Origin: Candidatus Methylomirabilota bacterium
GTDB lineage: Bacteria > Methylomirabilota > Methylomirabilia > Rokubacteriales > DASRDR01
Reading direction: 5' to 3'
NCBI GenBank assembly: GCA_036005065.1
Contig: DASYQW010000175.1
Location: forward strand, 1-61,837
Length of the DNA: 61,837 nt
Positions 1 to 61,837 of the stretch are shown in pieces. Below the pieces are notes generated by a model, which saw only the letters and a program-made list of their open reading frames with translations, did no database searches and was not told the origin of the DNA. The stretch's first letter is position 1. Each line of letters begins with the position of its first letter. The position numbers were made by a program, and so were the translations under genes.

Positions 1-326
1 GTGCCCGGCGATGACGACCGCGAAAGGGGAGCCCGCGCGCGCTCGACCGTCACGGTGGGCCCCTTATATCAACGCGACTCCCGGGCGTCAACGGTCGGGC
101 GGCGCCGATTCCGGTTGCGGCCGCGGGCGGGTGTCCCCCACGGTGATGCCGGTCGGAGGAGGAGGTGCCCATGGAGCCGTGGAGCAGGCGGCTGCCACCG
201 GGCGGACGGCCGTGCCCTGAGGACGGCGCCGCCCACCCGGCCTTTGACTTCCGGGCGGGACTCCGTCACTCTTGAGACTCACGCAGGCCACACGCACCGG
301 GCTCGCCGGGCGGGAAGGAGAGCGCC
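1..326. other. Leading noncoding region
   Basis: No convincing gene is visible here. The open frames are arginine-rich, resemble no family and are typical of chance ORFs in GC-rich DNA. A weak -35-like TTGACT lies at 244-249 without a good -10 box. The ribosome binding site of the next gene (AAGGAG) is at 315-320. Confidence 0.6.
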
Positions 327-1964
327 ATGAAGGGTGCCGCCGCCGTCGCCGAGATCCTCAAGCGCGAGGGAATCGAGTTCCTGATCGGCTATCCCGTCAA
401 CCCCATCATCGAGGCCGCTGCCCAGGCCGATATCCGGACGATCATCGTCCGCCAGGAGCGCGTGGGCCTCCACATGGCCGACGCGGTGAGCCGCCTCTCG
501 TCCGGGCGTCGGATTGGCGTGTTCGCCATGCAGCACGGCCCGGGATCCGAGAACGCCTTCGGCGGCGTCGCCCAGGCCTACGGCGATTCGGTGCCGATCG
601 TGGTGCTCCCGGGCGGCTACCCGCGGCGCCTGACCAACATCCCGCCCAACTTCAACTCGTTCCTGAACTATCGCCATGTCACCAAGTGGGTGGAGCAGGT
701 GACGCTGGCCTCGGTCATCCCGGATGCCTTGCGGCGGGCCTTCACCCAGGTGAAGAACGGCCGACCCCGTCCGGTCCTCGTCGAGATCCCGACCGACGTC
801 TTCGCCGAGGAGGTACCCGAGCCGCTCGCCTATCGCCCGGCGCCCCGGCTCCGCACGGCGCCCGACCCCCGAGGGGTGGCCGAGGTGGCGCAGGTGCTGG
901 TCAACGCCGAGCGGCCGGTCATCTACGCCGGGCAGGGCGTGCACTACGCGCGGGCCTGGCAGTCGCTCCGCGAGCTGGCGGAGCTCCTGGAGGCGCCGGT
1001 GACCACGAGTCTCCAGGGGAAGAGCGCCTTCCCCGAGGATCATCCGTTGTCGCTCGGCTCGGGCGGCCGCTCCATCCCCAAAGCGCTCCACCACTTCCTC
1101 CAGCAGGCCGACGTGATCTTCGGGATCGGCTGCAGCTTCTCGACCAGCAACTACGCGGTGCCCATGCCGCCCGGCAAGGTCATCGTCCATGCCACGCTCG
1201 ATGCCGCCGATCTCAACAAGGACGTCCCTGCCGAGCACGGGCTCATCGGCGACGCCGGGCTCACGCTGGAGGCCATGGTGGCCGAGGTGAAGGACCGCCT
1301 CCACGGGAGCCCGCGGGGCCGGGTGGCGCGCGTGGCCCAGGAGATCAAGACCGTCAAGACCGAGTGGCTCGCCCAGTGGATGCCGAAGCTCACCTCCGAC
1401 GAGGTGCCGCTCTCTCCCTACCGCGTCATCTGGGATCTCCTCCACACCGTCGACGTGGCCGACACGATCATCACCCACGATGCCGGCAGTCCCCGCGACC
1501 AGCTCTCGCCCTTCTGGGAGTGCGTGGCGCCGCTGAGCTACATCGGGTGGGGGAAGACGACCCAGCTCGGCTACGGCCTGGGGCTCGCCCTGGGAGCCAA
1601 GCTGGCCGAGCCGGAGAAGCTCTGCGTCAACGTGTGGGGGGACGCGGCCATCGGCTTCACCGGCATGGACTTCGAGACCGCCGTCCGGGAGCGCATCCCC
1701 ATCCTTTCCATCCTGCTGAACAACTTCTGCATGGCCATCGAGCTTCCCATCATGCAGGTGGCCACCGAAAAGTACCGGAGCACCGACATCTCGGGCAACT
1801 ACGCGGAGATGGCCCGGGCCTTCGGCGGCTACGGGGAGCGCGTGACCGCGCCGGGCGAGATCGTCCCGGCCATCCGGCGAGCCATCCGCGAGACCCGGGA
1901 AGGTCGCCCGGCGCTCCTCGAGTTCATCACCGCCAAGGAGATCGGCTTCTCCCTCTTCAAGTGA
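327..1964 (+). CDS. Thiamine pyrophosphate-dependent enzyme, acetolactate synthase-like
   Basis: This 545-residue protein has the three-domain layout of the TPP-dependent decarboxylase/acetolactate synthase family. An N-terminal pyrimidine-binding domain carries the likely catalytic Glu in RQERVGLHMAD (about residue 50). A central domain follows. The C-terminal pyrophosphate-binding domain has the GD...NN motif, reading GDAAIGF to ILLNN at about residues 449-475. Length matches the family (about 550). The ATG at 327 has an AAGGAG site 7 bases upstream. The gene overlaps the following enoyl-CoA hydratase gene by four bases, so the two are probably cotranslated and act in one acyl-CoA or 2-oxo acid pathway. 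The substrate cannot be named from sequence. Confidence 0.88.
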   Translation: MKGAAAVAEILKREGIEFLIGYPVNPIIEAAAQADIRTIIVRQERVGLHMADAVSRLSSGRRIGVFAMQHGPGSENAFGGVAQAYGDSVPIVVLPGGYPRRLTNIPPNFNSFLNYRHVTKWVEQVTLASVIPDALRRAFTQVKNGRPRPVLVEIPTDVFAEEVPEPLAYRPAPRLRTAPDPRGVAEVAQVLVNAERPVIYAGQGVHYARAWQSLRELAELLEAPVTTSLQGKSAFPEDHPLSLGSGGRSIPKALHHFLQQADVIFGIGCSFSTSNYAVPMPPGKVIVHATLDAADLNKDVPAEHGLIGDAGLTLEAMVAEVKDRLHGSPRGRVARVAQEIKTVKTEWLAQWMPKLTSDEVPLSPYRVIWDLLHTVDVADTIITHDAGSPRDQLSPFWECVAPLSYIGWGKTTQLGYGLGLALGAKLAEPEKLCVNVWGDAAIGFTGMDFETAVRERIPILSILLNNFCMAIELPIMQVATEKYRSTDISGNYAEMARAFGGYGERVTAPGEIVPAIRRAIRETREGRPALLEFITAKEIGFSLFK

Positions 1965-2731
1965 ATCCGACGGCGCCCGGCTACGAACTGGCGCTCACCG
2001 ACGGGGTCGCGGAGATCCGGCTCGGCTGCGGGAAGGCCAACGCGCTGAATCCGCGGAGCGTGAGCGCCGTCGCCCGGGCCTTCGAGGACGCGGAGCACGC
2101 CGGCTCCCGCGGGGTGGTCCTCACCGGGTACGATCGCTACTTCTCGGCCGGCCTCGACCTCGTCTCGCTCTACGACCTCGAGCGGCCGGCCATGGACGCT
2201 TTCGTCCGCGAGTTCGATCGGACGATGCTCCGGGTCTTCGCCTTTCCGCGGCCGGTGGTGGCGGCCGTGAACGGGCACGCGGTCGCCGGCGGATGCATCC
2301 TGGCCCTGGCGTGCGACGCGCGACTCGTGCGCGAGGACGATGACGTCCGCATCGGCCTCAACGAGATCCGCCTCGGGCTCCCGTTCCCGGCCTCCGCCCT
2401 GGAGATCGCCCGCCAGGCCATCCCGACAGCGGCCCTCGAATCGGTGCTCTACGGTGGCGCCCTCTACCGCCCGGCCGAGGCGCTCGGTCGGGGATTCATC
2501 GATGGCCTGGCCTCCGGCGGAGACGTCCGGGCGGAGGCGCTGGTCCTCTGCCGGCGGCTCTGCGAGGCGCCGACCGACGCCTTCGCGACCATCAAGGGCG
2601 CGCTCAAAGACCCCGCGGTTCGCCGGGCGTCCGCCGCCCTCGACGAGCTGCGCCGGGCCTTCGTCGACGCCTGGTTCTCGCCCGAGGCGCGCCGGCGGAT
2701 CGGGGAGGCCCGAAGCCGCCTCCGGGGCTGA
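1961..2731 (+). CDS. Enoyl-CoA hydratase/isomerase family protein
   Basis: This 256-residue crotonase-fold protein begins at a GTG that overlaps the stop of the TPP enzyme (GTGA). The CoA-binding/oxyanion segments are visible: a YFSAGLDL stretch (about residues 62-69) and AAVNGHAVAGGCILALACD (about 101-119). The canonical catalytic Glu pair is not clearly in place, because the second-Glu region reads IGLNEIRLGLPFP. The reaction could therefore be hydration, isomerisation or another crotonase-type step. Tight coupling with the upstream gene suggests one pathway. The gene ends 30 bases from the convergent kinase gene. Confidence 0.85.
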   Translation: MNPTAPGYELALTDGVAEIRLGCGKANALNPRSVSAVARAFEDAEHAGSRGVVLTGYDRYFSAGLDLVSLYDLERPAMDAFVREFDRTMLRVFAFPRPVVAAVNGHAVAGGCILALACDARLVREDDDVRIGLNEIRLGLPFPASALEIARQAIPTAALESVLYGGALYRPAEALGRGFIDGLASGGDVRAEALVLCRRLCEAPTDAFATIKGALKDPAVRRASAALDELRRAFVDAWFSPEARRRIGEARSRLRG

Positions 2732-2761
2732 TACGTCTGCCGGACATAGCCTGGGCGGTGC

Positions 2762-5700
2762 TCAGCCGACGCGCGTCCGCGCGTCCGCGATCTCCTTGGC
2801 GAGCTCGGGCGGCGCGACTGCGAGGAACCGCTGGAACGACCCGATGGCCTCCGCGCCGTGTCCGAGCTTCTCCTCCACGATGCCCTTGCGGTACCAGGCC
2901 GTAGCGTTCCCGGGCAGGAGCTCGACCGCTCGCCCGTAACAGGCGAGCGCCTCCTCGAGCCGGTCCCGCGCCTCGAGGCACTGGGCCTTGTTGTCGAGGG
3001 CGAGCCCGTGGCAGGCCGGTTCGAGCTCGAGCACCCGGTCGAAGCAGTTGATCGCCTCCTCCAGGCGCCCCATCGCCATGAGACACCCGCCCTTGTCGTT
3101 CCAGGCGCGCCCGAACCACGGCGCCTGGCCGAGGGCGTGGTCGAGGGCGACGAGAGCGCGCTCGAACTGACCCTGTCGCGCGAGACGGAGCCCCCGGTCG
3201 GCCACCTCCTGAACCGGCGGCGGGATTGGCCGCGCAACCGGCGACGGCGCCGGCCTGGCCGCCGCCGGGGGGACGGGTTCCGAGGGCGAGGGGGCGGCAG
3301 GTGGCCGAGGCCGTCGGCACCGCTCGGCGGCACGCGCCGCGTCCGCATACGCGGGGTCGATCCCGAGCGCCTGCTCGTATGAGCGGAGGGCGTCGTCCGG
3401 CTGGCTCTGTCGCTCCAGGCACTCCCCGCGGTGGAACCAGCCCATGGCGAGGGCCCGGGTGTTGCGCGTCTCGAGGGCCAGCATCCGCTCCAGGGCGGGG
3501 ACGGCCTCGGCGAAGCGGCCGAGGTCCTTCAGCGTCATGCCCTTGAAGTACCAGCACGCCGAGTCGTTCGGGTCGATGGCGAGGGCGTTCTCGAGGCAGG
3601 CGAGCGCGTCGTCACGCCTGCCCAGCTCTCTGAGCGCCACCGCCTTGTTCCGCCACGTCAGGACCAGCCGGGGGTCCAGCTCGAGGGCGCGGTCCAGGCT
3701 CGGGAGGGCCTCCTCGAAGCGCCGCGCCTGGTTGAGAGCGTGTCCGACGTTGTTGTGGACCATGGCCCGATCCGGCGCCAGCTCGGCCGCCTTGACCAGA
3801 CAGGCCAGCGCCGCCTCGTGCCGGCCCAGCTGGCTCAGGCAGCTTCCCTGGCGGCTCCAGGCTTCGACATCCAGGGGGTCGAGGCGGGTCGCTTGCTCGT
3901 AGGCCTCGAGCGCCTCCGCCGGGCGCCGGAGGGCGACCAGGGTGTCACCGCGATTCCGCCGCGACACCGGAAGCTCGGAGTCGAGCCCGTCGGCGCGGTC
4001 GAACGCGGCGAGCGCCTCCTCGAGTCGCCCCAGGCGGTGGAGGCATCGGCCGCGGTTGTTCCAGCCGAGCGCGCTCGAGGGGTCCAGCTCGAGGCCGCGG
4101 TCGAGGCACTGGAGCGCCTCGTCGAGCCGGCCCAGGTCGCCCAGACACATCCCCTTGTTCCGCCAGGCGCGCGGGTTCTGCGGATCCAGGGCGAGCGCCC
4201 GGTCGTAGGCCGCGAGCGCCTCCTCCCGCCGACCCAGGCGGCCGAGCGCGTTCCCCTTGTTGTTCCAGGCGACGTCGCTGCCAGGATCGAGCGCGAGCGC
4301 CCGGTCGAAGCAGCCGACGGCGTCCTCGAAGCGATCCAGGTGCGCGAGGCTGATGCCCTTGTCGATCCACTCCCGGGCGTCGAGCTCGGCCGTCGCCGGC
4401 GGCCGCACGGCGGCGCCCCCCCGCTGCGCCAGGAGCGCCTCCAGCTCCGCCCGCAACGCCGCGAAGCCTGGATACCGCCGGGCGGGCTCTTTCTCGAGGC
4501 AGCGCCGGATGATCGGGAAGAGCGGCGAGTCGAGCGGCGGCACCGGCGCCTCCCGATGGAGGCGGTGCATGGCCGCCCAGAAGCGCCCGGCCGCGTCGGC
4601 CGTGGTGGGAAGGGGCGCCACGAACGGGAGCCGGCCGCCGGAAGCCATCTGGTAGAGCACGACGCCGAAGGCGTACACGTCGCTGCGCTCGTCGCAGGCG
4701 GCGGCGTCCGTGAACTGTTCGGGTGGCATGTGGGTGGGGGTGCCGGCGCCCTTTCCCTCCATCGTCTGGGCGGAGAGGCCCACCGTGTCCCCGTGGACGT
4801 GGAGCGTGACGTCGCGACCCTGGCGGGCGGCGATGACTCCCGCCAGGCCGAAGTCAGAGATCTTCACGCTCTTCTGCGCGTCGATGAGGATGTTGTCGGG
4901 CTTGATGTCGCGGTGGCACCGCACGCCGCGTGAGCCGGCGTATTCCATGCCGTGACAGAACTGGATCGCCCAGGTGAGGCTCTGGACCAGGTCCGGCGGC
5001 CGTCGCTTGAGATAGCCCGAGAGCGAGTTCAGGCCGTCCTCCCCGGGCGCCACGTACTGCGTGACGATGAAGAGCCGCTGGCCGATCTCGTCCACCAGGT
5101 AGGCCCGGACGAGGTAGGGATGCCGGTCGAGGTCGATCCAGACCCGGGCTTCCCGTCGGAAGAGTGCCCGCGTCTCGGCGTCGGCCAGGTACTCGTCGCG
5201 GAACGTCTTCAACGCGTAGACTTCGTGGGCCCCCAGTGAGTAGACGAGGTAGACCACCCCGAAACCGCCCTTGCCGAGGATGCCATGGACCTGGTAGTCC
5301 TGCCCGATCAGGTCGCCCTTCCGGTACGGCGTGCCGGGAATCGGCGCCGGAGCCGCCGGAGGCGTGACCGCTCCGGGCGGGGGAGCTGTCATGTCGCGCG
5401 CGCCGGCCGGCGCCTCCGCCGCGGGCGCCGCCTCCAGCTCGCGCAGCCGCTGGCGCGCCTGCGCGACCGCGTCGCCCAGCTCCGGAGGGGCCAGCTCGAC
5501 GAACCGGCGCAGCGAGGCGGCCGCCTCCCGGACGCGCCCGAGCGCGTCCTCGGTCCGGGCCTTATTGAGCCACGCGACGACGTTGGCGGGATCGGCGGCG
5601 ATCGCCCGCTCGCAGCTCTGGACCGCGTCCTCGCGCCGGCCGAGGGCGTTGAGGCACGCGGCGCGGTTGTTCCAGAACACCGAGATCGCGGGCTCCAGCT

Positions 5701-6907
5701 CGACGGCCTTGTCGTAGCAGGCGAGAGCCTCCTGGGGCCGCCCGGCGGCCTGGAGACAGTCGCCCCTGGCAAACCACGCGCCGGCCAGCCCGGGACCGAG
5801 CTGGATCGCCTCGTCGAGCACGGCCAGCGCCTCGTCGAGGCGGCCGAGCCCGGAGAGCGCGATCCCCTTGTTGACCCGGGCCGGGACGTTGCCGGGATCG
5901 GCCGCGAGCACCCGGTCGAGGTGCCGCAGGCCCTCCTGGACCCGCCCCTCGGCCAGGAGCCGTGTCGCCAGTTCGAGGACCGCCGCGGTCACGGGCCCGA
6001 CAGCCGGGGCCGCCGGCCGGCTGGCGGCCGCGCCCGCCGGCCCAGGCTTCGCGCCGGAGAGATCCTCGATCACCCGCCGGGCCTGCTCGACCTGCTTGGC
6101 GTGCTCCGGGCGCGCCAGCTCGATGAAGCGCCGGAGCGACGCGATCGCGGCCTGGGCTCGCCCGAGCTGTTGCTCGACGACGCCCTTGTTGAGCCAGACG
6201 CGGTCATTGTCCGCGTCGATCTCCGCCGCGCGGTCGAAGCAGGCGAGCGCCTCCTCGAGACGCGCCAGCGCCATCAGGGCGTTGCCCTTGGAGAGCCACG
6301 CGCCGAGGAGGCGCGGATCGAGCCCCAGGGCCCGGGTGTAGCTGTCGACCGCCTCGGGATGCCGCTTGAGGCGCTGCAGCACGACGCCTCGGATGTACCA
6401 CGCGGCGGCGAGGCCGGGGTCGGCCGCCACCGCCTGGTCGGCGTGCGTCAGAGCGGCGTCGAGTTGATCCTTGGCGGCGAGATCCCGGGCCTTGTTGGCG
6501 TTGGCCACGGCGGTCCCCCGGGTGAGAATCGCGTTGGCCTCGGCCGCGCGGCCGAGGTTCTGCAGGCAGACGGCCTTCGCCACCATGGCCGGCGTGTCCT
6601 TCTGGTCGATCTCGAGGCACCGGTCGAAGCAGACGAGCGCGTCCGCGAAGCGCCCGAGCTGGAGGAGCGCGTTCCCCTTGAACAGCCACGCCTCGCCGTC
6701 CCCCGGGCGGGCCCGGAGGACGCGATCGAACCAGGGAATCGCCTCCTCGTGACGTTCCCGCCCCACGAGGCCTTGCCCCCGCTGCTTCCAGGCCTCGATG
6801 TCTTGAGGGCTGGCCGGCTTGACGGCCTTCTTGAGGAGCGCTTGGCACCGGCCGCACGTGGTCGCGTCGTCGGTGTTCTTGTCGTAACCGCAGTGGGGGC
6901 AGGTCAT
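2762..6907 (-). CDS. Zinc-ribbon, TPR and serine/threonine kinase multidomain protein
   Basis: This 1381-residue protein opens with a CxxC-11-CxxC zinc ribbon (C3, C6, C18, C21). TPR arrays occupy roughly residues 25-505. A Hanks-type kinase domain spans about 530-825, with glycine loop GKGGFGVVY, Lys in VYALK (about 566), CHRDIKPDN (about 664) and SDFG (about 684). About 16 more TPR units run to the C-terminus. All key catalytic residues are present, so an active kinase is expected. There is no transmembrane helix or PASTA repeat, so it should be cytoplasmic. The TPR arrays probably form a scaffold that recruits substrates. The next gene downstream of its start, a small membrane protein, is only three bases away on the same strand. 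The many antisense open frames here are GC-driven shadows. Confidence 0.9.
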   Translation of the reverse strand: MTCPHCGYDKNTDDATTCGRCQALLKKAVKPASPQDIEAWKQRGQGLVGRERHEEAIPWFDRVLRARPGDGEAWLFKGNALLQLGRFADALVCFDRCLEIDQKDTPAMVAKAVCLQNLGRAAEANAILTRGTAVANANKARDLAAKDQLDAALTHADQAVAADPGLAAAWYIRGVVLQRLKRHPEAVDSYTRALGLDPRLLGAWLSKGNALMALARLEEALACFDRAAEIDADNDRVWLNKGVVEQQLGRAQAAIASLRRFIELARPEHAKQVEQARRVIEDLSGAKPGPAGAAASRPAAPAVGPVTAAVLELATRLLAEGRVQEGLRHLDRVLAADPGNVPARVNKGIALSGLGRLDEALAVLDEAIQLGPGLAGAWFARGDCLQAAGRPQEALACYDKAVELEPAISVFWNNRAACLNALGRREDAVQSCERAIAADPANVVAWLNKARTEDALGRVREAAASLRRFVELAPPELGDAVAQARQRLRELEAAPAAEAPAGARDMTAPPPGAVTPPAAPAPIPGTPYRKGDLIGQDYQVHGILGKGGFGVVYLVYSLGAHEVYALKTFRDEYLADAETRALFRREARVWIDLDRHPYLVRAYLVDEIGQRLFIVTQYVAPGEDGLNSLSGYLKRRPPDLVQSLTWAIQFCHGMEYAGSRGVRCHRDIKPDNILIDAQKSVKISDFGLAGVIAARQGRDVTLHVHGDTVGLSAQTMEGKGAGTPTHMPPEQFTDAAACDERSDVYAFGVVLYQMASGGRLPFVAPLPTTADAAGRFWAAMHRLHREAPVPPLDSPLFPIIRRCLEKEPARRYPGFAALRAELEALLAQRGGAAVRPPATAELDAREWIDKGISLAHLDRFEDAVGCFDRALALDPGSDVAWNNKGNALGRLGRREEALAAYDRALALDPQNPRAWRNKGMCLGDLGRLDEALQCLDRGLELDPSSALGWNNRGRCLHRLGRLEEALAAFDRADGLDSELPVSRRNRGDTLVALRRPAEALEAYEQATRLDPLDVEAWSRQGSCLSQLGRHEAALACLVKAAELAPDRAMVHNNVGHALNQARRFEEALPSLDRALELDPRLVLTWRNKAVALRELGRRDDALACLENALAIDPNDSACWYFKGMTLKDLGRFAEAVPALERMLALETRNTRALAMGWFHRGECLERQSQPDDALRSYEQALGIDPAYADAARAAERCRRPRPPAAPSPSEPVPPAAARPAPSPVARPIPPPVQEVADRGLRLARQGQFERALVALDHALGQAPWFGRAWNDKGGCLMAMGRLEEAINCFDRVLELEPACHGLALDNKAQCLEARDRLEEALACYGRAVELLPGNATAWYRKGIVEEKLGHGAEAIGSFQRFLAVAPPELAKEIADARTRVG

Positions 6908-6909
6908 CG

Positions 6910-7359
6910 CTACCGGAGCCCGAAGCCTCGGGCCATGAAGCTGGCGACGAAGACGATGACGACCACAAGCCCCATCTCGATGTGGTTGACGAGGTACAGC
7001 GCCCGCGCCGGCGACGTGTCCGGCATCTGGCCGCGGCGCAGCTCCGCGCGCCAGCGGATGAAGGTGAGCATGGGCCAGATCTCCAGCCCGAGGACGATCG
7101 CGAACAGCGCCATCTTGGCCCAGAAGAGCGGCGAGCCGAGGTAGAACTGCGTGCCCTTTTCCAGTCCGCCGAACGCGCGCAGCAACCCGGTGACGAGCCA
7201 GAGTCCGGCGGCGATACCCCAGGCGGTGTCGGCCGCGAAGAGGCTCCGGATGCGCTCGACATCGACGGGCCCCTTGAGGAAGCGTCCCCGCAGGAAGACG
7301 CTGGCGAGGCCGATCGGGAGCGCCAGCAGGTGGAGCGCGGACACGATGGCCGAGACCAC
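6910..7359 (-). CDS. DUF2214-like small integral membrane protein
   Basis: This is a 149-residue protein with about four hydrophobic helices: an N-terminal one after VSAIVSALHLLALPIGL, two central ones, and a C-terminal one ending FVASFMARGFGLR. Length and layout fit the DUF2214 family of predicted inner-membrane proteins, whose function is unknown. I chose the GTG at 7359 because the protein then starts at the first helix and a GGAGG lies about 15 bases upstream. A longer open frame to 7782 reads through low-complexity sequence and is unlikely. The gene precedes the kinase gene by three bases and probably shares its transcript. Confidence 0.75.
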   Translation of the reverse strand: MVSAIVSALHLLALPIGLASVFLRGRFLKGPVDVERIRSLFAADTAWGIAAGLWLVTGLLRAFGGLEKGTQFYLGSPLFWAKMALFAIVLGLEIWPMLTFIRWRAELRRGQMPDTSPARALYLVNHIEMGLVVVIVFVASFMARGFGLR

Positions 7360-7631
7360 GGGTCCACTATACCCGCCTCCGCGTATCGACCGGACGAGAT
7401 GCGGCGGGCGCGGCCGGCACCCCAACGGCGAGCCCCTGGCCGGGCTTGGCGCCGTGGCCGCGGCTGATGGCGGATCCGCGTGATACGGCAGGCCTTTCTC
7501 GGCGGGACCGCCTGACGCGGACTCGCCCCCCGTCCGTCCATCGGATGGGCCGGGAACCGGCGCGCCGGTGAGCCCGTCTAACTGTCGCAGGCATCCATCC
7601 AAGACGACCGCGCTCACAGGGAGGAACGACC

Positions 7632-9305
7632 ATGGGTGTGAAGCAGGTTGCGATGGTGGTGATTCCGGTCCTGCTCCTCGCCGTGCCCGGTGGGGCGCGG
7701 GGAGGGGAGATCCGCGTCGAGGCCCCGCACCTGGCCGCCGTCGTCGTCTATCCCGACCGGGCCGAGGTGACCCGCCGGGCATCCGTCACGGTCCCAGCCG
7801 GCGCCGGCGAGATCGTGTTCGAGAAGGTTCCACCCGGGATCGAGCGCGACTCGCTTCGCGTCTCGACCCGTGGCGTGCCGGCGCTCATCGGCGCCGTCGA
7901 GCTACGCGAGCAAGTCCAGGAACCGCCGAAGTCGCCGGAGTACGCCGCGGCCGACGACGAGGTCCGGCGGCTCGAGGTGGAGCTCGCCGGGCTGGACGCC
8001 GAGGACGCGGCCGACAAGGAGATGGCCGAATTCCTGCGGGCCCTCCGAGCGACCACCGGACAGCGCGCGGGAGAGCGATTGGCCGAGGGCAGGCCTGACC
8101 CCGAGGCGGTCCGGGGCCTCTTCGAGTTCGTGCGGGCCCAGGTCGACGATCTCGGCCGGCGCCTGGTGACGCGGCAGGAGCGGCGGAAGGCCGCCCAGGA
8201 GCGGCTCCAGATCGCCCGGGCTCGCCGGGACGCCGCCCGGCCGCGGGGCCCGATCCGCACGCGGACCGTGCGGGTCGCCCTGGAGGCCCGACAGGCGGGC
8301 GCGCTCGACGTCACCCTCGGGTACGTCGTTCCCGGGGCCCGCTGGCGTCCCGCCTACCGCGCCGTGCTCGACGCCGAGGGGTCCCGCATCGCGATCACGT
8401 CCGAGGCCGTCGTGGTCCAGCGGACCGGCGAGGACTGGGACGACGTCGAGCTGCAGCTCTCCACGTCGGCGCCCGCGCGGGGCGTCCAGCCGCCGGCGCT
8501 GAGCCCGGTCGTCCTTCGCGTGATCGAGGCGAGGTCGCGGGTCCTCGGGGGCGAGCTCGGATCGAAATCGGAGGGAGGCGCTGCCCGGGACGCTCTCCGC
8601 AGCGCGCCGGCCGCCCCCGCCGCGGTCCCGCCCAAGACGGCGACGCCCGGTGAGGCCCTCGAGGCCGAGGTCGTCCACACCGCCTACAACACGACCTTCG
8701 TCGTGCCGGGTCGGTCGTCGATTGCCGCCGACGGGCGTGACCACCGGGTGGTGCTGCGCAACCAGGATCTGGCGGCCACCCTGGGCTACCGGATCGTCCC
8801 CGCGGCGCGCGAGGAGGCGTATGTCGTCGCCAGGGCCACCGCGCCGGCCGACTACCCGCTGCTGGCCGGGCCGATGCGAGTGTTCGCCGGGGCCGCTTAC
8901 GTCGGCCAGTTCGCCCTCCAGGAAGCGGGGCCCGGCGCCGAGCTCGAGCTGCCCTTCGGAGCCGACAACCGCGTGCGGGTGAAGCGCGTGGTGCTCACGC
9001 CGCGGCGCACCCGCGAGGGGCTCACGGGCCGGGATGAGCAGGTCGCCCACGCTTTCCGCACCGAGATCGAAAACCTGCGCGACCGCGCGGTCACCGTGGT
9101 GGTCGAGGACCAGGTGCCGGTGAGCGAGGATGAGCGGATCACGGTGAAGCGCGGCGACGGCACCACCCCGGGCTTTCGCGAGGTGCGGGATCGCCCGGGT
9201 GTCCTGGAATGGGACGTCCCGCTCGGCCCGCGGCAGAAGAAGGAGATCGTCCTCGAGTACGCCGTCCGCCACCCGAAGGGCCTGCCGGTCGCCGGAGGGC
9301 GGTAG
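7632..9305 (+). CDS. Secreted DUF4139 (MuiA-like) domain protein
   Basis: This 557-residue protein has an N-terminal signal peptide (hydrophobic VAMVVIPVLLLAV, likely cleaved near residue 22). A DUF4140-type domain follows, with VVVYPDRAEVTRRA at about residues 37-50. Next comes an Arg/Glu-rich coiled-coil stretch (about 100-200), then a DUF4139 domain that includes VTLGYVVPGARWRPAY (about 221-236). This matches the mucoidy-inhibitor MuiA family in length and order; its biochemical role is not established. The ATG has GGAGGAACGACC upstream. It is probably monocistronic, ending nine bases from a convergent gene. Confidence 0.85.
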   Translation: MGVKQVAMVVIPVLLLAVPGGARGGEIRVEAPHLAAVVVYPDRAEVTRRASVTVPAGAGEIVFEKVPPGIERDSLRVSTRGVPALIGAVELREQVQEPPKSPEYAAADDEVRRLEVELAGLDAEDAADKEMAEFLRALRATTGQRAGERLAEGRPDPEAVRGLFEFVRAQVDDLGRRLVTRQERRKAAQERLQIARARRDAARPRGPIRTRTVRVALEARQAGALDVTLGYVVPGARWRPAYRAVLDAEGSRIAITSEAVVVQRTGEDWDDVELQLSTSAPARGVQPPALSPVVLRVIEARSRVLGGELGSKSEGGAARDALRSAPAAPAAVPPKTATPGEALEAEVVHTAYNTTFVVPGRSSIAADGRDHRVVLRNQDLAATLGYRIVPAAREEAYVVARATAPADYPLLAGPMRVFAGAAYVGQFALQEAGPGAELELPFGADNRVRVKRVVLTPRRTREGLTGRDEQVAHAFRTEIENLRDRAVTVVVEDQVPVSEDERITVKRGDGTTPGFREVRDRPGVLEWDVPLGPRQKKEIVLEYAVRHPKGLPVAGGR

Positions 9306-9314
9306 CCCCGGGCC

Positions 9315-10856
9315 TCAGGTCCGCCGCAGGCGGAAGTTGAAGCGACGCACCTCGAACTGCTGGTTCGGGTTCGGCGTGAACTCCACGTACTTCTGGAGCC
9401 CGTAGTCCTCGTAGGGTTGGATCACGACGATCCAGGGGTGATGCTCGAGGAAGATCTTGGTCATCTTCCGGTAGGATTCCCCCCGGAACTTCTCGTCCAG
9501 GCTGAAGCGGGCGGCCTGTCCCAGCTCGTCGAACTCGGGATGGCGCCAGTAGTCCTGCGGTCCGCCCGGGGCCAGGAGCCGCCACATCATGCCGTCGGGA
9601 TCGCCGAGCGTCGAGGTGGGGTCCGACCACCAGAGGCCCTTGAACGTCCGGTCGCGGTTCTTCTGGGCACGCACCGAGTACTCGATCACCTCGACCACGA
9701 CGTTGACGCCCACGTCCTTCCACATCCCGGCGATGGCCTCCGACATGGGCTTGTCGTTGGCGGTGTAGCCCACGGTGGTCTCGAGGTAGATGGGCTCGTT
9801 CCGGTACCCCGCCTTCTTGAGCCGCTCTCTGGCCTCCTTCGGGTCGTAGGCGAGCGGAGGCAGGGCCGCATCGTAATGGACGTCGCCCCTGGCGATGGGG
9901 CCGTTGGGCACGATCCCGCGGCCCCGCCAGAGCTCCTTCACGATCGCCTCGCGATCGATGGCCAGCGACAGCGCCTGCTTCACCAGCGGGTGGCCGAGCG
10001 GCGGGACTTTCGAGTTGACGGCCAGCACGTAGAGCCCGGCATAGAGGGCGCCCACCACCCGGGTCGAGGGATGGGTCGCGACGCGCTCCCCGTGATCCGG
10101 CGGAAGCTGGGTGATGACGTCGGCCTCACCCTTGAGGAGCGCGGCCACCCGCGGCGCCGTCTCGGGAATCGGGCGGAAGACGACGCGGTCCACGTCGATC
10201 TTCCCGCCCCAGTAGTCGGGATTCGCCTCCAGCACGAGCCTGTCGTCCTTGACCCACGAGACGAAGCGGACCGGGCCGGTGCCGAGGGGCTTCGCGTTGA
10301 AGGCGTCGCCGCCGACCGCCTCCAGGTATTTCTTGGGCACGATCTGGCCGCCGTAGAAGGCGAGGCGGGCCGGCAGCAGCGGGTCGGGCTGCCGGGTGTG
10401 GATGACGAGCGTGGACGGATCCGGCGCCTCGATCCGGTCGATGACCGTGAACACGGTGTTGACGCGCGCCTTCACCGCCGGGTCGTAGGTCCGCTCGAGG
10501 CTGAACTTCGCATCGGCCGAGCTGAATGGGTCGCCGTTGTGCCACCGGACACCCGGGCGAAGCCTGAACTGCCAGGTGGTCGGGCCGGTGGTCTTCCACT
10601 CGGTCGCGAGCCCGGGCTGGAGCTTGCCGTCCGGATGGCGGCTCACCAGGTTGTCGAAGAGGTTGAAGGTGACGCGGATGTCGTTCGACGACGTCGAGAA
10701 GTGGGGGTCGAGCTTGGAGATGTCACCCCCCTGCGCGACGACCAGCTCCCGCTTCGGGGTGGTCTGGGCGGTTCCCGGCCGGCCCTCGGCGAGCAAACCG
10801 CCGGCCGCCACGGCCCCGAGTCCGAGCGCCTTCAGAAAATCGCGACGGCTCTCCAT
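9315..10856 (-). CDS. ABC transporter substrate-binding protein, family 5, Tat-exported (copy 1)
   Basis: This 513-residue periplasmic solute-binding protein is of the peptide/nickel (SBP_bac_5) type. It starts MESRRDFLKALGLGAVAAGG, a twin-arginine signal. Family landmarks follow: KLDPHFSTSSND, a GVRWHNGDPFSSADAKFS segment (about residues 100-117) and a GTGPVRFVSW segment. I chose the ATG at 10856 because the signal begins there; an earlier start at 10877 adds seven unneeded residues. It is a close paralogue of the next gene, which has the same strand and length and near-identical blocks throughout. No permease or ATPase gene lies beside the pair. The ligand is unknown. Confidence 0.9.
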   Translation of the reverse strand: MESRRDFLKALGLGAVAAGGLLAEGRPGTAQTTPKRELVVAQGGDISKLDPHFSTSSNDIRVTFNLFDNLVSRHPDGKLQPGLATEWKTTGPTTWQFRLRPGVRWHNGDPFSSADAKFSLERTYDPAVKARVNTVFTVIDRIEAPDPSTLVIHTRQPDPLLPARLAFYGGQIVPKKYLEAVGGDAFNAKPLGTGPVRFVSWVKDDRLVLEANPDYWGGKIDVDRVVFRPIPETAPRVAALLKGEADVITQLPPDHGERVATHPSTRVVGALYAGLYVLAVNSKVPPLGHPLVKQALSLAIDREAIVKELWRGRGIVPNGPIARGDVHYDAALPPLAYDPKEARERLKKAGYRNEPIYLETTVGYTANDKPMSEAIAGMWKDVGVNVVVEVIEYSVRAQKNRDRTFKGLWWSDPTSTLGDPDGMMWRLLAPGGPQDYWRHPEFDELGQAARFSLDEKFRGESYRKMTKIFLEHHPWIVVIQPYEDYGLQKYVEFTPNPNQQFEVRRFNFRLRRT

Positions 10857-10896
10857 GTCGACCACCGACTCGATCACGGCGCTCCCCGAGGGGGCG

Positions 10897-12438
10897 TCAG
10901 GCGCGGCGCATCCGGAGGTTGAAGCGCCGGAGCTCCAGCGCCTGGTTCGGGTTCGGCGTGAACTCGACGTGCTTCTGGAGCCCGTAGTCCTCGTAGGGCT
11001 GGATCACGAGGATCCAGGGGTTGTACTCGAGGAACAGCTCGGTCATTCGCTTGTAGGCCTGGCTCCGGAACTTCTCGTCGATGGAGAAGCGGGCGGCGTT
11101 GCCCAGCTCGTCGAACTCCGGGTGCCGCCAGTAATCGTGGGGCCCGCCGGGGCTCATGAGCCGCCACATCATGCCGTCGGGATCGCGGAGCGTCGAGGTC
11201 GGATCGGACCACCAGAGGCCTTTGAACGTCCGCTCCCGGTTCTTCTGGGCCCGCACCGAGAACTCGATCACCTCGACCACGACGTTGATCCCCACGTCCT
11301 TCCACATGGCGGCGATCGCCTCGGACATCGGCTTGTCGTTGGCAATGAGCCCGACGGTCGTCTCGAGGTAGATCGGCTCGCCCTTGTACCCGGACTTCTT
11401 CACCAGCTCGCGCGCCTCCTTGGGGTCGTACTTGAGGGGCGGCAGGCCGACGTCGTAGTGGTTGTCGCCCTTGGCGATCGGCCCGTTCGGCACCACGCCG
11501 CGCCCGCGCCACAGCTCCTTGACGATCGCCTCCCGGTCCACCGCGAGCTGCATCGCCTTCTTGAGGGTCCAGTTGTTGAGGGGCGCCACCTTGGAGTTCG
11601 TGCCCAGCACGTAGAGACCGGCGTAGAGCGCCGAGGCGCCCTTGGTCGTGGGGCTCTGATTGACGCGGTCCCAGTGGTCGGGGGTGAGCTGGGTGATCAC
11701 GTCGAGCTCGCCCTTGACCAGCCCGGCCACCCGCGGCGCCGTCTCCGGGATCGGCCGGAAAATCACGCGGTCCACGTCGATCTTCCCCCCCCAGTAATCG
11801 GGGTTGGCCTCCAGCACGAGCTTGTCGTCCTTGGTCCAGGAGGCGAACCGCACGGGACCGGTGCCGACCGGCTTCGCGTTGAAGGCGTCGGCGCCGGCCT
11901 GCTCGAGGTACTTCTTGGGGACGATCTGGCCCCCGTAGAAGGCGAGGCGGGCCGGGAGGAGCGGGTCCGGCTTCTTGGTGTGGAAGACCACCGTGGAGGC
12001 ATCGGGCGCCTCGATGCGGTCGATCGTGGTGAAGACGCTCGACACCATCGTCTTCACGTTGGGGTCGTAGGTCCGCTCGATCGAGAACTTGACGTCGGCC
12101 GAGCTGAACGGATCGCCGTTGTGGAAGCGGACGCCCGGCCGGAGCTTGAAGGTCCAGGACGTCGGGGTGCTGTTCTTCCACTCGAGGGCCAGCCCGGGAT
12201 TCAGCTTGTCGTCCGGGTGGCGGTTGGTCAGGTTGTCGAAGACGTTGAAGGAGACCCGGATGTCGTTCGACGACGTCGAGAAGTGGGGGTCGAGCTTGGA
12301 GATGTCACCTCCCTGCGCGACGACCAGCTCCCGCTTCTGGGTGGTCTGGGCGGCTCCCGGGCGCCCCTCGCCGAGCAGGCCGCCGGCCGCCGCGGCCCCG
12401 AGTCCGAGCGTCTTCAGAAAATCGCGACGACTGTCCAT
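10897..12438 (-). CDS. ABC transporter substrate-binding protein, family 5, Tat-exported (copy 2)
   Basis: This 513-residue paralogue of the downstream gene has the same Tat-type start (MDSRRDFLKTLGLGAAAAGG), the same family blocks and the same length. Differences are spread evenly, which suggests an old tandem duplication followed by divergence in ligand preference. A GGAGGGAG site lies 7-14 bases upstream of the ATG. The gap to copy 1 is 40 bases, so the two are probably cotranscribed. The SelA-like PLP enzyme gene lies just upstream on the same strand. The set may belong to uptake and breakdown of an amino-sugar- or amino-acid-like substrate, which is an inference only. Confidence 0.9.
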   Translation of the reverse strand: MDSRRDFLKTLGLGAAAAGGLLGEGRPGAAQTTQKRELVVAQGGDISKLDPHFSTSSNDIRVSFNVFDNLTNRHPDDKLNPGLALEWKNSTPTSWTFKLRPGVRFHNGDPFSSADVKFSIERTYDPNVKTMVSSVFTTIDRIEAPDASTVVFHTKKPDPLLPARLAFYGGQIVPKKYLEQAGADAFNAKPVGTGPVRFASWTKDDKLVLEANPDYWGGKIDVDRVIFRPIPETAPRVAGLVKGELDVITQLTPDHWDRVNQSPTTKGASALYAGLYVLGTNSKVAPLNNWTLKKAMQLAVDREAIVKELWRGRGVVPNGPIAKGDNHYDVGLPPLKYDPKEARELVKKSGYKGEPIYLETTVGLIANDKPMSEAIAAMWKDVGINVVVEVIEFSVRAQKNRERTFKGLWWSDPTSTLRDPDGMMWRLMSPGGPHDYWRHPEFDELGNAARFSIDEKFRSQAYKRMTELFLEYNPWILVIQPYEDYGLQKHVEFTPNPNQALELRRFNLRMRRA

Positions 12439-12466
12439 GTCCGTTCTCCCTCCGAACGTGTCGTGG

Positions 12467-13582
12467 TCAAGCCCGCGGCGCCAGCTCCTCGCGGAGCCGC
12501 CGGGCGGCGATCGCCGCCTCGTCCTCGCGCAGGCAGTGGGGATCCAGCAGCAGCGCGTCCTGGAAGACGCGCACCATGATCGGCGGCTCGCCCCGGCGCA
12601 GCGCCTCCATGACGGCTTCCGGAGTGAGCCCGGTCAGGCCGCGGTCGAGCTCGACGAGCACCGTCGGCGCCGTCCAGACCGACCAGTCGTCCTCGAGGCG
12701 GACGCGGACGCCGGGCAGTCCCGCGGCGGCCTCTGCGATCAGCCGGGCCTCGGCCAGGTGTTGGTCCCACTCGGCCCGGTGGTCCTCGTGGAGGAAGAGC
12801 TCGAGGGCGGTGACGAGGCCGACGATGTCTTCCTTGCTCACCTTGCAGGGCCGACCGATCGCGGCATTCGGCGCCCCGTTGACGGCCGCCGCCCGGATCA
12901 GCTCCGCCCGCCCGAGCAGCAGACCGCTGCCCTGGGGGCCGCGGATGCCCTTGCCGCCGCTGTAGATGACGAGGTCGGCGCCGAGGGCCGTCCATCGGGT
13001 GAGGTGGGCGACCGGGGGAAGGGTGGATGCCGCGTCGACGATCAGCGGCCGGCCGTGAGCGTGGGCGATCTCAGCCATGCGCTCGTCGGAGACCCCGCGC
13101 CCGCCGAGGCGCGGCGACACGATGAAGACCAGGGCGGCAGTCCGGTCGCCGATGGCGGCCTCGACCTCGGAGGGCGTGCACGCCTCGGCGCTGCCTACCT
13201 CCACGAGGCGGGCCCCGGCCGTCCGCAGCGCCTGGTCGTACTGGATCCGCTGGCACCGCTGGATGACGAGCTCGTTCGGCATGCCGCTCGTGTCGGGGAG
13301 CCGCCGGATGCGCTCAGGATCGGTTCCCGCCATGCAGGCCGCCGCGGCCAGCAGGAGGCCGCCCGCCGAGCCCGAGGTCACGTGGGCCGCCTCGACCCCG
13401 ATCAGCCGGGCGATGTGCTCGCCCGCCCGGGCGTTCAGCTCCGCCATGTCCACGAAGGCCGTGGCCGCCTCGGCCATGGCGTCGAGGACGGGCTTGGGCA
13501 TGAGCGAGCCGCTGGCCATCGTGTTCATCCCGCGCGCGTTGACGATCGGCCGGACACCGAGCCGCGTGTAGATGTCGGTCAC
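12467..13582 (-). CDS. PLP-dependent SelA-like / aminotransferase class V-fold enzyme
   Basis: This 371-residue protein is related to L-seryl-tRNA(Sec) selenium transferase-like enzymes, a group that includes D-glucosaminate-6-phosphate ammonia lyases. It shows VTSGSAGGLLLAAAACMAG near the PLP phosphate site and VDAASTLPP with the ring-contacting Asp. The Schiff-base Lys is in IYSGGKGIRGPQGSG (about residue 205). The N-terminal IYTRLGVRPIVNARGMNT is typical of the group. Start is a GTG at 13582 with no clear ribosome site. TTGTGC (16-base gap) TACAGT ends seven bases upstream, which would make the transcript nearly leaderless. The true substrate is unknown. A SelA role is unlikely because no selenocysteine machinery is seen here. 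Confidence 0.8.
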   Translation of the reverse strand: MTDIYTRLGVRPIVNARGMNTMASGSLMPKPVLDAMAEAATAFVDMAELNARAGEHIARLIGVEAAHVTSGSAGGLLLAAAACMAGTDPERIRRLPDTSGMPNELVIQRCQRIQYDQALRTAGARLVEVGSAEACTPSEVEAAIGDRTAALVFIVSPRLGGRGVSDERMAEIAHAHGRPLIVDAASTLPPVAHLTRWTALGADLVIYSGGKGIRGPQGSGLLLGRAELIRAAAVNGAPNAAIGRPCKVSKEDIVGLVTALELFLHEDHRAEWDQHLAEARLIAEAAAGLPGVRVRLEDDWSVWTAPTVLVELDRGLTGLTPEAVMEALRRGEPPIMVRVFQDALLLDPHCLREDEAAIAARRLREELAPRA

Positions 13583-13639
13583 GCGGTAGACTGTACCATG
13601 GACGGGCGACCGCACAACCCCGAGTGAAGAGGAGGCGCC

Positions 13640-14413
13640 ATGCGCGGGAGGCAGATCAGGGAGAAGCTCCGGGCGGGCCGCCCGGTATTCACGGTCGGCC
13701 TCAAATTCCACGCGCCGCGCCTGGTCGAGATGCTGGCCCGGAGCGGGGCCGACCAGATCTTCCTCGACGCCGAGCACGGGCCGCTCTCCGAGCGCGAGTG
13801 CGAGGAGATGGTTCGCGCGGCCGACCTCTTCGACGTGCCGGTGTCGATCCGGGTGCCGGTCAATGCCGCGCACGTCATCCTCCGCTACCTCGACATCGGC
13901 ACCTCCACCATCCTGGTCCCGCACGTGACCACGCGGGCCGATGCCGAGCAGGCCGTCCGGGCGGTCAAGTATCCGCCTGAGGGGGAACGGAGCTTCGCGC
14001 TCGGGCGCGGCGCCGAGCGCCACGGGCTTTCCCCGGCGGAGTACGTGCGGCGCGCCAACGACGAGACGGTGGTGCTCGCCCTGTTCGAAGACGTGGCCGG
14101 GCTCGGCGAGGTCGAGGCGATCGGCCGCGTGCCGGGGATCGACGGTCTCCACGTCGGCGCCTACGATCTCGCGGCCTCGATGGGATATCCGGGACAGCCG
14201 TGGCGCGACGACGTCCAGGCCGTCGTCGAGCGCGTCCGTCAAACCTGCCGGACCCTCGGGTTGCCGTTCGGCACCGTGCCGCGTGACCGGGCCGACCTCC
14301 GGCGGCAGATCGAGGGCGGCTGCCAGCTCATCACGGTCTCGACGCTCGAGTGGGGGATCGAGCTGACCCGCGAGACGGTCGCCGAGCTCGCCAAACTGGG
14401 GCCGGCCGGCTGA
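13640..14413 (+). CDS. HpcH/HpaI family aldolase
   Basis: This 257-residue class II pyruvate aldolase resembles 2-keto-3-deoxy-L-rhamnonate / 4-hydroxy-2-oxoheptanedioate aldolases, which split 2-oxo-3-deoxy acids to pyruvate and an aldehyde. Family motifs are FLDAEHGPLSE (about residues 44-54), the GRGAERHGL segment and the metal-ligand regions FEDVAGLGEVE and GLHVGAYDLAASMG. Length matches the family. GAGGAGG lies just upstream of the ATG. It is divergent from the SelA-like gene with only 57 bases between, so control may be shared. The two could act in sequence, since an ammonia lyase yields a 2-oxo-3-deoxy acid for the aldolase. That coupling is inference. Confidence 0.88.
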   Translation: MRGRQIREKLRAGRPVFTVGLKFHAPRLVEMLARSGADQIFLDAEHGPLSERECEEMVRAADLFDVPVSIRVPVNAAHVILRYLDIGTSTILVPHVTTRADAEQAVRAVKYPPEGERSFALGRGAERHGLSPAEYVRRANDETVVLALFEDVAGLGEVEAIGRVPGIDGLHVGAYDLAASMGYPGQPWRDDVQAVVERVRQTCRTLGLPFGTVPRDRADLRRQIEGGCQLITVSTLEWGIELTRETVAELAKLGPAG

Positions 14414-14538
14414 ACGACACCCGGCCGCCGCGGCCGCGCCAGCCGGTCGCCGCCCGGCTCCGCCAGCCACGCCGGATGGACTCTTGACCGCTTCCGAGTC
14501 CGGTCGGCGCGTCCCGCCCCGGGAGGCGTCGCCGGCGC

Positions 14539-14567
14539 TTGACAAGCCGTCCGGCGGCTCCTAGTAT
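14539..14567 (+). promoter_or_regulatory. Sigma-70-type promoter of the cox operon
   Basis: TTGACA at 14539-14544 and TAGTAT at 14562-14567 are separated by exactly 17 bases. The first gene of the operon starts 57 bases further on. This is one of the best consensus promoters in the window. Confidence 0.75.
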
Positions 14568-14624
14568 CCGGCCAAGCACCTCCCCGACGTCCGGATACTC
14601 CTCTGCTTCAGAAGGGGACGCCTA

Positions 14625-15500
14625 ATGATCCCTGCCGCGTTCGAGTACCACGTCCCGACTTCGATCGCCGAGGCCACCGCTCTGCTGACTCGACTCGGCG
14701 ACGACGCGAAGGTCGTCTCCGGGGGTCAGAGCCTCATCCCGCTGATGAAGCTGCGGCTGGCCACGCCCCGGCATCTCGTCGACATCAACCGCATTCCCGG
14801 GCTCGCCTACATTCGGCAGGCCGACGGCGTCCTGCAGATCGGCGCGCTCGCCCGGGAATCGGATCTCGAGGACTCCGACCTCATCGGCACGCGATATCCG
14901 ATCCTGGCCGACACCAGCCGGGTCATTGCCGACCCGCTGGTCCGCAACCTGGCGACCGTCTGCGGTAACCTGGCCCACGCGGACCCCGCCAACGACCACC
15001 CGGCGACCATGCTGGCCCTGGGGGCGGAGGTGGTGGCGGCGGGGCCGAACGGGGAGCGGCGGATCCCCGTCCGGTCCCTGTTCACGGGTCCCTTCACGAC
15101 GACGCTGGCCCCCGACGAGATCATCGTCGAGATCCGGGTTCCGGCCCCTCCGGCGCGCAGCGGCGGGGCTTACCTGAAGCTCGAGCGAAAGGTCGGGGAC
15201 TTCGCCACGGCCGCGGTGGCTGCCCAGCTGACGCTCGGCCCCGACGGAGCCTGTCAGCGCGCCGGCATCGGCCTGACCAACGTCGGCGCCACCCCGATCG
15301 AGGCGGGCCGAGCGGAACGCTTCCTGGCCGGCAAACGGCCGGACGACGCGGTGATCAGGCAAGCGGCCGAGCTGGCGGCCGAAGAGTCCCAGCCCACGTC
15401 GGATCTCCGGGGCCCGGCCGAGTACAAGCGGGACCTCGTCCGCGTGCTGGCGGCCCGCGCGATCCGGCGCGCCCTGGAACGGGCCGGTGGAGGGAGGTGA
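14625..15500 (+). CDS. coxM: Aerobic CO dehydrogenase, FAD-binding medium subunit
   Basis: This 291-residue subunit carries FAD and passes electrons from the iron-sulfur clusters to the quinone-side acceptor. Visible are the N-terminal FAEYHVP-like start ([15 protein letters not shown]) and the first FAD loop [14 protein letters not shown] (about residues 36-49). The second FAD loop is [16 protein letters not shown] (about 112-127), and a CO_deh_flav_C region follows. Gene order M-S-L and the form I large subunit make this coxM rather than a generic xanthine dehydrogenase subunit. It is the first gene after a strong promoter and lies five bases before coxS. Confidence 0.92.
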
Positions 15501-15505
15501 AGGCC

Positions 15506-15979
15506 ATGCGCGTCGAAGTCACGATCAACCGGGAGAGGTACGCGAGCGACGTGGAGCCGCGACTCCTGCTCGTCCACCTGATCCGTGACGTCCTCCGGCT
15601 GACCGGCACCCACATCGGCTGCGATACGACGCACTGTGGAGCCTGCACGGTGCTCCTCGACGGACGGCCCGTCAAGTCGTGCACGGTCTTCGCCGTCCAG
15701 GCGCACGGGCGGGAGCTCATGACGGTGGAGGGCCTGGAGCAAGACGGCAATCTCCATCCGGTCCAGGAAGGCTTCATGCAGGAGCACGGGCTCCAGTGCG
15801 GATACTGCACGCCCGGCATGCTCATGACGAGCTACGCCTTCCTGCGAAAGGCCAAGGATCCCACCGAGGACGAGATCCGCCTCGCCATCTCCGGCAACCT
15901 CTGCCGGTGCACCGGCTACGTGAATATCGTCAAGGCGATCCAGCACGCAGCCGCGAGGCTGCGGCAGGGAGGGACATGA
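15506..15979 (+). CDS. coxS: Aerobic CO dehydrogenase, [2Fe-2S] small subunit
   Basis: This 157-residue subunit has two [2Fe-2S] domains. The N-terminal plant-ferredoxin-type cluster is in [16 protein letters not shown], plus a later Cys in VKSC. The C-terminal four-helix domain has CGYCTPGM and GNLCRCTGY. All eight ligand cysteines are present. I prefer the ATG at 15506 because AGGGAGG lies 7-8 bases upstream; a GTG at 15497 would add three residues. It overlaps the coxL start by four bases (ATGA). Confidence 0.93.
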
Positions 15980-18345
15980 TGCCCCCCAGGACGACGCCCG
16001 AGATCGGCGGGATGGGGCACTCGCTGAAGCGGAAGGAGGATCCCCGCTTCATCCGGGGCAAGGGCACGTACGTGGACGACGTCCAGCTCCCGGGCATGCT
16101 CTATCTCGACATCGTCCGGAGCCCCTTCGCTCACGCCCGGATCAAGAAGATCGATGCCTCCCGGGCCCTGGCCGTTCCCGGGGTGCTGGCCGTCATCACC
16201 GGGCAGGACCTGGCCAAGTACAACCTCCACTGGATGCCGACATTGATGTCCGACACGCAGATGGTGCTGCCGGTGGAGAAGGTGATGTACCAGGCCCAGG
16301 AGGTGGCGGCGGTCCTGGCCACCGACCGCTACCTGGCCGCCGATGGGGTCGACGCCGTGGAGGTCGAGTACGAGCCGCTCCCGGTCGTCGTCGATCCGAG
16401 GAAGGCTCTCGAGCCCGGCGCCCCCGTGCTGCGGACCGACAAGAAGGACAAGAAGGACAACCACATCTGGCACTGGGAGTGGGGCGACCGGGCCGCGACC
16501 GACCGCGCCTTTCAGGGGGCGGACGTCACCGTCAAGGAAGACATCTACCTTCCCCGGATCCACGTGGCCTCGATCGAGACCTGCGGCTGCGTGGCCCACT
16601 TCGACAAGGTGACCGGGAAGCTCACGGTCTGGATGACCACTCAGGCGCCCCACGCCATCCGGACGGTCTTCGCCCTCGTCGCCGGGCACGTCGGCCTCGA
16701 GGAGCACAAGATCCGGATCATCTCGCCCGACATCGGGGGCGGCTTCGGCGGCAAGGTGCCCGTGTATCCGGGGTACGTGATCGCGGTGGCCGCCTCGGTG
16801 CTCACCGGCAAGCCCGTCAAGTGGATCGAGGATCGGATGGAGAACCTCCAGGCCGACTCCTTCGCCCGCGACTACCACATCACCGCCGAGCTGGCGGCGA
16901 CCAGGGACGGCCGCCTGACCGCGCTCCGGATCAAGACGCTGGCCGACCACGGCTACGCCGACGCGGCCGCCAACCCCTCCAAGTTCCCGGCCGGACTCTT
17001 CCACATCTGCACCGGCTCCTACGACTTCAAGGCGGCCCACGTGGAGGTGGACGGCGCCTACACCAACAAGCCGCCCGGCGGCATCGCCTACCGGTGCTCC
17101 TTCCGCGTCACCGAGGCGGTTCACACCATCGAGCGGATGGCCGACCTCATGGCCCACCAGCTCGGCATGGATCCGGCCGAGTTCCGCCTCAAGAACTTCA
17201 TCAAGCCCGAGCAGTTCCCGTACCGCTCGGCCCTCGGGTGGGAGTACGACAGCGGCGACTACGCCGGGGCCCTCCGGAAGGCCATGGAGAAGATCGGCTA
17301 CGCCAACCTCCGGCGGGAGCAGGCCGAAAAGCGTCAGCGCGGGGAGCTGATGGGCATCGGGATCTCGAGCTTCACCGAGATCGTGGGGGCGGGGCCGTCG
17401 AAGCACTTCGACATCCTGGGACTCAAGATGTTCGACAGCTGCGAGATCCGGATCCACCCGACCGGCAAGGCCATCGCGCGCTTCGGGACCAAGTCCCAGG
17501 GGCAGGGCCACGAGACCACCTACGCCCAGATCCTGGCCGAAGAGCTGGGCATCCCGGCCAAGGACATCCAGGTGGAGGAAGGCGACACCGACACCGCGCC
17601 CTACGGCCTCGGCACCTACGCGAGCCGCTCGACGCCGGTCGCCGGCGCGGCGGCCGCGATGGCCGCCCGCAAGATCCGGGACAAGGCCCGGAAGCTCGCT
17701 GCCCACCTCCTGGAAGCGGCCGAAGAGGACCTCCTGTGGGAGCCGGGGAAGTTCTCGGTGAAGGGCGCCCCCGGCCGCGCCAAGACCATCCAGGAGATCG
17801 CGTTCGCGGCGTACACGAACCACCCGCAAGGGATGGAGGCCGGGCTGGAGGCGGTCTCCTACTACGACCCGCCGAGCCTGACCTATCCCTTCGGCAGCTA
17901 CATCTGCGTGGTGGACGTCGACAAGGGGACGGGGGAGGTCAAGGTCCGGCGCTTCGTGGCGGTGGACGACTGCGGGAACATCATCAATCCCATGATCGTC
18001 GAGGGGCAGATCCACGGCGGGCTCACCATGGGGCTGGCGCCGGCGCTCTACGAAGAGATCTCGTACGACGAGCAGGGCAACATCCGGGGCGGCAGCTTCA
18101 TCGATTACCTGGTGCCGACGGCGGTCGAGACTCCGAAGTGGGAGACCGACAAGACGTGCACGCCGTCCCCTCACCATCCGCTGGGGGCGAAGGGCGTCGG
18201 GGAGTCGGCCACGGTGGGGGCGCCGGCCGCCATCGCCAACGCGGTGGTGGACGCCCTCTGGCACCTCGGGGTGCGTCACGTGGACATTCCGATCACCCCG
18301 GCCAAGGTGTGGAAGCTGCTCCGGGAGCACGGCGTCACCGAGTAG
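15976..18345 (+). CDS. coxL: Aerobic CO dehydrogenase, molybdenum large subunit (form I)
   Basis: This 789-residue catalytic subunit binds molybdopterin cytosine dinucleotide and, in form I enzymes, the Mo-S-Cu cluster that oxidises CO to CO2. The decisive feature is AYRCSFR, with the copper-binding Cys at residue 374. Form II and other xanthine dehydrogenase relatives carry AYRGAGR instead. The base Glu is at about residue 743 in [12 protein letters not shown]. Further blocks match known form I CoxL proteins: [43 protein letters not shown] and [14 protein letters not shown]. Length is close to the usual 800-810. It is translationally coupled to coxS. Together these support a functional CO oxidiser. 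Confidence 0.95.
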
Positions 18346-18369
18346 CCGATCGCGCGCGGGACCAGCTGG

Positions 18370-18398
18370 TTGACATCTGATGCGTTCGATCATATCAT
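18370..18398 (+). promoter_or_regulatory. Consensus promoter giving a probably leaderless vapB transcript
   Basis: TTGACA at 18370-18375, a 17-base spacer, and TATCAT at 18393-18398. The vapB ATG follows only eight bases after the -10 box, where transcription would be expected to begin, and no Shine-Dalgarno sequence precedes it. The toxin-antitoxin pair can thus be transcribed apart from the cox genes around it. Confidence 0.72.
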
Positions 18399-18406
18399 CT
18401 CTCATC

Positions 18407-18661
18407 ATGGCGCGAACCACCGTCGACATCGATGCCCCCATCCTGAAGGACCTCAAGCGCCTGCAGAAGCAGGAAGGAAAACCCCTGGGGCGGCTCATCT
18501 CCGATCTCCTCGCGGAGGCCCTGGCCCGTCATCGGGCGGCCAGAAGCCAGCCGGCTCCCTTCCGGTGGGTCTCACGTCCGATGCGCGCCCGCATCGACGT
18601 CTCGGACAAGGACGCCCTCTACCTGGCGCTCGAGGACAAGGCGGGAAAGCGCTCGAGGTGA
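18407..18661 (+). CDS. VapB-type antitoxin, ribbon-helix-helix
   Basis: This 84-residue protein has an N-terminal ribbon-helix-helix-like DNA-binding part (ARTTVDIDAPILKDLKRLQK, then a second helix ISDLLAEALARHRA). Its C-terminal tail (PFRWVSRPMRARIDVSD) is the expected toxin-binding region. It overlaps the next gene, a PIN toxin, by four bases (GTGA), the classic type II arrangement. It probably represses its own promoter, which sits directly on the start codon. I chose the ATG at 18407 over one at 18380 because the latter lies inside the promoter. Confidence 0.85.
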   Translation: MARTTVDIDAPILKDLKRLQKQEGKPLGRLISDLLAEALARHRAARSQPAPFRWVSRPMRARIDVSDKDALYLALEDKAGKRSR

Positions 18662-19092
18662 GCTACGCCTTCGATGTCAACGTCCTGCTGTACGCCTCCG
18701 ACCGGCAGAGTCCGTTTCATCGCCGCGCGGTCGAATTCCTCGGCGACTGCTCGTCTCGGGCCGAAGTGTTCTACGTCGCCTGGCCCACGGCGATGGCATA
18801 CCTGCGGATCGCGACTCACCCGGCGGTCTTCGAAGCTCCGCTGCCGCCGGAAGAGGCGATGCGGAACATCGAGGCCCTCCTGCGCCTGCCCCACGCGCGC
18901 TTCCTGGGCGAAGAAGAGGGATTCTGGGACGCCTATCGCCGGGCGACCGACGGCCTCACCGTGCGGGGAAACCTGGTGCCCGACGCGCACGTGGCGGCGC
19001 TTCTATTCCAGCACGGGGTCCGCCGGTTCTACACCCGGGATGCCGACTTCCGGCGATTCGCGTTCCTGGACGTCCGCGACCCCTTCTCATGA
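18658..19092 (+). CDS. VapC-type PIN-domain ribonuclease toxin
   Basis: This 144-residue protein belongs to the PIN family whose members read DVNVLLYA near the start and FLR-x-x-THP-x-x-F in the middle (here YLRIATHPAVF). Acidic metal-site candidates are D6, D109 (PDAHVAALL) and D128/D130 (TRDADFRRF). The usual Glu of the FLR block is Ala47 here; relatives of this subfamily often carry Gly there, so loss of activity is not implied. It would cleave RNA and be neutralised by the upstream antitoxin, to which it is coupled by a GTG start. The pair sits between coxL and coxG. Confidence 0.87.
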   Translation: MSYAFDVNVLLYASDRQSPFHRRAVEFLGDCSSRAEVFYVAWPTAMAYLRIATHPAVFEAPLPPEEAMRNIEALLRLPHARFLGEEEGFWDAYRRATDGLTVRGNLVPDAHVAALLFQHGVRRFYTRDADFRRFAFLDVRDPFS

Positions 19093-19119
19093 GACCGGGT
19101 TGTTGAGGAGTCGCCGGCC

Positions 19120-19698
19120 GTGAAGATCGAGCAGACATTCGTCCTCGAGGCGGCCCCCGACCGCGTGTGGGCCTTCCTGACCGACCCGTATCAGGTCGCG
19201 AGCTGCCTGCCGGGCGCCGCGATCACGGAGCGGATCGACGACCGAACCTGGCGGGGCGCCATCACGGTGAAGGTCGGGCCGGTGACCACGAGCTACAAGG
19301 GCACGATCCGATTCGAGCGGCTCGACGGCGAGCGGTGGGAAGCCGAGCTACTCGGCCAGGGCCAGGACGTCAAGGGCAGGGGTGGGGCCGAGATGCGGAT
19401 GCAGAGCCGCCTCCGCCCGACCGACCACGGCACGGAGATCACCGTCGTATCCGAGGTGAGCATCAGCGGATTGCTCGCCCAGCTGGGCCGCGGGATGATC
19501 GAGAGCGTGTCGACCCAGATCTTCCGGCAATTCGCAGCCGCCATGCAGCAGAAGCTGGCGACGGCCGCCGGCTCCGGCCAGGCCGACGCCGGGGCCACGC
19601 CGGCCGAGCCCAAGCCGTTGAACGTCCTTTCGCTAGGGGCCAAGGCGGTGGGGCAGGCGGTGAAGCGCGCTCTGGGCGGCGAGGCGGAGAACCCGTGA
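19120..19698 (+). CDS. coxG: CoxG-like SRPBCC-domain protein
   Basis: This 192-residue protein has a START/SRPBCC fold typical of CO dehydrogenase subunit G: KIEQTFVLEAAPDRVWAFLTD at the start and CLPGAAITERIDDRTWRG shortly after. A long amphipathic C-terminal tail runs from about residue 145. CoxG proteins are membrane-associated partners of CO dehydrogenase and are linked in recent work to quinone transfer. The start is a GTG with TTGAGGAG about 9 bases upstream. It probably belonged to the cox transcript before vapBC came to lie in front of it. Confidence 0.87.
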   Translation: MKIEQTFVLEAAPDRVWAFLTDPYQVASCLPGAAITERIDDRTWRGAITVKVGPVTTSYKGTIRFERLDGERWEAELLGQGQDVKGRGGAEMRMQSRLRPTDHGTEITVVSEVSISGLLAQLGRGMIESVSTQIFRQFAAAMQQKLATAAGSGQADAGATPAEPKPLNVLSLGAKAVGQAVKRALGGEAENP

Positions 19699-19771
19699 AC
19701 CCTCTCCCGCCAATGCCCGTTGCTCCGGGTGGTCCCGCCCAGGCTCGCGTCGTGGCCGCCGGGGGAGAGCG

Positions 19772-20710
19772 ATGAGCGGCGACGATCTGCTCGGGCTGGT
19801 CTATGACCTGGCCCGGCGGCGCGAGCCCTTCGCCCTGGCCACCGTGGTCCACTGCGAGCGGCCGACGTCGGCCAAGCCGGGAGCCAAGGCGCTCATCCGA
19901 TCGGATGGTTCGATGACGGGGTGGATCGGCGGAAGCTGCGCCGAGCCCCTCGCCGTCCGCGAGGCCCTCGAGGCGCTCCGGGACGGGCAGCCGCGACTGA
20001 TCGCGCTCGTCGGCGAGGGCGGCGAGCCGGATCGCCGCGAGGGCGTGCGGGAGTACACCATGAGTTGCCACAGCGGCGGGACCCTGGAGATCTTCATCGA
20101 GCCCGTCCTGCCGAAGCCCCAGCTCGTGCTGGTCGGGAGCGGCCCGGTCGTCGAGACCCTGGCCGCCCTCGGCCGGGCCGTGAGCTTCGACGCGGTGGTG
20201 GTGGCCGGCCCGGAGGACCTCTGGCCCGTCTCGATCACGGCAGAAACCGCGGTCGTGGTGGCCACCCACGGGCGCTTCGACGAGGATGCGCTGGAGCAGG
20301 CCCTCCAGAGTCGGGCGCGCTACGTCAGCCTGGTGGCGAGCCCCAAGCGCGCCCGGGCGCTGGTCGAGACCCTGAGGGGGCGCAGCGTTCCGCTCGAGGC
20401 CCTCGAGCGGCTCAAGGCGCCGGCCGGGCTCGATCTCGGCGCCGTCACGCCCGAGGAGATCGCGGTGAGCATCCTGGCCGAGATCGTCCGCGCCCGCCGC
20501 GCCTGGGCCGACGCCCGAGCGGAGGCGCCCGTCGAAGAGCCGACCGCGGCCGGCACGGCCCGCGACCCGATCTGCGGGATGACCGTGGCCGTCGCCGGAG
20601 CCCCGCCCACCTCGGAGGTCGCGGGCCAGCGGTTCTACTTCTGTGGCGCCGGCTGCAAGGAGCGGTTCGACCGGAACCCGACCCCGTACGCCGTCGGCAC
20701 GCGCGACTGA
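19772..20710 (+). CDS. CoxI/XdhC-family maturation factor with a C-terminal YHS domain
   Basis: This 312-residue protein starts with an XdhC/CoxI domain (EPFALATVVHCERPTSAKPG, then GGSCAEPLAVREA and the MSCHSGGTLEIFIEP block). A Rossmann-like half follows (LVLVGSGPVVETLAALG, VVVATHGRFDEDALEQAL). XdhC proteins bind molybdenum cofactor and help insert its sulfido ligand. Unusually, residues about 263-305 form a YHS-type metal-binding domain: DPICGMTV followed by YFCGAGCKERFDRNP, with three cysteines. YHS domains also occur on copper ATPases and other metal-handling proteins. Because form I CO dehydrogenase needs copper at its Mo site, a metal-delivery role is plausible but is inference. It is the last gene of the cox cluster. 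Confidence 0.85.
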   Translation: MSGDDLLGLVYDLARRREPFALATVVHCERPTSAKPGAKALIRSDGSMTGWIGGSCAEPLAVREALEALRDGQPRLIALVGEGGEPDRREGVREYTMSCHSGGTLEIFIEPVLPKPQLVLVGSGPVVETLAALGRAVSFDAVVVAGPEDLWPVSITAETAVVVATHGRFDEDALEQALQSRARYVSLVASPKRARALVETLRGRSVPLEALERLKAPAGLDLGAVTPEEIAVSILAEIVRARRAWADARAEAPVEEPTAAGTARDPICGMTVAVAGAPPTSEVAGQRFYFCGAGCKERFDRNPTPYAVGTRD

Positions 20711-20858
20711 GATCCCGCTCCCCCGCCTGCCGAGCCCCTGCGCCCTCGCCTCGTCGAGATCCGATCCCCCCGCGCGTGGCCATGTGCACGTCTGACGCCT
20801 CCCGTCCTTCGGCGCCGCCGCGGGGTAGGGGCGTTATAGTGAATGATGAGGACTTGCC

Positions 20859-22649
20859 ATGCCGTCCCCCATCGAAGACTACGCGCTGATCGGCGACTGC
20901 CAGACCGCTGCCCTGGTGGCCCGCGACGGCTCGATCGACTGGCTCTGCTTCCCGCGCTTCGACTCGGGCGCCTGCTTTGCCGCGCTGCTGGGGACGCCCG
21001 AGCACGGCCGGTGGCTGCTCACTCCGGTGGCCGAGGTCCGCCAGGTCCGACGCCGCTATCGGCCGGGCACGCTCGTGCTCGAGACGGACTACGAGGTCGA
21101 GGGTGGCGCCGTGACGCTGGTGGACTGCATGCCGCCCCGCAGTGGGCTGCCCGACGTCGTCCGCATGGTCGTGGGCCGGCGCGGGCAGGTGCCGATGCGG
21201 ATGCAGCTCGTCATCCGATTCGACTACGGCTCGATCGTGCCCTGGGTCCGCCGGGTCGACCGCGGCATCCGGGCGATCGCCGGTCCGGACACACTCCTCC
21301 TCCAGACGCCCGTCGACCTCCGCGGCGAAGATCTGACCACCATTGCCGACTTCACCGTGTCGGAGGGCCAGCGGGTGCCGTTCGCGCTGACGTGGTGCCC
21401 CTCTCACGAGGAGCGCCCACCTGAGCGTGATCCGGACCAGTCGGTCCAACAGACCGAGGCGTGGTGGAGGGAGTGGTCTGCCCGCTGCACCTACGAGGGA
21501 CCGTGGCACGACGCGGTCCTCCGGTCGCTCATCACCCTGAAGGCGCTCACCTACACGCCGACCGGCGGCATCGTGGCGGCCGCCACCACATCGCTCCCGG
21601 AATGGCCGGGCGGGGTACGGAACTGGGACTACCGCTTCTGCTGGATCCGGGACGCCACCTTCACCCTCTACGCGCTCATGATGGGCGGCTACACGGACGA
21701 GGCGCTGGCGTGGCGGGAGTGGCTCCTTCGCGCGGTGGCCGGGAATCCGACCCAGATCCAGATCATGTACGGACTGGCCGGTGAGCGCCGCCTGACGGAG
21801 CTCGAGCTGCCCTGGCTGCCCGGATACGGGGGCGCGAAACCCGTCCGCATCGGCAACGCCGCCCACCGCCAGCTCCAGCTCGACATCTTCGGCGAGGTCT
21901 CGGATGCCCTCCACGTGGCCCGCCAGGAGGGACTCCAGGACGACGAGAACGCCTGGCGGGTCCAGCGGCAGCTGCTCGAGTACCTGGAATCGATCTGGAA
22001 CCAGCCGGACGAGGGCATCTGGGAGGTGCGGGGCCCGCGGCGGCACTTCACCCACTCCAAGGTGATGGCGTGGGTGGCGCTGGACCGCGCCATCAAGGGA
22101 GTCGAGCGCTTCGGGCTGCAGGGGGCGGTCGACCGGTGGCGCCGGCTACGCGAGACGATTCACGACGAGGTCTGCCGGAAGGGCTTCGATCCCGCCCGGA
22201 ACACGTTCGTGCAGTATTACGGCGCGAAAGAGGTCGACGCCAGCCTCCTGATGCTTCCGCTCGTGGGGTTCCTGCCGCCGACCGATCCGCGCGTCCGGGG
22301 GACCGTCGAGGCGATCGAGCGCGAGCTGGTACGGGACGGCTTCGTGGCCCGCTATCCGACGATCCCGGAGGTCGATGGGCTCCCGCGGGGTGAGGGGGTG
22401 TTCCTGGCCTGCACGTTCTGGCTGGCCGACAACCTCGCCCTCCTCGGCCGCCACCAGGAGGCGCGCGAGTGCCTCGAGCGGCTCCTGGCGTTGCGGAACG
22501 ACGTGGGGCTCCTCTCCGAGGAATACGATCCCGAGGGGCGGCGCTTCCTGGGCAACTTCCCCCAGGCCTTCTCTCACGTCTCCCTCATCAACACCGCCTG
22601 TAATCTCTCCGCCGCCGCCGGCCCGGCCGAGCGGCGACCCCAGAGCTGA
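20859..22649 (+). CDS. Glycoside hydrolase family 15 protein (glucoamylase/trehalase-like)
   Basis: This 596-residue protein starts with the GH15-type N-terminal beta domain (PSPIEDYALIGDCQTAALVA, then DGSIDWLCFPRFDSGACFAA). An (alpha/alpha)6 catalytic domain follows, with NWDYRFCWIRDATFTLYAL at about residues 257-275. The catalytic acid/base Glu regions are probably near IWEVRGPRRHFTHSKVMAWVA and LLSEEYDP. It has no signal peptide, so it acts on intracellular glucans or trehalose. A TATAGT at 20835-20840 may be a -10 box, without a good -35. It stands alone between the cox cluster and a convergent gene. Confidence 0.9.
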   Translation: MPSPIEDYALIGDCQTAALVARDGSIDWLCFPRFDSGACFAALLGTPEHGRWLLTPVAEVRQVRRRYRPGTLVLETDYEVEGGAVTLVDCMPPRSGLPDVVRMVVGRRGQVPMRMQLVIRFDYGSIVPWVRRVDRGIRAIAGPDTLLLQTPVDLRGEDLTTIADFTVSEGQRVPFALTWCPSHEERPPERDPDQSVQQTEAWWREWSARCTYEGPWHDAVLRSLITLKALTYTPTGGIVAAATTSLPEWPGGVRNWDYRFCWIRDATFTLYALMMGGYTDEALAWREWLLRAVAGNPTQIQIMYGLAGERRLTELELPWLPGYGGAKPVRIGNAAHRQLQLDIFGEVSDALHVARQEGLQDDENAWRVQRQLLEYLESIWNQPDEGIWEVRGPRRHFTHSKVMAWVALDRAIKGVERFGLQGAVDRWRRLRETIHDEVCRKGFDPARNTFVQYYGAKEVDASLLMLPLVGFLPPTDPRVRGTVEAIERELVRDGFVARYPTIPEVDGLPRGEGVFLACTFWLADNLALLGRHQEARECLERLLALRNDVGLLSEEYDPEGRRFLGNFPQAFSHVSLINTACNLSAAAGPAERRPQS

Positions 22650-22669
22650 GCCGCCAGAGCCTTCAGCGG

Positions 22670-22694
22670 CCTCCGGCGCAGCTCGGCGCCGAGG
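22670..22694. terminator. Possible bidirectional terminator hairpin
   Basis: CCTC-(C)-GGCGC pairs with GCGCC-GAGG around a six-base loop, between the ends of two convergent genes. There is no U-tract. Confidence 0.4.
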
Positions 22695-22700
22695 CGGCCG

Positions 22701-23810
22701 TCACGGGAGGCACGCCGCCAGGGGGGTCGGGGCCTCGCCGAGCGCCTCCGCGACAGCGGGATGCGTGAGCTTCCCGCCGCAGACGTTGACGCCGCTCGCC
22801 AGGGCCCGGTTCTCGCGCGCCGCCGCCGCCACGCCCTTGTCCGCCAGCTCCATGATGTAGGGCAGCGTCGCGTTGGCCAGGGCGAAGGTGGAGGTGCGCG
22901 GGACGAGGGCGGGGAGGTTGGCCACGCCGTAGTGCAGGACGCCGTCCACCCGGTAGACGGGCTCGAGCAGCGTCGTCGGCCGGATGGTGGCGACGCACCC
23001 TCCCTGGTCGACGGCGACGTCCACGATCACGGCTCCCTCCTTCATCCGGGCCACCATCGCCTCTGTCACCAGGACCGGCGCTCGGGCCCCCGCGATCAGC
23101 ACCGCGCCGATGAGCAGGTCCGCCCGTTGGGCGACCTGGGCGATGTTGAAGCTGTTGGACACGATCGTCACCACTTGCCCCCGGAAGAGGTCGTCCACGT
23201 AGCGAAGCCGATCCAGATTCACGTCGAGGACCGAAACGTCGGCTCCCAGCCCGACGGCGACCTTGGCGGCGTTGAGGCCGACCGTTCCGGCGCCCAGGAC
23301 CACGACGTTGCCGCGGGGGACGCCGGGCACGCCGGACAGGAGGATCCCGCGGCCCCCGTGGGCCTTCCCGAGATAGAACGCGCCTTCCTGGACGGCCAGG
23401 CGGCCCGCGACCTCGCTCATCGGGGTCAGCAGGGGAAGGCTCCCGTCCGCGCGCTCCACGGTCTCGTAGGCGATGGCCACGATGCGGGCCCGCCGTAGCG
23501 CGTCCGCGAGCTCCGGGGCGGGGGCGAGGTGCAGGTACGTGAAGAGGACCTGGCCGGCGCGGAGGCGGGGGTACTCCTCGGCGACGGGCTCCTTGACCTT
23601 GACCACGAGCTCGGCGCCCCAGACCTCGGCGGCGTCGCCGAGGGAAGCGCCGACGCCGGCGTAGTCCTCGTCGCGGATGCTGCTGCCGAGGCCCGCCCCT
23701 CGCTCGACCACGACGCGGTGCCCGGCCTCGCCCAGCACGCGGGCGCCGGCCGGCGTGAGGGCGACTCGCTGCTCGCCAGGCTTGATCTCGCGCGGCACCC
23801 CGACGACCAT
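22701..23810 (-). CDS. ald: Alanine dehydrogenase
   Basis: This 369-residue enzyme interconverts L-alanine and pyruvate with NAD. It shows [20 protein letters not shown] at the start and the Lys region [16 protein letters not shown] (about 70-85). The catalytic His region [12 protein letters not shown] is at about residue 145. The NAD-binding motif [21 protein letters not shown] is at about 171-191, and DVAVDQGGC follows at about 268-276. Length matches the family (about 370). It is divergent from leuC with about 115 bases between. It could supply ammonia assimilation or alanine breakdown. Confidence 0.93.
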
Positions 23811-23925
23811 ACCGTTCCCTCCTCACCTGTTCTACTCCTGAGGGGCTCGGAAATCCACGCCGACCGAGGCCGGCGGGCCCCGAGGATTGCGCGCTACGCC
23901 GCGATCTGCCAAAATGGCCCCTACC

Positions 23926-25329
23926 ATGGCTGACACACTGCTCGACAAAGTCTGGCGCGCCCACACGGTCCGTGTCCTTCCCTCGGGACAGACCCAGCTC
24001 CTCATCGGGCTTCACCTCGTCCACGAGGTGACGAGTCCTCAGGCCTTCCAGATGCTTCGCGAGGCGGGGCTGCGGGTCCGGATGCCCGAGCGGACGTTCG
24101 CCACTGTCGACCACATCGTCCCGACCGCCTCCCAGCGCCGCCCCTTCGGCGACACCCTGGCGGAGGAGATGACGGTCCATCTCGTCCGGAACTGCCGGGA
24201 CTTCGGCATCCCGCTCTTCGATCTCGAGAGCGGTCGGCAGGGGATCGTCCACGTCATCGGCCCGGAGCTCGGACTCACCCAGCCGGGGATGACCATCGCC
24301 TGCGGGGACAGCCACACCTCGACCCACGGCGCCATCGGGGCCCTCGCATTCGGCGTCGGCACCAGCCAAGTGCGGGACGTTCTGGCCACCCAGTGCCTGG
24401 CGATGACCAAGCCGAAGCTCCGGCAGATCCGGGTCGAGGGAAAACTGGCCCGCGGCGTGTACGCCAAGGACGTCATCCTGACGATCATCCAACGGCTCGG
24501 CGTGAAGGGCGGCGTCGGGTATGCCTACGAGTACGCGGGGTCGGCCATCGAGGCGATGTCGATGGAGGAGCGCCTCACGATCTGCAACATGTCGATCGAG
24601 GGCGGGGCACGGGCGGGTTATGTCAACCCCGATGCGACGACCTTCGAGTACCTCCGAGGCCGCCCCTTCGCGCCGCCGGGATCCGCGTTCGACCGCGCCG
24701 TCGCGTGGTGGCGGAGCATGGCGACGGACCTCGACGCCCACTTCGACGACGTGGTCCGCCTGGATGCCGACGCCATCCAGCCGGTCGTGACGTGGGGGAT
24801 CAACCCTGGCCAGTCGGTCGGGGTCGGCGAGCTCATTCCCGAGCCGACCCGGGCCCCGGAGTCCGAGCGCGCGACGTGGCGCGAGGCCCTGGCCTTCATG
24901 GACATGAGCCCGGGACAGCCCATCGCCGGAACCCGCATCGACGTGGCCTTCATCGGCTCGTGCACCAACGCCCGGCTGTCCGATCTCCGGGCGGCCGCCG
25001 AGATCGCGCGCGGCCGGAGGGTGGCCAGAAGGGTGCGCGCGCTGGTGGTGCCCGGGTCCCAAGCGGTCGCCAAGTCGGCCGAGGCCGAGGGGCTCCACGA
25101 GATCTTCCAGGCGGCCGGCTTCGAGTGGCGGAAGGCGGGTTGTTCGATGTGCCTCGGCATGAACGAGGACAAGCTCGAGGGGCGCGAGGTGTGCGCGTCC
25201 TCGTCGAACCGCAACTTCATCGGGCGGCAGGGGAGCCCGACCGGGCGGACGCTCCTGATGAGCCCCGCGATGGTGGCGGCGGCGGCCATCGCCGGCGCGG
25301 TCACCGACGTGCGGGAGATGCTCCGGTGA
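23926..25329 (+). CDS. leuC: 3-isopropylmalate dehydratase large subunit
   Basis: This 467-residue aconitase-family protein isomerises 2- to 3-isopropylmalate in leucine synthesis. It starts [15 protein letters not shown]. Family motifs are [22 protein letters not shown] and [19 protein letters not shown]. The [4Fe-4S] ligand cysteines are in GSCTNAR (about 346) and CSMCLGMN (about 406 and 409). Length equals that of typical LeuC. I prefer the ATG at 23926 to one at 23914 because the protein then matches the family start. No ribosome site is seen. A TTGCGC...CAAAAT pair just upstream hints at a short-leader transcript. It overlaps leuD by four bases. Confidence 0.92.
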
Positions 25330-25937
25330 GCGGTACACCCGTGACCGCGGGCCACATCCGGCGCCAGATCGTCGGTCGCGCGATCCCGCTTCCGGGCAAC
25401 GATCTCGACACCGACCGGATCATCCCCGCGCGCTACCTGAAGAGCGTGACCTTCGAGGGGCTCGAGCAGCACGTCTTCGGGGATGCCCGCCTCCAGGACC
25501 CCGAGCACCCCTTCAACCAGGCGGCCTACGAAGGCGCCGCGATCCTCCTCGCCGGCCTGAACTTCGGCTGCGGGTCTTCGCGCGAGCACGCGCCGGAAGC
25601 GCTCCGACGCTGGGGCATTCGCGGGATCGTGGGAGGGTCCTTTGCCGAGATCTTCTTCGGGAATTGCACGGCGCTCGGCATCCCGTGCGTCACCGCCGAC
25701 ATGGCCGACATCGACGGTCTCATGAAGACGGTCGGCCGGGAGCCCGGGCAGGAGATCGTGCTCGATCTGGAGCGCCTGGAGGTCCGCTGTGGCGGGCGAA
25801 CGATTCCCGTCCGGATGCCCGAGGGGGCCCGGCAGCAGCTCCTCGGCGGCACCTGGGACGCGACCGGCGTCCTCCTGGAGGCCGGCGGCGCGATCGAGCA
25901 GGTGGCCGGCCGTCTTCCCTACGTCGCCGGCTTCTGA
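25326..25937 (+). CDS. leuD: 3-isopropylmalate dehydratase small subunit
   Basis: This 203-residue swivel-domain subunit partners LeuC. Motifs are [15 protein letters not shown] (about residues 25-39) and [16 protein letters not shown] (about 79-94), the substrate-binding loop of the aconitase superfamily. Its GTG start overlaps the leuC stop (GTGA). No leuA is seen, and leuB can be matched only loosely by the dehydrogenase at 44.5 kb, so a role in another 2-hydroxyacid isomerisation is not excluded. Confidence 0.92.
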
Positions 25938-25968
25938 GTCGACTTTCTGAGCCGGGACGCCACCGGGC

Positions 25969-27633
25969 TCAGCCGCTCGTCCGCTTCAGTCCTTCGAGCG
26001 CGTCGGCATAGCCGGGCCGCAGCGTGAGCGCCTTTTCGAACGCCGCGCGCGCCTCCGTCTTCTGTCCGAGGTTCAGGTGGACCCACCCGACGCCGTTGTA
26101 GAGCCCGTACCAGTCGGGCCGGGCCTGAATGGCCTTCTCGAACATGCCGAGCGCCTCGTGGTAGCGCCCCACGTAATAGAGACTCCACGCGACCTTGACG
26201 CGGACGGCAGGGAGCTCCGGAGAGGTGTCCGCCGCCTGGCGCTCGAGGCGCTCCAGCGCGCTGCCGAGCGGTCCGAGGGCCTCGTCGTATCGGCCGAGCT
26301 CGAACCGGGCGATGCCGAGACCGATGAGCGCGTCGACGTAGCTCGGATTCCGGTAAAGCGCGCTGAGGAACGCCTGGCCGGCGAGATGGAGCCGACCGAG
26401 GCGCAGACGGCTCCACCCGAGGCCGTCGTACAGGCCCTCCCACATCGGCTGGCGGCGCAGCGTCGTCTTGAAGACGATGATCGCCGCGCGGTGGTGTCCC
26501 AGGAAGTACTCGGACCAGCCGAGCAGGGCCCGGGCGTCGTCGTGATCGGGGTCCAGGCTCACCGCGTTCGCGAGGCGCGCGCGAGCTCCCGAGTAGTCAC
26601 GGGTCTCGTAGAGCGCCTTGCCCTGCTCGAAGGCCGCCTGAGCCCGGCTGCCACGACGCAATCCCTGGAAGAGCCCCCCCGACGCTTCCTTCGGCGCCAC
26701 GGGGTCCTCGGGCCGGTCGCTCGCCTCCTCGGCGGCTTCGCGCGCCCGCTCGGCGGCGGCCCGGGTAATGTCGGCGGCGCGCCTGGCGGCCGCGTCGGCT
26801 TCGGGCGTAGGACTCTTCGCCGCACGGGCCGCGACGGCTGTCGTCTCGTCGGCCGCCGTCCTGGCCTCCTGGGCGGCATCCATCGCGACCCGGGCCGCGT
26901 CGCGGGCCGCCTCGGCGACCGCGCGCGCCGTGGGCTCGCGGGGTGGCCCTGTCGAGCGGGTCGCGTCAGCGGCGGCGCGGGTCGCCGCGCGGGCCGCCTC
27001 CTCTGCCGCCCGGGCGGCCGCGTCGGGCTCGAGCTCGCGGGCGCTGATCGCGGGCCGGGCCGAGGGCGAGCGCGGCAGCTCCCGATCGGAGCCCGAGACG
27101 GCCGCGACCATGCTGCCATGGCCCTCGGATTCAGCGGCCACGACCCCGGCGCCACGCGCGCTGCTCCCCGACGACGCTCCGGCCGACCCGCCGATGCTGG
27201 AGCCGGCGCCTTGTGAGCTGCCGCCGCTCCCTATGCTCCCGGAACCGATGCCGGACCCAGAGCCGGCGCTCCCGCCGCCACCCGAGTTGGATCCGCCGCC
27301 GGAACCGCCACCGCCTTGCCCGCCATCCCCCTTGCCGGCATCGCCCTTCCCGGCGTCGCCCTTCCCGCCGTCACCTTTCCCGCCGTCGCCTTTCCCGCCG
27401 TCGCCTTTCCCCCCGCCGGCGTCACCCTTGCCGTCACCTTTTCCGCCGCCGCCGTCGCCTTTTCCCCCGCCGCCGTCACCCTTTCCGCCATCGCCCTTCC
27501 CGCCGCCATCCCCGCCGCCCGCGGCCAGTGCCGAATCAGCACCGAACGGGACGTGCAGATCGGCAACGGTGCCGAAATAGACCGCAACCGAAAGCACCAG
27601 AACGACATTCAGCCAGGGTCGGCTCGACGACAT
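25969..27633 (-). CDS. Secreted or envelope TPR protein with Gly-Lys-Asp repeats
   Basis: This 554-residue protein has an N-terminal hydrophobic signal (LNVVLVLSVAVYFGTVADL). Residues about 38-105 are low complexity, built of roughly 5-residue GGKGD units, then Gly/Ser-rich sequence. An alanine/arginine-rich stretch with heptad character follows (about 190-345). The C-terminus has about five TPR units (about 360-550), for example YSGARARLANAVSLDPDHDDARALLGWSEYF. I chose the ATG at 27633 because GGAAGGAGGG lies just upstream. Its function is unknown. The layout suggests an exported scaffold with a flexible linker. It converges on leuD. Confidence 0.78.
   Translation of the reverse strand: MSSSRPWLNVVLVLSVAVYFGTVADLHVPFGADSALAAGGGDGGGKGDGGKGDGGGGKGDGGGGKGDGKGDAGGGKGDGGKGDGGKGDGGKGDAGKGDAGKGDGGQGGGGSGGGSNSGGGGSAGSGSGIGSGSIGSGGSSQGAGSSIGGSAGASSGSSARGAGVVAAESEGHGSMVAAVSGSDRELPRSPSARPAISARELEPDAAARAAEEAARAATRAAADATRSTGPPREPTARAVAEAARDAARVAMDAAQEARTAADETTAVAARAAKSPTPEADAAARRAADITRAAAERAREAAEEASDRPEDPVAPKEASGGLFQGLRRGSRAQAAFEQGKALYETRDYSGARARLANAVSLDPDHDDARALLGWSEYFLGHHRAAIIVFKTTLRRQPMWEGLYDGLGWSRLRLGRLHLAGQAFLSALYRNPSYVDALIGLGIARFELGRYDEALGPLGSALERLERQAADTSPELPAVRVKVAWSLYYVGRYHEALGMFEKAIQARPDWYGLYNGVGWVHLNLGQKTEARAAFEKALTLRPGYADALEGLKRTSG
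27316..27520 (-). repeat. In-gene repeats encoding GGKGD units
   Basis: Irregular tandem repeats with a period of about 15 bases, all in frame in the TPR protein gene. Units vary as GGKGD, AGKGD and GGGGKGD. Such DNA is prone to slippage, so copy number may vary between strains. Confidence 0.7.
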
Positions 27634-27898
27634 GCGGCGCCCTCCTTCCCAAGTCTCGCTCGGACTCTCCGTCACGACCGCGAACGGACGAGACCGTGGC
27701 GCAGTTATGGCGAGGAGCAAGCCAGATGCCGCCTAGGGTCCGGGCCCGCGCGCGTCAGGCCGTTGTCTTGCATGAGCGTATGGGGCGTGGCTACTCCCGA
27801 ATTCGAAGGCATCGCGCGGCATTGTTTCAACCTGGACACCAGGCGGCGCCCCGGACGGCGCAGCGGAGGGCGTTCGCTATGACGACGAGGTCGACCAG

Positions 27899-28915
27899 AT
27901 GATACGGTTCATTCCTCCGGCTCGGGAAGAGGGGAGCCGGGAGGTCGTTTCTCGCTGGTCGCGGGTCGGCGCGGCAGTCATCATGGCCGGTTTCGCGGCC
28001 TTCGCCATCGCCTGGCTCGCGTCCACGCCGCAACCGGCACGTCGAGTCGGGCAGGACCCGGCGGCGCTGCCGGCGGGCTCGTCGCAGAACAAGCTCTCGG
28101 CTCCTCGCGCGCAGGAGGCGGCTACCGTCTCCACCGGGGGAAAGGCCCGCCCGGCTGCGCCAGTGGCCGAGTCGGGGCAAGCGGAGACACGCCCTGCGCC
28201 ACCCGTGACGCAGTCGCCGCCGGCTCGGGCGCGGGCCGCGGCCGACCCGGCTGCGCGCCCGGCTGTGACGGCACGCGCCCAGACACGCGGGCGGCCGTCC
28301 GAGGACCCGGAGGCCCGGCGCGCACCGCTGGCATCAGCGCCGGCCGCTCCGCCGACCCGGACGCCGGAGGGCAGCGGGAACGCCTCCTCCGCTGAGGCAC
28401 CGGTCACCCCGGCGGCTGCGGTGGGCAGCGCCTCGTCGCCGAGGGACGGGCACACGTCCGAGGATGCGGTGGCTTCGGTCGATGGCGCGCCCGCTCCGGT
28501 CATGCCGGCGCCACCGTTGCCGGCATTGCAGGGGCAGGGGAGGGCGCCAGGTCAGGTGACCGCGCCGACCGTGGACCAGACTGGAGCCGAGCAGCGCGCG
28601 GCTGAACAGCGTGAGGCGGAGCGGCGGGCCGCGGCCGAGCGCCAGGCGGCCGAGCAGCGCGCGGCCGAGCAGCAGGAGGCGGAGCGGCGGGCCGCGGCCG
28701 AGCGCCAGGCGGCCGAGCGACGGACGGCCGAGCAGCGCACGGCCGGGCGTCCCACGGCGGAGGAGGGGGAGGGAACCGCGGCACGGTCCACTCCCAAGCA
28801 GATCCGCGGCGCGCCACCGGCCGGCTCGCCCAGCGGCGCCTCGGTGCTTCGAACGGGCCAGGAGTCCCCGGGGATGCCTAGGGCAGGGGGTCGGCGATCA
28901 GGGTGGTTGCCGTGA
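27899..28915 (+). CDS. Hypothetical single-pass membrane protein with Ala/Glu/Arg repeats
   Basis: This 338-residue protein has a short basic cytoplasmic start and one transmembrane helix (VGAAVIMAGFAAFAIAWLAS, about residues 23-42). A Pro/Ala-rich region follows (about 45-215). Then comes a predicted charged helix made of AERRAAAERQAAEQ repeats (about 230-290). The architecture resembles TonB/TolA-like stalk proteins, but no C-terminal domain of those families is recognisable. The last 38 bases overlap the end of convergent miaB. I believe it is real because third codon positions are strongly GC-rich and a membrane helix is present, but no family is recognised. Confidence 0.6.
   Translation: MIRFIPPAREEGSREVVSRWSRVGAAVIMAGFAAFAIAWLASTPQPARRVGQDPAALPAGSSQNKLSAPRAQEAATVSTGGKARPAAPVAESGQAETRPAPPVTQSPPARARAAADPAARPAVTARAQTRGRPSEDPEARRAPLASAPAAPPTRTPEGSGNASSAEAPVTPAAAVGSASSPRDGHTSEDAVASVDGAPAPVMPAPPLPALQGQGRAPGQVTAPTVDQTGAEQRAAEQREAERRAAAERQAAEQRAAEQQEAERRAAAERQAAERRTAEQRTAGRPTAEEGEGTAARSTPKQIRGAPPAGSPSGASVLRTGQESPGMPRAGGRRSGWLP
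28613..28717 (+). repeat. 63-bp tandem duplication inside the Ala/Glu/Arg-repeat gene
   Basis: A 42-base block at 28613-28654 recurs identically at 28676-28717, an offset of 63 bases (21 codons). The identity implies recent duplication or conversion within the helix-coding part. Confidence 0.8.
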
Positions 28916-30329
28916 TCCGCTGGACGCGGACCGCGACGAGTTCCCCGAGGTAGGCGTCCGGGCCGTCGCACACGGCGTTCACGTGCCCCCGGGTGTGACC
29001 GGCGAGCTGGCCGCGCCGGTTCCGCTCCTCGATCAGCACCTCGACCTCGCGCCCCACCCATCTCTCGAGCTTGCGGCGGGAAATCTCCGTCTGGAGCCCG
29101 AGGAGCTCTCGGTGGCGCGCCTCCTTCACCGTCCGCGGGACGTCGTCCGGGCCCCGGGCCGCCTCGGTGCCCGGCCGCGGTGAGTACTTGAAGATGAACG
29201 CGCTGTCGTACTCGACCCGGGCCATCAGCGCCCGCGTCGCCTCGAAGTCTTCGTCGGTCTCGCCGGGAAAGCCGACGATGATGTCGGTGGAGAGCGCGAC
29301 CCCGGGAACCACCTCGCGCAGGCAGCCCACCTTGGCCAGGTAGGACTCCACGGTGTACCCTCGGCGCATCGCCTTGAGCACCGGGTTCGAGCCAGACTGC
29401 ACGGGCAGGTGCAGGAACTCGCAGACCGACCGGCACTCGGCCATCGCGTGGAAGAGCTCCTCATGCGCATCGAACGGGTGGCTCGTCGTGAACTTCACGC
29501 GGTCGATCGATGTCCTGGCGTCGATCTGCCGGAGGAGGACGGTGAAATCGATCAGCCGTGGCCGCTCGCCGTCCGGATCCGCCACGCCCGGGTCGGCGGG
29601 TTCCCGCTCGCCGGCCAGCGCGAGCAGTCGGCGCCGCATCCCCGGGCCCTGGTATCCCGAGCCATCCGGGAAGCGCTTGCCGTACGAGTTCACGTTCTGT
29701 CCGAGAAGGGTGACCTGCTTGTACCCGGTGCGAGCGAGCTGCTGCACCTCCTCGAGGATCTCCGGCAGCGAACGCGAGACCTCCTGGCCTCGGGTCGTCG
29801 GCACGATGCAGTAGGCGCACTTCTTGTCGCAGCCCTCCATGATCGTGACAAACGCGGTGGCGCCGCCCCGGCGGAAGTCCCCCGGTGGCCGCATGTCGAG
29901 AGGCCGGACCTTCCGGTCGATGGCCATGACCTGGGCGCCGCCCACCGCCGCCGGCCCGGGGCGCTGCCGCTTCTCGGCGACCCGGGCCAGGAGATCGGGC
30001 AGATCGTAGATCTCGGCCGGGCCGGCCACGAGGTCGACCTGGGGGAGCCGCCGGAAGATCTCCTCGCGCTGAGCTTTCGCCATGCAGCCGAGGATCCCGA
30101 GCACGAGGTCGGGCCTCGTCTGCTTGAGCCGCTGCATCGCGCCCATCTTCCCGAAGGCGCGCTCCTCGGCATGCTCCCGCACCGAGCAGGTATTGAGGAG
30201 GATCACGTCGGCGTCGTCCTCGCGCTCGGCGAGCGCATAGCCCTGCGCCGTCAGCAGGCCGAGGATCTCCTCGGAATCCCGCTCGTTCATCTGGCAGCCG
30301 TAGGTCTGGAGGTAGACGTGCTTCGGCAT
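28878..30329 (-). CDS. miaB: tRNA-2-methylthio-N6-dimethylallyladenosine synthase
   Basis: This 483-residue radical-SAM methylthiotransferase modifies A37 of tRNAs reading UNN codons. The N-terminal cluster cysteines are in QTYGCQMNERDSEE, LNTCSVREHAEERAFG and LGCMAKAQ. The SAM cluster is CDKKCAYC (about residue 165), and a C-terminal TRAM domain is present (VGREVEVLIEERNRRGQLAG onward). Between LGQNVNSYG and the LLRQIDA block there are about 35 more residues than in E. coli MiaB. I chose the ATG at 30329 because the protein then starts PKHVYLQTYGC. TGcTACAAT, an extended -10, lies about 12 bases upstream. Confidence 0.94.
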   Translation of the reverse strand: MPKHVYLQTYGCQMNERDSEEILGLLTAQGYALAEREDDADVILLNTCSVREHAEERAFGKMGAMQRLKQTRPDLVLGILGCMAKAQREEIFRRLPQVDLVAGPAEIYDLPDLLARVAEKRQRPGPAAVGGAQVMAIDRKVRPLDMRPPGDFRRGGATAFVTIMEGCDKKCAYCIVPTTRGQEVSRSLPEILEEVQQLARTGYKQVTLLGQNVNSYGKRFPDGSGYQGPGMRRRLLALAGEREPADPGVADPDGERPRLIDFTVLLRQIDARTSIDRVKFTTSHPFDAHEELFHAMAECRSVCEFLHLPVQSGSNPVLKAMRRGYTVESYLAKVGCLREVVPGVALSTDIIVGFPGETDEDFEATRALMARVEYDSAFIFKYSPRPGTEAARGPDDVPRTVKEARHRELLGLQTEISRRKLERWVGREVEVLIEERNRRGQLAGHTRGHVNAVCDGPDAYLGELVAVRVQRITATTLIADPLP

Positions 30330-30365
30330 CGCGTACTGGAATTGTAGCACCGGCCGCAGGTCTCA

Positions 30366-30388
30366 GAGGGGGCCGCAGAGGCCCCCTC
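30366..30388. terminator. GC-rich hairpin between the U32 operon and miaB
   Basis: GAGGGGGCC pairs with GGCCCCCTC around a five-base loop, a nine-base-pair perfect stem. It is probably part of the terminator set for the U32 genes transcribed toward miaB. Confidence 0.5.
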
Positions 30389-30448
30389 CGAACAGGGTGT
30401 CGGAGTAACCCGGCAGCTCGCCCCGAGCGCGGGGATGCGTCGAGCGCC

Positions 30449-30525
30449 GCTCCGAGCGGCGGCTGTGCCGCCGCAACCTCTCCCGGGGGGGTGGGTGTGG
30501 GAGGGGGCCGTCGAGGCCCCCTCCC
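30449..30525. repeat. Twin-hairpin module, copy A (likely terminator)
   Basis: The first hairpin has GCGGCGGC/GCCGCCGC arms with a TGT loop, inside a 29-base block (30449-30477). That block matches 51591-51619 at 28 of 29 positions. A second, 11-bp stem (30499-30509 with 30515-30525) follows. It lies directly after the end of the U32 operon. Confidence 0.65.
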
Positions 30526-30530
30526 AGGGC

Positions 30531-31601
30531 TTAGCCCGTCGCCTCGGCGCGCCGCAAGCGCGCCTCCTCGGCGTGCGGATCCCAGTCGGTCGTCCGCGCC
30601 GCGCCCACCGCCGCCATCCGGCCGAGGAGGCGCTCGTGGAGGCGCTGGGTCGTCGCAGTCCGGCAGCCGTTCCGCTCGGCCAGCACGGGGTCGAGCGCCG
30701 CCCGCGCTCCTTCGATGTCGGGCGCCCCGTCGCGGGTCTGATCGATGAGACGGCGGTAGATCCGCGTCAGCTCCGCGATGAGGGGGGCGGGATACTCGCG
30801 TCCCTGGATCTTCAGCGTCGTCACCCCGAGCGCGAGGTAGCGGGGGACGTCCTCGAGCAAGTGGTAGATCTCGTTGTTGGACCGTTCCAGGTAGGTCAGG
30901 ACCTTGGCCGGGAACCTCTCGGCGATCTGGGGGACGTGGTTGCCCAGACAGGGCCGGTAGCAGACACCACCCTTGTCGGGGTTCCCGACCAGCCTGACTC
31001 GACGGCTCCCGTCCGAGTCCTGCACGACCTGCTCCTCGAAGTAAGGGGCGAAGTAGTCGAAGAGCTTGCAGCCCCCGACCCCGGTCACGCAGCGGTTCGA
31101 GTGGATCAGGAGCTCGACGCCGATTCCGACCTCGTCCGCGGTGTGCTTGAGCGCGGCGATGCGCTCGTAGGTGTTCAGGGCGGTGGAGGCGACGAACTGG
31201 GTGGCGCCGGCGGCCCGGGCCTGCTCCATCGACGCTCGATCGCGGATGTTGCACGCGACGCTGGCGTGAATGGTGATCTCGGGAAACCGGGCGTGGATCT
31301 GGCGCATGGCGTCGTGAGAGCGCACGATGAAGCCGTCGACGCCCCGTTCGGCATAGCCCTCCACCTTCCGCAGCATGTCGGCGTGGTCGGCCGGGTCGAT
31401 GTCCGTGTTGAGGGCCACCCGCAGCCGGGTGCCGTGGTCATGGGCCAGCTCGAGCGCCGCCAGCACGTCATGGTGGGCCAGCTCGTAGGCCGGGTCCCGT
31501 CGACTCCAGCCCAGGGGGCCGACGTAGACGGAGTCGGCGCCCGCCCGCACGGCCGCTCGGACCATTTCCAGGGACCCGCCCGGCGACAATAGCTCGGTCA
31601 T
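30531..31601 (-). CDS. Peptidase U32-family protein (UbiU-like), first of three
   Basis: This 356-residue protein starts TELLSPGGSLEMVRAAVRAG, followed by ADSVYVGPLGWSRR, the usual opening of U32 proteins. Several members (UbiU/UbiV, TrhP, RlhA) are Fe-S proteins for hydroxylation of quinones or RNA rather than proteases. Cysteines that may bind a cluster are in SNRCVTGVGGCKLFDYF and GGVCYRPCLGNH. TLKIQGREY is also typical. I chose the ATG at 31601 because GGAGAG lies upstream of it. It is the last gene of a run of three U32 paralogues on one strand. The substrate is unknown. Confidence 0.82.
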   Translation of the reverse strand: MTELLSPGGSLEMVRAAVRAGADSVYVGPLGWSRRDPAYELAHHDVLAALELAHDHGTRLRVALNTDIDPADHADMLRKVEGYAERGVDGFIVRSHDAMRQIHARFPEITIHASVACNIRDRASMEQARAAGATQFVASTALNTYERIAALKHTADEVGIGVELLIHSNRCVTGVGGCKLFDYFAPYFEEQVVQDSDGSRRVRLVGNPDKGGVCYRPCLGNHVPQIAERFPAKVLTYLERSNNEIYHLLEDVPRYLALGVTTLKIQGREYPAPLIAELTRIYRRLIDQTRDGAPDIEGARAALDPVLAERNGCRTATTQRLHERLLGRMAAVGAARTTDWDPHAEEARLRRAEATG

Positions 31602-31626
31602 AAGGCTCTCCATCCTGGTGGGGGGT

Positions 31627-32535
31627 TCAGGCGCTCAGGTATTGCATCCCGCTCTTGCCGAAGTAGAAGCCGTTACAGAACCCGAGTCGGGCGTGGGCGC
31701 GCAGCGTGCGCCACCAGGCGGGCTCGATGGCGTACTCTCCGGCCAGTGCCCGCGTGAGGGCCTCGCGATAGACGGCGGCGACTCCCTGGCGATAGGCCGG
31801 GCTCTCCGACGCCGCCTCGATCCGGAAGTGGCGATGGCCCCGGCTCACGAGCCGCGGGAGGTGCTCCAGCATGCAGACGTCCCGCCCGCTCAGGATCCCC
31901 TTGCCCACGGACTTCAGGCCCCAGTCCTCTCTCCGCAGGAAGACGTCTTGCTGGCAGAGATCCGGGCACCGGGCATCCCATTTCGCCTCGTAGTCGAGCA
32001 AGAAGCAGAACTCCGAGACGCCGAGCGGCATCTTGCCATGGACCAGGAGCTCGGCGGACAGGCCCGTATCGCGCGCGATCTCGTCGGTCTCGTCGAGCGT
32101 CAGCTCGTGGCTCGGCGTGATTCGGCGCACGCCGAACGCCTTGAGCACTTCGACCCCGGCATCCGTGTACACGTTGCCGAAGCTGCCCACGTGGATCGCC
32201 AGGCCGGGGAAGGCGTCGTGGACCAGCTTGAGGAGACCGAGGCTGTGGACCTCGACGGCCTCGACGCCCTCGGCTGCCGCGACCTCCAGCGCCCGGCGGA
32301 GGGCGGCCAGGCCGTCGGTTCGCGGCGCCGCGTAGGTCGTGAGGTACGGACGCTTCCCCCGGTCGCGGACGAACCGGATCGCGTCCTGCAGCTCGACGGG
32401 CCGCTCCAGGAGGTTCCCCTCGTAGGCGCGGCAGTAGATGTTCCCGAGATAGACGGCGTCGTAGGGCGCGAGGTCGGACGCGGCGAGATGCCGGAGGTTC
32501 GAGACGGAGGTGTTGAGCTCGAAGGTCGCCGTCAC
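31627..32535 (-). CDS. Peptidase U32-family protein (UbiV-like), second of three
   Basis: This 302-residue protein has the short UbiV-like architecture. Candidate cluster cysteines are in LGNIYCRAYEGN (about residue 37), SEFCFLLDYEAKWDARCPDLC and later in GRDVCMLEHLP. The first four are spaced like the four [4Fe-4S] ligands of UbiV. LVHGKMPLG matches the family. A GTG start at 32535 follows the end of the next gene by 13 bases, so the trio is one transcript. UbiU and UbiV form a heterodimer in oxygen-independent ubiquinone hydroxylation. A similar complex is plausible here but not shown. Confidence 0.8.
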   Translation of the reverse strand: MTATFELNTSVSNLRHLAASDLAPYDAVYLGNIYCRAYEGNLLERPVELQDAIRFVRDRGKRPYLTTYAAPRTDGLAALRRALEVAAAEGVEAVEVHSLGLLKLVHDAFPGLAIHVGSFGNVYTDAGVEVLKAFGVRRITPSHELTLDETDEIARDTGLSAELLVHGKMPLGVSEFCFLLDYEAKWDARCPDLCQQDVFLRREDWGLKSVGKGILSGRDVCMLEHLPRLVSRGHRHFRIEAASESPAYRQGVAAVYREALTRALAGEYAIEPAWWRTLRAHARLGFCNGFYFGKSGMQYLSA

Positions 32536-32548
32536 GTGACCAGCATCC

Positions 32549-33457
32549 CTACCGGCCCACCACGGTCCATGAGGGCGGCAGGCCGAGGCTCGGCTGTTCG
32601 GGTGCCGGCTCACCGGCCTGAGCGGCGTCGAGCGCGCGGCGGTAGCGTCCGACCAGCGGCCCCAGCCGCTCGGGAGGCAGGCTCCGGCCCTGGAGCTTCA
32701 GGACGCCGACGCCGGCCGCCACGTAGCCGGCGACCTCCGGCAGTCGCGCGAGCTGCCGGCTCGGGAACATCTGGGTCTCGCGCCGCCCGGCGCCGTCCTC
32801 CAGCACCCACGGCTGCTGGCAGATCCGGAAGCAGGCGCCCACGCCGCCTCGCTTCATGCTGCCGGTCTGCCGCGTGGCCTCGGGGAGGCCACCGGGCATC
32901 GCCGTCGGCCTGAGGTGGACGTAGCTCGGCATCGAGCACTTCCCGAGGAGCACGAACTCTTCGACCATGTGCAGCATGATCTCGATGGTGACGCCGCCCA
33001 CCGCCACGCAGGCAGCGGCCTCGTCGGAGTCGAGGGTCCCGGGCAGCACCACGGCGGCGGCGCCGATCTCCGCGAGGAAGGCGACGTCGGCCGCCGTCTG
33101 GGCTCCGCACCCGATGCTGGCCGTGAGGGCGAGCTCCGGAAAGCGCCGGCGCAGGGTGTCGAGGATCCCGATGTCGTTGACGATGAGCGTGCGGACCCCC
33201 ATCCGGGCGACGCGCGGGATCTCGGCCAGCAGGGCCGCCCGCTCGCGGGGCTTCGGGATCGTGTTCAGCGCGACCTGGATCTCGGCGCCACGGGTCGCGG
33301 CCAGGCGGACCGCACCGGCCAGCTCGTCCCAGTCGAGCTCTCCCCGGGCGCCGCCGCGGCTCCAGCCTTTGAGGCCGACGTAGACGGCGTCCGCGCCCGC
33401 CTCGAGCGTGGCGTTCAGGGCTTCGGGGCTACCGGCAGGCGCCAGCAGGATGGCCAT
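32549..33457 (-). CDS. Peptidase U32-family protein (UbiU-like), third of three
   Basis: This 302-residue protein starts MAILLAPAGSPEALNATLEAG and continues ADAVYVGLKGWSRGG. Cysteines in LGKCSMPSYVHLR and VGACFRICQQPW are likely cluster ligands. VGVLKLQGRSLPPE matches the family C-terminal block. I chose the ATG at 33457 because the family start fits there; the open frame upstream to 33496 is not needed. It is the promoter-proximal gene of the U32 trio. The amidase gene ends about 90 bases upstream on the same strand. Confidence 0.82.
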   Translation of the reverse strand: MAILLAPAGSPEALNATLEAGADAVYVGLKGWSRGGARGELDWDELAGAVRLAATRGAEIQVALNTIPKPRERAALLAEIPRVARMGVRTLIVNDIGILDTLRRRFPELALTASIGCGAQTAADVAFLAEIGAAAVVLPGTLDSDEAAACVAVGGVTIEIMLHMVEEFVLLGKCSMPSYVHLRPTAMPGGLPEATRQTGSMKRGGVGACFRICQQPWVLEDGAGRRETQMFPSRQLARLPEVAGYVAAGVGVLKLQGRSLPPERLGPLVGRYRRALDAAQAGEPAPEQPSLGLPPSWTVVGR

Positions 33458-33544
33458 CCTGCCCGCCAGACTCGGGGAAAGGCCGCGAGAAGTCAAGAGG
33501 GACTGGCTGCCCCGGGGACGGCCTGCCGCGCCCGCGGCCGCGGG

Positions 33545-34996
33545 TCAGCGAGACGGGCGCGGCCGCCCGGCGCCCCCTGACACGCGGACTCCGGCCCGAG
33601 CCGATTCGACCGCCGGCAGGATCGGACGGCGCCGATGCCAGTCCGTGACCTGCTGGTAGGCGTGGGCCACGGCGAAGAGCGTGCCTTCCCCCCAGGCGCG
33701 CCCGGCGAGCTGAAGCCCGATCGGAAGGCCCCCGGGGTCGAAGCCGCACGGGATGGTGAGCGCCGGCAGCCCCACCAGATTGAAGGGGGCCATGTAGTTC
33801 CGCTTCGACAAGGGCTCGAGGAGCTTTCCACCCGCGTCCATCCGCGGGGCGGGCTGATCGCGGCCCGGCAGGGCGAGAAGGTCGACCCGCCGGAAGAGCG
33901 GCCCCAGCGCCGTGCGCAGGCGTCCGGCGGCTCGCAGCGCGTCGACGTAGTCGGGCGCCGGGGTGGCCGCGCCCGCCTCGAGGCGCTCGCGGACCTGGGG
34001 GATCAGGTCGGCGGCGCGCTCCGCGAGCACCGCGCGGTATTCGGCCGCAGCCTCGCACCGGACGAGGACGTGGCTGGCGTCGGCGGCGGCCGGCCACTCG
34101 GGAATCGCCACGTCGACCTGAACGAGACCGAGTCCCCGCAGACCGTCGAGCGCCGCCTCCACCGCCCGGGCGATGTCGGCGGGCAGCGCGTCCCAGAAAT
34201 AGGGGCGCGGCACGCCGACCCGGAGCCCGCGGACCGGCCGGCCGAGCTCGGCCATGTAGGCGGGCACCGCCACCTCGGCCGACGTCGGATCGGCCGGATC
34301 GTAGCCGGCGATGGCGCCGAGGAGCAGCGCCGCGTCCTCGGCCGAGCGGGCCATGGGCCCGACGTGGTCGAGCGACGTGGCCAGGGGGATCACGCCGCGC
34401 AGCGGCACCCGGCCATACGTGGGCTTGAGCCCGGTGACTCCCGACCAGTGGGCCGGGCCGCGGATCGAGCCCCCGGTGTCGCTGCCGATCGCGCCGGGGA
34501 CGAGCCCGGCCGCCAGGGCCGCCGCCGCCCCCATGCTCGACCCGCCGGTGAAACGATCGAGGTCCCACGGGTTGCGGGAGGGCCCGTAGTGATACTCGTT
34601 GAGCGGACCGTAGGCGAACTCGGGCGTGTTCGTCTTCCCGAAGACGATGGCCCCCGCCGCCCGGAGTCGCGCGACCACGCTCGCGTCCTCGGCGGGGACG
34701 GAGTCGGCGAGCACCTTCGAGCCCCCGGTCGTCCGCTCGCCGGCCGTCCGGCAGAGATCCTTGACGGCGATCGGCACCCCGTGGAGCGGACCCCGGCTTC
34801 GCCCCGCTGTCAGCTCCTGCTCCACGGCTCGCGCCTCCGCCAGGATACGGTCGGGGGCGAGCGTGATGAAGGCGTTGAGACGCGGCTCGAGAGCCTCGCA
34901 GCGCGCCAGGAGCGCGCGGCACAGCTCGACGGGCGAGAGCTCCCTCCGGTTGAGGCGCGGCCCGAGGTCCGCGATGCCGAGGTAGGGGAGGTCCAT
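33545..34996 (-). CDS. Amidase signature family enzyme
   Basis: This 483-residue Ser-cisSer-Lys hydrolase has the catalytic Lys in [13 protein letters not shown] (about residue 76). The Ser-rich motif [20 protein letters not shown] leads to [11 protein letters not shown] with the other two Ser residues (about 155 and 179). Length fits family members such as GatA. No gatB or gatC is nearby, so a catabolic amidase is more likely than a tRNA amidotransferase. The ATG shares one base with the stop of the upstream SDR gene (TGATG), so the two are coupled. Confidence 0.9.
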
Positions 34997-35757
34997 CAGA
35001 TGCACCGGCCGCCGTCGATCTCGACGCAGGTGCCGGTGAGCATGGCGGCATCATCGGAGACCAGGAACAGGGCGGTCCGGGCGATGTCCTCCGGCGTGTT
35101 GAGACGCCCGAGGGGAATCGTCGCGACGTAGCGCGCGCGGCCTTCGTCGTCGATGGCCTGCTTGCCCATGAAGGTCGGCAGCATCGGGGTGTCGGTCGCC
35201 ACCGGCGCGACGGCCAGGACCCGGATGCCGAAGGGCGCCAGCTCGAGGGCCAGACTCTTGGTCAGGGTGATCACCGCCCCCTTGGAGGCCGAGTAGCACT
35301 GGACCCGCGGGCGCGGCCGGACGGCGGAGGTCGACGCCGTGATGAGGATGACCCCGCTCCGCTGCCGCTTCATGATCGGCGCCGCGTACTTGGCGGCGAG
35401 GAAGACGCCCTTGACGTTGACCGCCATGATCCGGTCGAACGTGGCCTCGTCCACGTTCTCCACGCTGGTAGGCCACTGCGGCACCCCGGCGTTGGCGTAG
35501 ACGATGTCGAGCCGCCCCCATCGGGCGACCGCCTGATTGACGGCCGCCTCGGTGTCGGCGGCCCGGGAGACGTCGGCCCTGATCGCCAGAGCCTGGCCTC
35601 CCCCGCCCTCGATCTCCTGGGCCGCGTCCTTGGCGGCGTCGTCGCGGAGATCCACCACGGCGACCCTGGCGCCCTCGCGAGCGAAGAGCAGGGCGGAGGC
35701 GCGCCCGATACCCGAGCCGGCACCGGTCACGATCGCGACCTTGTCCTTGAGCTTCAT
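34996..35757 (-). CDS. Short-chain dehydrogenase/reductase (SDR)
   Basis: This 253-residue classical SDR has cofactor motif TGAGSGIGRAS (about 12-22), NAG in VYANAGVPQWP and active-site residues Ser, Tyr and Lys in ASTSAV and YSASKGAV. It ends in the common TGTCVEIDGG block. The Asp in VAVVDLRDD suggests NAD rather than NADP. The start is the ATG at 35757. It is translationally coupled to the amidase gene, which suggests a shared degradative route with an unknown substrate. Confidence 0.9.
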   Translation of the reverse strand: MKLKDKVAIVTGAGSGIGRASALLFAREGARVAVVDLRDDAAKDAAQEIEGGGGQALAIRADVSRAADTEAAVNQAVARWGRLDIVYANAGVPQWPTSVENVDEATFDRIMAVNVKGVFLAAKYAAPIMKRQRSGVILITASTSAVRPRPRVQCYSASKGAVITLTKSLALELAPFGIRVLAVAPVATDTPMLPTFMGKQAIDDEGRARYVATIPLGRLNTPEDIARTALFLVSDDAAMLTGTCVEIDGGRCI

Positions 35758-35795
35758 CCCGCCACCCCTCTCGCGCACGGCCATCGCCCGTGCGC

Positions 35796-36689
35796 TCACA
35801 GCTCGATCAGGTCGCCCTCCGCCGCCGCCACGCACTGGAGCGACGACCGCTGGGCGGCGATGAGCCGCCGCGCCTTGTCGACCATGTCCGACACGATCGC
35901 GTCCGAATGCATCGGATCGTGATGGAAGAGCGCCAGCGACTTGACCCTGGCCTTCAGCGCGACGCCCACCGTCGTGCTCAGCGACGAGTGCCCCCACCCG
36001 ACGCGCCCGCGGTACTCCTCGTCGGTATACTGCGCCTCGCCGATGTAGAGGTCGGCCGCCGCCGTGAACTTCACGAGCTCCTCATCGAGCACCTGCCCGT
36101 ACTCCCAGCCCTCCTCGCCCCGCTGGCCGACATACGGCAAGGTCGAGCGGTAGGGCTCGTGATCGGTGGCGTAGACGAGCGACTTGCCGGCCCGTGTCAC
36201 CCGGTAGCCGAGGTTCATGCCCGGATGGTTCAGGTACATGGCGGATACCGTCGTGTCGCCGATGTGGAAGTCGGCGCCGCGGAACTCGTGCAGGTGGATC
36301 GAAGACTCCAGGTCGCCGAACGCCACCGGGAAGTAGTCGGGATCCATCTGGCCGCGGAGGAGTTTCTCCAGGGAGCGGCCCTGCCCGGGGGACCCGTACA
36401 CGTGAAGCGTCGTGGTGGCCTCGTAGGCCGGCATGAAGAAGGGGAATCCCTGAATGTGGTCCCAGTGGGTGTGGCTGATGAACAGGTGGAGCGTCAGGGG
36501 GTTGCCGAGGAATTCCCGCAGGAGGGTGAGGCCGAGCTCCCGGACGCCGGTGCCGGCGTCGAAGATCAGAATGTTCTCCCCGCACCGCACCTCGACGCAC
36601 GAGGTGTTGCCCCCGTATCGGGCGGTGGCCGGGCCCGGGGTCGCGATGGAGCCGCGCGTGCCCCAGAAGGTGGCCCTCATGGCGGGCAT
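35796..36689 (-). CDS. Metallo-beta-lactamase-fold hydrolase
   Basis: This 297-residue protein begins with RATFWGTRGSIATPGP, typical of a phosphodiesterase-like MBL branch often found with signalling genes. The zinc motif is SHTHWDHIQGFPFF (about residues 91-104). Further ligands are in LNHPGMNLGY, YATDHEPY and FHHDPMHSD. It directly follows the response regulator gene (TAGATG). An alternative ATG at 36680 would give 294 residues. Its place in the operon suggests it is the output or a co-regulated part of this two-component system. Confidence 0.85.
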   Translation of the reverse strand: MPAMRATFWGTRGSIATPGPATARYGGNTSCVEVRCGENILIFDAGTGVRELGLTLLREFLGNPLTLHLFISHTHWDHIQGFPFFMPAYEATTTLHVYGSPGQGRSLEKLLRGQMDPDYFPVAFGDLESSIHLHEFRGADFHIGDTTVSAMYLNHPGMNLGYRVTRAGKSLVYATDHEPYRSTLPYVGQRGEEGWEYGQVLDEELVKFTAAADLYIGEAQYTDEEYRGRVGWGHSSLSTTVGVALKARVKSLALFHHDPMHSDAIVSDMVDKARRLIAAQRSSLQCVAAAEGDLIEL

Positions 36690-37070
36690 CTACTCGAGCC
36701 CTGGTGCCGAGAGGTGGTGCGCGACGAGGGCCACGAGCTCCTCGGTCTTGAACGGCTTGACGACGTACTCGGTCGCCCCCAGCTCACGGGCCCGGTCGAT
36801 GTCGGGCTTGAAGGACTTCGCGGACATCGCGATCACCACGGTCCGGTTGAGCTCGGGGTCCGAGCGGATCCGCTGCAAGACCTCGAAGCCATGCATGTGC
36901 CCCATCATCATGTCGGAGATGATGACCGAGGGCTTGTGCCGGGCGGCGAGGGTGACGCCCTCGTCGCCGTCGAGCGCCGTGTAGACGGTGAACCCCTGCT
37001 CCTCGAAGAGAAAGGCCAGGAACGCGACCAGGCTCGCGTCGTTGTCGATGATGAGGATCGACTTGGCCAC
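36690..37070 (-). CDS. Single-domain response regulator
   Basis: This 126-residue protein is a lone receiver domain: acidic pocket IIDND (about residue 10), phospho-acceptor Asp in VIISDMMMG (about 54), Thr/Ser in VIAMSAKSF and Lys in VVKPFK (about 108). There is no output domain, so it must act through protein contacts. The GTG start is at 37070. It sits between a lipoprotein gene and the MBL gene in the kinase operon, so the upstream kinase is the likely partner. Confidence 0.9.
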   Translation of the reverse strand: MAKSILIIDNDASLVAFLAFLFEEQGFTVYTALDGDEGVTLAARHKPSVIISDMMMGHMHGFEVLQRIRSDPELNRTVVIAMSAKSFKPDIDRARELGATEYVVKPFKTEELVALVAHHLSAPGLE

Positions 37071-37083
37071 GTCGGTCGTCCGT

Positions 37084-37452
37084 TCAGCGGGTGCGCGGGG
37101 GCTGGCGGAGGTCGATGCTCCGCAGGCGGTCCAGGTCCGCGCGGAGCCGGTCGATCTCGACCTGGCGCGAGGCCAGCTCGCGGTGGAGGCGCTCGATCTC
37201 GCCCTGGGCCAGGAGGAGCCGGTCGAGGACCGCCCGCGTCGCCCGGGCGCGGGCCGTGGCCGGATCGGCGACATGGGCCCGGAGGAGCTCGTCGTAGAGG
37301 CTCACCGCCCCGCGGTACTGGCCGGCCACCAGCTGGTCGTCGGCCCGCGCCAGAAGCGCCGACGCGGCGGGGGAGGAGGCCGGCGGGCCGGAGGCGGCGG
37401 CGCACCCCCACGCGAGCAGCCAGACGGCGATCAACGGAACCCGAGTGTTCAT
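37084..37452 (-). CDS. Small lipoprotein with coiled coil, QseG-like position
   Basis: This 122-residue protein has a lipoprotein-type signal (PLIAVWLLAWGC, with Cys at about residue 17). The mature part is helical, and a heptad-like region (LLLAQGEIERLHRELASRQ) near the C-terminus suggests a coiled coil. Its start overlaps the kinase gene stop (ATGA). In enterobacteria the lipoprotein QseG sits next to the QseE kinase and modulates it. The same layout here suggests, but does not prove, a periplasmic regulator of the adjacent kinase. Confidence 0.72.
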   Translation of the reverse strand: MNTRVPLIAVWLLAWGCAAASGPPASSPAASALLARADDQLVAGQYRGAVSLYDELLRAHVADPATARARATRAVLDRLLLAQGEIERLHRELASRQVEIDRLRADLDRLRSIDLRQPPRTR

Positions 37453-38954
37453 GGGTGTCCCGGCCCCTCCCCCGGCACGCTGCTGGCGGCGTGCCGGGGG
37501 AGCATGACGGTGAAGCGGCAGCCCTTGCCTTCCTCCGACTCCACGCCGACCCGTCCGCCGTGCGCTTCGACCACGCCCCGGACGATGGCGAGGCCGAGCC
37601 CGGTGCCCCCGCGGCCGGAGTGAGCCTGCCGGTACCGGTCGAAGACGAATGGCAGCGCGTCGGCCGGGATGCCGACCCCGGTATCCTCCACCTCGAGCCG
37701 CATCTCGGGTCCGGCGTCCTGAAGCCGCACGGCGACCGTGCCGCCGGTCGGGGTGAAGCGGATCGCGTTGGCCATGAGATTGACGAGGACCTCGACGATC
37801 CGGTCCTCGTCCCCGAACAGCTCGAACGGGCCCGGTCCACTGTCGTGGATCAGGGCGACCCCGCGTTCCCGGGCCTGGATGCGCAGCTCCTTCACCGCGT
37901 GCCGGACGGTCCGCTCCAGGTCGAACGGACGGCGGTCGAGCGGAAGCATCCCCGCATTCAGCCGGGAGAGATCCAGCACCTGGCTCACGAGCCGGAGCAG
38001 GCGGTCCGCGCTCCCGTGGATGATGGCGAGGAGCTTCTCCTGCTTCGCCGTGAGTGGCCCGGGGCCGCCCTGCTGGAGGAGGTGGGCCGCTTCCCGGGCC
38101 GAGGTCAGCGGCGACCGGAGCTCGTGTGACATGGTCGCGTAGAACTGTTCCTTGAGGGCGTCGACCTCGCGGAGCCGGGCGGCCATGCTGTTGAAGGACC
38201 GGGCCAGGGCGCCGATCTCGTCACCCGTCTCGACGGGCACCGGCTCCCCGAACGAGCCCTCGGCCAGGGCGGTGGTGGCGGCGGCCAGGCGGCGGAGTGA
38301 GCGCGTCATGCGCACGGCGATGGCCGCCGTGCCGAGGAGCGCGACGAGGACGGCCACGATGAGCGCAACGACCACGGCCGTCCAGGTGTGCTCGCGAAAC
38401 CGGGTCACGTCGCTCTGCACCTGGCCCAGGGCGAGGGTGGCCTGGAGCTGGCCTTCGTTGAGGGCCGCCTGCGTCAGGTCCATGAGGCGGTCGAGCGCGG
38501 CGATCACGCGGTCGGCCGCCTGCCCGGCCTCGGACTCGAGCACCCGCGTCGCCCGAGGCAGGTTGCCTCGCGCGCGGAGCTCGTGACCCCTGGCCACGGC
38601 CGCGCGATACCGTCCGAACGCCTGCACCGCTTCGTGCCACTGGGCTCGCTCGGGCTCGGTGGCCAGGAGGCTTCCCAGCAATTCGAGTCCCTTCTGGATG
38701 CGGAGCGCTTCGAGGCTCGAGACCTCCGCGTACTCGCGGTCCCCGAAGATCAGATGCCGCATCTCCAGGCGGTGCGCCTGGCCGACCCGCTCGCGCAGCG
38801 ACGCCTCGAGGCGCAGGGCATCGGCCCCGCGGATCGCAATCTGCCGGTCGGCGGCGATCAGCCGGGCCACCTCGGTGAGGGTCCAGGCGGCCACTCCTAC
38901 CAGGATCAGGATGACCAGGGAGTTGGCCAGGAAGATCTTGAGGGCGAGCCGCAT
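37449..38954 (-). CDS. Membrane-bound sensor histidine kinase (QseE-like layout)
   Basis: This 501-residue protein has a first transmembrane helix (IFLANSLVILILVGVAAW) and a periplasmic helical domain (about 30-185). A second helix (TAVVVALIVAVLVALLGTA) and a HAMP region follow. The HisKA box is MSHELRSPLTSAREAAHLL (His about residue 285). The HATPase domain has N box LVNLMANAIRFTP, G1 DTGVGIP and G2 GGTGLGLAIVRG. All catalytic elements are present. I chose the ATG at 38954; an upstream TTG would add three residues. It heads the operon kinase - lipoprotein - regulator - MBL. A 78-bp copy of its 5' end recurs at 41.7 kb. Confidence 0.92.
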   Translation of the reverse strand: MRLALKIFLANSLVILILVGVAAWTLTEVARLIAADRQIAIRGADALRLEASLRERVGQAHRLEMRHLIFGDREYAEVSSLEALRIQKGLELLGSLLATEPERAQWHEAVQAFGRYRAAVARGHELRARGNLPRATRVLESEAGQAADRVIAALDRLMDLTQAALNEGQLQATLALGQVQSDVTRFREHTWTAVVVALIVAVLVALLGTAAIAVRMTRSLRRLAAATTALAEGSFGEPVPVETGDEIGALARSFNSMAARLREVDALKEQFYATMSHELRSPLTSAREAAHLLQQGGPGPLTAKQEKLLAIIHGSADRLLRLVSQVLDLSRLNAGMLPLDRRPFDLERTVRHAVKELRIQARERGVALIHDSGPGPFELFGDEDRIVEVLVNLMANAIRFTPTGGTVAVRLQDAGPEMRLEVEDTGVGIPADALPFVFDRYRQAHSGRGGTGLGLAIVRGVVEAHGGRVGVESEEGKGCRFTVMLPRHAASSVPGEGPGHP

Positions 38955-38981
38955 GGCGTCCAATACCCTAGCACGACTGGC
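38904..38981. repeat. 78-bp direct repeat, copy 1 (5' end of the kinase gene)
   Basis: This block covers the first codons of the histidine kinase and about 27 bases upstream. It matches 41723-41800 at 74 of 78 positions in the same orientation. The two copies bracket a 2.7-kb accessory block. Confidence 0.9.
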
Positions 38982-39078
38982 CGGCGGCCGGCAGGGCTAG
39001 GTCATTCCGGGGGGCTCTCGCTCGGTGGTCGTGACGGCGGTACCGCCGGCCGGGTGCCCGGAAGCACGGGTGAAGCTC

Positions 39079-39981
39079 CTAGGCTCCCGGTCTCGGCGGT
39101 GCCGGGAGGCCTTGACGAGCCCGTTCCATTTTGTAGTGCAGCCGGAGCACCGCGAGACCGAGAAATCGGACCATGTGTTCGGTACGCAGGGTTCCTTCCC
39201 GATCGACGTAGACATGGAAGGATTCGCGCAAGGTACGGATATAGCGCACCTTCCAATGATCGGCGTCCACCTCGACCATCCGGTAGAAGCCGGGCTCGCC
39301 GAAGCGCGATCCCGACGAGATCAGCTTGAAGGAGCCGTCGGGCTGGGCCTCCGGCCGCAGGAAGACGGTCGCGCTCCCCAGGGGCAACGGGAAACTGACT
39401 TTGACACACGGGTCCGGGAAGGCGGCCGGCCGTTCCGTGGAATAGAGGCCCGTGTAGATGACCCGATCGGCCGCCACGAGCCGCCGGAGCCAGCCGGTGT
39501 AGACCCATCGCCCAGACGCATCGAACATGGGGAGCACGCTGCTCGTCATCCCCCCGGCCAGCTCGAGGGACGACACCGGGAAGTTCAGTTGATCCATGCG
39601 CCGGCTGACGAACTCGGTCAGTGCCCACAGGAAGAACCGGGTCAAGAGGCCCGCCTCGCTCCAGGCCTCCAGGTGGTAACAGGAAGTATGCTCGTAGAAG
39701 TCGCGGATGGCCGGGCGGACGGAGGCGGGATCGAAGCTGCTTCCCTTCAGGGCATCGAAATCGGTCAGCAGCCCCGCGGCGGGCGACCGCCGGACCTGAA
39801 GGTGCTCTCGGTGGGCGAGGTGCTCGTAGAACTCCGCGCCGATGCGCCCGCGCGGCCCCATCGGGCATTGCAACCAGGGCGCCGCATGCTTCGACACGCG
39901 CCGGCCCGTCAGCCGGACCCACAGGCGGATGCCGGCCGCGGCCAGAGCGCCGACGACGTCACCGAGCCTCGACCAAACCAT
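39079..39981 (-). CDS. Hypothetical protein (300 aa)
   Basis: I do not recognise a family. The protein has a mildly hydrophobic N-terminus (VVGALAAAGIRLWVRLTG) and then a soluble, mixed alpha/beta-looking body rich in aromatic residues. Examples are AIRDFYEHTSCYHLEAWSE (about residues 86-104) and WVYTGWLRRLVAADRVIYTG (about 159-178). It ends in a Pro-rich tail. Codon use and GC content are like the main chromosome, unlike the genes that follow to the right. It is the first gene inside the repeat-bounded block and appears monocistronic. Confidence 0.7.
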   Translation of the reverse strand: MVWSRLGDVVGALAAAGIRLWVRLTGRRVSKHAAPWLQCPMGPRGRIGAEFYEHLAHREHLQVRRSPAAGLLTDFDALKGSSFDPASVRPAIRDFYEHTSCYHLEAWSEAGLLTRFFLWALTEFVSRRMDQLNFPVSSLELAGGMTSSVLPMFDASGRWVYTGWLRRLVAADRVIYTGLYSTERPAAFPDPCVKVSFPLPLGSATVFLRPEAQPDGSFKLISSGSRFGEPGFYRMVEVDADHWKVRYIRTLRESFHVYVDREGTLRTEHMVRFLGLAVLRLHYKMERARQGLPAPPRPGA

Positions 39982-40041
39982 GCGTTGTCCTGACGCAGAC
40001 CCGCGGCGGTGCCGGAGCCCCGAGACTCGTGAACGGACCGT

Positions 40042-40473
40042 CTACTTCATCGAGGCGCAGAGCTCGGCGAACTGGTCCAGATGAAGGATGTCGCGTGACG
40101 CGAGGACCTGGAACTCGGGGCCGACCTGCCGCAGATCATCGTCGGGACTCCGGAGAAAGCCGACGAGCATCTGACCTGGCTTCGGCTGGTCGTCGACCTT
40201 CACGATGTGGCGGTAGTCACCCCGCAGCCGGGCGAGTTGGCGAAGGCTACACATGATGAAGAACGACCCGCCTACCGAGGAGCCGCGTGAGTTGACCTCG
40301 ATCTCGACCACCGAAGATCTCGGTCGTCGCTCGACTTCTCTCACGACGACGTCCATTTTCGCATTGACCAGCCACTTGGAGTCCGCCTGGAAGAGTTCAG
40401 CGGCCGCGGCGGCAGCGCTGAACGTGAGAATCGCGAGTCCAGCGGCGATGGATCCGTGAATGTCTCGTCTCAT
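40042..40473 (-). CDS. Hypothetical secreted protein (143 aa)
   Basis: A signal peptide is clear (SIAAGLAILTFSAAAAAAEL, cleavage near residue 25). The mature part has two cysteines (MCSLRQLARL and AELCASMK) that could form a disulfide. No family is recognised. It lies in the accessory block, with lower GC than the surroundings, 60 bases from the end of the 300-residue hypothetical gene. Confidence 0.65.
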   Translation of the reverse strand: MRRDIHGSIAAGLAILTFSAAAAAAELFQADSKWLVNAKMDVVVREVERRPRSSVVEIEVNSRGSSVGGSFFIMCSLRQLARLRGDYRHIVKVDDQPKPGQMLVGFLRSPDDDLRQVGPEFQVLASRDILHLDQFAELCASMK

Positions 40474-40559
40474 ACCGAGTCCAACGATGGGGGTCAGCGA
40501 CCGGAGTGCGAGGACCGCGAGCCTCCAGTCCGCTGGCGCGCGCGCTTAGTGCGGCTGGA

Positions 40560-40760
40560 TCAAAGCTCGGTAGACTGTCCCGCCGGATGTGCCCGGAGGG
40601 CACGTTCGGCGAGTCGATCGAGCTTCCCAGCCTTCGCGTCAGCCTCTAGCTGCCGGTCCCATGCCTCGGCATCGAGCTGCGCGAACCACTCTCGAAACCT
40701 GGTTAGCTCCTCGGAGGATAGCGCCAGGATCTGTTCCTCGAGGTTTTCGATCTTTCCCAT
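40560..40760 (-). CDS. Orphan antitoxin-like small protein
   Basis: This 66-residue protein (MGKIENLEEQILALSSEELT, then REWFAQLDAEAWDRQLEADA and KLDRLAERALRAH) closely resembles short antitoxins that normally precede a RelE/ParE-type toxin gene. Here the roughly 85 bases after its stop hold no toxin-like frame before the next gene, so the partner appears to be missing. GGGGGGAATG-type spacing gives a fair ribosome site. It lies in the accessory block. Confidence 0.7.
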   Translation of the reverse strand: MGKIENLEEQILALSSEELTRFREWFAQLDAEAWDRQLEADAKAGKLDRLAERALRAHPAGQSTEL

Positions 40761-40858
40761 TCCCCCCTCCTTGTCCGGTCACTATAGCACCTTCGAGATC
40801 GGTGTCGGCTAACGCGCGCGGTAAGCGGCGAGCGAAACGTGTCCGCCCGAGCGCGGGG

Positions 40859-41377
40859 TTAGCTGCCAAACAGCAGCGCTTCATTCTCGGCACGCCTCTT
40901 TGCCTTCGGATCTTGCTTGGACTCGACCGTTCTAAGCCACTCGACGTACGGCCGTGGGAGAGCATGCTCGGTCGCCCCGGCAACTACAAGAGCCTTGTAC
41001 CAATGGTAGGGACGCAGGGCAGGTTCCTTAGCTGTGGCGACATACGCGAGCGCCTCGCGGTTAGCGCCAGAGGTGAAGACAGTGACTCTCGCTTCGCGAT
41101 AGCCCTTTCCGAGGCCCTCGGCGTCGTCGAGCGCCGGCTTCTCAGCGGACACAATCTCGAATAGCGCGCCGTAGACACGATCAGTAGGGTTCGCCGTGGG
41201 CTCGATGTCACATTTCCCCGATCCGTCGGAGCTCACCTTATCGAACGTGAGACGCCGACCGGTCGTATAGCCAACTCCGACAGCAATCGCAGAAGGGGTC
41301 CGCGACAGCAGCCGTCGGGAGAGCATGTTCGAGCCGTAGGCGAAGTAGAGGAACTTCTCGTTCGTTCTGCCGGTCAT
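40859..41377 (-). CDS. Gamma-glutamylcyclotransferase-like protein
   Basis: This 172-residue protein has the family opening FLYFAYGSNMLSRRLLSRTP (about residues 8-27). A GALFEI block (about 65) and the expected acidic residue in the PALDDAEGLGKGYREA region (about 74-89) follow. These proteins form 5-oxoproline from gamma-glutamyl amines or act on related amides. I chose the ATG at 41377; the longer frame to 41464 overlaps the HNH remnant. GC content is lower than in the main chromosome, in line with an acquired gene. Confidence 0.82.
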   Translation of the reverse strand: MTGRTNEKFLYFAYGSNMLSRRLLSRTPSAIAVGVGYTTGRRLTFDKVSSDGSGKCDIEPTANPTDRVYGALFEIVSAEKPALDDAEGLGKGYREARVTVFTSGANREALAYVATAKEPALRPYHWYKALVVAGATEHALPRPYVEWLRTVESKQDPKAKRRAENEALLFGS

Positions 41378-41405
41378 CGCCCCCTCGGCAGCTAACGAGC
41401 GCCGT

Positions 41406-41726
41406 TCAGCTGCGGGCGCGGGAGCCGCCCGGCTGCTGCGACGGCTCGGGGTGCTCACGCCCAAGGTGAGCCCAGAGGGCCTGCCGCCAGGCGTTCTCGT
41501 TCACGGTGAGGGCGCTTGGCTCTTTGTCGGCAAGCACCACGAAAAGCGACGCGAAGGCATCCCAGTACTTAGGCTCCCCGTACCTTCCTTTGACCGGCCG
41601 ACCGGGCTTCTCCTCCGCATACTCTTCTGCCCGCCGATTGCTCTTGCGTAGGTTGCATTTGTTACAGGCAGTCGCGAAGTTCTCCTCTCCGTGTCCTCCG
41701 CCTTCTGAGTACGCCTCGATGTGATC
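41406..41726 (-). pseudogene. 5'-truncated HNH endonuclease remnant
   Basis: About 106 codons remain of an HNH nuclease gene: DHIEAYSEGGGHGEENFATA then CNKCNLRKSNRRAEEYAEE. This is the second half of the beta-beta-alpha metal finger plus a C-terminal tail. The start, first beta strands and any upstream zinc cysteines are gone. The reading frame runs into the 78-bp kinase repeat at 41723, where the shared bases GATC lie on both sides of the junction. The long antisense frame beyond this point is not coding. Confidence 0.8.
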
Positions 41727-41800
41727 AGGATGACCAGGGAGTTGGCCAGGAAGATCTCGAGGGCAAGCCGCATGGCCTCCAATACCGTAGCACGACTGGC
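41723..41800. repeat. 78-bp direct repeat, copy 2 (kinase 5'-end fragment)
   Basis: This degenerate copy of the histidine kinase start can be read on the minus strand as MRLALEIFLANSLVILI before the frame leaves the homology. It has four mismatches to 38904-38981. It is not a gene on its own and marks the right edge of the accessory block. Confidence 0.9.
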
Positions 41801-41832
41801 GGCGACTTCCGCGACGGGCGTGAGACGGGGTG

Positions 41833-41861
41833 TTGCAGCCGCCCGGCCGGTACCCTATGCT
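41833..41861 (+). promoter_or_regulatory. Promoter of aidB, probably leaderless
   Basis: TTGCAG at 41833-41838, a 17-base gap, and TATGCT at 41856-41861. The aidB ATG begins six bases later, near the expected transcription start, and no Shine-Dalgarno sequence is present. Confidence 0.6.
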
Positions 41862-41867
41862 GCCGGC

Positions 41868-43511
41868 ATGGCGACCCATGAGGTGCAGAACCAGCCCCCG
41901 CCGCTCGTCGACGTCAACCTGTTCACCACTGACCGGGCGCTCGTCGAGGCCCTCCACCGGGAGGGCGCCGGCTGGGCGGCGGCGGCGCTCGAACGCTTCG
42001 GGCAGCGCGTGGGCTCTCAGGAGGTGCTCGACTGGAGCATTCAGGCCCACCGGCATCCGCCCGTCCTCCAGGCCTTCGACCGCTTCGGCCGGCGGCGGGA
42101 CGAGGTGGAGTTCCACCCGGCCTGGCACGCGCTCCTGGGGCTCGGCGTCGCCCAGGGGCTCCACAGTGGCCCCTGGCGCGAGCCCCGGCCGGGCGCCCAC
42201 GTGGCTCGGGCGGCGGCGATGATGTTGCTGAACGAAGTGGAGGCGGGCGTCGGCTGCCCCATCGGGATGACCTACGCGGCCGTTCCCGCCTTGCGCCGCC
42301 AGCCGGAGCTGGCGGCCGAGTGGGAACCCCGGATGCTCACCACGATCTACGACGCCCGTTGCCGGCCGGCGCCCGAGAAGGCGGGAGTGCTCCTCGGCAT
42401 GGCGATGACGGAGAAGCAGGGCGGCTCGGACGTTCGCGCCAATACCACGCGCGCCGTCCCGGTGGCCGGTGGCGGGCCGGGGGCCGAGTACCGCCTGACG
42501 GGTCACAAGTGGTTCTGCTCGGCGCCGATGTGCGACGCCTTCCTGGTCCTGGCCCAGGCCCCGGGCGGACTCTCGTGCTTCCTGCTGCCGCGCTTCACGC
42601 CCGACGGCGAGAAGAATCGCTTCCACCTCCAGCGACTCAAGGACAAGCTCGGGAACCGGTCGAACGCCTCCAGCGAAGTCGAGTTCGACGGCGCCTGGGC
42701 ACGCCTGGTCGGAGAAGAAGGGCGAGGAGTTCCGACGATCATCGAGATGGGCAACCTGACCCGGCTCGACTGCGCCCTCGGCTCGGCCGCCCTGGTCCGG
42801 CATGCCGTCGCCCAGGCGATTCACCACGCCGCGCACCGCTCGGCCTTCCAGCGACGCCTCGTGGATCAGCCGCTGATGCGGAACGTGCTCGCCGACCTCG
42901 GCGTGGAGTCGGAGGCGGCGACGGCGCTGGCGCTGCGGCTCGCCCGGGCGTATGACCGGCTGGCCGAACCCGAGGAGGCGGCCTTCCGGCGGCTGGCGAC
43001 CCCCGTCGCGAAATACTGGGTCACCAAGCGCGCCCCGAGCGCCGTGGTCGAGGCGCTGGAGGTCCTCGGCGGAAACGGCTACGTCGAGGAATCGGCCCTG
43101 CCCCGGCTCTACCGCGAGGCGCCGCTCAACTCGATCTGGGAGGGCAGCGGGAACATCATGTGTCTCGACGTGCTCAGGGCGATGACGCGGCAGCCGGAGA
43201 CGGTGGAGGCGGTGTGGGCCGAGGTACGACGGAGCCTCGGGGCCGACCGGCGCCTCGATGCCTACGCGGCCGTGCTGGAGCCCGAGCTGCGGGCCGCCCG
43301 GGCCGACGGTGAGGAGGCCGAGGCCGGGGCCCGCCGGCTCGTCGAGCGGCTCGCCCTGGCTCTGCAGGGCTCGCTCCTGGTGCGGCACGGCCACCCGGCG
43401 GTGGCGGACGCGTTCTGCGCCTCCCGGCTCGCGGGGGATTGGGGGCGCGCGTTCGGGACGCTGCCCGCCGGGGCCGACGCCAAGGCCATCATCGACCGCG
43501 CCCGGCCCTGA
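41868..43511 (+). CDS. aidB: AidB-type acyl-CoA dehydrogenase family protein
   Basis: This 547-residue flavoprotein aligns along its length with E. coli AidB, the alkylation-response protein. Shared blocks are THEVQNQPPPLVDVNLFTTD, the MGMTEKQGGSDV-like MAMTEKQGGSDVRANTTRA, GHKWFCSAP, AGGLSCF-like GGLSCFLLPRF, KLGNRSNASSEVEF and LNSIWEGSGNIMCLDVLRAM. Members bind FAD and DNA; the physiological substrate is unsettled. Length matches (about 540). The GGLP-type active-site Glu lies in the YREAPLNSIWEGSGN block. It is divergent from the kinase-side genes, and the ATG follows a promoter directly. Confidence 0.93.
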   Translation: MATHEVQNQPPPLVDVNLFTTDRALVEALHREGAGWAAAALERFGQRVGSQEVLDWSIQAHRHPPVLQAFDRFGRRRDEVEFHPAWHALLGLGVAQGLHSGPWREPRPGAHVARAAAMMLLNEVEAGVGCPIGMTYAAVPALRRQPELAAEWEPRMLTTIYDARCRPAPEKAGVLLGMAMTEKQGGSDVRANTTRAVPVAGGGPGAEYRLTGHKWFCSAPMCDAFLVLAQAPGGLSCFLLPRFTPDGEKNRFHLQRLKDKLGNRSNASSEVEFDGAWARLVGEEGRGVPTIIEMGNLTRLDCALGSAALVRHAVAQAIHHAAHRSAFQRRLVDQPLMRNVLADLGVESEAATALALRLARAYDRLAEPEEAAFRRLATPVAKYWVTKRAPSAVVEALEVLGGNGYVEESALPRLYREAPLNSIWEGSGNIMCLDVLRAMTRQPETVEAVWAEVRRSLGADRRLDAYAAVLEPELRAARADGEEAEAGARRLVERLALALQGSLLVRHGHPAVADAFCASRLAGDWGRAFGTLPAGADAKAIIDRARP

Positions 43512-43566
43512 TCGACGCGCGCCAGAGGACGTGAGGCCGCGCCGACCGGCGGCCGGGGAGGCGAGC

Positions 43567-43953
43567 ATGAGCGAGGATCTGAAGGAGACGACCAGGCGCA
43601 CGGCGGCGATGCTCTTCCACTCGGTCAAGGGCGGCGTCGGCTACGAGCTGTGGCGGAAGTTCGACAAGGAGCTGGCCCGGGAGCTCTCCATGTTCTTCAC
43701 CGGGAAGCTCTACAGCCGGGAGGTGCTCCCCCAGCGCCAGCGCGAGCTCTGTGCGGTGGCGGCCCTCACGGTGCTCGGCCGGGGGCCGGAGCTCCGAGCC
43801 CACCTCCACGCCGCCCTCAACGTCGGAGCGACGCGCCAGGAGGTGGCCGAGGTGATCTTCCAGATGGTCACCTACGGCGGGATGCCGGTGGTGGTCGACG
43901 GCCTGGTGGCGCTTCGCGAGGTGCTGATCGAGCGTGGGGAGTGGACCGACTAA
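43567..43953 (+). CDS. Carboxymuconolactone decarboxylase family protein
   Basis: This 128-residue all-helical protein has the CMD family pattern: QRQRELCAVAALTVLG (about residues 56-71), ELRAHLHAALNVGATRQEVAE, then a TYGGMP turn. The CxxC pair of AhpD-type members is absent, so it is closer to the PcaC-like branch. The ATG lies at 43567, downstream of a weak GGGGAGG site. It may be cotranscribed with aidB, since only 55 bases separate them. The substrate is unknown. Confidence 0.85.
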   Translation: MSEDLKETTRRTAAMLFHSVKGGVGYELWRKFDKELARELSMFFTGKLYSREVLPQRQRELCAVAALTVLGRGPELRAHLHAALNVGATRQEVAEVIFQMVTYGGMPVVVDGLVALREVLIERGEWTD

Positions 43954-43961
43954 CAGCCGGA

Positions 43962-43980
43962 GGGGGCCTCGGCGGCCCCC
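43962..43980 (+). terminator. GC-rich terminator-like hairpin
   Basis: GGGGGCC pairs with GGCCCCC around TCGGC, eight bases after the CMD gene stop. There is no U-tract. Confidence 0.5.
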
Positions 43981-44010
43981 CCGGGAGCGATGTCTCGACG
44001 GAGGGAATTC

Positions 44011-44424
44011 ATGCCATACCGGATCAATCACATCCACCTCAAGGCGCCCGATCCGCGGAAGACCGCGGAGTGGTACGTGCGCGCCCTCAACTTCAGGATC
44101 CTCAGCGACGAGACGCGCGTCTTCGGCGACCGTTTCATCCGCTGCGCCAGCGAGGACGGTGGCATGTTCGTCAACATCTCGGGCGCGCGGACCGGTGAGC
44201 ACCTCGGCCCGGGGGACGCCACCCCGCACCACGGGCTCGAGCACTTCGGCTTCGATTCCACCGACATCGGGGCGGACATCCGGCGGCTGGAAGGCTTCGG
44301 GGCCAAGCTCCTCGAGGGGCCCATCCAGGTGCCGAATGGCCCGCTCATCGCATTCCTGCGGGCGCCCGACGACACGCGGATCGAGCTGATCCAGCCGGTC
44401 AAGCAGGCCGGCGGCGCGTGCTAG
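44011..44424 (+). CDS. VOC (glyoxalase/dioxygenase-fold) protein
   Basis: This 137-residue vicinal-oxygen-chelate protein has metal-ligand candidates in INHIHLKAPDP (His about residue 7), LEHFGFDSTDI (Glu/His about 75) and RIELIQPV (Glu about 125). Two beta-alpha-beta modules fit the length. Start ATG has GGAGGG five bases upstream. It may act in the same degradation route as the dehydrogenase that follows. The substrate is not assignable. Confidence 0.85.
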   Translation: MPYRINHIHLKAPDPRKTAEWYVRALNFRILSDETRVFGDRFIRCASEDGGMFVNISGARTGEHLGPGDATPHHGLEHFGFDSTDIGADIRRLEGFGAKLLEGPIQVPNGPLIAFLRAPDDTRIELIQPVKQAGGAC

Positions 44425-44451
44425 GTCATTTCGGGGTGGTCTCGGAAGACC

Positions 44452-44468
44452 CCCCCGATGCTCGGGGG
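44452..44468 (+). terminator. Short hairpin after the VOC gene
   Basis: CCCCCGA and TCGGGGG form a seven-base-pair stem around TGC. It follows a 17-base string starting CTAGGTCATT that also occurs next to the kinase gene. Confidence 0.4.
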
Positions 44469-44527
44469 TCGGCGCCGGGTTACTCGGACACACTGCCAGC
44501 CGGGCCCGGCGCCGTGAGGAGAGGACC

Positions 44528-45583
44528 ATGACACATCGCATCGCGGTGATCCCCGGCGACGGGATCGGCAAGGAGGTCGTGCCCGAGGGGATCGGCGTCC
44601 TCGAGGCGGCCGCCCGCCGGTTCGGCTTCGAGCTCAGCTGGACGCACTTCGACTGGAGCTGTGAGCGCTACGCCAAGACCGGCCGGATGATGCCCGAGGA
44701 CGGGCTGGACCAGCTCCGGGGCGTCGAGGCGATCTTCCTCGGCGCCGTCGGCTTCCCCGGCGTGCCCGACCACATCTCGCTGTGGGGCCTCCTGATTCCG
44801 ATCCGGCGGACCTTCCGCCAGTACGTCAACCTGCGGCCGGTGCGGCTCCTGAAAGGAGTCCGCTCGCCGCTGGCCGGCCGCACGCCGCGCGACATCGACA
44901 TGGTCATCGTGCGCGAGAACAACGAGGGGGAGTACTCCGAGATCGGGGGGCGACTCTATCGTGGCACGGAGGAGGAGCTGGCCGTACAGCAGTCGATCTT
45001 CACCCGCAAGGGGTGCGATCGCGTGATGCGCTACGCCTTCGAGCTGGCCCGGACCCGGCCGGCTCGCCACCTGACCTCGGCCACCAAGTCCAACGGCATC
45101 ATCCACAGCATGCCGTACTGGGACGAGCGCTTCGCCGCCATGGGGCGCGAGTACGCGGACGTCCGAACCGACCAGTATCACATCGACATCCTGGCCGCCC
45201 ACTTCGTTCAGCACCCGGACTGGTTCGACGTGGTGGTGGCGTCGAATCTCTTCGGGGACATCCTCTCCGATCTCGGCCCGGCGATCGCCGGCTCCATCGG
45301 GCTGGCGCCGGGCGGCAACATCAACCCGGAGAAGCAGTACCCCTCGATGTTCGAGCCGGTACACGGCTCGGCGCCGGACATCGCCGGCCGCGGCATCGCG
45401 AACCCGATCGCGCAGATCTGGACGGGCGCCATGATGCTGGAGCACCTGGGGCACCCCGACGCCGCCCGCGCCGTCGTGCAGGCGATCGAGCAGGTGGTGG
45501 CGGACGGGAAGGTCGTGACGCGCGACCTGGGTGGCAAGGCCTCGACGACCGAGGTGGGGCAGGCGATCGCGGCCCTCCTGTAA
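44528..45583 (+). CDS. Tartrate/D-malate-type beta-decarboxylating dehydrogenase
   Basis: This 351-residue member of the isocitrate/isopropylmalate dehydrogenase family has IAVIPGDGIGKEVVPEG at the start and ENNEGEYSEIGGRLYRG at about 132-148. The latter is characteristic of tartrate dehydrogenase and D-malate dehydrogenase. The catalytic Lys region is TSATKSNGI, and the metal site is in SNLFGDILSDLGPAI. The NAD-binding region is FEPVHGSAPDIAGRGIANP. Isopropylmalate dehydrogenase is a weaker alternative; the NEGEYSEIGG segment favours the tartrate branch. GAGGAGAGG lies just before the ATG. Confidence 0.88.
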   Translation: MTHRIAVIPGDGIGKEVVPEGIGVLEAAARRFGFELSWTHFDWSCERYAKTGRMMPEDGLDQLRGVEAIFLGAVGFPGVPDHISLWGLLIPIRRTFRQYVNLRPVRLLKGVRSPLAGRTPRDIDMVIVRENNEGEYSEIGGRLYRGTEEELAVQQSIFTRKGCDRVMRYAFELARTRPARHLTSATKSNGIIHSMPYWDERFAAMGREYADVRTDQYHIDILAAHFVQHPDWFDVVVASNLFGDILSDLGPAIAGSIGLAPGGNINPEKQYPSMFEPVHGSAPDIAGRGIANPIAQIWTGAMMLEHLGHPDAARAVVQAIEQVVADGKVVTRDLGGKASTTEVGQAIAALL

Positions 45584-45657
45584 GGCGGGCCCAACCGACT
45601 TCGTCACGCGACCCGCGGAAGGTCCCGCTCGTCCGGAACCTCTCGCGGGGAGCCGCC

Positions 45658-46593
45658 ATGCCCGAGTTGCCGGACGTCACCGTCTACATCGAGGCTCTCG
45701 CGCCGCGGATCGTCGGCCGGCGGCTCGAGCGGGTCCGCCTGGTGAGCCCGTTCGTCCTCCGCTCCGTCGATCCGCCCTGGTCGGCGCTCGTCGGGCAGAC
45801 GGTGCGCGGCCTCCGCCGACTCGGCAAGCGCATCGCCATCGGCTTCCAGGACGAGCTCTTCCTGATCCTCCACCTGATGATCGCCGGGCGCCTCCACTGG
45901 AAGCCGGCCGCCGCGAAGGTGCCGGCCAGGATCGGTCTGGCCGCCTTCGACTTTTCCTCGGGCACCCTCCTCCTCACGGAGGCGGGCTCGACGCGGCGGG
46001 CGGCCCTCTACGTCGTGCGTGGAGAGCCCGGGCTCCGAGAACACGACCCCGGGGGCCTCGAGGCGCTCGAGGCGGACCTTCCTGCCTTCCGGGCCGCGCT
46101 CACGCGCGAGAGCCACACGCTCAAGCGCGTGCTCACCGACCCCCGGCTCTTCAGCGGAATCGGCAATGCCTACTCGGACGAGATCCTTCACCGGGCGAAG
46201 CTCTCGCCCGTGCGCCTGACCCGGCAGCTCACCGAGGCCGAGATCGCACGGCTGTTCCAGGCCACGCGGTCCACGCTCACCGAGTGGACCGAGCGCCTGC
46301 GGCGCGAGGCCGGGCAGGGCTTTCCCGAGCACGTCACGGCATTCCACCCGGCGATGGCCGTCCATGGCCGCTACGGCCAGCCGTGGCCGAACTGCGGGCC
46401 GCCCGTGCAGCGGATCGTCTATGCCGAGAACGAGACCAATTACTGCGCGCGCTGTCAGACCGGCGGCCGGCTCCTCGCCGACCGCGCCCTCTCGCGCCTC
46501 CTCAAGCAGGACTGGCCGCGAACCCTCGAGGAGCAGGATGAGCTGCGCGGGGGCGGGCCGTCGGGCGCGGCCTCCCCAACGCGTCGGAGCTAA
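45658..46593 (+). CDS. Formamidopyrimidine-DNA glycosylase family protein
   Basis: This 311-residue DNA repair glycosylase/lyase has the Pro1-Glu2 catalytic start (MPELPDVTVY). A conserved Lys is in LGKRIAI and an H2TH helix region in LKRVLTDPRLFSGIGNAYSD. The C-terminal zinc finger reads WPNCG...NYCARCQ, so one of the four usual cysteines (the first of CPxC) is a Trp. That may weaken zinc binding. It closely follows the dehydrogenase and overlaps the convergent iron alcohol dehydrogenase by four bases. Confidence 0.88.
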   Translation: MPELPDVTVYIEALAPRIVGRRLERVRLVSPFVLRSVDPPWSALVGQTVRGLRRLGKRIAIGFQDELFLILHLMIAGRLHWKPAAAKVPARIGLAAFDFSSGTLLLTEAGSTRRAALYVVRGEPGLREHDPGGLEALEADLPAFRAALTRESHTLKRVLTDPRLFSGIGNAYSDEILHRAKLSPVRLTRQLTEAEIARLFQATRSTLTEWTERLRREAGQGFPEHVTAFHPAMAVHGRYGQPWPNCGPPVQRIVYAENETNYCARCQTGGRLLADRALSRLLKQDWPRTLEEQDELRGGGPSGAASPTRRS

Positions 46594-47729
46594 AGCAGGG
46601 CCTGGAGGATTGCCCGCGCCTCGTCGCGCCCGAGCGGACGAGGAAGCATGGCCACCCGCTCCCAACGCGTGTGCTCGAGCACGGTCTCGACATCGGGGGC
46701 ACCGAGACCGAGCGCGCGCAAGCGCGTGTCGAGACCGCAGCGCTCCATGAGGTCGGCGAGGCGGGCGACGCCGTCGTCCAGGTGGGAGACTCCCAGGGCG
46801 CGCCAGAGCGCCGGGAGCTTTTCGGGAATTGCGGGGGCGGTCCACCGGAGGAACGACGGGAGTGTGATCGCGACGGCCTGGCCGTGGCTCACGTCCCAGA
46901 AGAGCGTGAGGGGGCTTCCGACGGCGTGACAGACGTTGGGGCGGCTGTGAGTGTACGCGACGCCGGAGACCGTGGCGGCCAGGGCGCAGGCCGACCGGGC
47001 GTCCGCGTCGCCGCCGTTGCACGACGATTCGAGGTTCTCGGCGAGCATCCGGATGGCCGTCAGGGCCAGCGCGTCGGAGACCGGCGCCGCCTCCCGCGAC
47101 CAGTAGGACTCGATGGCGCTGGTGAGCGCATCCAGGCCGGTCACGGCCGCCAGGCGCCGCGGCATCGCCATGGCGAGGTCGGGGTCGACGATGGCCGCTC
47201 GCGGGAACAGCAAGGTGCTCGCGTGATGTATGGAGCGCTTCCCTGCCATGTCCCAGAGCGTCGCGAACGGCGTGACTTCACTGCTGCTCCCGGACGTCGT
47301 CGGCACCGTGACCACGGGGAGTCCCGGCTGCCCGATCGTCGCCAGCCGCGCCGCCAGATCCCGCGCCGTCCCCGGGTGGATCGCCAGGAGCGCCACGAGC
47401 TTGGCGACGTCCAGGGCGCTGCCCCCGCCGATCCCGACGATCACCTCGGCCGCGCCGCGCCGACAGGCGTCGACTGCGGTATCGACGACGCCGGGCGCCG
47501 GGAAGGGCGGGACCGCGTCGAACAGGGTGATCCGCCGCGGGCCGACGGCTTCGAGCACCCGGTCGAGCACACCCCGGGCCCGCAGGCTCTGCCGGCCCGT
47601 CACCAAGAAGACGCGCGCGCCGGGTTCCCCCGCGTCGTCGATGACGGAAGGCAGCCGCGAGAGTGCGCCGACCCCGAAAACGATCCGGGTCGGGTGAAAC
47701 CACGTGAAGGGCGCCCACGATGGCGGCAT
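46590..47729 (-). CDS. Iron-containing alcohol dehydrogenase
   Basis: This 379-residue group III dehydrogenase starts TWFHPTRIVFGVGALSRLP. The NAD(P) motif GIGGGSALDVAK lies at about residues 98-109 and TTSGSSSEVTPFA at about 143-155. Metal-site regions are GLDALTSAIESYWS (Asp) and NVCHAVGSPLTLFWDVSHG (His residues, about 265-283). Length fits maleylacetate reductase and alcohol dehydrogenase relatives. Maleylacetate reductase is possible given the degradative neighbourhood. It appears monocistronic, and no promoter was resolved. Confidence 0.88.
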   Translation of the reverse strand: MPPSWAPFTWFHPTRIVFGVGALSRLPSVIDDAGEPGARVFLVTGRQSLRARGVLDRVLEAVGPRRITLFDAVPPFPAPGVVDTAVDACRRGAAEVIVGIGGGSALDVAKLVALLAIHPGTARDLAARLATIGQPGLPVVTVPTTSGSSSEVTPFATLWDMAGKRSIHHASTLLFPRAAIVDPDLAMAMPRRLAAVTGLDALTSAIESYWSREAAPVSDALALTAIRMLAENLESSCNGGDADARSACALAATVSGVAYTHSRPNVCHAVGSPLTLFWDVSHGQAVAITLPSFLRWTAPAIPEKLPALWRALGVSHLDDGVARLADLMERCGLDTRLRALGLGAPDVETVLEHTRWERVAMLPRPLGRDEARAILQALL

Positions 47730-47871
47730 CGGCTCGGGCTCTGCGTCCAGCGCCCTATGATGGGGCCGGCCGCCGTGGAGATCAACCGGGGTCCGTGAGA
47801 AAGAGCCGGTGCCCCGATGCCCCGCCGACCCGGGCGGACGGGCAAGGGCTCCGTGGTGACCGGCAAGACCC

Positions 47872-47901
47872 TTGACAGGGTCGCCCGGGACTTCTTACAC
47901 T
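47872..47901 (+). promoter_or_regulatory. Promoter of the pqq operon
   Basis: TTGACA at 47872-47877 and TACACT at 47896-47901 with an 18-base gap. The pqqA start codon lies 49 bases further on, with GGGAGGTGAG just before it. Confidence 0.65.
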
Positions 47902-47950
47902 CCGGCCCAGGTTGACCCAACCGCTTCACGTGGGACGGGAGGTGAGCGCG

Positions 47951-48049
47951 ATGACCTGGGAGACCCCGGCCTTCGAAGAAGTGAAGATGGACGCGGAGAT
48001 CAACTCGTATCAGGACGACTTCGACCGGGACGATCTCGACGGCTCCTAA
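47951..48049 (+). CDS. pqqA: PQQ precursor peptide PqqA
   Basis: This 32-residue peptide starts MTWETPAFEEVKMDAEINSY. Glu16 and Tyr20 form the E-x-x-x-Y unit whose side chains are cross-linked and become pyrroloquinoline quinone. The N-terminal TWETPAFEEV block is typical of the family. GGGAGGTGAG precedes the ATG. The gene is only 99 bases long and easily missed. An acidic tail follows (DDFDRDDLDGS). It heads pqqA-B'-'C-D-E. Confidence 0.93.
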   Translation: MTWETPAFEEVKMDAEINSYQDDFDRDDLDGS

Positions 48050-48131
48050 CCGCCAAGCGCGCATCGAGAGACGGCCCTTCTGATCGGCCCCGGGCCGACG
48101 GGAAGGGCTGCGCCGTCTCCGGGGGTCGATC

Positions 48132-48524
48132 GTGCTGATCCGAGTGCTGGGCTCGGCCGCCGGGGGCGGTTTTCCGCAGTGGAACTGCGGGTGCGGCAAC
48201 TGCCGGGGAGTCCGCGACGGGGCGATCCGGGCGAGGCCCCGCACCCAGGAGTCGGTGGCCCTGAGCGCGGATGGCCGGACCTGGTTTCTCCTCAACGTGT
48301 CTCCCGAGGTCCGGACTCAGATCGAGAGCTTCCCGCCGCTCCACCCTCGCGGGCCGCGCCACTCACCGATCGCGGGCATCGTCCTCACCAACGGGGATCT
48401 CGACCACTGCCTGGGGCTGCTGTCCCTCCGGGAGTCGCATCCGCTCGTGATCTACGCCACCGAGGCCGTGCGGCGTGGCTTCACGGAAGGGAATGTGCTC
48501 TACCGCACGCTCGAGCGGTTCCCG
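48132..48524 (+). pseudogene. pqqB: PqqB, N-terminal part only (truncated)
   Basis: A GTG start opens a good PqqB N-terminus: MLIRVLGSAAGGGFPQWNCG with the zinc site CGCGNC, then RTQESVALSADG, NVSPEVRTQI and TNGDLDHCLGLLSLRE. Homology stops after about 131 residues at TLERFP. The remaining 170 or so residues of a normal PqqB (about 300) are missing. The DNA then continues in another frame as PqqC. PqqB is a metallo-beta-lactamase-fold oxygenase in PQQ synthesis; this stub lacks half the fold. It could be a genuine deletion or an assembly fault. Confidence 0.85.
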
Positions 48525-48526
48525 TC

Positions 48527-49111
48527 CTCAACCGGTACTACTACCAGACACGTATTCCCATCAAGGATGCCATCATCCTGTCCCGGTCCGAGGATCCGGC
48601 CTTCCGCCGGATGTGGATCCATCGCATCCGCGATCACGACGGCGACGGGCCGGGCGAGGGAGGTCTCGAGCTCTGGCTGCGACTGGCCGAGGGCGTGGGG
48701 CTCGATCGCGACGAGGTGGCGAGTTGCCGCTCGGTGCTCCCCGGGGTGCGGTTCGCCTGTGACGGCTACGTGGAGCTGGTCAGCCGGCGGAGTCTGGTCG
48801 AGGCGGTGGCCGCGTCGCTCACCGAGTTCTTCGCTCCCGACCTGATGCAAAAGCGCGTGCTGGCCTGGGAGCGGCACTACCCGTGGGTCAGCCAGGACAT
48901 GCTGGAGTATTTCCGCTCGCGGGTGCCGCGAGCCCGGCGCGACGCCGAGGAAGCGATCGACTTCGTCGTGCGCCAGGCCACGACCTACGAGCTGCAGGCC
49001 CGGTGCGTGGCGGCATTGATCCGCAAGACGGAGATCCTCGGGCACCTCCTCGACTGCCTCTACGCGGCGTACGTCGAGCCGGGCTGGGGGCCGGCCGGGG
49101 GCGTGGCGTGA
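48527..49111 (+). pseudogene. pqqC: PqqC, lacking its N-terminus
   Basis: About 194 codons encode most of pyrroloquinoline-quinone synthase: NRYYYQTRIPIKDAIILS, HRIRDHDGDGPGEGGLELWL, VLPGVRFACDGYVEL, LTEFFAPDL and HYPWVSQDMLEYFRSRVPRA. The first 48 or so residues of a typical PqqC, including an active-site His, are absent. The open frame upstream (from 48179) is an out-of-frame read of pqqB. No start codon or ribosome site lies at the junction. It overlaps pqqD by four bases, so the operon layout is otherwise intact. Confidence 0.85.
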
Positions 49112-49389
49112 CGTCGGCCGACACGCGTCCCCGGCTGGCCCCCAAGGCGCGGCTCCGCTTCGACCGGAAGTCGGGCCAGTACATGCTGCTCTACCCGGAG
49201 CGGGGACTCGTCCTGAACGCGACGGCGAGCGACATTCTCCAGCTCTGTACCGGCGAGCACACCGTGGAGGCCATCGTCGATCATCTGGCGGCGAAGTACG
49301 GGACGGAACCTCGAGAGGTCGTCGAGCGCCAGGTGCGGGAGTTTCTCGCGTCGATGGCCGCCCGGGGGCTCGTGCGCGACGCGCGATGA
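49108..49389 (+). CDS. pqqD: PqqD, peptide chaperone for PQQ synthesis
   Basis: This 93-residue protein binds PqqA and presents it to PqqE. PKARLRFDRKSGQYMLLYPE and LNATASDILQLCTGEHTVEA are the family blocks, followed by the winged-helix half ending AARGLVRDAR. Its GTG start overlaps pqqC (GTGA) and its end overlaps pqqE (ATGA). Confidence 0.93.
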   Translation: MTSADTRPRLAPKARLRFDRKSGQYMLLYPERGLVLNATASDILQLCTGEHTVEAIVDHLAAKYGTEPREVVERQVREFLASMAARGLVRDAR

Positions 49390-50486
49390 CCGATCACTAT
49401 CGGCCCTACACCCTGGTCGCCGAGCTGACCTACAGGTGTCCGCTGCGCTGCGTCTACTGCTCGAACCCGCTCGACTGGCCGCGCCACGCCGAGGAACTGG
49501 ACACGGCCACCTGGCTCCGCGTCTTCGCCGAAGCCGAGGAGCTCGGCGTCGTCCAGCTCAACCTCACCGGTGGCGAGCCGCTCGTCCGGGAGGACCTCGA
49601 GACGATGATCGCCCGCGCCCGAGGCCTCGACCTCTACACCAATCTCATCACCAGCGGCATCCCGCTCACTCGCGAGCGCCTGCGCGCGTTCCGGGAGCTC
49701 GGGCTCGACGCCGTGCAGCTCTCGATCCAGGACGTCGCCGGCGCACCGTCGGATCGAATCGCCGGGCTCCGATCCTTCGACCGCAAGCTCGAGGTCGCCG
49801 CCTGGGTGAAGGAGCTCGGCTTTCCGCTCACGCTCAACACGGTCCTGCACCGGGCGAACCTCGACCGCATCGCCGACGTCGTCGCGCTCGCCGAGCGGCT
49901 CGGCGCCGATCGGCTGGAGCTGGCCAACACGCAGTACGTGGGCTGGGCGCTGGTCAACCGGCGGGCGCTGCTGCCCACGCGGGAGCAGCTCGCGCGGGTC
50001 CGGGCGGTTGCCGCCGAGGCGCGGCGACGGCTCCGCGGGCGAATGGAAGTCCTGTTCGTCACCGCGGACTACTACGCGGAATTCCCCAAGGCCTGCATGG
50101 AGGGCTGGGGGCGGCGGTTCATGGTGGTGAGCCCGGGCGGGCTCGTGCTGCCCTGCCACGCCGCCCACACGCTGCCCGGCCTCACCTTCGACGACATCCG
50201 CGCCCGAGCGCTCGGGGAGATCTGGCGGGACTCCCCGGCGCTCGATGCGTTTCGGGGCGAGGCCTGGATGCCGGAGCCCTGCCGGAGCTGCGAGCGACGC
50301 GGAATCGACTTCGGCGGTTGCCGCTGCCAGGCCTTCCACCTCACCGGCGGGGCCGCGGCGACGGATCCCGCGTGCTCGCTGTCACCCGACCATGGCCTCA
50401 TCGAGACCGCCCGCCGGGAGTCCGAGGCGGTCGAGGGAGACGTCCCCCTCGTGTACCGGGCCGCCCGGGCGCCGGCGCGGACGTGA
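49386..50486 (+). CDS. pqqE: PqqE, radical-SAM PqqA cyclase
   Basis: This 366-residue enzyme forms the Glu-Tyr carbon-carbon bond in PqqA. The radical-SAM cluster is in TYRCPLRCVYCSNPLDW (Cys about residues 18, 22, 25), and the SAM GGEP motif is at about 61. A SPASM C-terminus is present with cysteines in LPCHAAH, EPCRSCERR, FGGCRCQAF and DPACSLS. It is coupled to pqqD. Length fits the family (about 370-380). Confidence 0.94.
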   Translation: MTDHYRPYTLVAELTYRCPLRCVYCSNPLDWPRHAEELDTATWLRVFAEAEELGVVQLNLTGGEPLVREDLETMIARARGLDLYTNLITSGIPLTRERLRAFRELGLDAVQLSIQDVAGAPSDRIAGLRSFDRKLEVAAWVKELGFPLTLNTVLHRANLDRIADVVALAERLGADRLELANTQYVGWALVNRRALLPTREQLARVRAVAAEARRRLRGRMEVLFVTADYYAEFPKACMEGWGRRFMVVSPGGLVLPCHAAHTLPGLTFDDIRARALGEIWRDSPALDAFRGEAWMPEPCRSCERRGIDFGGCRCQAFHLTGGAAATDPACSLSPDHGLIETARRESEAVEGDVPLVYRAARAPART

Positions 50487-50518
50487 AGCGTCGAACTGAA
50501 GGCTCGACGGCACCCGCG

Positions 50519-51550
50519 ATGAGGATCCGCTGGGGGCTGAGCGTCCCGAACCGGGGCGTCGTGATCGGCGCCGCCGACCCGAAGGACCTCGTGGCCATGT
50601 GCGAGCTGGCCGACCGCTCGGAGCTCTTCGACGCCGTGTTCACGGGTGACAACCTCATCTCGAAGCCCCGCCTCGACGCCATCGTCTTCCTGTCGCTGGT
50701 GGCCGGCCGGACACGCCGGGTGACGCTCGGCACCGCCTGCATGGCGAGCTTCATCTTTCGCCACCCCATCGTGCTCGCGAACCAGTGGGCGGCCCTGGAC
50801 CTGCTGAGTGAGGGCCGCACGCTCCTGGTGGCCTGCCTCGGCGGCGGGCCGAGCACGAAGACGGGGCATCGCTCCCCGAGCGGGGCGCGCTGGGAGGTCG
50901 AATTCGCGGCGATGGGCACGACCACCGCCGAGCGGGTGGGCCGGATGGTGGAGGGCATCCAGATCCTGCGCGCCCTGTGGACGGGGGAAGCCGTGTCGCA
51001 CCACGGCCGCTTTTACCGGTTCGACGACGTCCGGCTCAATGTCACCCCGGTCCAGCGCCCCTGTCCCATCGCCATCGCCTCGAATCCGCAGGCGCCCTAC
51101 GCCGACGAGGCGACCATCGAGCGGGCGCTCAAGCGCGTCGGCGAAGTGGGCGACGGCTGGCAGGTGGAGATGAGCACCCCCGACGAGTTCGGGGCGCGCT
51201 GGCAGCGCATCCTCGCCCACGCGGCTGCGGCCGGGCGCCATCCGCTCCCGGCGACGTCGATGATCCATTTCTACGTGAACGTCCAGGACCGGAGCCAGGC
51301 CGCCTTCGACGAGGCCCGGCGGTTCTACGAGGCGTACCACCTGGGCAGCTTCCCCGAGGAGTATCTCCGGTGGCGCCTGGTGACGGGGACGCCGACCGAG
51401 GTGACCGAGCGCATCGCCCGCTTCCTCGACGCGGGATGCACTCTCCCGATCCTGCGCTTCGCGAGCTGGGACCCGATGGGGCAGATGCGCCGGGCGATGG
51501 AGACGGTCCTGCCCGCCCTGCGGGAGCACGTTCCGGCAACGCGGCCCTGA
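50519..51550 (+). CDS. LLM-class flavin-dependent oxidoreductase
   Basis: This 343-residue luciferase-like TIM-barrel protein has IRWGLSVPNRGVVIGAADP at the start. FDAVFTGDNL, RRVTLGTACMASFIFRHPIV and LLSEGRTLLVACLGGG are typical blocks of FMN- or F420-linked members. A GTG at 50483 would overlap the pqqE stop and add 12 residues, so the exact start is open. It is the last gene of the pqq transcript, which ends in a strong hairpin set. Any link to PQQ is unproven. Confidence 0.85.
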   Translation: MRIRWGLSVPNRGVVIGAADPKDLVAMCELADRSELFDAVFTGDNLISKPRLDAIVFLSLVAGRTRRVTLGTACMASFIFRHPIVLANQWAALDLLSEGRTLLVACLGGGPSTKTGHRSPSGARWEVEFAAMGTTTAERVGRMVEGIQILRALWTGEAVSHHGRFYRFDDVRLNVTPVQRPCPIAIASNPQAPYADEATIERALKRVGEVGDGWQVEMSTPDEFGARWQRILAHAAAAGRHPLPATSMIHFYVNVQDRSQAAFDEARRFYEAYHLGSFPEEYLRWRLVTGTPTEVTERIARFLDAGCTLPILRFASWDPMGQMRRAMETVLPALREHVPATRP

Positions 51551-51590
51551 GGAGGTTTCCGACGGCGCCGCGCGCGCCCGCCGGCACTCC

Positions 51591-51665
51591 GCTCCGAGCG
51601 GCGGCTTTGCCGCCGCAACGATCTTGGGGGAGGCCTCGGAGGGGGTGTTCCGACACCCCCTCCGA
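51591..51665. repeat. Twin-hairpin module, copy B (terminator between convergent genes)
   Basis: The first hairpin is GCGGCGGC-TTT-GCCGCCGC at 51598-51616, inside the 29-base block shared with 30449-30477. The second is a perfect 12-bp stem (51636-51647 with 51654-51665) around TTCCGA. It lies between two convergent genes and probably terminates both. Confidence 0.7.
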
Positions 51666-51671
51666 TTGAAC

Positions 51672-52517
51672 TCAGCAGTCGTCGGATCGCCCCAGCTCGA
51701 GCTTCTCGTAGTCGGTCCCGACCCGCCGGTAATAGCCGGGACCCTGCGGGCCGTTCTCGTTCCAGTCCGTGCTCGGGTCCAGCAGGAAGTTCTGGCCCGT
51801 GCTGCGCGAGTAGGCGTACTGGGTTCCCAGCTCCTTCTGGTAGCCGCGGAGGTCGCCGCCGGCGCCGCACCCCGCGCGCGGCGAGCTGCCGGGGTTGGGC
51901 TTGGGACGGGCCGAGCCGGAGCCGGTCGACACGAGCTGGGTGACGCACCGAATCGAGACCACGACGCCGGCGGCCGTCCGGATCTTGGTCTTCCACTGCG
52001 CTTTCGCCGCGATCGCGAAGTAGACGGACTCGACGTATGACGCCGGGTTCGGTCCGGGGTAGATCCTGTAGAAGACGAATCCCGCGTGCCGGGCCGACTC
52101 GAAGCGCCGCAAGGCGAAGTAGCCCAGGAAGGGCTCGGGCGCCCCGGTGTAGCGCAGGCCGCTGGCGTCGCCCATCTGAAGGGCCAGGAGCTGGTTGGTG
52201 AGGAAGCGGATCGAGGCTTCCGGATCGCCGTAGAGGTCGCCGTAGAAGGGCTGCTGGGCTCGGTTGATGGCGACGACGCCCCAGCCGGCGTACATCGTTC
52301 GATCGGCGCTGAGTGCCTCCGCGGTCGAGCCCTGCGGATTCGTGGTGAAGGCCCAGTCCGCCGGCGCGAAGGCGCTGCAATGCCGGGTCTGCTTCACCGT
52401 CAGGGGAACCCCACCGGTCCGGGGCGTCCGCTCCTGAGCGGGCGCGGCGGGGAGGGGTGCGGCCAGGAGAGTGATCACGGCCAGGACCGACCCGAAGCCG
52501 GATTGCCAGCTGTTCAT
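51672..52517 (-). CDS. Hypothetical secreted protein (281 aa)
   Basis: A signal peptide is clear (VLAVITLLAAPLPAAPAQ, cleavage near residue 29). The mature protein has five cysteines (for example RHCSAF, SIRCVTQ, AGCGAGG and a terminal Cys) and blocks such as FVFYRIYPGPNPASYVES. No family is recognised. I chose the ATG at 52517 because it places the signal at the start and AGAGGTCTCGC lies upstream. It is likely periplasmic. The aminopeptidase gene lies 38 bases upstream on the same strand. Confidence 0.7.
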   Translation of the reverse strand: MNSWQSGFGSVLAVITLLAAPLPAAPAQERTPRTGGVPLTVKQTRHCSAFAPADWAFTTNPQGSTAEALSADRTMYAGWGVVAINRAQQPFYGDLYGDPEASIRFLTNQLLALQMGDASGLRYTGAPEPFLGYFALRRFESARHAGFVFYRIYPGPNPASYVESVYFAIAAKAQWKTKIRTAAGVVVSIRCVTQLVSTGSGSARPKPNPGSSPRAGCGAGGDLRGYQKELGTQYAYSRSTGQNFLLDPSTDWNENGPQGPGYYRRVGTDYEKLELGRSDDC

Positions 52518-52555
52518 GCGAGACCTCTTTCCGAGCGCGGCGGGGAAGCCGAGAG

Positions 52556-53659
52556 TCACGGGAGCACGAGCTTGCCTTGCTCGATGATCCGCCGCCCGTT
52601 CGCCGCCACGGTGGCGTCGGTGAGGAAGAGCCACTGGTGGTAGCTGGAGCGGTTCCGTCCGCCCGACTCCGCGTTGTCGCCGAGGCTCAAGCGGACGATG
52701 CCCGCCCCGTAGCCGTAGTAGGGGACGTACGGGATCCCGGGCCGCATCGTGAGCTTGGGGTTCGCGCCGACATTGAACTCGCCGATCCGGTCCTTGTCGC
52801 CGGTCTCGGTGCTCCAGGCCGCCTCGACGTAGGCCTGGTGGTGCTCGCTCGCGATCCGCGTGATCCGATCGGCGCGAAACTCGACACGCAGGCTGCCGAC
52901 CTGGCGGCCGGCGAACGTCTCCGAGGGGGTGATCAAGACCCCTTCGGCATCCGAGACGTCGATGGTCCGGATCGCCCCGCAGGGAAGCTCCACCTCACGG
53001 TCGCGGGCGCTGCCGGGCCGCGCGTACCCGTCGATGAAGGCCCGGGAGGCGTCCCCGTTTCCCACGTGGAAGTGGGGGTCCCGCAGCTCGAAGCGGAGGC
53101 GGGTCCCCCGGGGATCCGTGATCTCGACCGTCTGGTTCCGCAGGGCTTCGATGAGGCGCTTCTGGTGGTCAGTGAGCGCGGCGTAGTCGATGTAGAGCGC
53201 CGCGTCGTAGGTCTCGGAGAGGATGCGGAAGAGGCCGGTGTCCATGGTGGCCGCGTCCATGATCCAGTGGAAGTGGATCGAGCGGCCCCGCCACCTCTCG
53301 AGAATCTCTTCCGTCTGCCCCACGTTGTAGGCCCAGGTGGTCGGGAGCCAGATATAGATGTCGGCGAGGTCGAAGAGCCCGGCCACGGCCCGGTCCTCGA
53401 GCGCCTTGAGCGCGGGATCCTCGCGCCGCCGGAGCTGGCGGCGGACCTGCTCGAGCCCGGGGGGGTGCAGCATCACGGTGGCCAGCTCGACCGCGCCCGC
53501 CCGGTTGACCTCGATGCGCACCGCCTCGGTCAGGGCGGGGAAGTAGGTAGGGTCGGCGTGGATGAGCACCCGCTCGCCGGGCGCGGTCCGGAGCGCCTGG
53601 TGCACGATGAGCCTGGCCATCCGCGGCCAATCGGTCTGGAAATCGTAGGGCACCGGCAT
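52556..53659 (-). CDS. M29-type (thermophilic) aminopeptidase family protein
   Basis: This 367-residue cytoplasmic metallopeptidase candidate has C-terminal metal-site regions typical of the AmpS/M29 family: PSETFAGRQVG, RIGEFNVGANPKLT (about residues 287-300) and RSSYHQWLF. It lies three bases from dppC and is transcribed after it. It would release amino acids from peptides taken up by the adjacent transporter. Some residues of the classical M29 metal site could not be confirmed by eye. Confidence 0.8.
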   Translation of the reverse strand: MPVPYDFQTDWPRMARLIVHQALRTAPGERVLIHADPTYFPALTEAVRIEVNRAGAVELATVMLHPPGLEQVRRQLRRREDPALKALEDRAVAGLFDLADIYIWLPTTWAYNVGQTEEILERWRGRSIHFHWIMDAATMDTGLFRILSETYDAALYIDYAALTDHQKRLIEALRNQTVEITDPRGTRLRFELRDPHFHVGNGDASRAFIDGYARPGSARDREVELPCGAIRTIDVSDAEGVLITPSETFAGRQVGSLRVEFRADRITRIASEHHQAYVEAAWSTETGDKDRIGEFNVGANPKLTMRPGIPYVPYYGYGAGIVRLSLGDNAESGGRNRSSYHQWLFLTDATVAANGRRIIEQGKLVLP

Positions 53660-53662
53660 GCG

Positions 53663-54544
53663 TCACCTCTCTGTGCGGGCCAGCCGGGGGTCCAGGGCAT
53701 CGCGGAGCCCCTCGCCGAGGAAGTTGAAGGCCAGGACGATGAGGACGAGCCCGGCCCCGGGGAACACCGTGAGATGGGGCGCGGTGCGGATGTACTCGAG
53801 GCCCTCGCTGATCATCGAGCCCCAGGAGGGCGTCGGCGGCTGGAGGCCGATCCCGAGGAACGACAGGACAGATTCGGCGACGATGACCTGGCCGACGCGG
53901 AGGCTCGATTGGACGAGGATGCTGTTGGCCACGTTCGGGACGAGGTGGACCCCGAGGACCCGCGTGGGGCGAGCTCCCAGCGCATGGGCGGCTTCCACGA
54001 ACTCGAGCGCCCGGAGCCCCAGCACTTCGCTCCGGACCAGGCGCGCCAGCTCCGGCCAGCCCACCAGCATGAGCGCCACCAGGATGTTCAGGAGGCTCGG
54101 GCCGAGGAGCGCCACGGTGAGGATGGCGAACAGCAGCGGCGGGAAGGCCAGCGTCACGTCGGCCATCCGGAGCGCGAGGAGGTCCAGCCAGCCACCCCGG
54201 TAGCCGGCCACGAGGCCGAGGCCGGCCCCGATGACGATCTCCATGGCGACCACCGCGACCCCGACCGCGAGCGAGACGCGGGTGCCCCACATCATGCGGG
54301 AGAGGACGTCCCGCCCGAGCACGTCGGTCCCGAGCCAGTGGGCTCCGGAAGGGGCGCGGTTCGACTGGAGGAGATCCTGCTCGCTCGGGCTGTACGGCGC
54401 GAGCCACGGGGCCAGCCCGGCGACCGCGGCGAGAGCCAGGATCACCAGGCTCGAGACGAGGAGCTTGCCACGTAGCCGGCCGAGACCGGCCTGGATCCGG
54501 CTGCGTCCGGGCGCGGCGGTCCTCGCCAGGACCCACTCACTCAT
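53663..54544 (-). CDS. Peptide ABC transporter permease (DppC/OppC type)
   Basis: This 293-residue inner-membrane protein has five to six helices, an N-terminal OppC-type segment (LVILALAAVAGLAPWLAPYS) and GTDVLGRDVLSRMMWGTR. The cytoplasmic EAA-like loop is FVEAAHALGARPTRVLGVHL (about residues 186-205). It overlaps dppB by eight bases. No ATPase genes follow within the window; the aminopeptidase takes that place. Confidence 0.92.
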   Translation of the reverse strand: MSEWVLARTAAPGRSRIQAGLGRLRGKLLVSSLVILALAAVAGLAPWLAPYSPSEQDLLQSNRAPSGAHWLGTDVLGRDVLSRMMWGTRVSLAVGVAVVAMEIVIGAGLGLVAGYRGGWLDLLALRMADVTLAFPPLLFAILTVALLGPSLLNILVALMLVGWPELARLVRSEVLGLRALEFVEAAHALGARPTRVLGVHLVPNVANSILVQSSLRVGQVIVAESVLSFLGIGLQPPTPSWGSMISEGLEYIRTAPHLTVFPGAGLVLIVLAFNFLGEGLRDALDPRLARTER

Positions 54545-55463
54545 AGCGGACCCGGGGATTCAAGACCGAGTAGGTGAGGTCGACGGCGAGGTTGATGAGC
54601 AGGAACAGGAAGACCATGACCAGGGTGATGCCCTGGATCACGGGGTAATCGCGCTGGAAGATGGCGGTGACGCCCAACCGACCGAGGCCCGGCACGTTGA
54701 AGATGGTCTCCACGATGAACGATCCCGACAGGAGGAAGCCGAAGGACGTGCCTACCAGCGTGACGACGGGGACCAGGGCGTTCCGGAGGGCGTGGCGCAG
54801 GATCACCGTCCGCTCGGGGCACCCCTTGGCGCGGGCCGTCCGGACGTAGTCACGTCCGAGGGTCTCCAGCAGCGAGGAGCGGGTGAGGCGGCAGATCGTG
54901 GCGACCCCGTGGGCCGAGAGGACGACCGCCGGGAGGAGGTAGTGCTCCCACCGGCCCCAGCCGGCGACCGGCAGCACGTGCAGGGTGAGGGCGAAGACGA
55001 GGATCCCCACCGGCCCCAGCACGAAGCGCGGGACTGACACACCGAGCAGGGCCACCAGCAGGCTCAGGCTGTCGACCCAGGTCCAGCGCCACACGGCGCC
55101 GCAGACGCCGAGCCCCACGCCGAAGACGACCGCGATGGCCAGCGCGACGGCGGCGAGCTTGACGGTCGTCGCCAGCCCCTCGGCGAGGATGGCCGTCACC
55201 GGCCGGCCGAAGCGGAAGAACGAGATGCCCAGATCCCCGCGCAGGGCCTGCCGAAGCCAGTAGAGGTACTGCACCGGGATCGGCTCGTCGAACCCGAACT
55301 CGGCCCGAATCCGATCCACGATCTCGGGGTTGCTCTGCTGCTCGGCCAGGATCAGCGCGACGGGATCGCCCGGGGCCAGGCGGCCGAGGACGAAGATGAC
55401 GAGCGACGCCGCCAGCAGGACGGGGACGGTGAGACCGAGCCGCAGGCAGACGTACCGGAGCAA
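54537..55463 (-). CDS. Peptide ABC transporter permease (DppB/OppB type)
   Basis: This 308-residue inner-membrane protein has the typical start (MLRYVCLRLGLTVPVLLAAS) and LGRLAPGDPVALIL. The EAA loop DYVRTARAKGCPERTVILRH lies at about residues 205-224, and the C-terminal helix ends in NLAVDLTYSVLNPRVRYE. It forms the channel with the DppC-type protein. A structured element separates it from the substrate-binding protein gene, which is transcribed first. Confidence 0.93.
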   Translation of the reverse strand: MLRYVCLRLGLTVPVLLAASLVIFVLGRLAPGDPVALILAEQQSNPEIVDRIRAEFGFDEPIPVQYLYWLRQALRGDLGISFFRFGRPVTAILAEGLATTVKLAAVALAIAVVFGVGLGVCGAVWRWTWVDSLSLLVALLGVSVPRFVLGPVGILVFALTLHVLPVAGWGRWEHYLLPAVVLSAHGVATICRLTRSSLLETLGRDYVRTARAKGCPERTVILRHALRNALVPVVTLVGTSFGFLLSGSFIVETIFNVPGLGRLGVTAIFQRDYPVIQGITLVMVFLFLLINLAVDLTYSVLNPRVRYE

Positions 55464-55501
55464 GCGCTCAACCAGGATTGCGGGCCGCGGCCGAGAACCG
55501 G

Positions 55502-55587
55502 GCAGCCCTAGGACGCAGGCCGGCGCCCACCGGAGGCGTACGCCTTTGTACGTCGAGGATGGGCGCCGGCTGAAGACGACGGGCTGC
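55502..55587 (-). other. 86-nt structured intercistronic element
   Basis: Nested inverted repeats form one symmetric long hairpin. GCAGCCC (55502-55508) pairs with GGGCTGC (55581-55587), and GCCGGCGCCCA (55519-55529) pairs with its complement at 55560-55570. At the tip CGTAC (55537-55541) pairs with GTACG (55548-55552). The two internal loops are each ten bases. It lies between the substrate-binding protein and permease genes. It resembles REP-type elements that stabilise upstream mRNA or reduce downstream expression. Confidence 0.75.
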
Positions 55588-55607
55588 GACGGTTATCGGC
55601 CACGGCC

Positions 55608-57200
55608 CTAGCGCTCGACGGAGACGCGGCTCACCGGCAGATAGCCGGGCCCCGTGGGCGTGAACTCGAGCCCCGTCACATACGGTTTCACCAGGAAGCT
55701 GTAGGTGTCGTTGTAAAAGGGCAGGACGGCGACGTCGTCGATGGTGAGCTTCTCCGCCTCCAGGTAGAGCCGCTGGCGCTCCTCCGTGTTTACCGTCTGG
55801 TCGGCCCGGTCGAGGAGGGCGTCCACCTGGGGGCTCGCGTAGTTGAATCGGTTCCGGGGCCCCCGGGAGTGGATCAGGTCGCCGAAGAAATACTGCGGGC
55901 TCAGATACTCGGCCGTCCAGGCATGGAGGAAGAAGGCCGTCACATTGCGGGCGTTGAGGTCCTTGATGTACTTGCCGAACTCGACGCTCCGGACCTGGAC
56001 GGCGATGCCCAGACTCTTCTGCAGCATGTTGGCGACCGCCTCGGAGGCCCTCACGTAGACCGTCTGAGGCCGCGTGACCAGCTCGAGGGACGGGAAACCC
56101 TTGCCGTCCGGGAACCCGGCCTCGGCCAGGAGCTTCCGGGCCCGGTCGGGCTCGTAGCCGGGACCCCTGAGGGCTGAGGTGTCGATCGTGTAGACGGAGG
56201 GTGGGACGATGCTCCGTCCCGGCTCCACGGTTCCCTGCAGGATGACCTGGGCGATGAGCTTCCGGTCGAAGGCGAGGGCCAGCGCCTGGCGCACTCGCCG
56301 ATCACGGAACACCGGCTGGACCGCGTAGTTGAGGCCGAAGACCACCGAGCGGGCCCGGGGCTTCACCAGAAGCTCCCGGGCGAGCGCGGGGTCCTTGCGG
56401 ATCCGCTCCAGCGCGCTGACGGGCGGCTCGATCAGGTCGAGCTCACCGTTCTCGTACTGGGCCAGCCGCGTGTTCTCGTCCGGGACCACGCAGAGCTCGA
56501 GGCGGCTGATCCGGGGCTTCCCCTGGTAGTAGTCCGGAAACGCCTCCATCAGCCACTGGTAGTTGGTCCGCCCGCCCTTGAACACGAACGGCCCGGTCCC
56601 GACCAGGTTCTTCTCGGTGATCTTGCCACCGGCGGCCTCGGTCGCCTCGCGGTTCACGATGGCGAGGCGGGCGCTCTGGGCATGCTTGACGAACAGGGGG
56701 TTGGGCCGCGTGAACTCGATCCGGACGCGGGCACGGTCCAGCACCGTGATGCCGGTGACGTCCCTGGCCTTCCCGTCGCGGAACTCCTGGGCGCCGGCGA
56801 TGGGGAGGAGATACGAGGCGGCCGGCGCCTTGAGCTCCGGCTTGAGCGCCCGCTCGTAGGAGTACTTGACGTCCTCCGCGGTGAGCTCGCGGCCGTTGTG
56901 AAACTTCACCCCGCGCCGGAGGCCGAACGTGAAGACCTTGCCGTCCGGCGAGACCTCCCAGCGCTCGGCCAGCGCCGCGACGTCCCGGCCCTGGGCGTCG
57001 GCGGCCAGGAGGCTGTCGTAGACGTGGCTCACGATCGTGTCGGCCGGGAGGCTCGTGCCGACCGGCGGGTCGAAGGCGTCGGGATCGCCGAAGATCGCGA
57101 CGCGCAGCACGCCGGGCAGCGCCGCCGCCGTCGAGGCGAGGCCGGACGAGCCGAGGGCCGCGAGCAGGACGAGGATCGTCGTGAAGGGCCGTCGCCCCAT
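55608..57200 (-). CDS. ABC transporter substrate-binding protein, family 5, Sec-exported
   Basis: This 530-residue periplasmic peptide-type solute-binding protein has a Sec signal (TTILVLLAALGSSGLASTAA). SBP_bac_5 blocks follow: GDPDAFDPPVGTSLPAD, RRGVKFHNGRELTAEDVKYS (about residues 90-109) and NLVGTGPFVFKGG. Unlike the two Tat-type copies at 9-12 kb it heads an operon with permeases. It is probably the ligand receptor of the DppB/DppC pair. Confidence 0.92.
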   Translation of the reverse strand: MGRRPFTTILVLLAALGSSGLASTAAALPGVLRVAIFGDPDAFDPPVGTSLPADTIVSHVYDSLLAADAQGRDVAALAERWEVSPDGKVFTFGLRRGVKFHNGRELTAEDVKYSYERALKPELKAPAASYLLPIAGAQEFRDGKARDVTGITVLDRARVRIEFTRPNPLFVKHAQSARLAIVNREATEAAGGKITEKNLVGTGPFVFKGGRTNYQWLMEAFPDYYQGKPRISRLELCVVPDENTRLAQYENGELDLIEPPVSALERIRKDPALARELLVKPRARSVVFGLNYAVQPVFRDRRVRQALALAFDRKLIAQVILQGTVEPGRSIVPPSVYTIDTSALRGPGYEPDRARKLLAEAGFPDGKGFPSLELVTRPQTVYVRASEAVANMLQKSLGIAVQVRSVEFGKYIKDLNARNVTAFFLHAWTAEYLSPQYFFGDLIHSRGPRNRFNYASPQVDALLDRADQTVNTEERQRLYLEAEKLTIDDVAVLPFYNDTYSFLVKPYVTGLEFTPTGPGYLPVSRVSVER

Positions 57201-57223
57201 GGCTTCCTCCTCGTGTGATCCGG

Positions 57224-57817
57224 TCAGATCGGGCGCCCGGTGGCGAGCGCCGCCTTGAAGGTGTCAGGGAGCGCCCGCGCCGGGCCCTCGAGCGTGAGGC
57301 CGGCCGCGTTGACCACGCGGCTCATGAAGTTCCGGTAGGCGGCCACCAGGATGATGTCCAGGATCTGGGTCTCGTCGAAGCCGGCCCGGCGCAGGTCCTC
57401 GACATCGTCGGCGGTGACCCGGTCCGAGGCCTCGGTCACCTTGACGGCGAAGTCGAGCATCGCCACATCGGCCGGCTCGAGGCCGGCCTGCCGGTAGTCG
57501 CGGGCGATTTCCACGACGCGGGCATGATCGGCGCCGAGGGCCTGGCGCAGGAACTCGCCGTGGGTGACCGCGCAGAACGAGCAGCGGGTGAGGGCGGACA
57601 GGACCAGCGCCAGAAGCTCCTCGCGGACCCGTCCCAGCGTGGTCCCGCCGAAGAAGACGGTCTTCTTGAAGGCGAGGTAGGCCTCGAGGGCGTCCGGACG
57701 CAGGCTCCACATCCGGGTGACCGGCGAGACGGTGCCCCACTGGGTGCGATCTGTCTCGTAGATCGCCTTCAGGTGGCCCTCGGCCTCCTCGGGGCCGACC
57801 ATCCGGATGTACGCCAT
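57224..57817 (-). CDS. AhpD-like peroxidase-related / CMD family protein
   Basis: This 197-residue helical protein has the redox pair in LTRCSFCAVTHGEFLRQALG (CxxC with nearby His, about residues 78-90). That matches the alkylhydroperoxidase AhpD core and the uncharacterised peroxidase-related branch. It would reduce peroxides or handle a small organic substrate. It lies 23 bases upstream of the substrate-binding protein gene on the same strand and may share its transcript. Confidence 0.87.
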   Translation of the reverse strand: MAYIRMVGPEEAEGHLKAIYETDRTQWGTVSPVTRMWSLRPDALEAYLAFKKTVFFGGTTLGRVREELLALVLSALTRCSFCAVTHGEFLRQALGADHARVVEIARDYRQAGLEPADVAMLDFAVKVTEASDRVTADDVEDLRRAGFDETQILDIILVAAYRNFMSRVVNAAGLTLEGPARALPDTFKAALATGRPI

Positions 57818-57955
57818 GGTGGGCCTCCTGTTAGCATCCGCCCCTCGCGCGTGTCAAGGCCGGGCCTAGAGCACCCTTTCGGGGCACGCGTCAGGCCATG
57901 CGGGAGGCGCGGCAAGTCGGCAGTCGCGGGAGGACCGGAGGCTGCGCCCAGGGAC

Positions 57956-58897
57956 CTACCGGCCAGCGAGGCGGGCGACGATGGGGGCGAAGACGCCCGC
58001 GTCGGGCTCGAAGATGACGTAGTAGGAGAGGCCCCAGCGCTCCCGGCGCGCCTGGAGATCCTCGACCAGTTGGTCCACGGTCCCGATCAGCACGTAGGGA
58101 CTCTCGAGGATCTCCTCGGGGCTCAGCTGCGTCCAGCGGCTCGCCAGCTCCCCGGCGGCCTGACGGCGATCGTCCGTCACCACGACCCGCTGGACGAGCG
58201 CGTTCAGCTCGAGCCGCTCATAACGGTCGCCGGCGGCCTCTCGCACGAGCTGTACCCGCTCGTCGACGCTCGCCGTCCGCCATCCGGAAAGGTCCGGCTC
58301 GGCGCCGCCGCGCCGAAAGGTGATGCCCGACAGGCCGACGATGTCGGCTTCCTTGGCGGCGAGGGTGAGAAGCCGCCGGCCGTTGCCGCCGATGAGGATG
58401 GGCGGGTGAGGTCGTTGGACGGGGAGGGGGTAGATCCGGTGGCCGGTCACTCGGTAGTGCCGGCCGACGAAGGTGACCGGCTCACCCTCGAACAGGCCCT
58501 TGACGATGGCCACCGCTTCCGTCAGCCGCTCGATCCGAGTGCCGCCCGAATCGAAGCGCAACCCCGTCTGATCGTACTCGGACTGCATGTGCCCGGCGCC
58601 CAGGCCGAGCTGGAGCCGGCCGTCGGTCAAGAGGTCCACCGTCGCGGCCTCACGCGCCACCAGCACGGGGTGGCGGAAGTCGTTGTTGAGCACGTTCGTG
58701 CCGACCCGCAAATGCTTCGTGGCGCCGGCGGCGGCGATCAGTGCCGGCATCGGAGCGAAAAGGTCGGTGAGGTGATCGGGGACGGTCAGCACGGCGTACC
58801 CGAGGTCCTCGAGCCTCCGGGCCTTGTCCGCCCATTCGGCTCGCGATCCCGCGCGCCAGACACTCACGCCGAATCGGAAGGGCTTCAGCCCGGCCAT
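57956..58897 (-). CDS. LLM-class F420-dependent oxidoreductase family protein
   Basis: This 313-residue luciferase-like protein starts PFRFGVSVWRAGSRAEWADK. It has YAVLTVPDHLTDLFAPMPAL, RVGTNVLNNDFRHPVLVARE, LLTDGRLQLGLGAGHM and PILIGGNGRRLLTLAAKEAD. The pattern is closest to the F420-linked subgroup. Whether the host makes F420 is not visible in this window. It is not obviously operonic with the gene before or after it, although strand and spacing allow it. Confidence 0.87.
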   Translation of the reverse strand: MAGLKPFRFGVSVWRAGSRAEWADKARRLEDLGYAVLTVPDHLTDLFAPMPALIAAAGATKHLRVGTNVLNNDFRHPVLVAREAATVDLLTDGRLQLGLGAGHMQSEYDQTGLRFDSGGTRIERLTEAVAIVKGLFEGEPVTFVGRHYRVTGHRIYPLPVQRPHPPILIGGNGRRLLTLAAKEADIVGLSGITFRRGGAEPDLSGWRTASVDERVQLVREAAGDRYERLELNALVQRVVVTDDRRQAAGELASRWTQLSPEEILESPYVLIGTVDQLVEDLQARRERWGLSYYVIFEPDAGVFAPIVARLAGR

Positions 58898-58922
58898 GAC
58901 GCGGAACGGCGGCAGCGCGGCG

Positions 58923-59690
58923 CTATCTCGCCGTCATGCCGCCGTCGATCACCAGCTCGCTGCCCGTCACGAAGCTCGACTCGTCGGAGGCCAGGTAGAG
59001 GATCCCCCAGGCGACGTCTTCCGGCACCGCCAGGCGGCCGAGAGGCGTGAGCGCGATCCGCTCGTCGCGGACGCCGGGCTGGGCGTGGAGCTCGGCCGTC
59101 ATGGGCGTCTCGACGAACCCGGGGTGGACGGCGTTCACCCGGATGCCTTCCGGCGCGTACTGGACGGCGGCGGCCTTCGTGAAGGCCCGGGCCGCGCCCT
59201 TCGAGCTGTGGTAGGCGGTCCCGAACCGGCTCCCGACCAGGCTGTAGATCGAGACGACGTTGATCACGGAGCCCCCACCGGTCTTCCGCATGGCAGGGAT
59301 GGCGTGCTTGGTGCCCAGGAAGACCCCCTTGGCGTTGACGTCGAAGAGAAGGCCCCAGCCTTCCTCGGTCGTGTGCTCGACCACGGGCCGGCCGCCCGGC
59401 CCGCCCCGCCCGGCGTTGTTGACGAGCACGTCGAGCCGGCCGTAGCGTGTGATCACCTCGCGGATCGCCTCGACCCACTCGGCCTCGCGCGTGACGTCGA
59501 GGTGCCGAAACACCACCTGCCCGCCGGCCGCGGCCAGCTCGCCGGCCAGGGCTTGCCCTCCCGCGTCGTTGACGTCCGCGATCACGACGCCGGCCGCGCC
59601 TTCCGTGGCGAACCGCCGGCACGTCGCCGCTCCGATCCCCGATGCCCCGCCGGTGACCAAGGCCACCTTGCCCGCGAGCCGCGTGCCCAT
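58923..59690 (-). CDS. Short-chain dehydrogenase/reductase (SDR)
   Basis: This 255-residue classical SDR has TGGASGIGAATC (about 14-25), NNAG in VLVNNAGRGG, Ser in NVVSIYSLVG, and Tyr/Lys in YHSSKGAARAFTKA. It ends TGSELVIDGGMTAR. The Asp in VIADVNDAG suggests NAD. The ATG shares one base with the stop of the carbonic anhydrase-like gene (TGATG), so the two are translationally coupled. Confidence 0.9.
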   Translation of the reverse strand: MGTRLAGKVALVTGGASGIGAATCRRFATEGAAGVVIADVNDAGGQALAGELAAAGGQVVFRHLDVTREAEWVEAIREVITRYGRLDVLVNNAGRGGPGGRPVVEHTTEEGWGLLFDVNAKGVFLGTKHAIPAMRKTGGGSVINVVSIYSLVGSRFGTAYHSSKGAARAFTKAAAVQYAPEGIRVNAVHPGFVETPMTAELHAQPGVRDERIALTPLGRLAVPEDVAWGILYLASDESSFVTGSELVIDGGMTAR

Positions 59691-60217
59691 CAGGCGCCCT
59701 CCCCGGCCCGGGGGCCGTAATCGCGCCGCCAGAGCTCGACGTACTCGCGGGCGTTCTTCCGGATGTCCTCGAGCTCCTCGGGCGACATCTGCCGGACGGG
59801 CTTGGCCGGCACTCCCATCACGAGCCAGCCCGCCGGCACGATCTTGCCGGGCGGCACCAGCGCTCCGGCCCCGACCTGCGCCCCTTCCTCCACCACCGCG
59901 CCGTTGAGGACGACGGCCCCGATCCCGATCCGGACGTGGTCCTTGATCGTGCACCCGTGGACGACCGCGCAGTGGCCGATGGTGACGCCGGCCCCGACGA
60001 TGCACGGGTACTGCGGCGTGACGTGGAGGACGGCGCCGTCCTGGACGTTCGAGTTCTTCCCCAGCCTCACGTAGTTGTCCTGGTCGCCGCGGAGGATCGC
60101 GCCGGGCCAGACGCTGGCGCCGGCTTCGATGGTGACGTCGCCGATCACCTGGGCGGCGAGGTCGACCCAGGCGTCCGGATCGACGCGCGGCGTGCGGCCC
60201 GGGACTTCGCGGATCAT
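59690..60217 (-). CDS. Gamma-carbonic anhydrase family protein (PaaY/YrdA-like)
   Basis: This 175-residue left-handed beta-helix protein has hexapeptide repeats from about residue 20 to 135. Zinc-site histidines are in AVLHVTP and TIGHCAVVHGC. GDQDNYVRLGKNSNVQDG is the family signature, and a C-terminal helix follows. It could hydrate CO2 or act as a thioesterase/acyl-CoA partner, as PaaY does. A carbonic anhydrase would be useful to a CO oxidiser, but the gene is far from cox. Confidence 0.9.
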   Translation of the reverse strand: MIREVPGRTPRVDPDAWVDLAAQVIGDVTIEAGASVWPGAILRGDQDNYVRLGKNSNVQDGAVLHVTPQYPCIVGAGVTIGHCAVVHGCTIKDHVRIGIGAVVLNGAVVEEGAQVGAGALVPPGKIVPAGWLVMGVPAKPVRQMSPEELEDIRKNAREYVELWRRDYGPRAGEGA

Positions 60218-60471
60218 GCTCTCACCTCCGTCACTGGGCGTCCACGCCTGGCGGACATTCCTGTCTGGGATCGCCGGATCATCTGGGATCGACTGACCAA
60301 GGGCGCCGCGGGCGAGCGCGAATCGTCAGCGCGTACGCCTCGGTCGGGGCTCAAACGAGAACGACCCCGTCGTAACTCGCGGCCGGCGCGATCGCGCTCC
60401 TCCGCGGTGACGGCGTGCCTTCCGTGGTCCGACCCTTGCACCTTCGGCTTGGGATTGCTTAGGAGGAACCC

Positions 60472-61185
60472 ATGAACCAAATGAGATGCGCGACTCGATC
60501 GCTTCGCGGGCCGTTGGCGAGCGCGGTGTTCGCCATCGCCCTCCTGGCCCCGATGACGCCCGTCTGGGCTCACGGGGGAGACCCGAGCCTCGTCCACAGC
60601 TGCGTCCAGAACACGCAAGCCCGGCTTCGGATCGTCGGCCCCAACGACCAGTGCCAGGCGAGCGAGCAGGCGCTCGACTGGGGCATCACGGGCCCCCGCG
60701 GTCCGGCCGGCCCCGCCGGTCCGGCTGGCCCGACTGGACCTCAGGGCCCCGCCGGGCCTCAGGGCCCTCCCGGCCCTCCGGCATCCGCGTTCTTCCAGGT
60801 GGTCGATGCGAACGGGACGGCGCTTGGACCCGTGGTCGGCGTGGAGAGCCTGACGCCCGTGGTCGGCTTCAAGACTGACCAGCTCGTCTTCACCCTCCGG
60901 CTGAGCGGCGGCACGCTCGTCGGCTACGACTTCGTCTTCTTCGAGACGGTGGACTGCTCGGCGTCCGGCTACGTACGCCGGGGAATGGGCGGGCTGCCGA
61001 CGGCGGGGGTCGATCACCGGGGCCGGGTCTACGTCGATAACGGCCAGGCCTTGCGCATGATCACGTCGCGCTCGTTCGACAACGGCGCCGGTTGCACGCC
61101 CTTCGTCTTCTCGACTCTGGTGGCCCCCACCGCGGTGCCGCTGGATCTGGGCCTGCAGTTCACCACGCCGTTCCGGGTGCAATAG
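60472..61185 (+). CDS. Secreted collagen-like repeat protein
   Basis: This 237-residue protein has a Sec signal (AFAIALL-type core, VFAIALLAPMTPVWA, cleavage near residue 33). A short Cys-containing domain follows. Then come ten perfect Gly-x-y triplets at residues 74-103 (GPR, GPA x3, GPT, GPQ, GPA, GPQ, GPP x2). A 130-residue beta-rich C-terminal domain with two cysteines (TVDCSAS and AGCTPF) follows. The triplets should form a short collagen triple helix, giving a trimer. A strong AGGAGG site precedes the ATG. Confidence 0.82.
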   Translation: MNQMRCATRSLRGPLASAVFAIALLAPMTPVWAHGGDPSLVHSCVQNTQARLRIVGPNDQCQASEQALDWGITGPRGPAGPAGPAGPTGPQGPAGPQGPPGPPASAFFQVVDANGTALGPVVGVESLTPVVGFKTDQLVFTLRLSGGTLVGYDFVFFETVDCSASGYVRRGMGGLPTAGVDHRGRVYVDNGQALRMITSRSFDNGAGCTPFVFSTLVAPTAVPLDLGLQFTTPFRVQ

Positions 61186-61323
61186 CCGCTCAGGGGCGTC
61201 CCATCTGACGGGCCACGGCGCAGCTCAGCTCGCTGGCCGGATCCTCGATCCGCGTCACGGATGTTCGCCACGACCGTATCCGAGGCGCTGCGGGGCGTCA
61301 AGGGCGAGAGCTCGACTCGCCCG

Positions 61324-61837
61324 TCAGATCTGTCTCCAGAGGAACTCTGCCTTCGCCATCCGTCGCAGGATGGTCGCCACCTGGCGCTGATAGGCGGGGC
61401 TCGCCGCCCCGGGATGCCAGGTCTTGGGCTGGGGGAGGCTGGCCGCGAGCCGCGCCGCGTCCTGCTCGCCGAGGTCGGCCGCGGGCTTTGCGAAGTACCG
61501 CTGGCTGGCCGCGCCGACCCCGTAGATTCCCGGGCCGAACTCCACCACGTTGAGGTAGAGCTCGAGGATACGCCGCTTGCCGAGGGCGCGCTCGAGCTGC
61601 CAGGTCAGGAGCGCCTCCTTGAGCTTCCGGAGGGGGTTGCGCGACGGCGAGAGCCACAGGTTCTTGGCGAGCTGCTGCGTGATGGTGGAGGCGCCCCGGG
61701 GGGCCTCCAGGTCTTCGACGGCCCGCTCCAGCGCGATCTTGACCTCCGAGAGCTCGAAGCCGCCGTGGGAGAAGAAGTTGATGTCCTCCGCCACCAGCAC
61801 CGCCCGCTTGAGATGCGGCGAGATGCTGGCGTAGGGC
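61324..61837 (-). CDS. mtgA: Monofunctional peptidoglycan glycosyltransferase, partial
   Basis: The C-terminal 170 or so residues of a GT51 transglycosylase are present; the start lies beyond the window. The catalytic Glu and motif are in VAEDINFFSHGGFE. GASTITQQLAKNLWLSPSR, RKLKEALLTWQLERALGKRR and ELYLNVVEFGPGIYGVGAAS are the other family motifs. No transpeptidase domain follows, so it is MtgA-like rather than a class A PBP. It polymerises lipid II at the inner membrane. Confidence 0.92.
   Translation of the reverse strand, partial: PYASISPHLKRAVLVAEDINFFSHGGFELSEVKIALERAVEDLEAPRGASTITQQLAKNLWLSPSRNPLRKLKEALLTWQLERALGKRRILELYLNVVEFGPGIYGVGAASQRYFAKPAADLGEQDAARLAASLPQPKTWHPGAASPAYQRQVATILRRMAKAEFLWRQI

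Follow-up and report, generated by a model that had tools for sequence, protein, structure and literature searches.

What maturation factor stands at the end of a CO dehydrogenase operon when its XdhC-like body runs on into a YHS domain, and does that additional domain have to do with copper? The question is raised by the gene at positions 19772–20710 (forward strand) of the window, by which we mean the whole 61,837-nt stretch of DNA analysed here. A sequence-only reading had placed this gene last in a form I CO dehydrogenase cluster, and its neighbours, all on the same strand, bear this out. The gene coxM (14625–15500) encodes the FAD subunit, with FAD_binding_5 and CO_deh_flav_C domains and 46% identity to CoxM of Afipia (Oligotropha) carboxidovorans; coxS (15497–15979) encodes the 2[2Fe-2S] subunit (Fer2_2, 115 bits; 62% identity to A. 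carboxidovorans CoxS); and coxL (15976–18345) encodes the Mo-Cu large subunit (61% identity to A. carboxidovorans CoxL). We assigned coxL to form I by a TIGR02416 score above the curated cut-off of 991 together with the active-site motif AYxCSFR; the window protein scores 1275 bits and reads AYRCSFR. It lies 1.4 kb upstream of the gene under study and is the only protein of the source genome above the TIGR02416 cut-off, with 30 more family matches all below. The gene coxG (19120–19698) follows, encoding an SRPBCC protein (COXG, 66.6 bits) with a proposed role in membrane recruitment (PMC4240915). The operon thus runs coxM-coxS-coxL-coxG-coxF, and the next gene encodes a glycoside hydrolase.

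Two further features of the surroundings were observed. Between coxL and coxG (18380–19092, forward strand) are a small uncharacterised ORF (93 residues) and then a gene for a PIN-domain protein (36 bits in Pfam), a VapBC-like arrangement; where related operons of Rokubacteria were examined, coxL is followed directly by coxG or coxF. On the reverse strand, two adjacent and very similar ORFs (9315–10877 and 10897–12438) read like exported ABC-transporter substrate-binding proteins and are likely a tandem duplication.

The gene product comprises 312 residues from ATG to stop. An XdhC_CoxI domain (residues 14–77, 19811–20002; Pfam, 74.9 bits) includes the conserved C56 and is followed by an MxCxSxG loop, MSCHSGG (residues 97–103, 20060–20080), recognised in the alignment as the CoxF signature. 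The XdhC_C Rossmann domain comes next (residues 118–238, 20123–20485; Pfam, 98.1 bits), and the YHS domain lies at the C-terminus (residues 264–307, 20561–20692). All three domains exceed their own Pfam cut-offs, with YHS (PF04945) scoring 33.6 bits against a gathering score of 30.3. The motifs quoted in the sequence-only reading, with their three cysteines, were found as D265-P-I-C268 and YFC291GAGC295; D265, C268, C291 and C295 are candidate metal ligands and correspond to the YHS ligand set of an aspartate (or cysteine) and three cysteines. AlphaFold2, run with 51 homologues, gave a mean pLDDT of 92.6 and a pTM of 0.82, with the YHS part folded and the overall fold, including the Rossmann domain, matching the XdhC structures 2we8 and 3on5; the prediction is silent on bound metal. 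One polypeptide therefore carries both an XdhC domain and a C-terminal YHS domain, as had been claimed from the ORF. Neither chance nor a frameshift can account for the fusion, since it recurs across dozens of independent genomes, and those independent loci rule out an isolated oddity or an assembly artefact.

The name CoxI, which the gene had been given at first, did not survive comparison. Against A. carboxidovorans the window protein scores 174 bits with CoxF and 67 bits with CoxI. In the alignment, the CoxF loop (C-x-S-x-G) is two residues longer than the C-GG loop of CoxI/PaoD-type proteins, and the window protein (CHSGG within MSCHSGG) has the longer form, which every one of the 76 CoxF-type proteins shares. 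When 112 XdhC-family proteins were placed in a tree by a quick method, with the YHS columns left out, the CoxF-type proteins grouped as one clade (SH-aLRT 99) and the window protein fell among Rokubacterial CoxF. An earlier phylogeny likewise grouped CoxI with PaoD, and CoxF with XdhC homologues encoded in other CO dehydrogenase operons (PMC2997495). Scores, loop and clade placement together rule out CoxI and identify the gene, from its sequence, as coxF of a form I CO dehydrogenase operon. It had also been stated that coxD, coxE and coxF were all missing from the window; this holds for coxD and coxE and fails for coxF, which is the gene itself. Public records name such proteins only "XdhC family protein", and the CxSxG loop, usually accompanied by YHS, offers an annotation aid that separates CoxF from the rest of the family.

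How general is the YHS domain among CoxF proteins? The CoxF-type set (n = 76) comprises 70 loci from a one-genome-per-species scan, the window and plasmid records. The scan patterns were built on the XdhC part of a four-sequence alignment; selection was therefore biased towards CoxF, and not towards YHS or any neighbouring gene. By Pfam, 71 of the 76 proteins carry YHS. Its bacterial members come from some ten phyla, and a single haloarchaeon is included; the sources are Rokubacteria, Chloroflexota, Thermomicrobiota, Dormibacterota, Actinomycetota, Pseudomonadota, Bacteroidota, Nitrospirota, KSB1, SAR324, Neomarinimicrobiota, Deinococcota and the archaeon Natronorubrum. The five members without YHS are two alphaproteobacterial and three gammaproteobacterial CoxF; outside the set, six more alphaproteobacterial loci and one actinobacterial locus (Nonomuraea) also do without it. 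In the literature searched, mostly without subscription journals, we found no paper linking YHS to XdhC or to CoxF. What appears to be new is the pairing of CoxF with YHS, a domain that most CoxF carry and that the model organism's CoxF lacks; the architecture itself was already present in public records.

Among the XdhC proteins surveyed, the domain is also specific to CoxF. To our knowledge, form I CO dehydrogenase is the only copper-carrying member of its large molybdenum enzyme family, and the sequence-only reading had proposed to check whether XdhC-YHS proteins co-occur with form I coxL. They do: against the 71 of 76 in the CoxF-type set, Pfam detected YHS on none of 49 other XdhC-family proteins. 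Some of these 49 are encoded at the same loci, and the rest came from the window's phylum, which was searched for XdhC proteins whether or not they had YHS. The form I motif was readable at 66 of the 76 CoxF loci, the other ten having coxL fragments or no coxL within the stretch covered, and every readable neighbouring large subunit was form I. An equal frequency of the fusion beside non-copper xanthine dehydrogenases, named beforehand as the outcome that would tell against a copper link, is not what the 49 show. In 18 further whole genomes from many phyla, where XdhC_CoxI proteins were taken whatever their neighbours, YHS occurred on the CoxF type only, and the XdhC proteins beside other large subunits lacked it; here, and in one step of the survey of other XdhC-family proteins, YHS was called by a motif pattern. 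A second CoxF-YHS of Paraburkholderia xenovorans also lies within a form I operon. Of the 60 genomes surveyed in the window's phylum, nine have a strong form I coxL, and CoxF-YHS is encoded in every one of the nine; in each of two extra carriers, a truncated coxL lies immediately upstream. A generic XdhC/CoxI chaperone that acquired YHS by chance, with no special tie to the copper enzyme, would accord with the bare "XdhC family protein" of public annotation; given the absence of YHS from the 49 and a supported CoxF clade beside form I coxL, we consider this reading hardly tenable.

Some of these loci have peculiarities of their own. In three Rokubacterial bins (L043 8623–9976, L046 9593–9976 and L157 5352–5795), the start of coxM is fused to the end of coxL and the middle of the operon is missing, with coxF-YHS intact downstream, through either a real deletion or an assembly collapse. 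In many proteobacterial form I operons (L057 10981–11805, L058 11651–12532 and similar), coxF is immediately followed by a gene for another XdhC protein, which belongs to the sister group of the CoxF clade and has neither CxSxG nor YHS.

Mapped on the tree, YHS presence and absence needs six changes, at least four of them forced by well-supported branches, the long branches L009, L010 and L141 being unsure. The alphaproteobacterial CoxF, including that of A. carboxidovorans, branch from within YHS-bearing proteins. Most simply, CoxF would have gained YHS once, early on, and lost it several times, the model organism included; the domain looks ancestral. Within the set of 76, the loop residues C99, S101 and G103 are invariant, M97 occurs in 65 and C56 in 75; the YHS cysteines are retained in 71 (C268), 72 (C291) and 71 (C295), and position 265 is aspartate in 46 and asparagine in 22. 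A further cysteine occupies position 292 in 62 proteins, where the window has glycine. The copper site proposed for A. carboxidovorans CoxF is MCPSHGTM (PMC4240915), of which the C-x-S-x-G core alone is universal, with the methionine usually two residues ahead of the cysteine.

Several CoxF proteins depart from the common pattern. In Deinococcus (L010 8968–10029), the YHS-like tail lacks the first cysteine and FC has become FT; the form I operon around it, which includes coxD and coxE, is otherwise normal. A di-cysteine motif, CC(G/S/A), is found in the linker before YHS in L009, L058, L059, L067, L075, L076 and L106, and at the C-terminus of the three gammaproteobacterial CoxF without YHS (L079, L080 and L100); possibly it is a substitute or extra metal site. 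Between the window and other Rokubacteria (L038–L047), coxL is mostly about 90–95% identical and coxF only 57–63%, so change in the maturation factor is much more rapid than in the enzyme.

It had further been suggested that the fusion replaces part of the usual maturation set. Neither coxD nor coxE was found in the 61,837-nt window, and in 29 of the 76 loci, Rokubacteria and Thermomicrobium included, the stretch covered (several contigs being short) shows no coxD or coxE. All 29 carry YHS, and the five YHS-less CoxF of the set all have coxD/E in the locus, a pattern one would expect if the fusion stood in for CoxD and CoxE and this lineage matured its CO dehydrogenase with CoxF-YHS alone. The same pattern is confounded with phylogeny and short contigs, however, and in 42 loci of the set a YHS-bearing coxF occurs together with coxD/coxE. 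The source genome itself has coxD and coxE pairs on two other contigs, C418 (with a CoxI-type xdhC) and C278. Both of its coxE types recur in nearly all related genomes of the order, with or without form I coxL, and a search of the phylum for an unlinked coxE specific to form I found no dedicated partner. Replacement is therefore unsupported, and we regard it as very improbable.

What, then, might the domain do? Insertion mutants in coxE or coxF of A. carboxidovorans produce CO dehydrogenase without copper and with part of the molybdenum sites sulfurated; each mutant lacks both CoxE and CoxF, so the phenotype is confounded, and a need for CoxF in copper insertion is known from this organism only (PMC4240915). 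In an adenylyl cyclase, a YHS domain confers Cu2+-specific activation, with an aspartate and three cysteines as proposed ligands (PMC4626032). The same set is present in the window protein, and its YHS is a probable copper-binding domain. On balance, we favour a reading of CoxF as a two-site copper chaperone, in which YHS would collect copper and the XdhC body would insert it at the sulfurated molybdenum; copper binding and the direction of transfer are both inferred. In this scheme the cytosolic pool would be the source of the copper bound by the YHS domain (D265, C268, C291 and C295). Docking of the XdhC body on apo-CO dehydrogenase would occur at the sulfurated molybdenum cofactor, and the MxCxSxG loop, peculiar to CoxF, would accept Cu(I) and pass it to Mo-SH, completing the CuSMoO2 cluster.

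The chief rival to this chaperone reading is a structural metal site: YHS would hold zinc (or iron), or serve as a docking module to CO dehydrogenase or CoxE, and copper, if handled at all, would be handled by the XdhC body only. Among solved structures, the nearest YHS-like sequences belong to phenol hydroxylase, for which we know of no copper role. In the crystal of the related toluene hydroxylase, YHS contains no metal (PMC4626032), and YHS/TRASH-like domains may bind other metals, such as Cd in L24e (cited in PMC4626032). The absence of YHS from the sampled alphaproteobacterial CoxF, the studied one among them, from three gammaproteobacterial CoxF and from Nonomuraea is compatible with such a role and means that the domain is not essential for copper insertion everywhere. 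The Deinococcus CoxF, which has lost YHS cysteines in a form I operon, also counts against the chaperone reading. Yet a structural role should make the domain necessary in other XdhC proteins as well, whereas YHS is confined to the members serving the group's one copper enzyme, and the set of D/N and three cysteines is near-invariant. We judge a structural or docking role unlikely. The cyclase domain, which belongs to Mycobacterium phlei, is at the same time a direct precedent for a copper sensor (PMC4626032), whereby copper binding would switch CoxF on when the metal is available and the copper held by YHS would itself not be delivered. Genetics already puts CoxF at the copper insertion step (PMC4240915), however, which makes delivery the simpler explanation and a sensor, in our estimate, rather improbable.

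Carried beyond the window, the chaperone reading leads to a broader proposal that we advance tentatively: YHS and the MxCxSxG loop of CoxF may act together as the module by which Mo-Cu CO dehydrogenases in general, and ancestrally, receive their copper, making CoxF a dedicated chaperone that assembles the heterometallic Mo-S-Cu site in the folded enzyme. Such a module could have been overlooked because the sole model organism comes from a lineage that lost YHS. The published maturation model is based on a single organism, in whose CoxF no copper domain can be recognised, whereas most CoxF carry one, and the copper route to the Mo-S-Cu centre thereby gains a concrete candidate in the probable copper-binding YHS of CoxF. 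As most CoxF have the domain, the question of how copper arrives becomes directly testable through metal binding, cysteine mutants and YHS swaps.

Among known systems, CoxF of A. carboxidovorans OM5 (L008 11986–12828) shares with the window protein the XdhC_CoxI and XdhC_C domains, the CxSxG loop and the form I operon, and is 43.6% identical over the XdhC part. Unlike the window protein it has no YHS, and in its operon coxL and coxF are separated by just coxD and coxE, two genes that are unlinked to the operon in the source genome of the window. Thermomicrobium roseum (L006) has an XdhC-YHS protein, labelled simply "XdhC family protein", of the same architecture and in the same place behind form I coxMSL, also with no coxD or coxE in the stretch covered; unlike in the window, no coxG separates coxL from coxF. 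The CoxI/PaoD/XdhC chaperones (2we7, 2we8 and 3on5) share the XdhC fold and two conserved cysteine positions with the window CoxF, but differ in having the C-GG loop without the two extra residues, in lacking YHS and in serving molybdenum enzymes without copper. Lastly, the YHS domain of the M. phlei adenylyl cyclase resembles that of the window CoxF in its C-terminal position and in its aspartate and three cysteines as proposed copper ligands (PMC4626032), but its role is to sense copper for a cyclase, with no molybdenum enzyme involved.
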